Source of the DNA: Mycobacteriales bacterium
GTDB lineage: Bacteria > Actinomycetota > Actinomycetes > JAFAQI01 > DASSKL01
Assembly: GCA_035690485.1 (NCBI GenBank)
Contig: DASSKL010000086.1
Location: 1-37,710 of the forward strand
Length of the DNA: 37,710 nt
Reading direction: 5' to 3'
Shown here: one piece after another, positions 1 to 37,710 of the stretch
Layout: each line of letters starts with the position of its first letter
How positions within the stretch are numbered: the stretch's first letter is position 1
Notes under the pieces: generated by a model
What the model was told of the DNA's origin: nothing
What the model saw: the letters and a program-made list of their open reading frames with translations, nothing else
The model's database searches: none
Made by a program: the position numbers and the translations under genes

Positions 1-8
1 GGTTGCGC

Positions 9-1388
9 TCAGCCGCTCACCGCAGCACAGCCGATCACCGCATTGCGGCCGGGTCCGGCGTTGACGCCGTAGGCGCACACCCGGTGGCCGCCCGCGGTCG
101 CCGGCACCGTGATCCGGAACCCGTGCCGGTCGCCCCAGCCCGGGAAGGCGGCAGCCACGTCCGGGCGGGAGAGCACCGCCGGTTGTGCGGGCGAGGCCAC
201 CTCGTCCACCGTCACCACGACGGAGATCGACACCGAGGTGTCGGGATCGAGGGCCCAGCCGCCGATGACGATGCGTCCGGCGCCGCCCTGCACCGAGTCG
301 ACGTGACCGATGGGCAGGTTGCCTACGGTGATCGCGCGGCAGCCGAGCAGGCGGTCGTCACCCCCGCCGGCTGTGTTGTCGGCGTAGACGCACACGGAGT
401 GCGAACCCGCGCCGACGTAGGGGAAGGTCACGGCGTACCCGTGCGCGGGGCCGGACGCCGGGAACACCGCTCCCACGTCCGGCCGGTTTCCTGCCGCCGT
501 GTAGCGGCCCGAGGCCACCCCGTCCACGTAGACGTCGACGCGGGTGGCGGCCGACGTGTCCGGGTCGATGGCCCAGCCGTCGACCCGTAGCCCGGCGGGC
601 CAGCGCGCCAGCCGGTCGTAGGCGCCGAACGCGCTGCCCGTCGGCCAGCCGGAGCGGCCGGTCAGGTCCACGAAGCGGTACCCGTGGGCGCGGTAGAAGT
701 CGATGATCGGGCCCAGCGCGGCGACCGTCGCGGGGTTGCCGTTGCCCGCGTTGTGCAGCAGCACGACCGGATGGCTCAGCGAGATGCCGGCTTCCGCCCG
801 GGTGATGATCCGGCCGATCCAGTACGCCGAGCCGGAGCCGTTCGCCTTCCAGTCCTCGGGGTCCACGGACCAGGTCCACACGCTCATCGCCCGCTGCTGG
901 GCCAGGGCCAGCGTCGTGGCGTTGTACGAGCCGTACGGCGGGCGGAACAGGCAGGGCATCCGTCCGGAGACGGCCGCCTGCTCGGCGCGCGCACGGTCGA
1001 TCTGCGCGGCCTGGTCGCTCGACGACAACGTCGTCAGCTGGACATGGCTCCAGGTGTGGTCGGCGACGACGTGGCCCGCGTTGATCTCCATCTGGTCGAT
1101 CTGCGGATCCGCCGCGGTGTTGGCGCCCTCGTTGAAGAACGTGGCCCGTACGTGCCGAGCGGCCAGGACCGTCAGGATCGCGCGCGTGCTGGGACCCGGC
1201 CCGTCGTCGAAGGTCAGCGCCACCGTCTTGCCGTCGCCTGGAGCGTAGGAGTGCACGCCGTAGCCCGCGGGCGCGCAGGAGGCGGCCGGCGAGACGGGCA
1301 CCGAGGCGACCGCCGCCGGCGGCGCTGTCAGGGCGAGTGCCGAGCCGAGCGCGAACCCCAGCGCGGTGTTCCGCAACGGTCGTGCCAT
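9..1388 (-). CDS. Secreted polysaccharide deacetylase (NodB/CE4) with two C-terminal repeats
   Basis: A 459-residue exported hydrolase that probably removes acetyl groups from a cell-wall or extracellular polysaccharide. Residues 1-30 form a signal peptide (arginines, then a long Ala/Leu stretch, AVA-S type end). The NodB domain spans about 50-245 and shows the CE4 motifs: TFDDGP at 59-64 (D61 base, D62 metal), H111 and H115 as metal-binding histidines, RPPYG at 149-153, DPEDW at 176-180 and LLH ending at H212. After it come two copies of a repeat of roughly 90 residues (about 267-355 and 372-459), each with GWAxDPDTS, RPDV, FP, HG and two cysteines (C333/C350, C438/C454). The repeat probably acts in wall or glycan binding; I do not recognise it as a named family. 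The start follows a G-rich stretch, with a TACCGT -10 candidate 45-50 bases upstream. The substrate (peptidoglycan, chitin-like or other glycan) cannot be told. Confidence 0.9.
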   Translation of the reverse strand: MARPLRNTALGFALGSALALTAPPAAVASVPVSPAASCAPAGYGVHSYAPGDGKTVALTFDDGPGPSTRAILTVLAARHVRATFFNEGANTAADPQIDQMEINAGHVVADHTWSHVQLTTLSSSDQAAQIDRARAEQAAVSGRMPCLFRPPYGSYNATTLALAQQRAMSVWTWSVDPEDWKANGSGSAYWIGRIITRAEAGISLSHPVVLLHNAGNGNPATVAALGPIIDFYRAHGYRFVDLTGRSGWPTGSAFGAYDRLARWPAGLRVDGWAIDPDTSAATRVDVYVDGVASGRYTAAGNRPDVGAVFPASGPAHGYAVTFPYVGAGSHSVCVYADNTAGGGDDRLLGCRAITVGNLPIGHVDSVQGGAGRIVIGGWALDPDTSVSISVVVTVDEVASPAQPAVLSRPDVAAAFPGWGDRHGFRITVPATAGGHRVCAYGVNAGPGRNAVIGCAAVSG

Positions 1389-1432
1389 CGCCGTGCCCCC
1401 CGGCCGGGGCTGCCCGCCCCTGGTCGCTTCGC

Positions 1433-1438
1433 ACGGTA
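1433..1438 (-). promoter_or_regulatory. Candidate -10 box (TACCGT) for the polysaccharide deacetylase
   Basis: On the minus strand the hexamer reads TACCGT, fitting the TAnnnT pattern of actinobacterial main-sigma promoters. It would give a leader of about 38 bases containing a G-rich ribosome-binding stretch. No clear -35 box is visible. The rest of the 221-base gap between the deacetylase and the next gene shows nothing I can name. Confidence 0.35.
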
Positions 1439-1609
1439 GGAGCGCTCGAGGCGGCGCACACGAGGCTTTGGTCCCGAGCGGCGCCTGGTGAAGTCAGGCC
1501 GATGAACCCCGTGCCGCAAGGACTTTCAGCCCTGTCGCGCCACCCGGCGTTCCTGGTGTCGTCAGGGCACGGCACCGGCCGCAGGGCCGGGGCAGAGGCG
1601 GTGGTTCTG

Positions 1610-2095
1610 ATGTGGTGGCGGAAGACGCGACACGGCAGCGGTGGTGAGTCCCTGACGAGTGCGGCGCGCGAGGTCGCCTTCGACGCGGCCCGGGTGCCGA
1701 CGCGCTCGGCGTCGCCAGAGCCGGATGCCGGTGAGGTTGTCCTGTTCGCCTACGTGGACGGCACCCTCGTCGAGGTGCGTCAGCGTGCCGAGGTGGACAC
1801 GGTCGACGGCGCGATCCTTCGTGCGCTGGAGCTCGCCAACGACGATTGGACCGAGGGCGAAGCCGCCGCCGAGATGTCCCGCGTCACCGGCGCCAGCGTC
1901 GCCGTCCTCGACGGTGCCTGTCACCGGATGGTGGGCGCGTTGGCGCGCAACCCGGTCACGGACGTGCGCGGGATTCGCGCGACCCGGATCGTTGTGGCCG
2001 CGCTCCGGCGCCCGGCACCCCCCGGCACGGGGCCCGTGCAACGCGACGGGTGTGCCCCCTGGACGTGGCCGGCGGACGACCGGGAGCTGAGCTAG
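1610..2095 (+). CDS. Hypothetical protein, 161 aa
   Basis: I do not recognise this protein. Codon use with G/C in nearly every third position supports real coding from about 1610 onward. It has no signal peptide or membrane segment. The N-terminal 40 residues are basic and low in complexity. The core (about 40-130) alternates hydrophobic and charged segments, with VVLFAYVDGTLVEV, an acidic middle (NDDWTEGEAAAEM) and a final IRATRIVVAAL strand, which suggests a small soluble alpha/beta domain. The ATG at 1610 was chosen because codon bias weakens upstream; the reading frame stays open back to about 1337, so a longer form cannot be excluded. It stands alone between a divergent deacetylase gene and a convergent acyltransferase gene, so context gives no hint of function. 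Confidence 0.55.
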   Translation: MWWRKTRHGSGGESLTSAAREVAFDAARVPTRSASPEPDAGEVVLFAYVDGTLVEVRQRAEVDTVDGAILRALELANDDWTEGEAAAEMSRVTGASVAVLDGACHRMVGALARNPVTDVRGIRATRIVVAALRRPAPPGTGPVQRDGCAPWTWPADDRELS

Positions 2096-2140
2096 GGCGA
2101 ACGTGGGTCGCGGTGGCGGCGCCCGGGCGCCCGTGAGAGC

Positions 2141-2980
2141 TCAGCGCCCGTCGGCCGGCGCCGCGGTTCGCACACCTGTCTCAGCCGGCGGTGGCTCGAA
2201 GGTAGCCGGATCCATGAGGTACTCCCGCGCCGCTCGGGCGAGAGCGGCCGCGCGCAAACCGTCCGTGTAGCGGTGGTCGAAGGTGGCGGTGAGCCCGAGC
2301 ACCGGGCGCACGACGACCTGACCGTCCTCGACGACGGCCTTGTCGGTCACGCTGCCGACGAGTACGAGGAACGGCACGCGGTAGTACGCCGCCAAGGGGG
2401 AGTACGCGTGCGAGATGCCGGCCATCCCGATGGAGCTCACCATCGCCCCGCCGAAGGCTTGCTGCGGCAGCCCGAGCCGTGGCAGGTGCAGGTTGAGGTC
2501 GGACGTCAGCCAGGCCGACAGCCGGAGGGCCGGACGCAGGACCGGTTTCGGCAGCAGGGCCAGCATCTGCTTCGTGCGGCCGAACTCGAGGTCGGTGTCG
2601 GCGCGGATCGACGCGACGCGCGACTCGATGTCGGTTGCCACCTCGATCAGCGACTTGCGATCGGCTCCGCTCACCTTCACGCCGGTCAGCTCGTCGCCGG
2701 CCGCCGCCACGATGACGAGGACGTCGATCGACTCGCGAGGGTGCGCCCGGCCTCGGGCGATCCGCACGTTGAGCTCGGGCACGGCCTCGAGGGCGCGGGC
2801 GATCGCCCGCACCACGGCGTGCGTGACCGTGACGTGCACTCCGCTGGCCCGGCGTACGCGCTCCAGGTGTTCGAGAAGCCGGGTGGCGTCGATCTCCAGG
2901 TCGCCGAAGAACTGCGGGTCGCTCGGCGCACGCCAGCTGGCGCCGGCGAGTTTGCGCCACCCCCGCAAGGGCTGTGACAC
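2141..2980 (-). CDS. Stand-alone 2-oxoacid dehydrogenase E2-type acyltransferase domain
   Basis: A 279-residue protein matching the catalytic (chloramphenicol acetyltransferase-like) domain of dihydrolipoamide acyltransferases. The diagnostic catalytic motif DHRYTDG lies at 235-241, with H236 as the likely general base. Full E2 enzymes also carry N-terminal lipoyl and peripheral-subunit-binding domains (usually 400-600 residues); both are absent, and no E1, E3 or lipoyl gene is nearby. It is therefore unlikely to be the core of a classical 2-oxoacid dehydrogenase complex and more likely transfers an acyl group to another acceptor, or has lost that role. The GTG start has AAGGGG about 9 bases upstream. 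It is monocistronic, with about 225 bases before the GH3 stop that show no clear features. Confidence 0.8.
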   Translation of the reverse strand: MSQPLRGWRKLAGASWRAPSDPQFFGDLEIDATRLLEHLERVRRASGVHVTVTHAVVRAIARALEAVPELNVRIARGRAHPRESIDVLVIVAAAGDELTGVKVSGADRKSLIEVATDIESRVASIRADTDLEFGRTKQMLALLPKPVLRPALRLSAWLTSDLNLHLPRLGLPQQAFGGAMVSSIGMAGISHAYSPLAAYYRVPFLVLVGSVTDKAVVEDGQVVVRPVLGLTATFDHRYTDGLRAAALARAAREYLMDPATFEPPPAETGVRTAAPADGR

Positions 2981-3205
2981 GAGGCATCCCCTTTCGTCGT
3001 CAGGAGACCGCGGTCACCACGGCGGCGGGAGCGATCCGGCTGCGCATGGACGACCTCGAGAGGAACCCGGAGCGATCGGGTGACCGCCCGACCCCATTGC
3101 GCCTCGGCCGCGCTCCGCGGCACCAGGGGCGAAGGCCCTTCGCCGGGACAACCTTGGGCCCTAGGTCCGGTGTCGGCGGGCGCGGCGGCTGGGCGGGAGG
3201 CGGGG

Positions 3206-4420
3206 TCAGCCGGCGCAAAGGTCGCGGGTCTTCGCCCGCGCTACGGCAGCGGCAGCTGCGTCGAGCCGGTTCTGCGGCAGCGTTCCGTCGTGGACCGCCG
3301 CGACCAGCTGCCGCACGATGTCGTTGACCGTCCCGGCCACCCGGTCAGGGGCCAGCAGCGCTTTCTGCTGCGACGTCAGCGTCGAGCCGAAGAGAACCAC
3401 GTCCGCCCCGGCGCGAATTGCCGCCACGGTCGCGTGCGGCACGTCGTAGCCGGCGGCGCTGATCGCGCCCGCCGACAGGCTGTCGGTGACGACCAGACCG
3501 GTGAAGCCGAGGCGTTGCCGCAACAGCCCGTCGATCACGGTGCTCGACAGCGACGCGGGAGTGGCGCCGATGCCGGGCACCGCGGCGTTTGCCACCATGA
3601 CGGCCGGCACGCCCGCGGAGATCGCCGCGGCGAAGACCGGCAGCGCCTGCTGTTCCAGCTTCGACAGCGGCAGCGTCTGCCCGGCTCCGTAGTCCGTGTT
3701 GCCGGTCGAGCCGCCGAGACCGGGGAAGTGCTTGGCCACGGCGAGGACGTGTCCGGCGAGGCCGCGGACGAATGCCGTGCCGTACGCCGCCGCCACCGCC
3801 GGGTCTCCGCTGAACGACCGCTTTCCGTCCGGGTTGCTCGAGGACGGGCCCGGTCGCGCGTCGACGTCGAGCACGGGTGCCAGGTCGACGTTGACGCCGA
3901 GCGCGCGCATCTGCCGGCCCAGCCGCGACGCCGCCGACTGGACCTGGGCCGGCGTCGTCGACGCCGCCATCTCGCGCGGCCAGGGCAGGCTCGTTACCGC
4001 CGCCCCCAGCCGCTGGACGCCGCCGCCCTCCTGGTCGGCCATGACGAGCAGAGGCACCGCGGCGGCGCGCTGGGCGGCCGCGATCTCGCCGGCCAGGTCG
4101 CCCGGGACGTCGTTTCCGAGCATCAGGACGCCGCCGACTCCGGTCGCGAGCACCGGCCGAAGGGCAGCGGCATCGAACCCGATCGTGGGCGCGACGACCA
4201 GCTGCGCCGCCTTCTGCGGCAACGACCAGCCGGCGCTGGTGACCCCGCACGCGGGGCTCGCCGGCGGGCTGCTCGGAGCGGCAGCGGTCGTCGACGTGGT
4301 GACCGTCGGAGCTGCCGACGTCGGCGGTGCGGCAGAGGTCGCGGCGGGGTTCGGGGTCCCGGACTGGCCGCATGCCGCGGCGGCGAGCAGGCCGGCCAGG
4401 GCCGCGAGCCATCGACGCAT
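3206..4420 (-). CDS. Glycoside hydrolase family 3 lipoprotein (NagZ/LpqI-like)
   Basis: A 404-residue exported GH3 protein related to beta-N-acetylhexosaminidases that act on peptidoglycan fragments. The start at 4420 gives MRRW plus a hydrophobic stretch ending LAAAAC, so C17 is the probable lipidated cysteine, although the lipobox is imperfect. A Ser/Thr/Ala/Pro linker (18-58) precedes the barrel. Visible signatures are DQEGGG at 129-134, KHFPGLG at 230-236 and VVTDSLSAGA at 310-319 with D313 as the expected nucleophile. NagZ enzymes usually carry an Asp-His acid/base pair in a loop just after KHFPGHG; here the loop reads GLGGSTGNTDYG with no histidine, so the acid/base may differ or the substrate may not be that of NagZ. 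The two-domain beta-glucosidase layout is absent. An earlier in-frame start at 4588 would bury the signal peptide and was rejected. Confidence 0.85.
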   Translation of the reverse strand: MRRWLAALAGLLAAAACGQSGTPNPAATSAAPPTSAAPTVTTSTTAAAPSSPPASPACGVTSAGWSLPQKAAQLVVAPTIGFDAAALRPVLATGVGGVLMLGNDVPGDLAGEIAAAQRAAAVPLLVMADQEGGGVQRLGAAVTSLPWPREMAASTTPAQVQSAASRLGRQMRALGVNVDLAPVLDVDARPGPSSSNPDGKRSFSGDPAVAAAYGTAFVRGLAGHVLAVAKHFPGLGGSTGNTDYGAGQTLPLSKLEQQALPVFAAAISAGVPAVMVANAAVPGIGATPASLSSTVIDGLLRQRLGFTGLVVTDSLSAGAISAAGYDVPHATVAAIRAGADVVLFGSTLTSQQKALLAPDRVAGTVNDIVRQLVAAVHDGTLPQNRLDAAAAAVARAKTRDLCAG

Positions 4421-4495
4421 CCCACCAGGGTGCCTCGTGAGCGGGCCGCGCTCTCCCGGATCGCCGCCCGCCGCCCCTGTGCCAGAGTGCGCGGC

Positions 4496-5395
4496 ATGAA
4501 CGACACCGAGGTCTCTCCCCGCGCCCGCAAGCTCGCCGCCGCCCTGGAGCCGGTCGCGGGCCAGGTCTACTTCGCGCCCGAGGCGCACGAGGAGTACGAG
4601 AAGCTCGGTTTCGACGCGAGCAGCCGCACCGCCGGCAACGTGGCCATGCCCGACGGCCCGGCCTACTTCACCAGCCGCGGCTCGATCCTCGGCCAGGTTC
4701 CTGGAGAGGTGGTCGCCGCGACCTTCGGGGTGTTCAACCCGGCCGCCGTCGTACCCGCCGTGACGATGGGGTGGACGCGCACCGACGCGGCCACGATCTG
4801 CGCGGCGCGCACCCGCGCCGCGACCGCGCAGCTCACCCGCGTGCTCGGGGCCCGACCCGACGGCCTGAGCACCGTGGCCGATCTGCTGTCACGTGCGGTC
4901 GAGCCGCTGCGTCCCGAGGGGCGCCCGCTCTTCGCCGGGTTGCGTGCCCTGGGCCTGCCGGGCGACCCCGTCGGTGACGTGTGGCGGATGGCCGACATGC
5001 TCCGCGAGTACCGCGGCGACGCGCACATCGCCTCCTGGACCTCGGCCGGCTTCGACGCGGTGGAGATCGGGCTGCTGACCGAGCTCTACTGGGGCCTGCC
5101 GATGGGCTCCTACATCCGCAGCCGCGCCTGGTCGCCGGACGAGCTCGAGGCCGGCAAGCAACGGCTACGGGCCCGCGGGCTCCTCGACGGTGACGGGTTC
5201 TCCGCCGCCGGGCGCGAGGCGCGCGAGGCCGTCGAGCAGGCGACCGACCGGCAGTGCCGCCCGATCATCGAGGCACTGGGCGACGACGTCGACGACCTGG
5301 TCGGCGTACTCCGGCCGTGGGGCGACGCCATCCGGGCCGCGGGCGGCTACCCGGCGTCCGGCCCGCACGACCTCGCCGGCCAGCGCAACGACTGA
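4496..5395 (+). CDS. SCO6745-family protein, helix-turn-helix-like, function unknown
   Basis: A soluble 299-residue protein resembling a family common in actinobacteria and named after Streptomyces SCO6745. Landmarks are the YFAPEAHEEYEKLG start, the internal FTSRGSILGQVPGEVVAATFGVFNP block, and WRMADMLREYRGDAH followed by a winged-helix-like C-terminal half (LLTELYWGLPMGSY ... WSPDELEAGKQRLRARGLLDG). The C-terminal half resembles MarR-type DNA- or ligand-binding folds, so a regulatory role is possible, but this is inference. The ATG at 4496 is supported by family-like N-terminal sequence; the frame stays open far upstream only because it runs antisense to the GH3 gene. CAGAGT lies 7 bases before the start, a weak -10-like position. 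No operon partner is visible. Confidence 0.75.
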   Translation: MNDTEVSPRARKLAAALEPVAGQVYFAPEAHEEYEKLGFDASSRTAGNVAMPDGPAYFTSRGSILGQVPGEVVAATFGVFNPAAVVPAVTMGWTRTDAATICAARTRAATAQLTRVLGARPDGLSTVADLLSRAVEPLRPEGRPLFAGLRALGLPGDPVGDVWRMADMLREYRGDAHIASWTSAGFDAVEIGLLTELYWGLPMGSYIRSRAWSPDELEAGKQRLRARGLLDGDGFSAAGREAREAVEQATDRQCRPIIEALGDDVDDLVGVLRPWGDAIRAAGGYPASGPHDLAGQRND

Positions 5396-5481
5396 CCGGT
5401 CCCGCCCCCCCGGGTCAGATCCCCGATCGGACTTCCGGGCCGTGGACCGAGGCGCGGGCCCAGCCGTCCGAGGGCGCGAGC

Positions 5482-6678
5482 TCAGCTCTCCGCGAGGTCG
5501 CGGATGACGGCCTCGGTCAGCCGGGCCGCGTCGAGCACGGTGTCGTAGTCCAGCCGCTCCGGCGTGTCGGTCAGCTGGTGGTAGTGCGCCAGCGCCTTGG
5601 CGTCGTCGAGGGACACCAGCGTGGCCGTCGGGTAGCCGGCCTTCCCGGTCACGATGCTGTCGGTCGTGGTCCTCGCCCGCAGGCCGCGGCCGAGCTTGAT
5701 GCCCTCGCGGGAGGCGACGGCCGCGACCTGCTCCTTGAACGCCGGCTCGTAGTCGCGCATGACGACCGGCCCCTCGCCCTCGAGCAGCGTCAGGTGCGGC
5801 GAGCCGATCGTCTCGAGGTTGACCACCCAGGTGCTCGCGGTCGGCAGGTTCGGGAAGTGCCGGCGGGCGAAGCCGCGGATGCCCTCCTGGAACGACTCCT
5901 CCGCTCCGGCCGACAGCAGCAGGACGCGTACGCCGGAGACCGGCCGCTCGTTCAGCGCACGGGCCACCGCGACCAGGCCGGCGACCCCCGAGGCGTCGTC
6001 GTTGGCGGCCGGGCTGACCGGCGAGGATCCGATCTGGGCGAACGCCGCGGCGCCGACCGCCGACAGCAGCGCCCCCGTCAGCGCCATCCCGCGCCGCCCG
6101 GCGGCCGCCCCGAGCGCGGCGAGCAACGGGCCGCTGGCGATCACCCAGTAGACCGGCACCGCCGACTCCGTGCTCTCGATCAGGTCCGGGCGCCGTTCGG
6201 CCAGCCAGTGCTGGAAGCGGTCCGACAGCGAGAAGAACAGCCCGGTGTGCGGGGCGTCGTGGTGCGCCATGACGACGACAACGCGCGCCGCGGTGCGGTC
6301 GCCGGTCCAGCCCAGCACGTTCGTGGTCGTACGCCGGGGGAGCAGGCGTCGCAGTGGTCGCAGGCCGGAGTCGACGTCGTCGAAGAGCGCCGCCGCGCCC
6401 GCCACGCCCAGCAGGGCGCCGAGCCGACGCCGCCCGGCGACCGCGGCCAGCCCCCCGGCGATGCCGAGGGCGCAGGACAGGCCCATCGGCCACCAGTAGG
6501 TCCCGTGCGCGTGCTCCTCCTCGAGCGTCACCTCGCACCCGTGGTCGGCCAGCCGGCGCGCGACCCACTCGGCGACCTGGCGCTCGCTGTCCGACGCCGA
6601 CGGGCGCTCGCCGACGCACAGCACGGCGACCACCTCGCGGACTTCCGCCTCCACCGACCCGGTCGTCATGGACCGCAT
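5482..6678 (-). CDS. M28-family zinc peptidase with membrane segments
   Basis: A 398-residue aminopeptidase-like protein. M28 metal-site motifs are present in order: AHHDAPHTG (about 138-146, H/D ligands), [10 protein letters not shown] (225-234, bridging Asp), GAEES (258-262, catalytic Glu plus Glu ligand), NLETIG, and a C-terminal YHQLTDTPE that supplies the last histidine. Hydrophobic segments at about 65-80, 86-99 and 175-215 suggest membrane anchoring, with a pair of helices between the first two metal motifs, unlike the secreted soluble M28 enzymes. No signal peptide. The start is either the ATG at 6678 or the one at 6669; neither has a strong ribosome-binding site. Substrate unknown, probably peptides. 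It is divergent from the Nudix gene (44 bases apart). Confidence 0.85.
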
Positions 6679-6722
6679 TCTGGTGGCAGCACCGGAGCCG
6701 GTCCTCTGGCAGGGTGGCTCGG

Positions 6723-7106
6723 GTGCAGGTGGTGGTCGGCGCCGCGATCCTGCGCGCCGGCCAGTTGCTGGCGGCGCAGCGCAGCCGGCCGGCCGCCCTC
6801 GCCGGCTACTGGGAGCTGCCCGGCGGCAAGGTCGAACCGGGCGAGGACGAGCGCGCCGCCCTCGCCCGCGAGTGCCGCGAGGAGCTCGGCGTCGCTGTCG
6901 CCGTCGGCGACCGCGTCGGCCCGGAGGTCCCCATCTCCGACGGCATGGTGCTGCGCACGTGGTCGGCGACGATCCTCAGCGGTACGCCGTACGCCCACGA
7001 GCACGCCGCCCTGCGCTGGCTCACCGCCGCCGAGATCTCCGAGCTGCCCTGGCTCCCTGCCGACGCGCCGCTGATCCCCCACCTGCAGCGGCTGCTGGCT
7101 GGCTAG
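6723..7106 (+). CDS. Nudix hydrolase, MutT-like (8-oxo-dGTP diphosphatase type)
   Basis: A 127-residue protein with a complete Nudix box at about 35-57 (GKVEPGE ... RECREELG), matching G-x5-E-x7-R-E-x2-E-E-x-G. Size and the (V)[18 protein letters not shown] start match the MutT class that hydrolyses oxidised or non-canonical nucleoside triphosphates to monophosphates, protecting DNA replication. The GTG start at 6723 was chosen by family alignment; CAGGGT lies 7 bases before it, a -10-like box that would make the mRNA almost leaderless. It is convergent with the hemerythrin-like gene, and the two stops share the tetramer CTAG. Substrate preference within Nudix cannot be told from sequence. 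Confidence 0.88.
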
Positions 7107-7681
7107 TCCGCCGTGGAGCGGTGCTCCATCACGTCGCGCACCCTGTCCGTGAGGCCACCGACCTTGGCGGTGAACGCGTTGACCGGGGTGGCCGGGTGCG
7201 GGTGCGTCGGCGCCGAGCGCATGGCCTCGACCAGCTTGACACCGATGTCCTCGCGGTCCCGCGGGCTCAGCGCCTCCATGATCTCCGGGAAGATCTCCTC
7301 TTCCTCGTAGCGCACGTGCGCGCGCACCTCGGAGATGAGCTTGCGCAGCAGCGCGTCGTAGTCCACCGAGTCGGGGCTGATGTCGTCGAGCTGGTGCAGC
7401 AGTTCCTTGACGACCTGGTGGTCGTGGCGGGCGTGGTCGGCCAGCGGGTCGCCGTCGGGCAGGGCAGTGCGAAGTGCCGGGTAGAAGTGCAGCTCCTCGA
7501 TGGCGGCGTGCTGCGACAGCTTCGTCACGATCGTGTTCTTGAGGGCGTTGCGCTCGGCCACCAGGCCGGTGCGGGAGTCGTCGACCTGGGCGACCTGCAG
7601 CCCCTCGGCCTCGGCGAAGAGCTCCTCGACCTCGCGATGCTGGTGGTGCAGCACGGTGAGGGCGTCCGTCATCGATGCCAT
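7103..7681 (-). CDS. Hemerythrin-like HHE-domain protein
   Basis: A soluble 192-residue helical protein with two HHE-type cation-binding repeats. Candidate ligands include HHQH near the N-terminus (residues 12-15), [12 protein letters not shown] (about 57-68), DHARHDHQ (about 83-90) and [11 protein letters not shown] (about 122-132). Such proteins bind a di-iron centre and are linked to oxygen, NO or redox sensing and iron storage; the exact role here is unknown. The last 45 residues are proline- and histidine-rich ([13 protein letters not shown]) and lie outside the fold. It starts divergently from typA, and its stop overlaps the Nudix stop in CTAG at 7103-7106. Confidence 0.85.
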
Positions 7682-7704
7682 GCGCCGGTGTTACCCAGGC
7701 GACC

Positions 7705-7710
7705 TACCAT
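7705..7710 (+). promoter_or_regulatory. Candidate -10 box (TACCAT) upstream of typA
   Basis: TACCAT fits TAnnnT and would start transcription near 7717. That places the ATG at 7709 inside the promoter, and is one reason to prefer a later typA start (GTG 7730 or TTG 7772). No convincing -35 is seen. Confidence 0.3.
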
Positions 7711-7771
7711 GAAGCACCGCCCCGCGGCCGTGTCATGGCCGGCCGCACCCCTTCCCTGGAGCCCTGTCCCG

Positions 7772-9628
<1,857 letters not shown>

Positions 9629-9637
9629 CGTTCTTGC

Positions 9638-10639
9638 ATGAGCACGATGGATCCGCCGGAGGAGCGCAGGGCCGGCGTCGACCCGGCGGCCGCGGTGCTC
9701 CGGGAGGCGGCCGAGGCCGTCGACCCGCTCGACCAGAAGGTCGAGATGACGCCGCTGGACTTCCCGCGGCGGTTGCTGCTCGTGCACGCCCACCCCGACG
9801 ACGAGTCGATCAGCTGCGGCGCGACGATGGCGAAGTACGTGGCCGAGGGCGCCCTCGTCACGCTCGTCACCTGCACGCTGGGTGAGGAGGGGGAGGTCGT
9901 CGTCCCCGAGCTCGCGCACCTCGCGGCGGACCAGGACGACGCCCTCGGCCCTCGGCGCATCGACGAGCTCGCCGCGGCCTGCGAAGCCCTCGGCGTGCAC
10001 GACCACCGCTTCCTCGGCGGCCCGGGCCGCTGGCGCGACTCCGGGATGATGGGCGTCGCGTCCAACGAGCGGCCCGACTGCTTCTGGCAGGCCGACCTCG
10101 ACGAGGCCGCGCGCGAGCTGGTCGCGATCGTGCGCGCCGTACGCCCGCAGGTCGTCGTGACCTACGACGAGAACGGCGCCTACGGCCACCCCGACCACAT
10201 CCAGGCGCACCGGGTGGCGGTCGCGGCGTTCGAGGCGGCGGCCGACCCGGCGCGCTGGCCGGAGATGGGCGAGCCGTGGGCGGCGTCGAAGCTCTACTAC
10301 ACGGCCATGCCGAAGTCGGTGCTGCAGCGCGGGATCGACGCGATGCGCGAGCGCGGGCTGTCGCTCTTCGAGGGGCTGGAGAGCGCCGACGACGTGCCCT
10401 TCGCGGTGGCCGACGACCTGGTCACCACCGAGATCGACGCCCGCGACCACCTCGACGCGAAGATGGCCGCGCTGCGTGCCCACGCGACGCAGATCAGCGT
10501 CGACGGCCCGATCTTCGCGCTGGCCGACGACGTCAACCAGCTGGCGTTCGGCCGGGAGCACTTCATGCTGGTGCGCGGTGACCGTGGCCCTGGCGTGGGC
10601 GAGCAGGGCTGGGAGGACGACCTCTTCGCCGGGCTGTGA
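9638..10639 (+). CDS. mshB: Mycothiol biosynthesis deacetylase MshB (LmbE family)
   Basis: A 333-residue zinc deacetylase that converts GlcNAc-myo-inositol to GlcN-myo-inositol in mycothiol synthesis. The zinc motif AHPDDE lies at 51-56, followed by [11 protein letters not shown] as in Msh[23 protein letters not shown] and [17 protein letters not shown] further match MshB rather than the related amidase Mca; the last carries the third metal histidine. It is about 30 residues longer than the M. tuberculosis protein because of an N-terminal extension; a second start at ATG 9746 would give the usual length. The 9638 start is favoured by the TAGCGT box 6 bases upstream. It is followed, after the FtsH-like gene, by a DUF6113-like membrane gene, a neighbour also recalled near mshB in other actinobacteria. 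Confidence 0.93.
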
Positions 10640-10748
10640 GCCGGTTGCCGCCGCTGGGGCTCGCCGGGCCGCGAGCCGCATCGGGCGCCACCCGATCGGC
10701 GGCACGTCCTCGCCGTCGCCGCGTCGTTGTGACAGGTGACCCGGGTGT

Positions 10749-10774
10749 GCTCCGTCGGGGTCTGTTCACGGAGC
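10749..10774. terminator. Inverted repeat, possible mshB terminator or operator
   Basis: GCTCCGT at 10749-10755 and ACGGAGC at 10768-10774 are perfect complements separated by 12 bases. It lies 110 bases after the mshB stop. No T-tract follows, so a classical intrinsic terminator is not proven; it could equally be a protein-binding site. Confidence 0.3.
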
Positions 10775-10868
10775 GTCATCTCGGGTACAAGCAGGTGTTG
10801 TCGGCAGCCGGTGGCCTTACCTGATTACGGCATCCGGGTGATTCCGTCGCCCAGGCGTCGCGGATACG

Positions 10869-10914
10869 GTTACTGTCTGTAACACTGCGGTAGAGATCGG
10901 CACACAATGTAACC
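10869..10914. promoter_or_regulatory. GTTAC/GTAAC operator-like sites before the FtsH-like gene
   Basis: GTTAC (10869-10873) and GTAAC (10879-10883) form an inverted repeat with a 5-base spacer, and a further GTAACC lies at 10909-10914. The sites overlap TAnnnT-like -10 candidates at 10865-10870 and 10871-10876, so a bound regulator would directly affect transcription. GTAAC also occurs twice before the final gene of the window (37099 and 37134 regions). The regulator is unknown. Confidence 0.4.
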
Positions 10915-10970
10915 GGCTTGCCCGGCCGGCGTCCGCTCCGTCCGGGCCTTGACCCCTTGGGGGCCGCACC

Positions 10971-12968
10971 GTGGACGACCGAGAGGCTGCACGACAGGTC
11001 ACCGAGGCGGCTCAGGCGCCGGCCACCGTGGTCAACCCGCTGATCGGCGGCGGCTCCTCGGTCGTCAGCGTCAGGGGCGCCGACGTCGGCGCCTCCCGCG
11101 AGCGGCAGCGCCGCCGCCGGCTGACCCGGATCGCCGTGATCGTCGGCCTCCCGGCGCTCGCGCTGTGGGTGCAGATCCTGCGCGGCAACCCCGTCGACAT
11201 CTTCCAGTTCCCCAGCATCGACCCGCTGTGGGCGCTGATGTTCCTGTTCGTCCTGGCCCTCGTGCTGGCGATGGTGCTGCCCTACGCGGTCAACGGCCGG
11301 TCGCCGCACGTCCTCTACCGGCCCGAGCAGATCGACGTACGCCTCGACGACGTCGTCGGCATCGACCAGGTCAAGGAAGAGGTCGTCCGCTCGCTCAACC
11401 TCTTCCTCGCCCACAAGACCTTCGCGGCCGAGATGGGCGGCACCCCGCGGCGCGGCCTGCTCTTCGAGGGCCTGCCGGGCACCGGCAAGACCTACACCGC
11501 CAAGGCGATGGCGCGCGAGGCCGGCGTGCCGTTCCTGTTCGTCTCCGCCACGAGCTTCCAGAACATGTTCTACGGCGCCACCGCGCGCCGGATCCGCAAG
11601 TACTTCAAGGAGCTGCGCAAGGTCGCCCGCGCCGAGGGCGGCGCGATCGGCTTCATCGAGGAGATCGACGCGATCGCCACGACCCGCTCCGGGATGCGCG
11701 CCACGCCGATGCCGCAGGCGGCCCGGATGGTCTCGGCCTGCGGCGGTCTCGAGGGCCTGCCGACGTCCTACGCCGGGAGCACCTCTTCCCACGCCGACGG
11801 CGGCCTGGTCACCAACGCCTACATGAGCGAGGGCACCGGCGGCGTCGTCAACGAGCTGCTCGTGCAGCTGCAGTCCTTCGACGAGCCGATGGGCTTCGAA
11901 CGGGTGACCGCCAAGATCGTCGATGCGATCAACCTGCTGCTGCCGCTGGAGCGCCAGATCCAGAAGAAGCAGCCGGCGAAGAGCAACATCCTGCTGATCG
12001 CGGCGACGAACCGGGCGGACAACCTCGACCCGGCGCTGCTGCGCCCCGGGCGCTTCGACAAGCGGCTGACCTTCGAGCTGCCCGACAAGGGCGGCCGGCG
12101 GGCGCTGATCGACCACTTCCTCACGCTCAAGGCGCACCACGAGGAGCTCGACGACCACGAGCTGCGCGACGCGCTGGCCGCGGTGACCCAGCAGTACACC
12201 CCGGTGATGATCGAGCACCTCTTCGACGAGGCGCTGGTCAACGCCCTGCGCCGCGGTGACTCGATGGCGACCTGGAAGGACGTCGAGCACGCCCGGCTCA
12301 CCGAGGAGGTCGGCATCGGCCAGCCGGTGGGCTACACCGAGCACGAGAAGCGGCTCATCGCCACGCACGAGTCCGGGCACGCGACCGCCGCCTACCTCGT
12401 CGCCCCCGAGCGACGGCTGGAGATCCTCACGATCATCAAGCGGCGCAACGCGCTGGGGCTGCTCGCGCACGGCGACCGGCACGACGTCTTCACCCGCTCG
12501 CGGTCGGAGATGCTCGCCCTGATCCGCATCGCGCTGGCCGGCCAGTGCGCCGAGGAGATCTTCTTCGGTGACATCTCGACCGGCCCGGGCGGCGACCTGC
12601 TCTACGCGACCAACGTCGCCGCCGAGATGGTCGGCGCGTGCGGCATGACCGACACGCTGGTGTCCTACGCCGCCGTCCAGAACAGCGGCTTCAACGACAC
12701 CAACATCGTCGGCCGGGTGCTGGCCGACGCCGACGGCCGGGCCCGGGTCGAGGCGCTGCTGCAGGAGCAGAAGACCGGGGTGAAGGCGCTGCTCGAGGCC
12801 AACCGGCCGCTCGTCGAGGCCTTGCGCGACGCGCTGCTCGACCGTCACGAGCTGATCGGCCGGGAGATCACCGACGTGCTGGCGAGTGCCGGTGCCCCGA
12901 CCTGGCCGGCCGCGCCGACCAGCGGTGTGATCGACCTGACCGCCGACACCCCGGTCGCCACCTCCTAG
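10971..12968 (+). CDS. FtsH-like membrane AAA+ zinc metalloprotease, divergent
   Basis: A 665-residue protein with two N-terminal membrane helices (about 52-70 and 85-106), an AAA+ ATPase domain and an M41-like protease domain. Walker A is GLPGTGKT (167-174). Walker B reads IGFIEEIDA (226-234), with Glu where FtsH has the Asp of FIDEIDA. The second region of homology AATNRADNLDPALLRPGRFD (344-363) is intact with its arginine. HESGH at 466-470 is the zinc site, and D542 in TGPGGD matches the third FtsH ligand. Between Walker B and the second region of homology lies about 50-60 residues more than in FtsH, including a Gly/Ser/Thr-rich part (240-290). It likely degrades membrane or cytosolic substrates with ATP. 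The GTG start follows a GGGGG stretch. Monocistronic. It is probably a second, specialised FtsH rather than the essential one. Confidence 0.85.
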   Translation: MDDREAARQVTEAAQAPATVVNPLIGGGSSVVSVRGADVGASRERQRRRRLTRIAVIVGLPALALWVQILRGNPVDIFQFPSIDPLWALMFLFVLALVLAMVLPYAVNGRSPHVLYRPEQIDVRLDDVVGIDQVKEEVVRSLNLFLAHKTFAAEMGGTPRRGLLFEGLPGTGKTYTAKAMAREAGVPFLFVSATSFQNMFYGATARRIRKYFKELRKVARAEGGAIGFIEEIDAIATTRSGMRATPMPQAARMVSACGGLEGLPTSYAGSTSSHADGGLVTNAYMSEGTGGVVNELLVQLQSFDEPMGFERVTAKIVDAINLLLPLERQIQKKQPAKSNILLIAATNRADNLDPALLRPGRFDKRLTFELPDKGGRRALIDHFLTLKAHHEELDDHELRDALAAVTQQYTPVMIEHLFDEALVNALRRGDSMATWKDVEHARLTEEVGIGQPVGYTEHEKRLIATHESGHATAAYLVAPERRLEILTIIKRRNALGLLAHGDRHDVFTRSRSEMLALIRIALAGQCAEEIFFGDISTGPGGDLLYATNVAAEMVGACGMTDTLVSYAAVQNSGFNDTNIVGRVLADADGRARVEALLQEQKTGVKALLEANRPLVEALRDALLDRHELIGREITDVLASAGAPTWPAAPTSGVIDLTADTPVATS

Positions 12969-13031
12969 CGTCCTGCCCACTCGCCCTTTGCACCCGGCCG
13001 GGCCGCACCGGCTGGGCTGACGGGGGGAGCG

Positions 13032-13053
13032 CTGCGACGTTCGAACGTTGCAG
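13032..13053. repeat. 22-bp near-perfect palindrome, operator-like
   Basis: A 12-bp perfect palindrome ACGTTCGAACGT sits at the centre (13037-13048 region) and extends on each side by CTGC/GCAG with only one mismatched pair. It lies 65 bases after the FtsH-like stop and 77 bases before the next start. The symmetry without a loop suggests a dimeric repressor site (for example TetR-type) more than a terminator. Confidence 0.45.
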
Positions 13054-13117
13054 GACTCCCCCTGATCCTGGGCGGGCCGCGTGCTTCCCGACGGCCAGCC
13101 CGCGATCTTGGCTCAAC

Positions 13118-13123
13118 TACCGT
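13118..13123 (+). promoter_or_regulatory. Candidate -10 box (TACCGT), leaderless downstream gene
   Basis: TACCGT fits TAnnnT and ends 6 bases before the GTG at 13130. The GGAG between them is too close to the GTG to act as a normal Shine-Dalgarno, so the mRNA is probably leaderless. Confidence 0.45.
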
Positions 13124-13129
13124 GGAGGG

Positions 13130-13522
13130 GTGCGGTCCCGGGCGCTGTTCGTCGCGACCCTGGTCGTGCTCTTTCTGCTCGGCGGCATGCTCGCGGTCTA
13201 CGGCGCCTTCCTCGTGCCGACCCGCGCGTTGGGCGTCTACGGCTGGGCGCTGGCCATCGCGATCGGCGGCAACCTGGCGACGACCCTGGGCGGTGGCTGG
13301 GGCACCCGCTCGGTCCTCGGCGCCGTGACGCCGGGCGCCGGCTGGCTGGTCGTCACGCTGATCGCGGGCTTCTCGAGGCCCGAGGGCGACCTCGTCATCC
13401 CGTCATCGGTCCCGTCCGCCCCCGGGCTCGGGACCACCGGCTCGCTGTTCCTCGTCTCGGGCATCGTCGCGGCCGGTGTCGGTGTCGCGCTGGTGCAGCG
13501 GCGCTTCGGCCACCGCCCCTGA
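13130..13522 (+). CDS. Small four-helix membrane protein, DUF6113-like
   Basis: A 130-residue integral membrane protein with four predicted helices: about 4-26, 36-52, 60-82 and 103-122. Small-residue motifs (GGNLATTLGGGWGTR) lie in the second loop. A short hydrophilic loop, SRPEGDLVIPSS, probably faces outside, and the tail is basic (QRRFGHRP). It resembles DUF6113 proteins, which are recalled near mshB in several actinobacteria; function unknown. The GTG start is supported by the first helix and by a TACCGT box with leaderless spacing. It could not be longer without losing codon bias. Confidence 0.7.
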   Translation: MRSRALFVATLVVLFLLGGMLAVYGAFLVPTRALGVYGWALAIAIGGNLATTLGGGWGTRSVLGAVTPGAGWLVVTLIAGFSRPEGDLVIPSSVPSAPGLGTTGSLFLVSGIVAAGVGVALVQRRFGHRP

Positions 13523-13612
13523 CTTCTCCCCGGTCGACCGGGTGGGCCGGCCGGGCGGCGCGGTCGTGTTCGTACGCAACAGGTCGGGCCCCACCGTGCC
13601 GAGACCTTCTGC

Positions 13613-14029
13613 GTGGACGCCGTCGCCGTACGCCTCGGGGACGCCCGCTACGCGATCCCCATGGCCGACCTCGCCGAGGTCGGTCGGGCGCCGCTGACCA
13701 GCCGGGTGCCGGGCACGCCGCGCTGGGTCGCCGGCGTCGGCAACTGGCGCGGGCGGGTGCTGGCCGTGCTCGACGGTCGCGCGCTGCTCGATCCGACGGC
13801 GTACGCCGCGCCGCCCGGCGACCGGCTCGTCGTGCTCGCCAAGGACGGGGTCACCGTCGGCCTGCTGGTCGACCGGCTCGACGGCACGACCCCGCTGCCC
13901 GAGGCGGTCGAACCCGCGCCGCCCGGCGCCGCCGACCTCGTCGTGGGCACGGTGATCGACGACGAGGGGCCGCTCGGCCTGCTCGACGTCGGCGCGATCA
14001 TCGGTCTGCGCCACCGCCTCGCGGCCTGA
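13613..14029 (+). CDS. cheW: CheW-like chemosensory coupling protein
   Basis: A 138-residue single CheW domain that couples chemoreceptors to the histidine kinase. It shows the usual order: VAVRLGDARYAIPMADLAEV (first beta subdomain), GTPRWVAGVGNWRGRVLAVLDGRALL (the conserved N-x-R-G-x-x-L/V-x-V-x-D segment), VVLAKDGVTVGLLVDRLDG and a final GTVIDDEGPLGLLDVGAII. It lies directly before two receptor genes and a CheA gene on the same strand, the expected partners; the CheA also has its own CheW domain. GTG start at 13613; GCCGAGA lies 8 bases upstream, resembling a flagellar-sigma -10 box. The 142-base gap to the next gene contains a second such candidate. Confidence 0.9.
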   Translation: MDAVAVRLGDARYAIPMADLAEVGRAPLTSRVPGTPRWVAGVGNWRGRVLAVLDGRALLDPTAYAAPPGDRLVVLAKDGVTVGLLVDRLDGTTPLPEAVEPAPPGAADLVVGTVIDDEGPLGLLDVGAIIGLRHRLAA

Positions 14030-14136
14030 CCGGCCGGTGCCTGCGCGCCGTCGCGCGGCCTGACGGTCGGCCGGTTCGCCGGTCGCGGCGCGCCGTGTCC
14101 GGCGAGTGCGGGATTGCGCCACTAGGCACAGTTCAG

Positions 14137-14164
14137 TCAAGAGGCCGAGCGGGCGACCCGATGC
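14137..14164 (+). promoter_or_regulatory. Possible flagellar-type (FliA/WhiG-like) promoter before receptor 1
   Basis: TCAAG at 14137-14141, 16 bases, then CCGATGC at 14158-14164. This resembles sigma-28-class promoters (GCCGAT-type -10). A similar GCCGAGA lies before cheW at 13598-13604. The match is imperfect, so this is a hypothesis only. Confidence 0.25.
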
Positions 14165-14171
14165 ACAACTC

Positions 14172-15758
14172 GTGCAGCTCGCCGGACGGGTAACCGGTCG
14201 CCATCCGTCGGCGGGGCCGCTGAACCACGTCGCCGCGATCGCGACGTGGAGCAGCCTCGGCCTCGCCGTGGCCGGCGCGACCGTGCTCGCCCACGAGTCG
14301 CGTGACGGCACCGGGATCGTCGTACACCTCTCCGCCTTCTACGCGTGGTCCGCCCTCGGCGTGCTCAACGCGCTCGCGCTGACCGTGCTGCCCTACCTGC
14401 CCGGCGTGCGCGCCGTGACCGCCGGCACCGTCCGCTCGCTGCTGCTCGTGAGCAACCTCGTCTCGGTGACCGGCGCGGTGGCGGTGGCGGGTGGCGCGCG
14501 CGGACCGTTCTGGGTGCTCTACGTGCCGGTGCTGCTGTTCGCCGCGGTGTCGCTGTCGCGGTGGCAGAGCCTGCTGCTCGGCGCCGCGGCGTCGGGGGCG
14601 TTCGTCGGGGCGTCCTACGCCGCGCACACCGTCGGCGAGGGCAACGCCGCCATGCTCGTGCTGGGGGTGGCGCTGTTCCCGGCGCTGGCGTGGTTCAACG
14701 GCACGCTGTCGGCCTCGGTGCGGGCCGCCCGGCACGTGTCCCGGGTCGAGCGCGACGAGCTGCAGGCGCGGGTCGAGGAGCTGTCCCACCTGCTGTCGCG
14801 GGCCGCGCAGGGCGACCTGTCCGACGTCGCCGTGCCGGAGGACGGCGACGGGCCGGCGTCGCTGCACCTGCTGTCGGGCGCGTTCTCCCACACGTTGTCG
14901 AACCTGCGGCTGCTCGTCGACCAGATCCGCAGCGGGGGCGAGCAGATCGGTCAGGCCGCCGGCGAGCTGCTGGCGACCGCGGAGGAGCACGCGGCATCGG
15001 CGAGCGAGCAGTCCAGCGCCGTCGCGGAGACGACCGCCACGATCGAGGAGCTGGCCGCGGCCGCGGCACAGATCGCCGAGACGTCGGAGGCCGTTGCCCG
15101 CTACGCCGCCGAGACCTTGCGCTACGCGGAGGAGGGTCGCGCGGCCGTCCAGGCGAGCGTCGACGCCATGGACACGATCGCCGCCCGGGTCGACTCGATC
15201 GCCACCCGGGCGCTGTCGCTCGGCGAGCGCAGCCAGGAGATCGGCCGCATCCTCGACGTGATCAACGACCTCGCCGACCAGACCAACCTGCTCGCACTCA
15301 ATGCCGCCATCGAGGCCGCTCGGGCGGGAGAGCACGGCCGCGGCTTCGCCGTCGTCGCGGCGGAGGTACGCCGCCTCGCCGAGCGTGCCCAGACCTCGAC
15401 CGAGGAGATCCAGGCGATCGTCACCGAGATCCAGGCAGAGACCAACGCGACGATCATCGCCAGCGAGGAGGGCGCGAAGGAGGTCCGCACCGGCTCCGAG
15501 CTGGCGCGCGGCGTCGTCGACGCGCTCGAGCAGATCTCCGACATGGTCGACGAGACCACGACCGCCGCCAAGGAGATCTCGATCGCGACGCAGCAGCAGC
15601 GGTCGGCCTCCGACCAGGTGGTGTCGGCGATGACGCAGGTGTCCGACGTCTCGCGGCAGTACGCCACCGGCTCGGGCCAGGCGGCGATGTCGGCCGCGGC
15701 CCTCAACGACCTCGCCGACGAGCTGCGCTCCTCGATCGCGGCGTTCAAGGTGGCCTGA
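14172..15758 (+). CDS. Methyl-accepting chemotaxis-type receptor 1, polytopic membrane sensor
   Basis: A 528-residue chemoreceptor. Residues 20-180 form about six membrane helices with very short loops, so there is no extracytoplasmic ligand domain of the usual kind; sensing is probably within the membrane or of the membrane state. A HAMP-like or helical linker follows (about 185-255), then the coiled-coil signalling domain. The hairpin tip that contacts CheA/CheW is at about 358-405: [20 protein letters not shown], then [11 protein letters not shown]. Glutamine/glutamate-rich heptads ([26 protein letters not shown]) resemble methylation helices. The GTG at 14172 was chosen because upstream codons lack the G/C third-position bias; an in-frame GTG at 14106 exists. 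MCP 2 follows after 4 bases and is a clear paralogue. Confidence 0.9.
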
Positions 15759-15762
15759 GGCG

Positions 15763-17400
15763 ATGACCGACCTGCTGACCCGCTGGTCCGGCGAGCTGGA
15801 CGACGCGCTCGAGACCGCGATCCCGCAGCCGCGCCGGCCCCTCGACCCTCCGCCGACCGACGGCGCCCGTCGCCTTCGCCGGGTCTTCGCCGCGGCCACG
15901 GGTGGCACGCTGCTGCTCGTCCTCGCGGGCGTGCTCGTCACCGCGTTCGCCGGCGCCGAAGGCCGGACCGTCCACGTCCTGCCGCTCGCCGGCTGGGGTG
16001 TCGCGGTCGCGGCCTGCACGGCCGGGCTGGGCCTCGGGCTGACCGCGCGCGGCCGCATCGGTGGTCAGGTGCCGCTGCCCGCCGCCGCCCTCGTGCTGCT
16101 CGCGCTCGCGGCCGACACCGGCCTGTCGTCGAGCGTCGGCGGGATCGACGGGCCGCTGTGGGTGGCGTTCGTCCCCACGATCCTGCTGACCGCCGCCGCG
16201 GTCGACGTCGCCTCCGCCATCGCGGTCGGCGTGCTCGGTGGGCTCGGCGTCTACATCGCTTCGCTGCTCGCCCACACCGCCGGCTCCGCGTCGTTGGGCC
16301 GGCTGCTCGTCGTGCTGCCCGCGATGCCTGTGGCGGCCTGGGTGTCGGCGTACCTCTCCCGTTCCGCGCAGCAGGAGGCCGCGCGGGTCGCCGAGAGCCG
16401 TGCCGCGCTGGAACGCGACGTCCTCGCCCTGTCGCGCCTGCTCGAAGGTGTCGCCGACGGCGACCTGACCCGGGTGCCCGCGCTGCCCGACGGCAGCGCG
16501 CCGGCGACCGCCATCGCGGTGGCCTTCGCCGACACGCTGCTGGCGCTGCGCCGGCTGGTGCGCCAGGTCACCGCGGTCGGCGAGCGCATCGCGGGCAGCG
16601 CGGCCGACGTCGCACACACCGCCGCGGAGCACGCCGCCGGCGTCGAGCAGCAGACCGGCGCTGTCCACGAGACCCGGACCACGATCGAGGAGCTGGCCGC
16701 CACCGCCGCGCAGATCGCCGAGACGGCCGAACGCGTCGCGCAGTACGCCGGCACCACCCTCGCCCACGTGGAGTCCGGCGCCGAGGCCGTGCACGACTCG
16801 GTCGACGCGATGGAGCGGATCGCCCACCGCGTCGACGGCATCACCGAGCGGGCCGAGGGGCTCGACGACCGGATGGCCCGCATCGGCACGATCCTCGAGG
16901 TCATCGACGAGATGGCCCGGCAGACCAACCTGCTGGCCTTCAACGCCGCCGTCGAGGCAGCCCGGGCCGGCGAGCACGGCAAGGGCTTCGGCCAGGTCGC
17001 CGACGAGGTGCGGATGCTGTCGGAGCGGGCGCGCGAGTGCACCGCGCAGGTACGCCGCATCGTCACCGATGTCACCGCCCAGATGGCGGCCACGATCACG
17101 GTCAGCCGGCAGGGCGCCGACGACGTCCGTGCCGGGCAGGAGCTCACCGCCGGAGTCGTCAGCGCACTCGACCGCATCACCGGCATGGCGACCGAGACGA
17201 CCGCGGCCACCCAGCAGATCTCGGTGGCGACCCGCCAGCAGCGCTCGGCGGCCGAGGCGGTCGTCGAGGCGATGGCCCGGGTCACCACGTCGACCGGCCG
17301 CTACGAGCAGGCCTCGACCCGCTACGTGACGGCCGCCGGCCAGCTCGACGGGCTGGCCGGCGAGCTGCAGGCGGCGATCCACCGGTTCCGGGTCGGGTGA
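15763..17400 (+). CDS. Methyl-accepting chemotaxis-type receptor 2, polytopic membrane sensor
   Basis: A 545-residue paralogue of the preceding receptor, four bases downstream. An N-terminal cytosolic segment (1-40, proline- and acid-rich) leads to about six helices (44-65, 74-95, 104-118, 133-160, 160-172, 180-197) with short loops, then a linker and the signalling coiled coil. The tip is at about 376-425: [39 protein letters not shown]. The two receptors share most strongly the EEHAAxxxEQ...TIEELAxxAAQIAET segment and the tip but differ in the membrane part, consistent with duplication followed by divergence of the sensed signal. Its C-terminus lacks a CheR-docking pentapeptide. It is translationally close to cheA (5-base gap, or GTGA overlap if cheA starts at 17397). 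Confidence 0.9.
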
Positions 17401-17405
17401 CCTCG

Positions 17406-19667
17406 ATGTCCTGGGCCGAGGACCCCGAGCTGCTGGCGACGTTCCGCGCGGAGGTCGAGGAACGGCTGGCCTCCCTGTCGGCCGGGCTCCTGCAGCTCGA
17501 GGGGCACGCGGCGCCCCGGCAGCTGGTGGCCGGGCTGTTCCGGGACGCCCACACGATCAAGGGGTCGGCGCGGATGCTCGGCGTGGAGCCCCTTCTGCGG
17601 GTCGCGCATGCCTGCGAGGACAGCCTCGGGCTGGTGCGCGACGGGCGGCGCGAGCCCGACCGCGAGCTGGTCGACGAGCTCCTGGCCGCTTGCGACGAGA
17701 TGGCCCGGTTGGTGGAGACCGACGTCGCCGCGGGCCTGTCGCCGACTGACGTCGCGGAGGGCCCTTCGACCGATCTAGGCCCCGGTGCGCCCTCGACCGA
17801 GGCGTCCGAGCCCACTTCTCACGACGGTTCTTCCTCGATCGAGCCGGCCGTGTCGAGCTCGGGACCCCGCTCGACCCGGCCGATGCCTGCACCCGGGCCG
17901 GGCCGGCCGGCGGAGACGGTGCGGGTGTCGTCCGCCAAGGTCTACGGGCTGCTCGACGACGTCGGCGAGGCCGAGCTGGCCGTCCGCGCGCTCGAGCACT
18001 CACTCGGCCGCTTGACCTTCGGTGCGGTCGCCTGCGACGGGTCGGGAGCGGCCACAGCAGAGGTCACGGCGGACCAGGGCGATGTCCGCGCCGCCCTCGA
18101 AGAGGCCCGGTCGCGGCTGGACCGGGTACGCGACGGCGCGATGGCCCTGGCCATGGTGCCCCTGCGCCGGGCCACCGCCGGTTTGCCCCGCATCGTCCGC
18201 GACGTGGCCGCCGCGGGCGGCAAGGACGTCGCCCTGCTCGTCGACGGCGAGGACGTCGAGCTCGACAAGCAGGTCCTCGACGCCGTCGCCGACTCGCTCA
18301 AGCACCTGGTCACCAACGCCGTCGACCATGGGTGCGAGCCCTCCGGCGTACGCACCGCCGCCGGCAAACCGGCCCGCGCGACCGTCACCGTCCGCGCCCG
18401 CAGCGCCGGCGACCACGTCGTCATCGAGGTCAGCGACGACGGTGCCGGCATCGACCCCGCGCGGCTACGGGAGTCCGCCGCGCGCAAGGGGATCGCGGTC
18501 GAGCCCGGCCGCGAGCTGCGGCTGCTGTTCACCCCCGGGTTCTCGACCGCCGCCACGATCACCGCGACGTCCGGACGTGGCGTCGGGCTCGACGTCGTCG
18601 CCTCGGCGGTCGAGGCTCTCGGCGGCGCGGTCGACGTCCGCAGCGAGATCGGTGCCGGTACGACGTTCGCGCTCACGCTGCCCGTCACGCTGGGCGTGCT
18701 GCACTGCCTGCTCGCCCGCGTCGGAGACGAGCGCTACGCGCTGCCGGTCGCGTCGGTCGTCGAGTCGATCAGCCTGCGCCACCTGCCCGTGCACGAGGTC
18801 GGGGGCGCCACGGTCGTCGTGCGCAACGGCGCGACGCTGCCACTGCTGGATCTCGGCGCCGCGCTCGGGGCGAGCGGCGAGCGGGCGCCCGCCGCGGCCG
18901 TCGTCGTCCGGCACGGTGGCCGGCCGCTGGCCTGGGCGGTCGACCGGCTCGACGGCGAGGAGCACCTCGTCGTCAAGGAGCTCGGGCCGTTCCTGGGCCG
19001 TCGGCCCGCTCTGCTCGGCGCGACGATCGACCCCGACGGCCGGGTGATCTGCATCGTCGACGTACGCGACCTGGCCGGTGACGACGGCGCTCCCTCGGCG
19101 CTCGCCCGCTCGGCCCTGGGCCGTGGCGGACAGGCGGACCGGCCGGAGCCCGGCCACGCGGCCGCCGCGCCACCCCGCGCCGGTCAGCCGTCGACGCGCG
19201 GCCATCACCCGACGGCGATGATCATCGACGACACGCGGCGACCGATCCACCTCGGCTCGCTCCGGTCGGTCCCGACCGACGGGCGGCCGGCCGGCAAGCG
19301 CCCGCGGGTCCTGGTGGTCGAGGACTCCGTCGGCGTACGCGAGCTCGAACGCGCCATCCTCGAAGCCGCCGGCTACGACGTCGACACGGCCGTCGACGGC
19401 CTCGACGGCGCCGCCCGGCTGCGCGACGAGCCCGCCGACCTCGTGCTCTCCGACGTGGAGATGCCGGGCATGGACGGCTTCACGCTGACCCGCACGATCC
19501 GCGAGACCCGCGGCTGGGAGCACGTCCCGGTCCTGATCATGACGTCGCGCGGCAGCCCGGAGGACCAGCGCGCCGGGCTCGACGCGGGCGCGAACGCCTA
19601 TCTGCTGAAGAGCGAGTTCGACCAAGCCGAACTCATAGACACAGTCCGGCGCCTCGTCGGGCGCTGA
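17406..19667 (+). CDS. cheA: Hybrid chemosensory histidine kinase CheA with C-terminal receiver
   Basis: A 753-residue CheA-class kinase. The HPt domain (1-105) has H49 in AHTIKGSAR. A Ser/Pro-rich linker (110-170) follows with no recognisable P2 domain. Dimerisation is at about 172-260; the ATPase core shows the N box HLVTNAVDHG (N304), DDGAGID (344-350) and SGRGVGLD (389-396). A CheW-like P5 domain (about 428-558) precedes a low-complexity linker (560-630) and a receiver domain (634-753) with D640, phospho-acceptor D683 in LSDVEMPGMDG, T713 and K735. Such CheA-receiver fusions occur in chemosensory systems controlling surface motility or other non-flagellar outputs, where the fused receiver can act as phosphate sink or output. 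Start: ATG 17406, or GTG 17397 overlapping the receptor stop. Confidence 0.92.
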   Translation: MSWAEDPELLATFRAEVEERLASLSAGLLQLEGHAAPRQLVAGLFRDAHTIKGSARMLGVEPLLRVAHACEDSLGLVRDGRREPDRELVDELLAACDEMARLVETDVAAGLSPTDVAEGPSTDLGPGAPSTEASEPTSHDGSSSIEPAVSSSGPRSTRPMPAPGPGRPAETVRVSSAKVYGLLDDVGEAELAVRALEHSLGRLTFGAVACDGSGAATAEVTADQGDVRAALEEARSRLDRVRDGAMALAMVPLRRATAGLPRIVRDVAAAGGKDVALLVDGEDVELDKQVLDAVADSLKHLVTNAVDHGCEPSGVRTAAGKPARATVTVRARSAGDHVVIEVSDDGAGIDPARLRESAARKGIAVEPGRELRLLFTPGFSTAATITATSGRGVGLDVVASAVEALGGAVDVRSEIGAGTTFALTLPVTLGVLHCLLARVGDERYALPVASVVESISLRHLPVHEVGGATVVVRNGATLPLLDLGAALGASGERAPAAAVVVRHGGRPLAWAVDRLDGEEHLVVKELGPFLGRRPALLGATIDPDGRVICIVDVRDLAGDDGAPSALARSALGRGGQADRPEPGHAAAAPPRAGQPSTRGHHPTAMIIDDTRRPIHLGSLRSVPTDGRPAGKRPRVLVVEDSVGVRELERAILEAAGYDVDTAVDGLDGAARLRDEPADLVLSDVEMPGMDGFTLTRTIRETRGWEHVPVLIMTSRGSPEDQRAGLDAGANAYLLKSEFDQAELIDTVRRLVGR

Positions 19668-19688
19668 AGCACGCTGAGAGGAACCACC

Positions 19689-20651
19689 ATGTCGACCGTC
19701 GTGATCGCCGACGACAGCCCCACGCTGCGCCGGATCGTCTCGACCGTGCTGAGCCGCGAGGGCTACGACGTGGTCGAGGCCGTCGACGGTGTCGACGCGG
19801 TGCAGGCGGTGTTCCGCACCCAGCCCGACGCCGTGGTGCTCGACGTGCAGATGCCGCGGCTGTCCGGCTACGTCGCCGCACGCGTGCTGACCGACGACTG
19901 GCAGACCGCGCACATTCCGGTGATCATGCTGACGTCGCTCGACAGCGCGACCGACCGCTACTGGGGCGCGTCGACCGGCGCCCAGCGCTACCTGACCAAG
20001 GACTTCGAGCCGCCGCAGCTCGCCGGCGCGGTCCGCGACGCGATCGAGGCGGCCGGGCTCGACCCGGCACTGCGTCCCGACCCGGTCGAGCTCGACGACG
20101 ACGACGTGATGGCGCGGGTCGCGGACCTGCTCGACCGCAAGCTGTTCGAGACCTCGGTCGCGGCCGAGGTCACCGCGATCCCGGCGACCGCCCGCGGGCT
20201 CGAGGAGACCGTCGCCGCGCTGCTCTCGGTGCTCGGCCGGGTCGTCGAGTACGACCTCGCCGCCGTCCTGCTGGTGCGGGAGCGGACGGCGTACGTCGGG
20301 GTCGGAGCCAACACCGCGCACCTGCAGTACGACGCCTTCCTGCGCTCGACCGTCGACGCCGCGGCGACCGCGACCGACTCGGAGTGCGTGCTCGGCGAGC
20401 TCGACATCCGGCTGGCCGATGCGCAGGGTCGGCTGGGCGCGGACGTGTACGACGACGGCGAAGGCGCCATGGCGACGTTCTTGTCCATGCCGTTGCGTGG
20501 CCACGGTGGTCACGTCGCCGGCGTGCTGGCGCTGTCGAGCGCCCGGCCGAGCGCGTTCGGCGAGACCGCGCTGTCGACGCTGCGTCTCATCGAGGGCCCG
20601 GTCGCCATGGTGGTCGAGAGCGCCCGGCTGTCCGGGGTCCACGCCGGCTAG
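19689..20651 (+). CDS. Receiver-GAF response regulator of the chemosensory cluster
   Basis: A 320-residue protein with an N-terminal CheY-like receiver (1-122): D8/D9, phospho-acceptor D52 in VVLDVQMPRLSG, T82 and K104. A linker (125-150) leads to a GAF-like domain (about 155-315) with the typical VVEYDLAAVLLVRE start and MATFLSMPLRGHGGHVAGVLALSS middle. There is no DNA-binding or enzymatic output domain, so it probably acts by protein contact, or its receiver is gated by a small molecule bound to the GAF part. A strong ribosome-binding site (GAGAGGA) precedes the ATG, 21 bases after cheA. It may be the output partner of the hybrid CheA. Its stop overlaps the cysS stop on the other strand in CTAG. 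Confidence 0.85.
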   Translation: MSTVVIADDSPTLRRIVSTVLSREGYDVVEAVDGVDAVQAVFRTQPDAVVLDVQMPRLSGYVAARVLTDDWQTAHIPVIMLTSLDSATDRYWGASTGAQRYLTKDFEPPQLAGAVRDAIEAAGLDPALRPDPVELDDDDVMARVADLLDRKLFETSVAAEVTAIPATARGLEETVAALLSVLGRVVEYDLAAVLLVRERTAYVGVGANTAHLQYDAFLRSTVDAAATATDSECVLGELDIRLADAQGRLGADVYDDGEGAMATFLSMPLRGHGGHVAGVLALSSARPSAFGETALSTLRLIEGPVAMVVESARLSGVHAG

Positions 20652-22048
20652 CAGCTCACCTCGTAGCGCTGGCCGTCCGCGGTGTCCTTGACCTGGACGC
20701 CGAGAGCGGCGAGCTCGTCGCGCAGCCGGTCCGACTCTGCCCAGTCCTTGGCCGACCGCGCCGCCGCGCGGGCATCGAGCAGCTCCTGCGCCCCCGCCGG
20801 CAACGACACGGTGCGACCGACGTCGCGGGCCAGGTCGAGGCCCAGCACCCGGTCGGCCCAGGCGAACGTCTCGAACTTCGCCCCGTCGGGCACGCCGGCG
20901 TCGTGCTCCAGCTCGCCGAGCACGACCAGCGCAGCGGGCGTGTCGAGGTCGTCGTCGTACGCCGCCACCAGCCGCTCCCGATAGGTGGCCGGGATCGCCG
21001 CGCTCGGTGACTCCGCCCACTCGGCCACCCGCGCGCGCCAGCGGGACAGCCGCCGGTCGGCCGCGGCGAGCGCGTCGGCGGTGAGGTTCATCTGCTGGCG
21101 GTAGCGGCCGGTCAGGAAGAACAACCGCAGCGCCAGCGGGTCGTGCCCGCGCTCCACCACGTCGTCGAGCAGCACGACGTTGCCGGTCGACTTGGCCATC
21201 TTGCGGCCCTCGTTGAGCAGGTGCTCGCCGTGCACCCAGTGCCGCACCACCTCGTGGCCGGCGACCGAGTCGGACTGCGCGCGCTCGTCCTCGTGATGCG
21301 GGAAGCGCAGGTCGATCCCGCCGGTGTGGATGTCGATCGTCGGCCCCAGGTGGCGCAGGCTCATCGCCGAGCACTCGACGTGCCAGCCGGGGAACCCGCG
21401 TCCCCACGGCGTGTCCCACACCAGCTCGCGGCCGGTCGGCGCGCCCTTCCACAGCGCCCAGTCGGCGTGGAACCGCTTGCCCTCCGTCAACGTCTCCGCG
21501 TCGGCCCGGTGCCCGGGGCGTAGGGCGTCGAGGCGGTTGCCCGAGATCTCGCCGTACGACGGGAAGGACCGGGCGTCGAACAGCACCGTCCCGTCGTCCA
21601 GCGCGTAGGCGTTGCCGCGATCGAGCAGCGCCTGCACCAGCTCGACCATGAGGTCGATCGACTCGCTGGCGCGCGGGTAGGCGTCGGCCGGGTGGATCCC
21701 GAGTGCCCGGCAGTCGCGGTGGAACTGCTCCTCGTAGTCGCGCGCGAGCTCCAGCGGTCCCTTGCCGGCGGCCCGGGCGGCGGCGAGCACCTTGTCCTCG
21801 CCGGACGGGTCGATGTCGGCGTCGTCGGCGAGGTGCCCGACGTCGGTGATGTTCTGCACGACCTGCACCGGCCAGCCGTGCAGCACGTCGGCGACGCGGG
21901 TGATGAGGTCGGTCAGCAGGAACGTCCGCAAGTTGCCGACGTGGGCGCTCCGGTAGACGGTCGGCCCGCACGCGTAGACCTTCAACAGCCCGGGCGTCGC
22001 CGGCCGGATCTCCTCGACCCGGCGGGTCCTGGTGTCGGTGAGCCTCAC
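20648..22048 (-). CDS. cysS: Cysteinyl-tRNA synthetase
   Basis: A 466-residue class Ia aminoacyl-tRNA synthetase that charges tRNA-Cys. The zinc and HIGH regions are [13 protein letters not shown] (27-39); the HIGH motif reads [13 protein letters not shown] (C226), HHEDE (H251, E255) and C27 form the probable zinc site. KMAKS at 283-287 is the KMSKS loop. It is distinguished from the mycothiol ligase MshC, whose first motif differs, by CGPTVY plus the GNLRT sequence and by the C-terminal anticodon domain (about 390-466). The GTG start at 22048 overlaps the upstream small gene by GTGA, suggesting translational coupling. C-terminal residues end ...YEVSC. Confidence 0.93.
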
Positions 22049-22275
22049 GCCGGCCGGTCCGGCCGCGTGCGGCGCGGCGGCGGGTCGGGCACCAGCCGGG
22101 CGGCGACCACCCGCTGCTCGCTGATTCGCAGCTCGCTGCCGTCGCGGCGGCGTACGACGAGCTCGCCGTCCGCCCACGACTCGAGCGTCCCGACGGCTTC
22201 ACTCTGGCCGAGGCCGGGAATGACGTAGCGCAGCGAGATCCGGCGCCCGATGTCCTGCGGGGTCGGTCTGGCCAC
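22045..22275 (-). CDS. Small SH3-like domain protein, coupled to cysS
   Basis: A 76-residue protein resembling the N-terminal SH3-like beta-barrel found in front of GNAT acetyltransferases of the Rv0428c type: [48 protein letters not shown]. Here no acetyltransferase domain follows; instead the gene ends inside the start of cysS (GTGA overlap). It is therefore a free-standing version of the domain, or the relic of a longer gene. The GTG at 22275 was chosen because GGAGGAGG lies 11 bases upstream; an upstream GTG at 22287 sits right against that site. Function unknown; a link to tRNA-Cys charging or to an acetyltransferase elsewhere is speculative. Confidence 0.65.
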
Positions 22276-22305
22276 CCGTCGTCGCACCTCCTCCGTGCGG
22301 TCGCG

Positions 22306-22311
22306 ATACTA
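22306..22311 (-). promoter_or_regulatory. Candidate -10 box (TAGTAT) for the SH3-like gene and cysS
   Basis: On the minus strand TAGTAT fits TAnnnT and would start transcription near 22299, leaving a leader of about 24 bases that contains the strong GGAGGAGG ribosome-binding site. Confidence 0.45.
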
Positions 22312-22365
22312 GGCGTTATCTCCCGTCCAGGTGGGACGGCGGCTACTCCCCGGAAGGACCTAGAG

Positions 22366-22692
22366 GTGACCTACGTCATCGCCGAGCCTTGCGTCGACCT
22401 CAAGGACAAGGCGTGCATCGAAGAGTGCCCCGTCGACTGCATCTACGAGGGCAAGCGGATGCTCTACATCCACCCCGACGAGTGCGTCGACTGCGGTGCC
22501 TGCGAGCCGGTGTGCCCGGTGGAGGCCATCTTCTACGAGGACGACGTCCCGGCCCAGTGGAAGGACTACTACAAGGCCAACGTCGACTTCTTCGAGGACA
22601 TGGGTTCGCCCGGTGGCGCGTCGAAGGTCGGCCTGATCGACAAGGACCACCCGCTGGTCGCCGCGCTGCCGCCGCAAGAGCACGACGAGTAG
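22366..22692 (+). CDS. fdxA: Seven-iron ferredoxin FdxA
   Basis: A 108-residue electron carrier with one [3Fe-4S] and one [4Fe-4S] cluster. Cysteines are at 9, 17, 21, 25, 40, 43, 46 and 50, in the pattern of actinobacterial FdxA/FdxC. The C-terminal extension ([25 protein letters not shown]) is typical of this class. The GTG start at 22366 is preceded by AAGGA at 12-8 bases. The gene lies 42 bases before dapC, an order also known from Mycobacterium, so the pair probably forms one transcript. Redox partner unknown. Confidence 0.95.
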
Positions 22693-22734
22693 ACCGCTGA
22701 TGCTCCGGGTCGGCCCGCGCCCGGCGCTGCTGCG

Positions 22735-23847
22735 ATGAGCGCGCCTGCCGGGGCCTCCCGGCTGCGGCCGGCAGCGCTGCCGGACTTCCCGTGGGACCGG
22801 CTGGTGCCCTACGCCTCGACGGCACGGGCCCATCGCGACGGCATCGTCGACCTCTCGGTCGGCACCCCGGTCGACCCGACGCCGCAGGTCGTCCAGGAGG
22901 CGCTGGCCGCCGCGGCCGACGCCCCCGGCTACCCGATGACCGCCGGCTCGCCCGAGCTGCGGGCGGCCGTCGTGGCGTGGTTGGCCCGGCGGTTCGGCGT
23001 ACGCGATCTCGACCCCGCCGCCGTGCTGCCCGTCATCGGCACGAAGGAGCTGGTCGCCTGGCTGCCGACGCTGCTCGGCGCCTCGTCGGTCGGCTACCCC
23101 GGGCTGGCCTACCCGACCTACGACGTGGGCGCGCGGATCGCCGGGGCGGCCGGGCGATCGGTCGACGCGCTGTCGGCGCTCGGCCCCGACCGCGTCGACC
23201 TGCTCTGGATCAACTCGCCGTCCAACCCGACGGGCAAGGTGCTGCCGCCCGCGCACCTGCGCAAGGTCGTCGACTGGTGCCGGGAGCGGGGGACCGTGCT
23301 GGCGAGCGACGAGTGCTACGCCGACCTCTGGTACGACGGCGACGCGCCGGCCTCGGTCCTCTCGCCCGACGTGTGCGGGGGGTCGCACGACGGACTCCTC
23401 GCCGTCCACTCACTGTCGAAGCGGTCCAACCTGGCGGGCTACCGCGCCGGCTTCGTGGCCGGTGACCCGGTGCTGGTGGCGCGGCTGCTGGAGGTACGCA
23501 AGCACGCCGGCATGATCGTTCCCGCGCCAGTGCAGGCCGCGATGGTGGCCGCGTTGTCCGACGACGCTCACGTCGTGGACCAGCGGGGCCGTTACGCCGC
23601 CCGGCGCGCGGTGTTGCACGGCGCGCTCACCGGGGCCGGTTTCACGATCGACGCCTCCGAGGGCGGCCTCTACCTGTGGGCCACCCGCGCTGAGCCCTGC
23701 TACGACACGGTGGCCTGGCTTGCCGCGCGCGGGATCCTCGTTGCGCCGGGGGACTTCTACGGACCGGGCGGCGCCCAGCACGTCCGGGTCGCCCTGACCG
23801 CGACCGACGAGCGCATAGCCGCCGCAGCCGACCGCCTGACCGCCTGA
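22735..23847 (+). CDS. dapC: N-succinyldiaminopimelate aminotransferase DapC
   Basis: A 370-residue fold-type I PLP aminotransferase, matching actinobacterial DapC, which uses glutamate to aminate N-succinyl-2-amino-6-ketopimelate. PLP-site features: SNPTGK (163-168), SDECYADL (191-198) and the Schiff-base lysine K229 in SLSKRSNLAGYRAGF. The N-terminal LPDFPWDRLVPY segment and the fdxA neighbour are typical. dapD and dapE lie about 1.3 kb downstream, so consecutive steps of the lysine/diaminopimelate pathway are near each other but separated by an inserted gene and repeats. The ATG start is consistent with family length. Confidence 0.92.
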   Translation: MSAPAGASRLRPAALPDFPWDRLVPYASTARAHRDGIVDLSVGTPVDPTPQVVQEALAAAADAPGYPMTAGSPELRAAVVAWLARRFGVRDLDPAAVLPVIGTKELVAWLPTLLGASSVGYPGLAYPTYDVGARIAGAAGRSVDALSALGPDRVDLLWINSPSNPTGKVLPPAHLRKVVDWCRERGTVLASDECYADLWYDGDAPASVLSPDVCGGSHDGLLAVHSLSKRSNLAGYRAGFVAGDPVLVARLLEVRKHAGMIVPAPVQAAMVAALSDDAHVVDQRGRYAARRAVLHGALTGAGFTIDASEGGLYLWATRAEPCYDTVAWLAARGILVAPGDFYGPGGAQHVRVALTATDERIAAAADRLTA

Positions 23848-23852
23848 CCGCC

Positions 23853-23921
23853 CCACTGTCCGAGCGCTCCACTGTCCGAGCGCTCCACTGCCCGAGCGCT
23901 CCACTGCCCGAGCGCCCCACT
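23853..23921. repeat. Tandem array of a 16-bp unit, 4.3 copies
   Basis: The unit CCACTGTCCGAGCGCT recurs at 23853, 23869, 23885 and 23901, then CCACT. The first two copies are identical; copies 3 and 4 have TGCCC in place of TGTCC, and copy 4 ends in C. There are no unique spacers, so it is a minisatellite, not a CRISPR. It starts 6 bases after the dapC stop and ends 9 bases before the palindromic element. Confidence 0.85.
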
Positions 23922-23930
23922 CTTTCCGCG

Positions 23931-23990
23931 ACTTGTCCGGCGGTAAGGGGGTTGAAAGGGCACTGTTCACCCCCTTACCGCCGGACAAGT
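23931..23990. repeat. Palindromic element copy 1 (60 bp, perfect 22-bp arms)
   Basis: The left arm (23931-23952) starts ACTTGTCCGGCGGTAAGG and the right arm (23969-23990) is its exact reverse complement, ending CCGCCGGACAAGT. The central loop is 16 bases. It lies between the 3' ends of dapC and the nuclease-like gene, so as RNA it could terminate both. Related copies at 25040-25100 and 34499-34558 share the ends but not the middle. Confidence 0.9.
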
Positions 23991-24046
23991 GGGTGGGACG
24001 CGCCGGCCATAACGGGGCGCGTAGCGCGCACTGGGCGCCGTGAGCG

Positions 24047-24967
24047 CTAGGCCGTCCTCTGGTCGGCCCGAGCGAGGGCGCGCCGGATCCGGGCTGCCGT
24101 CACGGCCGGACGTCGTACGACGTCGTCCCACCCCCACCGGACGACCACGAGTCCCAGGTCCTCCAGCGCCTCCTGGCGGCGCTTCTCGTCGAGCAGTGCT
24201 GCCGGGTTGCTCCCGTCGTACTTCTTGGCGCCGTCGGCTTCGCCCACCACGCGTCCGTCCCAGAGGAAGTCGACCCGGTAGGCGCCGACCCGTTCTTGGA
24301 GCGAGGGCATCGGCAGATCTTGCTCGACGAACATGATGCGGGACAGCGACTCCAGCGCCGACTCGGCTGCGGCGTCCGCGAACGCCACTGCCGCCCGCGC
24401 CGTGACGATGCCGGGCCACCGGGTGCAGTCACGCACCACTGAGCTGAGCTCCGCGGCATCAGTGAGGCCTTGGTGCAAGGCCGAGTCGGCTGCCACGACC
24501 CCATCCCGGAAGCCGCGGCGCCGCGCGAGATCGATGACCGTGCGCGCCGGCGAGGTAACCCGCAGATCTCCCGCCCGGGTGACGTGTGCGGCCGGTAGCG
24601 CGGCGGGCCACACGGTCAGCCGCTTTGCGTAACAGTCCCCGCCTTGCGCGCGGGGCCTCGTCATGCGGATCCAACGAGGTTGCCGCCCCAGCAGGGCGAT
24701 GCCGTGCAGGGTGGCGGCGGTCGCGTCGCTGACGACGGCGTCGGCGGCCACGAGGAGGCAGGCCGCCGCATCCACACTGACCGGTGGGACCTCGTCGTCG
24801 GCCGGCCACAGCTCGCAGGTCGTGTAGATCCCGCGGCGAAGCGCGCGCCACCGACTGGTGTCGAGCCGCTGCCGCACCTGGTCGAGGGTGTAGCCACAGC
24901 TTTCTGCATCGGCGCGGGTGAAGACACCGCCCTGCGCAGCGGCGCGAGCGGCCAGCTCCGGTGACAT
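24047..24967 (-). CDS. AbiEi-like N-terminal domain plus DUF559-type nuclease-fold protein
   Basis: A 306-residue soluble protein. The first half resembles AbiEi-type antitoxin and related winged-helix proteins (GGVFTRADAESCGYTLDQVRQRL, RALRRGIYTT, SPARTVIDLARR). The C-terminal 90 residues resemble DUF559/Vsr-like PD-(D/E)XK nucleases: ESLSRIMF, LQERVGAYRVDFLWDGRVVGEADG (Asp and Glu-x-Asp candidates), AKKYDG, RRQEALEDLGLVVVRWGWDDV. Such proteins are widespread and often variable in actinobacteria; their role is unknown and may be in defence or DNA repair. No toxin partner (AbiEii-type nucleotidyltransferase) is adjacent. The gene is flanked closely on both sides by palindromic element copies (57 bases downstream, 72 bases upstream) and separates dapC from dapD, so it looks like an insertion. 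Confidence 0.75.
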   Translation of the reverse strand: MSPELAARAAAQGGVFTRADAESCGYTLDQVRQRLDTSRWRALRRGIYTTCELWPADDEVPPVSVDAAACLLVAADAVVSDATAATLHGIALLGRQPRWIRMTRPRAQGGDCYAKRLTVWPAALPAAHVTRAGDLRVTSPARTVIDLARRRGFRDGVVAADSALHQGLTDAAELSSVVRDCTRWPGIVTARAAVAFADAAAESALESLSRIMFVEQDLPMPSLQERVGAYRVDFLWDGRVVGEADGAKKYDGSNPAALLDEKRRQEALEDLGLVVVRWGWDDVVRRPAVTAARIRRALARADQRTA

Positions 24968-25039
24968 GCCGCCACGTTGCCTCGCGCGGCCCGCTTCCTG
25001 CCCGGGCAGTCCACAGGGGCCGGGTGCTCCACGTCTCTC

Positions 25040-25100
25040 ACTTGTCCGCCCGTAGTGGGCCTCCGAGGGGGTGATCAGGCCCTCGAGCGCCGGACAAGTG
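25040..25100. repeat. Palindromic element copy 2 (61 bp)
   Basis: ACTTGTCCG at the left end and CGGACAAGT at the right end, with inner complementary GGGCCT (25057-25062) and AGGCCC (25077-25082) and mismatched parts between. Read on the minus strand it begins ACTTGTCCGGCG like copies 1 and 3. It lies between two divergent genes, where a terminator has no obvious use. Confidence 0.85.
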
Positions 25101-25139
25101 GGAGGAGGGCGGCGGCCGGGTGGGCTCAACCGCGGCCGG

Positions 25140-25145
25140 TAGGGT
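25140..25145 (+). promoter_or_regulatory. Candidate -10 box (TAGGGT), near-leaderless dapD
   Basis: TAGGGT ends 8 bases before the dapD ATG at 25154. An AAGGAGG stretch lies just inside the coding region, after the ATG, where it cannot serve that start; no ribosome-binding site precedes it. Confidence 0.4.
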
Positions 25146-25153
25146 GGCCACTC

Positions 25154-25993
25154 ATGCAAGGAGGCACCTCCCAGACCCAGTCGCCGATCAGCGCCGAGAT
25201 CGACAACCTCTGGGAGCGCCGTACGGCGCTCAGCCCGGCCGACGCCGACGCCCGCAAGATCGTTACCCAGGCTGTCGACCTGCTCGACACCGGCAAGGCC
25301 CGGGTCGCCCGGGTGCTCGACGAGGAGGTCGTCGTCGACGAGCGGGCCAAGCGGGCGATCCTGCTGGCGTTCAAGGTTCTCGACATGGTCGAGTCGACGG
25401 TGGGCGACTTCCGCTACCACGACCGGGTGCCGTTGAAGTCGGCGTACGACGGGGTCCGTGTGGTGCCCGGAGCGATCGCCCGCTGGGGCGCCTACCTCGC
25501 GCCGGGCGTGGTCCTCATGCCGAGCTTCGTCAACATGGGCGCATACGTCGACGAGGGGACCATGGTCGACACCTGGGCGACCGTCGGTTCGTGCGCGCAG
25601 ATCGGCAAGCGGGTTCACCTGTCCGGCGGGGTCGGCATCGGTGGTGTGCTCGAGCCGCCTCAGGCCAAGCCCGTGGTCGTCGAGGACGACGCGTTCATCG
25701 GGTCACGGTCGATGGTCGTCAACGGCGCGCGGGTCCGCCGGGGCGCCGTCCTGGGCTCGGGCACCAACCTGACCGACACCACCCACGTCTACGACGTGCA
25801 GACCGGCGAGGAGCTGCCGCCGGGTGAGGTTCCGGCCTGGTCGGTGTGCGTGAGCGGCACGCGGCCGCGGGAGTTCCCCGGCGGGACGTTCGGCATGACG
25901 TGCGTGCTCGTGCTCCGCCGCCTGGAGGAGGGTGAGCGGCACGAGAAGATCCAGCTCAACGACGTGCTCCGCGAACACGGCATCTCCACGTGA
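25154..25993 (+). CDS. dapD: Tetrahydrodipicolinate N-succinyltransferase DapD, E. coli class
   Basis: A 279-residue left-handed beta-helix enzyme that transfers succinyl from succinyl-CoA to tetrahydrodipicolinate in diaminopimelate/lysine synthesis. It matches the proteobacterial DapD end to end: IDNLWERR near the N-terminus, LLDTGKARVA (43-52), RVVPGAIARWGAYLAPGVVLMPSFVN, MVDTWATVGSCAQIGK (137-152), SGGVGIGGVLEP (157-168) and hexapeptide repeats ending VPAWSVCVSGTRP. The DapD known from Mycobacterium is a different, longer class (about 317 residues) without these motifs. The protein is thus unexpected beside actinobacterial-type dapC and dapE and may have been acquired. ATG start, TAGGGT box upstream; dapE follows after 37 bases. 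Confidence 0.92.
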   Translation: MQGGTSQTQSPISAEIDNLWERRTALSPADADARKIVTQAVDLLDTGKARVARVLDEEVVVDERAKRAILLAFKVLDMVESTVGDFRYHDRVPLKSAYDGVRVVPGAIARWGAYLAPGVVLMPSFVNMGAYVDEGTMVDTWATVGSCAQIGKRVHLSGGVGIGGVLEPPQAKPVVVEDDAFIGSRSMVVNGARVRRGAVLGSGTNLTDTTHVYDVQTGEELPPGEVPAWSVCVSGTRPREFPGGTFGMTCVLVLRRLEEGERHEKIQLNDVLREHGIST

Positions 25994-26030
25994 TCGATCG
26001 CCACGGGGGGCACGTCCACGGGGGTAGCCG

Positions 26031-27086
26031 GTGATCGACCTGCACATGTCGGCGATCGCGCTCACGGCGGCGCTCGTCGACATCCCTTCGGTCTCCGGTT
26101 CGGAGTCCCGGCTGGCCGACGAGGTCGAGACGGCCTTGCGTGAGTGCGACCACCTGACCGTGACCCGCGACGGCGACGCGGTCGTCGCGCGCACCACCCT
26201 CGGCCGCGACCGCCGGCTGCTGCTCGCCGGCCACCTCGACACCGTCCCGGTCGCCGACAACCTGCCGAGCCGCAGCGACGGCGACCGCATCTACGGCTGC
26301 GGCACGTCCGACATGAAGTCCGGGATCGCCGTCATGCTGCGCCTCGCCGCCGGCGTGGGCGACCCCAAGGACGACGTCACCTACGTCTTCTACGACCACG
26401 AGGAGACCGACGCCGCGAAGAACGGCCTCGGCCGCCTCACCAAGAACCACCGCGACTGGCTCGACGCCGACCTGGCCCTGCTGATGGAGCCCACCGCCAA
26501 CCGGGTCGAGGCAGGCTGCCAGGGCACCCTGCGGGTCCTCGTCGCCGTACCCGGCCGCCGCGCCCACAGCGCCCGGTCGTGGCTCGGCGACAACGCGATC
26601 CACAAGGCCGGCGACGTGCTGACGCGCCTCGCGTCCTACGACGCCCGCCGGGTCGAGATCGACGGCTGTGAGTTCAGGGAGGGGCTCAACGCCGTCCGCA
26701 TCGAGGGCGGCGTGTCCGGCAACGTCGTCCCCGACCGCGCGACGATCACCGTCAACTTCCGGTTCGCACCGGACCGCTCCGAGGCGGAGGCGCTCGCGCA
26801 CGTGGGGGAGCTGCTCGCGCCCTACGAGTGCGTGCTGACCGACTCCGCGCCCGGCGCGCTGCCGGGTCTGGGCCATCCGGCGGTGGCCGACTTCGTGCGG
26901 CTGATCGGCGCGGAGCCGGTGGCGAAGCTGGGCTGGACCGACGTGGCGCGTTTCGCCTCCCTCGGCGTACCGGCACTGAACTTCGGGCCGGGTGACCCGA
27001 ACCTCGCGCACAGCCGCGACGAGTACGTCGAGACCGGCCGGATCACCGAGTGCGAGCGGATGCTGCGCAGCTACCTCGGTGGCTGA
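26031..27086 (+). CDS. dapE: Succinyl-diaminopimelate desuccinylase DapE
   Basis: A 351-residue M20 zinc hydrolase that removes succinate from N-succinyl-LL-diaminopimelate. Metal ligands fit AGHLDTVP (H68, with D70 as catalytic helper), CGTSDMKSG (D94 bridging) and YDHEETDA (E124/E125), with the last histidine in [10 protein letters not shown] near the C-terminus. The lid domain lies at about 175-285 with [10 protein letters not shown]. It resembles the actinobacterial DapE rather than the E. coli one. GTG start at 26031 with GGGGG 6 bases upstream; an internal ATG at 26046 is possible. It probably shares the dapD transcript. Confidence 0.92.
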
Positions 27087-27155
27087 GTGGCTCGGCGGGT
27101 CCCACCGGTGACGGTGCCGGCGCGGCGCTCAGGGGCCGAGCCGGGCGTGCCTGGG

Positions 27156-27161
27156 TAGCGT
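27156..27161 (+). promoter_or_regulatory. Candidate -10 box (TAGCGT), leaderless LOG-family gene
   Basis: TAGCGT ends 7 bases before the GTG at 27169, with no ribosome-binding site between. It is the same hexamer as before mshB. Confidence 0.45.
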
Positions 27162-27168
27162 GCGAGCC

Positions 27169-27999
27169 GTGGATGCCCCGCCCCCGATCGATCCCGACCG
27201 GCTGCCCCCGGCGACCGAACGCCTCGAGCAGGACCGTGCGCCGGAGCGCGCCGCCCCGGCACCGGAGAAGCGGCGCGGCCCGGTCACCCTGCGCCGCGGC
27301 CAGGTGCAGCCGACGACCACCGACCAGCGGCTGCTGGACACCCGTGGCCCGTCGGACTGGGTGCACACGGACCCGTGGCGGGTCCTGCGGATCCAGTCGG
27401 AGTTCGTCGAGGGCTTCGGGATGCTGGCCGAGCTGCCGGCGGCGGTCAGCGTGTTCGGCTCGGCGCGCACCAAGCCCGGGCACCCCGACTACGAGTTGGC
27501 GGAGCGGCTGGGCGGGGCGCTGGCGCGGGCCGGCTACCCGGTGATTACCGGCGGCGGCCCGGGGATCATGGAGGCGGTCAACAAGGGCGCCCTGGAGGCC
27601 GGGGGCCTCTCGGTCGGGCTCGGTATCGAGCTGCCCTTCGAGCAGGGCATCAACGACTACGTCGACATCGGCATCCACTTCCGCTACTTCTTCGCCCGCA
27701 AGACGATGTTCGTGAAGTACGCGATCGGCTTCTGCGTGCTGCCCGGCGGCTTCGGCACGATGGACGAGCTCTTCGAGGCGCTCACGCTGGTCCAGACGAA
27801 GAAGGTCACGTCGTTCCCGGTGGTGCTTCTCGGCACGTCCTACTGGGGCGGGCTGGTCGAGTGGCTGCGGCAGTCGATGCTGACCACCGAGAAGGTCGCC
27901 CGCGAGGACCTCGACCTGATCACGCTGACGGACGACCCCGACGAGGCGGTGCGGGTGATCCGGAAGGCCGAGCGCGAGCACCCGTCGGCGAGGTCCTGA
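27169..27999 (+). CDS. LOG-family (TIGR00730-type) protein 1, long form
   Basis: A 276-residue Rossmann-fold protein of the LOG family (cytokinin riboside 5'-monophosphate phosphoribohydrolase and related nucleotide hydrolases). Hallmarks are SVFGSART, ITGGGPGIMEAVNKGA and PGGFGTMDELFE, the nucleotide/phosphate-binding and catalytic loops (Glu in GGFGTMDE). The first 60 residues are a Pro/Ala/Arg-rich extension (PPPIDPDRLPPATERLEQDRAPERAAP) missing from short LOG proteins. Likely activity: release of a base from a nucleoside monophosphate, substrate unproven. GTG start chosen because it follows a leaderless-type -10 box. It is followed with no gap by a second LOG gene. Confidence 0.88.
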   Translation: MDAPPPIDPDRLPPATERLEQDRAPERAAPAPEKRRGPVTLRRGQVQPTTTDQRLLDTRGPSDWVHTDPWRVLRIQSEFVEGFGMLAELPAAVSVFGSARTKPGHPDYELAERLGGALARAGYPVITGGGPGIMEAVNKGALEAGGLSVGLGIELPFEQGINDYVDIGIHFRYFFARKTMFVKYAIGFCVLPGGFGTMDELFEALTLVQTKKVTSFPVVLLGTSYWGGLVEWLRQSMLTTEKVAREDLDLITLTDDPDEAVRVIRKAEREHPSARS

Positions 28000-28587
28000 G
28001 TGGCGTCGATCTGTGTGTTCTGCGCCTCCAGCGAGGCGATCCCGCACCGCTACATCGAGCTCGCCGCGCAGGTCGGCACCGAGCTGGCCCGCCGCGGGCA
28101 CTCGCTCGTGACCGGGGGCGGCTCGGTCTCGTGCATGGGTGCGGTGGCCCGGGCCGCCCGGGCCGGCGGGGCGCGCACGGTCGGTGTGATCCCCCGGGCG
28201 CTGCTCGACAAGGAGGTCGCCGACCACGAGAGCGACGAGCTCGTGATCTCCGAGGACATGCGCCGCCGCAAGGGGGAGATGGACCGCCGGTCCGACGCCT
28301 TTCTCACCTTGCCGGGCGGGATCGGCACGCTGGAGGAGCTCACCGAGGTCTGGGTGGCCCACACGCTGCGCATGCACGTCAAGCCGGTCGTCGTGCTCGA
28401 TCCCGACGGGCTGTTCGACCCGTTGCGCGAGCAGGTGACCCGGCTGGTCGACCTGGGCTTCGCGCGGGCCTCGGTCTGGGGCGCCGTGTCGTGGGTCCAC
28501 TCGGTCGACGACGCGTTCGCCGCACTCGAGGGGCCGGCGCCCACGCTGCCGCCCGCGCCGGCCGAGATCCTCGAGGCCGAGCCCTGA
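28000..28587 (+). CDS. LOG-family (TIGR00730-type) protein 2, short form
   Basis: A 195-residue LOG-family protein starting with GTG directly after the stop of the first one. Motifs: VFCASSEAIPHRY, VTGGGSVSCMGAVARAA, RRKGEMDRRSDAFLTLPGGIGTLEELTEVW (catalytic PGGxGTxxE). This is the canonical short LOG architecture, like Rv1205, which lies at the same place near dapE and folP2 in Mycobacterium and makes free adenine-type bases or cytokinins. The glycine-rich loop reads GGGSVSCMG instead of the usual GGGxxGxMG, so it keeps the overall pattern with a substitution. It and folP2 are convergent with 3 bases between stops. Confidence 0.88.
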   Translation: MASICVFCASSEAIPHRYIELAAQVGTELARRGHSLVTGGGSVSCMGAVARAARAGGARTVGVIPRALLDKEVADHESDELVISEDMRRRKGEMDRRSDAFLTLPGGIGTLEELTEVWVAHTLRMHVKPVVVLDPDGLFDPLREQVTRLVDLGFARASVWGAVSWVHSVDDAFAALEGPAPTLPPAPAEILEAEP

Positions 28588-28590
28588 GGC

Positions 28591-29541
28591 TCAGGCGAGG
28601 CCACGGCGGTTCAGCGCCGGCTCCCGGTCGCCCTTGATGGTCGCGACCATGTCGAGACACTGCTTGGTGGCCACCACGTCGTGGGCCCGGAAGATCCGCG
28701 CCCCGAGCCACGCGCTCACCGCGGTGGTCGCGAGCGTGCCGGTCAGCCGCTCATCGACCGGCAGGTCGAGCGTCTCGCCCACGAAGTCCTTGCGCGACAG
28801 CGCGACCAACACCGGCCAGCCGGTCGCCACCAGCTCGTCGAGGCGACGTGTCACGAGCAGCGAGTGGCGGGTGTTCTTCCCGAAGTCGTGACCCGGGTCG
28901 ATGATCACCGCGTCCGGCCGGACCCCCGCTGCCACCGCCCGCTCGGCCATCGCGGTCAGCGTCGCGACCACGTCGGCGACGACGTCGGCGTACGCCGCGC
29001 GATGTGGGTCGGTCCGCGGCGGCAGGTGCCCGGCGTGCGTGCAGACCAGTCCGACGCCCGCGGCGGCCACGACCGCCGGCAGCTCCGGGTCGGGACCTTC
29101 CCACGCGTCGTTGATCAGGTCGGCGCCGGCCTCGATGCAGGCCGAGGCCACCGACGCCCGCCAGGTGTCGACGCTGATCACGACGTCGGGGTGGGCGGCC
29201 CGCACCGCGGCGACGACGTCGACGACCCGGGCGATCTCCTCGGCAACGCCGACCTCCGCGCCCTGGCCGGCCTTCACCCCGCCGATGTCCACGATGCCCG
29301 CGCCGGCGGCGACCGCCCGTGACGCCGCCTCGACGGCGGCCCCGAGCGCGAACGTCGCTCCCTTGTCGAAGAAGGAGTCCGGCGTGCGGTTGACGATCGC
29401 CATCACGACCGGCTCGCGGACGGCGAACTCGCGGCGCCCGAGCCGCAGCGGCCCGGGAGAGCGGCCGCGGTCACCGGGCCCGATCTCGCCGACCGGGTCG
29501 GGCGGCTCGGGCCGCATCGCCTGCTCGGACGGTTCGTGCAT
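28591..29541 (-). CDS. folP2: Dihydropteroate synthase-like protein, FolP2 type
   Basis: A 316-residue TIM-barrel protein of the dihydropteroate synthase family. Conserved parts are VMAIVNRTPDSFFDKGATF (about 46-64), VDIGGVKAGQG (84-94), ISVDTWRA, LINDAWEG, IIDPGHDFGKNTRHS, LVALSRKDFVGETL and FRAHDV. True FolP1 has GGESTRPGA in the second loop, which binds the pteridine/pABA; here it is GGVKAGQG, as in mycobacterial FolP2. FolP2 of M. leprae is reported to lack dihydropteroate synthase activity, so this one may also have another role. Position next to LOG, DivIVA-like and tag genes copies the Rv1207 neighbourhood. Start ATG 29541; ATG at 29517 is an alternative. Confidence 0.88.
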   Translation of the reverse strand: MHEPSEQAMRPEPPDPVGEIGPGDRGRSPGPLRLGRREFAVREPVVMAIVNRTPDSFFDKGATFALGAAVEAASRAVAAGAGIVDIGGVKAGQGAEVGVAEEIARVVDVVAAVRAAHPDVVISVDTWRASVASACIEAGADLINDAWEGPDPELPAVVAAAGVGLVCTHAGHLPPRTDPHRAAYADVVADVVATLTAMAERAVAAGVRPDAVIIDPGHDFGKNTRHSLLVTRRLDELVATGWPVLVALSRKDFVGETLDLPVDERLTGTLATTAVSAWLGARIFRAHDVVATKQCLDMVATIKGDREPALNRRGLA

Positions 29542-29555
29542 GACACCATCGAAGC

Positions 29556-29867
29556 GTGCTCGCGGTCGGGATCCTCGTGGCGGTCCTCGTCGTGGGTGCC
29601 ATCGTCGTGGTGGCGGTCGGCCGCGGCGACGTGATGGCCGACGCGCCGCCCGACCGGCCCGACCCGGGGCTGCCCGACCACCGGCCGATCGCCGCGGCCG
29701 ACCTGCCCCGGCTGCGCTTCTCGATGGGCCTGCGCGGCTACCGCATGAACGAGGTCGACGCCGCGCTCGAGCGCATCGGCTCCGCGATGGCCGGCCTCGA
29801 GCAGGAGGTCGCCGAGCTGCGGGTCCTCGCCCGGCGCACGCCTCCCGCCAAGCCGCCGACCCCGTGA
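29556..29867 (+). CDS. Small membrane-anchored DivIVA-domain protein (Rv1209-like)
   Basis: A 103-residue protein with one N-terminal helix (about 2-22) followed by a flexible Pro/Asp-rich segment (25-48) and a DivIVA-like motif, RFSMGLRGYRMNEVDAALERI (about 53-73), leading to a short coiled coil (75-93). The DivIVA-type N-terminal motif binds curved membrane or the pole/septum in actinobacteria. Its place between folP2 and tag is like Rv1209. The GTG start is 14 bases from the folP2 start on the other strand; CACCAT ends 6 bases before it. It overlaps tag by GTGA, so the two are coupled. Confidence 0.8.
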   Translation: MLAVGILVAVLVVGAIVVVAVGRGDVMADAPPDRPDPGLPDHRPIAAADLPRLRFSMGLRGYRMNEVDAALERIGSAMAGLEQEVAELRVLARRTPPAKPPTP

Positions 29868-30409
29868 GCCTCGTCGACGGGCGCTGCCCGTGGGCGACCA
29901 CCCCCGACTACGTCGTCTACCACGACGAGGAGTGGGGCCGGCCGCTGCACGGCGACGACGCGATGTTCGAACGGCTCGCGCTCGAGGCGTTCCAGTCCGG
30001 GTTGTCGTGGCTGACGATCCTGCGCAAGCGGCCGGCCTTCCGGGCGGCGTTCGACGGCTTCTCGATCGCGAAGGTCGCGGCGTACGACGACTCCGACACG
30101 GCCCGCCTGCTGGCCGACGCCGGCATCATCCGCAACCGGGCGAAGATCGAGGCGGCGATCGCCAACGCGCGGGTCGCGGCCGAGCAGCCGGAGGGGTTGT
30201 CGGCCCTGCTCTGGTCGTTCGCGCCGACAGGCCGCCAGGCGGTGCGGCGTACGGTCGCCGACATCCCCGCCGTGAGCGCCGAGTCGACGGCGATGGCGAA
30301 GGAGCTCAAGCGGCGCGGATTCCGGTTCGTCGGGCCGACGACCGCCTACGCGCTCATGCAGGCGACCGGCATGGTCAACGACCACCTCGCGGGGTGCGTC
30401 GCCCGCTGA
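29864..30409 (+). CDS. tag: DNA-3-methyladenine glycosylase I
   Basis: A 181-residue HhH-GPD-type repair enzyme that excises 3-methyladenine from DNA. Characteristic features: CPWATT near the N-terminus (zinc cysteine), YHDEEWGRPLHGDDAMFERLALEAFQSGLSW (catalytic-pocket residues Glu and Trp), ILRKRPAFRAAFDGF, RNRAKIEAAIANA and the C-terminal FRFVGPTTAYALMQATGMVNDHLAGC with the second zinc-binding His/Cys. Length matches E. coli Tag (187). GTG start overlapping the DivIVA-like stop. Confidence 0.94.
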   Translation: MSLVDGRCPWATTPDYVVYHDEEWGRPLHGDDAMFERLALEAFQSGLSWLTILRKRPAFRAAFDGFSIAKVAAYDDSDTARLLADAGIIRNRAKIEAAIANARVAAEQPEGLSALLWSFAPTGRQAVRRTVADIPAVSAESTAMAKELKRRGFRFVGPTTAYALMQATGMVNDHLAGCVAR

Positions 30410-30466
30410 GGCGATCGCCGGTCGGCTCGCCGGTTGCGTCGCCGGCTGGCGACCGGTTGCGCGCCC

Positions 30467-30472
30467 TACCCT
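30467..30472 (+). promoter_or_regulatory. Candidate -10 box (TACCCT), leaderless membrane-protein gene
   Basis: TACCCT ends 6 bases before the GTG at 30479 with no ribosome-binding site, another likely leaderless start and the likely promoter of the glycan gene cluster. Confidence 0.45.
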
Positions 30473-30478
30473 CGACCG

Positions 30479-31459
30479 GTGAGCGTGCCCGCCCCCCAGC
30501 CGGAGGTCGACTCGGCGACCCCGCCGGCCCCGACGCCGGCACGGCCGTCGCGGCGCGACACGCTCCTGACCCTCGGCCGGCGGCTCTACGCGGTCGCGAT
30601 GGTCGGCCTGCTGATCTTCGTGCTGGTCGACAAGCGCGACGACCTGGTGCGGGTGGCGAGCGGCGCGCGGCCGTGGGTGCTGGTCGCGGTGTGCGTGACG
30701 ACGTTCGGGCAGCTCGCGATCTCGAGCGCGTTCTGGTCGAGCGCGCTGCGCGGGTGGGGCTCGCCGGTCGGCTGGCCGGCCTGCTTCGACGCCACGCTCG
30801 CCAGCGCACCGACCCGCTACCTGCCGGGCGGCATCTGGTACGCCGTCGGCCGCGTGGCCATCCTCCGCCGGCGCGGCGCCCGCACCTCGACCCTCAGCGC
30901 GGTCGCCGCGCTGGAGATGGTGCTCGTGCCGGTCGTCGGCTTCGCGCTCGGCGGGCTGATGGTCGCGGCCGCGGCGGGCGACGCTCCACTGACCGCGCCC
31001 GGGCTGATCGCGGCGGTCGTGGTCCTGGCGGCGGTCAGCTCGCCGCCGGCGGTCAACCTCGCGCTGCGGCTGCTCGCCCGCTGGCGTGGCACGACCCACG
31101 AGCCGCTGACCTGGGCGCTGCACCTGCGGCTGGTCGGCTGGACGGTCGCGGTGTGGATCTTCCAGGCGTTCAACTTCGCGCTCTACCTGATCGCGTTCCC
31201 CAACGTGCACGTCGGCGGGCCGGTCGAGGTCGCGGGCGCCTACATGATCGCCTGGGGGGTGGGCTGGCTGGCGATCTTCGCGCCGCAGGGGCTCGGCGTG
31301 TTCGAGGCCACGCTGACCACGATCCTGGTCGGCCACACCGCGGCCGGGCTGGCGCTGGTCGTGGGCGGCTACCGGGCGGTGATCGCCGTACGCGACGCCA
31401 TCGGCTACGCCGGCGCGCTGCTCGCGCGCCGCGTGCACCCCCTGCCGGAACCCTCGTGA
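30479..31459 (+). CDS. Polytopic membrane protein, LPG-synthase/flippase-like (UPF0104-type)
   Basis: A 326-residue membrane protein with a Pro/Ala-rich cytosolic N-terminus (1-25) and about eight hydrophobic helices from residue 34 onward. The pattern RYLPGGIWYAVGRVAILRRRG, then a central helix pair and GWLAIFAPQGLGVFEATLTTILVG near the end, matches the transmembrane half of lysylphosphatidylglycerol synthases and the related UPF0104 group, which move or handle lipid-linked molecules. In this cluster it could help transfer a lipid-linked glycan or its precursor; this is inference. GTG start supported by the upstream TACCCT box. It ends 64 bases before the DUF2142-type gene. Confidence 0.75.
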   Translation: MSVPAPQPEVDSATPPAPTPARPSRRDTLLTLGRRLYAVAMVGLLIFVLVDKRDDLVRVASGARPWVLVAVCVTTFGQLAISSAFWSSALRGWGSPVGWPACFDATLASAPTRYLPGGIWYAVGRVAILRRRGARTSTLSAVAALEMVLVPVVGFALGGLMVAAAAGDAPLTAPGLIAAVVVLAAVSSPPAVNLALRLLARWRGTTHEPLTWALHLRLVGWTVAVWIFQAFNFALYLIAFPNVHVGGPVEVAGAYMIAWGVGWLAIFAPQGLGVFEATLTTILVGHTAAGLALVVGGYRAVIAVRDAIGYAGALLARRVHPLPEPS

Positions 31460-31523
31460 TCACCGAAAACCCTTCGGCGAGCGACCGAGCGGCTGCCCGG
31501 ATGATGGGGCAACCCGTGCGAGC

Positions 31524-33311
31524 ATGGCTCACGCCATGAGCCAGCCGTCTCGCGCCGCCTTCCGCTGGCGCGATCTCGTCGTCGGGGTGCCGCTGGCGGT
31601 GTGGCTGGTGACGGTCACGTTCGGGGCGGTGCTCGCCGCGTGGACCGTGCTGACCCCGGCCTACCAGGCGCCTGACGAGCCCAACCACGTCGACCGCGTG
31701 ATCGCCACCGCGCACGGGCACGTGCTGATCCCGCCGAAGAGCCGGCACACCGGCATCGGGATCGTGCGTTCCGAACACGTCGCCGGCGTCCCGAGCTGCT
31801 GCCCTCCGCCGGCCGGTCAGCCGCTCGAGCTCGACGAGGCCCCGCCCCACGACCGGCGGCCGAGCATCGCCTCGCTCGGCGGCGGCGCCCAGCAGCCGGG
31901 CACCGACGTCAACCAGATCACCGCCCACCCGCCGCTCTACTACCTGTGGGAAGGTGCGATCGCCAAGGCGCTGCCCGACTCCTGGCCCTACGACAAGACG
32001 CTGGAGGGGCTGCGGTTCGCGAGCCTGCTGCTGGTGGTTCCGCTGCCCCTGCTGACCTACGCCGCCGCGCGCCGGCTCGCCGGTCCCGGCCCGGTCCCCG
32101 TCACGGCGGCGGTCCTGCCCCTGGCCATCCCGATGCTCGGCCACCTCGGCGCGTCGGTCACGAACGACTCGCTGCTCGTCCTGCTCGGCGGGCTGCTGAC
32201 CGTGCTCACGGCCTACGTCGCCACCGGCGACACCTCGCGGCGTACCGCCGCCTGGACCGGGGTGGTGCTGGCGGCTGCTCTGCTGACCAAGGCGTTCGGC
32301 TTCATCGGGTTCTTCGGGGTGGCCATGGCCTACGCCGTCGCCTGGGCGCGTGCACTGCGGGCCCGGAAGCCCGAAGCCGCGCCGCCCGGCCCGGCGGCAC
32401 GGGCGCGTGCGGCGCTCGCGGGCACCGGCCGGCACGCGGCCGAGCGGGTCTCCGGGCGGGTCGGGCTCGCCGGGCGCAGCCCGCTCGTCGGGCGGGCACC
32501 GCTCGGTGGCGCGATCATCGCGATCGGGCTCGGCGTGCTGGGCGGCGGGTGGTACTGGGCGCGCAACGCCGTCGTCTACGGCGCCGTGCAGCCCGACGGG
32601 GGCGCCTACGTCCCGCCGCCGGCGCCGCCGAGCTGGCACCCGAGCTTCTGGGGCTACTTCTTCCACGGCTACCCGTCGCGGCTGATGACGAGCTTCTTCG
32701 GCAACTTCGGCTGGCTGGCCGACCCGCTCCCCGGGGCCGTCGTGGCCGCGTCGGTGGCGGTGCTCCTGCTCGGGATAACCCTCTCGTTCAGGTTCAGACC
32801 TACGCGTGAACGGCCCTGGTCCTGGGCCGACGTGGCCGTGGTCGTGCTGCCGGCGTTCCTGCTCTTCTGGTCGGTCGGCTGGCAGGGCTGGCAGGGCTGG
32901 CGGCTGCGCGAGTCGATCGGGGCGGACCAGGGCCGCTACCTCTACTTCGGGTTGGCCGGCCTGCTGGTCGCCGTGGCGCTCGGCCTGTCGCGGCTGCCGC
33001 GGCCGGCCCGCCGGTGGGTGCCGCTGGGTGCGTACGCCGTGGCGGCGGCCTACCAGGCGTACGCCGCGCTCGACGTGCTCGACTTCTTCTGGGGGCCGCG
33101 GGCCAGCGACCTGGCCTACCAGATCCGCAACGCGGTCGCCTGGTCGGTGTGGAGCGGCTCCGAGCTCGCCGCTCTGGCCGGGCTGGCCACGGTGGTCGCG
33201 CTCTTCACGGCGTTCGCGCTCTGCCTTCCGGGCGAGCGGCCGGCGGGGCCACCGCGTCTTCATGATCGTGGGCGGTTGAGCCAGGCCCTGTCCGTCACGA
33301 GCCGCTCGTGA
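31524..33311 (+). CDS. Polytopic membrane glycosyltransferase-like protein (DUF2142-type)
   Basis: A 595-residue protein with about 12 membrane helices. It resembles DUF2142: an N-terminal helix followed by the motif YQAPDEPNHVDRV in the first extracytoplasmic loop (acidic residues typical of GT-C fold enzymes), later AHPPLYYL and the downstream GADQGRYLY loop. GT-C enzymes use polyprenyl-linked sugars outside the membrane, so it may glycosylate or extend a surface glycan. A long basic, Ala-rich cytoplasmic loop (about 285-330) is unusual. The end overlaps the epimerase start by GTGA, so translation is coupled. Start ATG 31524 or 31536 (MSQPS). Confidence 0.78.
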   Translation: MAHAMSQPSRAAFRWRDLVVGVPLAVWLVTVTFGAVLAAWTVLTPAYQAPDEPNHVDRVIATAHGHVLIPPKSRHTGIGIVRSEHVAGVPSCCPPPAGQPLELDEAPPHDRRPSIASLGGGAQQPGTDVNQITAHPPLYYLWEGAIAKALPDSWPYDKTLEGLRFASLLLVVPLPLLTYAAARRLAGPGPVPVTAAVLPLAIPMLGHLGASVTNDSLLVLLGGLLTVLTAYVATGDTSRRTAAWTGVVLAAALLTKAFGFIGFFGVAMAYAVAWARALRARKPEAAPPGPAARARAALAGTGRHAAERVSGRVGLAGRSPLVGRAPLGGAIIAIGLGVLGGGWYWARNAVVYGAVQPDGGAYVPPPAPPSWHPSFWGYFFHGYPSRLMTSFFGNFGWLADPLPGAVVAASVAVLLLGITLSFRFRPTRERPWSWADVAVVVLPAFLLFWSVGWQGWQGWRLRESIGADQGRYLYFGLAGLLVAVALGLSRLPRPARRWVPLGAYAVAAAYQAYAALDVLDFFWGPRASDLAYQIRNAVAWSVWSGSELAALAGLATVVALFTAFALCLPGERPAGPPRLHDRGRLSQALSVTSRS

Positions 33312-34435
33312 TCACGCGAGGGCCACGCAATCGGCCGGCGGCTGACGGGCTCCACGTGTTCCTGGGCACCCAGGCCGAGATCATCAAGACCGCGCCGCTG
33401 ATGCGGCTCATGGACGCCCGGGGGGTGCCCTATCGGTTCATCGAGGCCGGGCAGCACGGCGCGCTGTCCGGCGAGCTGCGCGCCGAGCTCGGCGTACGCG
33501 CCCCCGACTTCAGCCTCGGCCACGGCACCGACGCGCAGACGATTCCGCAGGCGCTGCGCTGGGCGACCGGGCTCGTGGCCCAGCTGCCGGCCGGGGCGAG
33601 GCTGCGGCGTGAGGTCTTCGGTGGGCGCGGCGGCATCTGCGTCGTCCACGGCGACACCCCGTCGACGCTGCTCTCGACGCTCATGGCCCGCCGGGCCGGG
33701 CTGCGGGTCGCGCACATCGAGGCGGGGCTGCGCTCGCACCGGCTGCTGCACCCGTTCCCCGAGGAGATGATCCGGCTCGCGGTCATGCGCCTCGCCAACC
33801 TGCTGTTCGCGCCCGACGACGTGACCGTCGCCAACCTGACCGCGCTGCGCGTCCGCGGCGAGATCGTCCCGATCGGCGCCAACACGATGGTCGAGGCGCT
33901 GCGCTTCGCCGCGGGAGACACCGCCGTCGAGGGCGACGGTCCGGTGATCGTGACCCTGCACCGGGTCGAGAACCTCCACCAGCGCCGCCGCGTCGACCAG
34001 CTCGTCGAGGTCGTCGGCAAGATCGCGGCCGAGCGGCCGCTGATCTGGTTCCTGCACGGCCCGACCCGCCAGGCGTTCGCCCGCTACGGAGTCGACCTCA
34101 AGTTGAGGTCGATGGGCATCGACGCCCGACCGCTGGCGTCGCACGGGGAGTTCGCGAAGCTCCTGTGCCGCGCGCCGTACGTCATCACCGACGGCGGCAG
34201 CATGCAGGAGGAGTGCGCGGCGCTCGGCGTGCCGGTGCTGCTCTGGCGGCTCGAGACCGAGCGCACCGACGGGCTGGGCGCCAATGTGGTCGTCTCCCGC
34301 TACGACCCGGCGACCGTCGCGGCGTTCCTGGCCGACCCGCAGCGCTGGCGCCGGGAGCCCGCGCCGATGACCGCGAAGCCCTCGGAGCGGATCCTCGACG
34401 TGCTGCTCGACCGCCTCGCCGCACCGGCCCCGTGA
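33308..34435 (+). CDS. wecB: UDP-N-acetylglucosamine 2-epimerase (WecB type)
   Basis: A 375-residue GT-B-fold epimerase that interconverts UDP-GlcNAc and UDP-ManNAc. Hallmarks: GTQAEIIKTAPLMR near 20-33, VVHGDTPSTLLS, HIEAGLRS, PFPEEMIR, LHRVEN, HGPTRQAF, DGGSMQEECAALGVP and a following ETER, all of which match the hydrolysing/non-hydrolysing UDP-GlcNAc epimerase family. UDP-ManNAc would feed a linkage unit or ManNAc-containing wall polymer, in keeping with the pyruvyl transferase next door. It is GTGA-coupled to the DUF2142-type gene. The next gene begins more than 200 bases later, after a palindromic repeat. Confidence 0.92.
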   Translation: MITRGPRNRPAADGLHVFLGTQAEIIKTAPLMRLMDARGVPYRFIEAGQHGALSGELRAELGVRAPDFSLGHGTDAQTIPQALRWATGLVAQLPAGARLRREVFGGRGGICVVHGDTPSTLLSTLMARRAGLRVAHIEAGLRSHRLLHPFPEEMIRLAVMRLANLLFAPDDVTVANLTALRVRGEIVPIGANTMVEALRFAAGDTAVEGDGPVIVTLHRVENLHQRRRVDQLVEVVGKIAAERPLIWFLHGPTRQAFARYGVDLKLRSMGIDARPLASHGEFAKLLCRAPYVITDGGSMQEECAALGVPVLLWRLETERTDGLGANVVVSRYDPATVAAFLADPQRWRREPAPMTAKPSERILDVLLDRLAAPAP

Positions 34436-34498
34436 CATCGGCCTCGTCAGCCGGGGCGCGCAGGCGCGTCAGCCTGGCTGGTCCGCCCCCATTCCGCG

Positions 34499-34558
34499 AC
34501 TTGTCCGGCGTTGAGGGGGTCCCAGAGGCCCTTTCAGGCCCCTTGCTGGCGGACAAGT
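34499..34558. repeat. Palindromic element copy 3 (60 bp)
   Basis: Ends ACTTGTCCGGCG and TGGCGGACAAGT with partly complementary interior (GAGGGGGTC against GGCCCCTTG, and an AGGCC/GGCC core). The outer flanks TTCCGC and GCGGAA are also complementary, apart from one unpaired G. The left flank CATTCCGCG is like copy 1 (CTTTCCGCG). It lies between wecB and the CsaB-type gene, in the same direction, and is followed within 5 bases by a tandem array. Confidence 0.85.
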
Positions 34559-34563
34559 GCGGA

Positions 34564-34665
34564 AGATCGGATCCCCGGACGTCGGGGAGATCGGATCGCC
34601 GGACGTCGGGGAGGTCGGCTCAGTCGGCGAGATCGGCTCAGCCGGCGGGATCGGCCTCGTGAGCG
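34564..34665. repeat. Tandem repeats before or within the start of the CsaB-type gene
   Basis: Two 24-bp units starting AGATCGGATCCCCGGACG (34564-34587 and 34588-34611, one base different) followed by three 18-bp units (34612, 34630, 34648) of the same GATCGG-type. Lengths are multiples of three: in the frame of the following gene they read IGSPDVGE, IGSPDVGE, VGSVGE, IGSAGG. They may be non-coding or a variable N-terminus, depending on the start used. Confidence 0.8.
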
Positions 34666-35741
34666 GGCCGCGGGTGCTTGTCGCGGCCTGGGTGGGCTCG
34701 ACCAACCTCGGCGACGAGCTCGTGTTCGCTGGGCTCACCCGCCTGCTGCGCGAGCGGGGCGCCGAGATCACCGCGCTGAGCGTCGACCCCGAAGGCACCA
34801 GAGCGAGCCACGGCGTCGAGGCCGTCTCTGCGCACGACCCGCGGGCGGTCTGGGCGGCGGTCGGCCGCGCTGACGCGGTCGTCCTCGGCGGCGGGGGCCT
34901 GCTGCAGGACGAGACCAGCCCGTTCAACCTGCCCTACCACCTGATGCGGGTGGCCCTGGCGCGCGCGCGACGCACCCCCTACGCCGGGGTGGGCCTCGGC
35001 GCCGGCCGCCTGACCACCCGAACCGGCCAGGCCATGGTCCGCGCCGCGATGCGCCACGCCGTCGCCGTGAGCGTGCGCGACGAGGACTCGGCGGACCTGC
35101 TGGAGAGCATCGGCCTACGCCGACCCGCGGTCGCCGCCGACCTCGCGTTCGCCCTTCCGTCGCCGGACGTCGCGGCGCGGGACCGGCTGGTGGTCTGCCT
35201 GCGTCCGTGGGCCGGCAAGCGGGGCGTCAAGCCCGCCGCGTGGGCCGCCCCCCACACGCCGAGCGAGTGGCTCGACGGCACGGCCTGCGCGCTCGACGAG
35301 GCCGCCCGGAGAACGGGCCTCGCGCCCCACTTCGTGGCGCTGCAGGCCGACTGGGACGGCCCGCTGCACGAGCAGGTGGCCACCCGGATGAGCAGCGAGG
35401 CCACCTTCGCCACCCCGGCGGTGCACGAGGTCACCAGTGAGATCGCCACGGGTCGATTCGTCGTCTCCACCCGGTTCCACGGCGGTGTCGCGGCGGCGCT
35501 CGCCGGCCGGCCCGCGGTGCTGATCGGCTACTCCCCGAAGGTCGAGAGCCTGGCCCGCGACCTCGGCGACGGCGCCCGGCTGCTGCCCTGGACCCCGCAA
35601 GGCCCTGAGGGGCTCAGCGAGGCCATCGGGCAGCTCAGCGAGTCCGGCGTACGAGCCGCCGCCGACCGGCTGCGGCGGCGACAGGCCGGCAACGCGGCAG
35701 CCGTGGATGCGCTGCTCGAGCGGGTATCCTCGCCGCGATGA
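34659..35741 (+). CDS. csaB: Polysaccharide pyruvyl transferase, CsaB type
   Basis: A 360-residue protein of the polysaccharide pyruvyl transferase family, which transfers pyruvate from phosphoenolpyruvate to a sugar of a cell-wall polymer. Landmarks: AAWVGSTNLGDELVFAGL at the start, ADAVVLGGGGLLQDETSP (glycine-rich loop), SVRDEDSADLLESIG, DLAFALP, VVSTRFHGGVAAALAGRPAVLIGYSPKV (conserved arginine and histidine). In Bacillus, CsaB-made pyruvyl groups anchor S-layer-type proteins. The GTG at 34659 gives the family N-terminus; the frame stays open back to 34557 through the tandem repeats, so a 34-residue repeat extension is possible. It overlaps the next gene by ATGA. Confidence 0.85.
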   Translation: MSGPRVLVAAWVGSTNLGDELVFAGLTRLLRERGAEITALSVDPEGTRASHGVEAVSAHDPRAVWAAVGRADAVVLGGGGLLQDETSPFNLPYHLMRVALARARRTPYAGVGLGAGRLTTRTGQAMVRAAMRHAVAVSVRDEDSADLLESIGLRRPAVAADLAFALPSPDVAARDRLVVCLRPWAGKRGVKPAAWAAPHTPSEWLDGTACALDEAARRTGLAPHFVALQADWDGPLHEQVATRMSSEATFATPAVHEVTSEIATGRFVVSTRFHGGVAAALAGRPAVLIGYSPKVESLARDLGDGARLLPWTPQGPEGLSEAIGQLSESGVRAAADRLRRRQAGNAAAVDALLERVSSPR

Positions 35742-36736
35742 CCGACACCGCGGCCCGAGTGGCGGTCCTCGTCCCCTGCCGCGACGAGGCCGCGACCGTC
35801 GCGCAGGTCGTCTTCGACTTCCAGCACGCGCTGCCGGGTGCGGTCGTCTACGTCTACGACAACGCCTCGGCCGACGACACCGGCGCCCGGGCGAAGGCGG
35901 CCGGCGCCGTCGTACGCCGCGAGATGCGCCCCGGCAAGGGCACGGTCGTGCGCCGGATGTTCGCCGACATCGACGCCGACATCTACGTGCTGGTCGACGG
36001 CGACGGCACCTACGACGCCGACGCCGCGCCGGGCATGATCCGGATGCTGGTCGAGGACCAGCTCGACATGGTCGTCGGCGTACGACGGGAGAGCGAGGAG
36101 GACGCCTACCGCAACGGCCACCGGCTGGGCAACGCGTTCTTCAGCCGGCTCCTGCGGATGCTGTTCGGCGGGGTGTTCGCCGACGTGTTCAGCGGCTACC
36201 GGGTGATGAGCCGGCGGCTGGTCAAGTCCTTCCCGGTCGCGTCGGGCGGTTTCGAGATCGAGACCGAGCTGACGGCGCACGCGCTCGACGTGCGGGCGGC
36301 GTGCGCGGAGATGCCCACGGTCTACCGCTCGCGGCCGGAGGGCTCGGAGAGCAAGCTGCGCACGTGGCGCGACGGCTGGCGGATCATGATGGCCGCGGTC
36401 GTCTTCTACAAGGAGCTTCGGCCGTTCCGGTTCTTCGGGCTGGTGGCGATGCTGCTGACCGCGCTGGCGATCGCGCTCGGCGTCCCGGTGATCGCGGAGT
36501 TCGTGCGCACGGGGCTGGTGCCGCAGATGCCGACCGCGATCCTCGCCGCGGCGATCCAGGTCGCGGCCGTGGTCGCCGGCACCTCGGGCGTGGTGCTCGA
36601 CTCGATCGGCCGCGGCCGCCGCGAGACGAAGCTGCTGACCTACCTCTCGCTGCCCAGCGCGGCCGACCTGGTCGTGCCGGGGGTCAGCGAGCGGCCGGCG
36701 AACCTGAAGGTCGCCGGCGGTTCCGGCGGCTCCTGA
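35738..36736 (+). CDS. Family 2 glycosyltransferase, DPM1/GtrB-like, with membrane helices
   Basis: A 332-residue protein with a GT-A catalytic domain (1-225): VAVLVPCRDEAATV, VYVYDNASADDT, and DGDGTYDAD as the metal/nucleotide DXD-type site; then GGVFADVFSGYRVMSRRLVKSFP and GGFEIETELTAHA. Two C-terminal helices (about 235-252 and 262-287) anchor it in the membrane. This architecture matches polyprenyl-phosphate sugar transferases, which supply lipid-linked sugars to GT-C enzymes; the DUF2142-type protein upstream could be the user. ATG start overlapping the csaB stop (ATGA). The last gene of the glycan cluster. Confidence 0.88.
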   Translation: MTDTAARVAVLVPCRDEAATVAQVVFDFQHALPGAVVYVYDNASADDTGARAKAAGAVVRREMRPGKGTVVRRMFADIDADIYVLVDGDGTYDADAAPGMIRMLVEDQLDMVVGVRRESEEDAYRNGHRLGNAFFSRLLRMLFGGVFADVFSGYRVMSRRLVKSFPVASGGFEIETELTAHALDVRAACAEMPTVYRSRPEGSESKLRTWRDGWRIMMAAVVFYKELRPFRFFGLVAMLLTALAIALGVPVIAEFVRTGLVPQMPTAILAAAIQVAAVVAGTSGVVLDSIGRGRRETKLLTYLSLPSAADLVVPGVSERPANLKVAGGSGGS

Positions 36737-36803
36737 CCCGCGTCGCGCACACCTGATCTCCTGGCTGCACAAAGTGTTGATCGACTGTCCGGTTTGCCCC
36801 GTT

Positions 36804-37040
36804 TCAGACGCTCAGCCGGCAACCACAACTGCAACCAGAAGATCGTTGTGGAGGTCTCGGGATCGCTGGGTCAGTCGGCCAGCAGGGCGACGAGACGCGC
36901 ACGATCTGCTGGTGCTGGTGGGTAGGGCTGGGCGACATCACGAACCGGCCGTCGATGTACTCGCCACGGGCCTCCCCGCCGAGGCTCTCGTAGTCGGCCC
37001 AGGACAGCGGGCGCCCCACCGGAGCCTGCGCGGAGATCAC
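36804..37040 (-). pseudogene. Decayed Uma2 (DUF820) family gene fragment
   Basis: The minus-strand frame starting GTG at 37040 begins like a Uma2-family PD-(D/E)XK-like protein: [40 protein letters not shown]. Homology then stops; it resumes in another frame as [10 protein letters not shown] followed by a stop, so a frameshift and truncation have occurred. Intact Uma2 proteins are about 180-200 residues; only about 45-55 remain recognisable. The upstream promoter region now lies within the non-coding stretch. The family is often multi-copy in actinobacteria, and its function is poorly known. Confidence 0.7.
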
Positions 37041-37233
37041 CGCCGCCTCCTCTGCGGTCGACGGCCAGCGTACGACGGAAGCGCGAACAACTCCGGTGGT
37101 AACGGATCGGTCACGGAAGCGAACCGATCGTGTGTAACGGGCGTCTCACCCGGGTAGCGGGGGCTTCGAGATCGCCGCAAACCGGACGATAAGGTAGCAA
37201 CAGCAGGCCTTGCGCCTGGTGAGCGGCTCTCGG

Positions 37234-37318
37234 TAGCGTCCGCCAGTGGCGGTGTGGATCTACGACACGCCGTTGCCAGCGGATGCCACTGAGGGTGGGG
37301 GACGCGTCGTGGACGCTA
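37234..37318 (+). ncRNA. Candidate structured RNA element, nested stems
   Basis: TAGCGTCC (37234-37241) pairs perfectly with GGACGCTA (37311-37318). Inside it CAGTGGC (37244-37250) pairs perfectly with GCCACTG (37285-37291), and within that GGTGTG (37251-37256) pairs with CACGCC (37266-37271, one wobble). A second GGACGC at 37300-37305 could compete for GCGTCC, so two folds are possible. The strand is inferred from the gene downstream. Class unknown. Confidence 0.45.
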
Positions 37319-37514
37319 AGGTCACGATCTCGGGCGGTAGGTGGCGTTTGTGCGCGGCTTACCGTTCAGCAAGATCACCCTGATTCGAGGAACTCTCTCG
37401 TGGTCGGGTGAAACGATCGGACGGTCGGCCGCGATGTACGGGCTGGATCCGGAGCAGCCCATGCGTTGCGGCTGTGGTGGGTGTCCTGCCGCCGGACGGT
37501 CATTTGCAAGGCAC

Positions 37515-37533
37515 GAGCACGAAAGACGTGCTC
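37515..37533 (+). promoter_or_regulatory. Hairpin immediately before the last gene's ribosome-binding site
   Basis: GAGCACG and CGTGCTC form a 7-bp perfect stem with loop AAAGA. It ends 15 bases before AGGAGG (37549-37554). AAGG (37541-37544) and CCTT (37555-37558) further bracket the ribosome-binding site and could close it in a small hairpin. Together they may control translation. Confidence 0.4.
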
Positions 37534-37548
37534 GACGGTAAAGGTCTT

Positions 37549-37554
37549 AGGAGG
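37549..37554 (+). promoter_or_regulatory. Strong Shine-Dalgarno AGGAGG
   Basis: AGGAGG lies 7 bases before the ATG at 37562, the best ribosome-binding site of the window. It fixes the start of the truncated last gene. Confidence 0.85.
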
Positions 37555-37561
37555 CCTTCGT

Positions 37562-37710
37562 ATGACAGGAGCCAGCCGGCCCTCTGTGAGGGTAGGCAAG
37601 CGGACGCTGGCGGCGTTCGCAGCGGGCTCGATCGCCGTCCCCCTCAGCTTCGGCTTGATGGGTGGCACCGCGTTCGCAGCCGCGCAAGGCAGCAGCACGC
37701 CGCCTGCGCC
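37562..37710 (+). CDS. Secreted protein, N-terminal part only (cut by window end)
   Basis: The first 49 codons of a gene running off the right edge. The sequence begins MTGASRPSVRVGKRTLAAF, then a hydrophobic core (AAGSIAVPLSFGLMG) and GTAFAAAQGSS, a classic signal peptide with predicted cleavage after an AFA or AAA site (about residue 38-40), followed by a Ser/Thr/Pro-rich start of the mature protein. In actinobacteria, long structured leaders often precede secreted cell-wall hydrolases (Rpf, NlpC/P60), which is one possibility, but no catalytic domain is visible. Codon use is less biased than in neighbours. Its start is fixed by AGGAGG. Confidence 0.75.
   Translation, partial: MTGASRPSVRVGKRTLAAFAAGSIAVPLSFGLMGGTAFAAAQGSSTPPA

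Follow-up and report, generated by a model that had tools for sequence, protein, structure and literature searches.

Does the long non-coding stretch in front of a gene for an exported protein carry a structured RNA that controls this gene, and could such an RNA belong to a new riboswitch class, as an earlier note on the same DNA had considered possible? The window, that is, the whole stretch of DNA analysed, is one complete contig of 37710 bases, and the high-GC genome to which it belongs measures 3.13 Mb. Other genes on this contig include DUF2142, UDP-GlcNAc 2-epimerase, polysaccharide pyruvyl transferase and glycosyltransferase genes; judging by these and by its composition, the genome is probably actinobacterial. 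The long non-coding stretch ahead of AGGAGG and the ATG at 37562 is present as described, and AGGAGG lies seven bases 5' of the start codon. The 49 amino acids of the exported protein that are present gave no Pfam match, and a protein search with this N-terminus returned weak signal-peptide-like matches only. On the opposite side, a divergent ORF starts at 37040 and has its ribosome-binding site within the first bases of the interval 37041-37561. Its GC content by codon position over 36894-37040 (0.71/0.49/0.94) is coding-like, and with a frameshift seen by eye this Uma2-like fragment is probably a recent pseudogene. The features of the locus are collected in Table 1.

Table 1 Features at the 3' end of the window, in order of position.
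Feature	Position	Strand	Remarks
Divergent ORF fragment, Uma2-like N-terminus	36804-37040	-	Pfam Uma2 E 0.06, under cut-off
Segment without structure, probably promoter region	37041-37167	+	z about 0 on both strands
Possible ECF-sigma-type promoter match, GAACC-N16-CGTC	37121-37145	+	pattern scan, lead only
Candidate 5' strand of a long-range closing helix, pairing with 37551-37561	37157-37167	+	11 bp, several G-U
Domain I	37168-37331	+	closing helix GAGATC/GATCTC, three branches; predicted helix probabilities 0.82-0.99
15-bp hairpin	37332-37367	+	z -6.1, segment chosen from the fold
Domain II	37369-37507	+	GCAA/TTGC closing helix, hairpin 37375-37411, branched helix 37415-37501; predicted helix probabilities 0.78-1.00
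GC-rich 8-bp hairpin without T-run	37514-37534	+	z -4.8
Hairpin AAGGTCT-TAGG-AGGCCTT, half burying AGGAGG (37549-37554)	37541-37558	+	-6.5 kcal/mol predicted
Start of exported-protein gene	37562-37710	+	ATG, signal peptide MTGASRPSVRVGKRTLAAFAAGSIAVPLSFGLMGGTAFA-AAQG..., runs off contig end

We compared the predicted folding of the interval with that of dinucleotide shuffles. The interval 37041-37561 as a whole gave a z-score of -6.1, and 37168-37507 gave -6.5 on the + strand and -2.9 on the - strand; because the interval had been picked by eye for looking structured, these z-scores represent a selected and therefore biased test. All of the folding signal came from 37168 on. The preceding segment showed none (z 0.03 on + and 0.49 on -), and the parts that follow gave -5.5 on + and -3.8 on - for 37168-37331, -5.9 and -1.8 for 37332-37507, and -4.6 and -0.6 for 37369-37507. 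On the + strand, structure extends over about 37168-37534 only. The structured leader RNA proposed earlier is supported from 37168 on, where strand-specific folding excess and non-coding composition precede a strong ribosome-binding site, but not for a start at 37041. The strand asymmetry and the G-U pairs of the predicted fold (35 of 188 pairs) argue for an RNA rather than for DNA palindromes, and we consider it likely, on the basis of these predictions, that a structured RNA is real on the + strand.

Two backgrounds were used to place these values. Across the contig, 146 strand-tiles of 340 nt had a mean z of -0.56 (sd 1.07, minimum -4.4); the strongest-folding tile in the rest of the contig (12751-13090, + strand; z -4.4 with 25 shuffles) lies in a coding area. 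The same-genome background, comprising 166 strand-tiles from 83 non-coding-like windows found within 628 kb of sequence, had a mean z of -1.0 and an sd of 1.5. Its sole rival tile moved from z -6.3 at 12 shuffles to about -4.5 at 60. This tile, scored on the coding strand, is the groEL leader (L084:14706-15045, - strand), which carries a CIRCE-like DNA inverted repeat (TTAGCACTC...GAGTGCTAA). Base composition was informative as well: GC by codon position is flat over the structured region (0.64/0.61/0.68, compared with about 0.7/0.5/0.97 in neighbouring genes), and by this measure the region is non-coding. A small ORF at 37341-37541 was rejected as coding on the same flat profile.

The predicted fold consists of two domains separated by a hairpin, and most of its helices have probabilities of 0.8-1.0. 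The branches of domain I span 37174-37227, 37228-37294 and 37295-37325, the last of which is not significant by itself (z -0.7). The two largest hairpins each expose a 9-base loop that starts with GATC (37257-37265 and 37446-37454), and these loops could in principle contact each other. We also considered an internal duplication of the two 49-nt hairpins at 37237-37285 and 37426-37474, which are identical at 27 of 49 positions and share the 9-nt GATC loops; 74 of 300 shuffles did equally well, and the duplication was rejected.

A set of nested stems had previously been read by eye from this part of the sequence. Every word named for them is present (TAGCGTCC at 37234, GGACGCTA at 37311, CAGTGGC at 37244, GCCACTG at 37285, GGTGTG at 37251, CACGCC at 37266, and GGACGC at both 37300 and 37311), but the stable predicted fold is a different one. 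Imposing the complete set costs 28.7 kcal/mol and the outer 8-bp stem by itself 9.1 kcal/mol, and the nested stems were rejected as the main fold on energy. For the suggestion that GCGTCC chooses between two GGACGC partners, pairing with the copy at 37300 costs 11.2 kcal/mol, which is energetically poor; GCGTCCGC has GCGGATGC (37279-37286) as its partner in the predicted fold, which makes such a choice weak.

We then examined the accessibility of the ribosome-binding site. It had been described as bracketed by complementary bases, and its 3' half is indeed paired in a local hairpin (AAGGTCT/AGGCCTT), with a predicted opening cost of 5.2 kcal/mol; the site is half buried. A long-range helix between 37157-37167 and 37551-37561 would cover the 3' part of the site instead. 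If transcription starts at 37150, this helix has a predicted probability of 0.31 vs. 0.67 for the local hairpin, the two being nearly isoenergetic. A pairing as long arose in 16 of 300 shuffles (about 5%), and we treat the long-range helix as a lead near chance level. By the predicted energies and the shuffles, the alternative pairings that would tie the fold to a switch are poor or close to chance. The strand-specific folding excess, its limits, the non-coding composition and the partial burial of the ribosome-binding site are direct results of the computation.

Signals for the ends of the RNA were also sought. Just upstream of the structured part lies a match to GAACC-N16-CGTC, a pattern that we take, from general knowledge, to resemble ECF-sigma promoters; an RNA initiated from it would start near 37150. 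Scanning the 37.7 kb with this pattern yielded five matches on the + strand and one on the - strand, only one of them past 36700. The promoter scan found no sigma-70-type site, and the terminator scan found no terminator-like site in 36700-37710. The GC-rich hairpin at the 3' edge of the structure, which ends 14 bases 5' of the ribosome-binding site, lacks the T-run of an intrinsic terminator or attenuator.

We searched for relatives of the leader and for known families. No Rfam 15 family, among them riboswitches, introns, RNase P, 6S and tmRNA, reached its gathering score in the window; the earlier note had compared the leader by eye with c-di-AMP, cobalamin and SAM riboswitches and seen no convincing match. 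A permissive Rfam search (E up to 10) of 36730-37710 returned three chance-level matches, all far under threshold. ARAGORN identified no tRNA or tmRNA gene in the window. The leader is single-copy in its own genome, and blastn gave no match among plasmids and phages and no homologue among the genomes of the order (13) and the class (395); the low-E matches in the class were short, inside open frames and scattered as chance expects. Exact patterns matched four times in a collection of genome contigs, each time within an open reading frame, and none of four exact patterns matched in viral contigs. Covariance models of both domains, which were built from a single sequence and could miss distant relatives, placed only the query above chance in the 13 order genomes (permissive filters) and the 395 class genomes (strict filters), and the domain II model did likewise in 396 phylum genomes (strict filters). 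In the nearest relative within the order, as judged by the glycosyltransferase (G003, 50% identity), the 3.8 kb compared contained no equivalent leader and had other downstream genes. In the searched set, no other genome shares the genus or family of the present one, and 12 others share its order. Comparative work on new structured RNAs depends on representatives that show covariation (PMC2864571). Since this is the family's only genome, failing to find relatives says little for or against the RNA.

We tentatively favour, with a probability of roughly 45%, a lineage-specific structured 5' leader that would control translation of the exported-protein gene. The + strand from about 37150 to 37561 would be the 5' untranslated leader of the gene at 37562, and its part from about 37168 to 37534 would fold into a compact multi-domain RNA. 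AGGAGG would be held half closed, either by the local hairpin or by the longer helix with bases just 5' of domain I, and translation could change when access to the ribosome-binding site is altered by folding, by a metabolite or by a bound factor. Co-transcription with the gene, regulation and any trigger are steps that we infer. This leader is suggested by the larger sub-domains, each significant on the + strand and weaker on the - strand, and by the position of the ECF-type promoter match; the lack of a homologue in the 13 order, 395 class and 396 phylum genomes counts against it. A more elaborate version, which we hold to be unlikely, is an undescribed two-domain RNA of ~370 nt, restricted to a poorly sampled actinobacterium-like lineage, that may sense a ligand or condition and control translation of the exported protein by alternating between the local hairpin and the long-range helix over the ribosome-binding site. 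If real, the leader would be a large structured one from a lineage of which hardly any relatives have been sequenced, in a genome with c-di-GMP riboswitches ahead of other exported-protein genes, and could exemplify RNA control of the cell surface in a little-studied group. As a single sequence without relatives, it is so far a lead and does not amount to a class.

Other explanations account for part of the same evidence. The compact fold with its sharp limits and the GC-rich hairpin at its 3' edge would also suit the main rival, an independent gene for a non-coding RNA some 370 nt long (from 37168 to around 37535), trans-acting or structural, that merely lies beside the secreted-protein gene, and the two separate domains do fold without the ribosome-binding site. 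However, the hairpin is followed by neither a T-run nor a terminator call, just 14 bases separate it from the ribosome-binding site, and a single copy without relatives would be unusual for a trans-acting structural RNA; we regard such a gene as conceivable but rather unlikely. An undescribed class of metabolite-binding riboswitch would explain the multi-branch fold, the partly buried ribosome-binding site and the lack of an Rfam match, and c-di-GMP riboswitches do occur in the same genome. Known classes, however, have been recognised through many related representatives, whereas no homologue was found here; moreover, the switch pairing, as the earlier note drew it, is about 29 kcal/mol unfavourable, and one sequence reveals no conserved unpaired core. 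The new riboswitch class is possible but unsupported, and we consider it improbable.

Two further readings dispense with a functional RNA. The idea of a fold arisen by chance in decaying intergenic DNA gains from the absence of relatives, the selection of the interval by eye and a background sd of 1.5. Nevertheless, no other tile scored with adequate shuffles reaches the z of -6.5, which is about 3.7 background sd away from the mean, and several sub-domains are independently significant, leaving this explanation a small probability. It is also very improbable that we are dealing with a DNA-level element, such as a transposon or MITE remnant or a site of transfer or integration, with inverted repeats that fold incidentally as RNA. 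Such an element would fit the apparently decayed Uma2-like ORF fragment next to it and the GC content of the region (about 0.64, compared with a contig mean of 0.73), but not the strong strand asymmetry of folding and the many G-U pairs, nor the lack of a second genome copy and of any plasmid or phage match.

Finally, we compared the favoured leader with known RNA systems. Its likeness to large ornate bacterial RNAs such as OLE, GOLLD and ROOL (PMC12286853) is general only, lying in the large size, the long imperfect helices, the many G-U pairs and the several domains; it differs from them in having no Rfam match, in being a single sequence, in standing beside one gene and in showing no sign of a phage context. 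Within the same genome, there are c-di-GMP-I and c-di-GMP-II riboswitches, of which two precede genes for exported or surface proteins. One c-di-GMP-I riboswitch (L089:13925-14004, genome contig C1; 57.2 bits) lies some 60 bases 5' of a type IV pilin-like gene, with a pilC-like gene adjoining this locus. Another (L085:11177-11256, genome contig C10, 131177-131256; 56.8 bits) precedes an ORF (11331-12158) for a secreted protein, which by eye resembles the CAP/SCP family. A c-di-GMP-II-GAG riboswitch (L103:16274-16381, + strand, genome contig C16; 56.6 bits) had no obvious downstream gene that we recognised. Since c-di-GMP-I riboswitches precede the pilin-like and CAP-like genes, this genome seems to make use of RNA leaders on genes for exported proteins. 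The leader as a diverged c-di-GMP-I aptamer was rejected: with a model of the two Rfam-recognised aptamers of the same genome, whose members score 96-98 bits, the best match in 36730-37710 reached 5.7 bits with filters off and fell on the - strand. In Corynebacterium glutamicum, a cell wall-related peptidase is under c-di-AMP control via a riboswitch (PMC9960051). The c-di-AMP (ydaO/yuaA) leaders that Actinobacteria carry on genes for exported cell-wall enzymes are likewise structured RNAs upstream of an exported-protein gene in a high-GC genome (PMC9960051), whereas the present leader has no Rfam match to their model, is about 370 nt long and has two domains. Overall, the leader resembles riboswitch leaders on exported-protein genes in position and architecture only.
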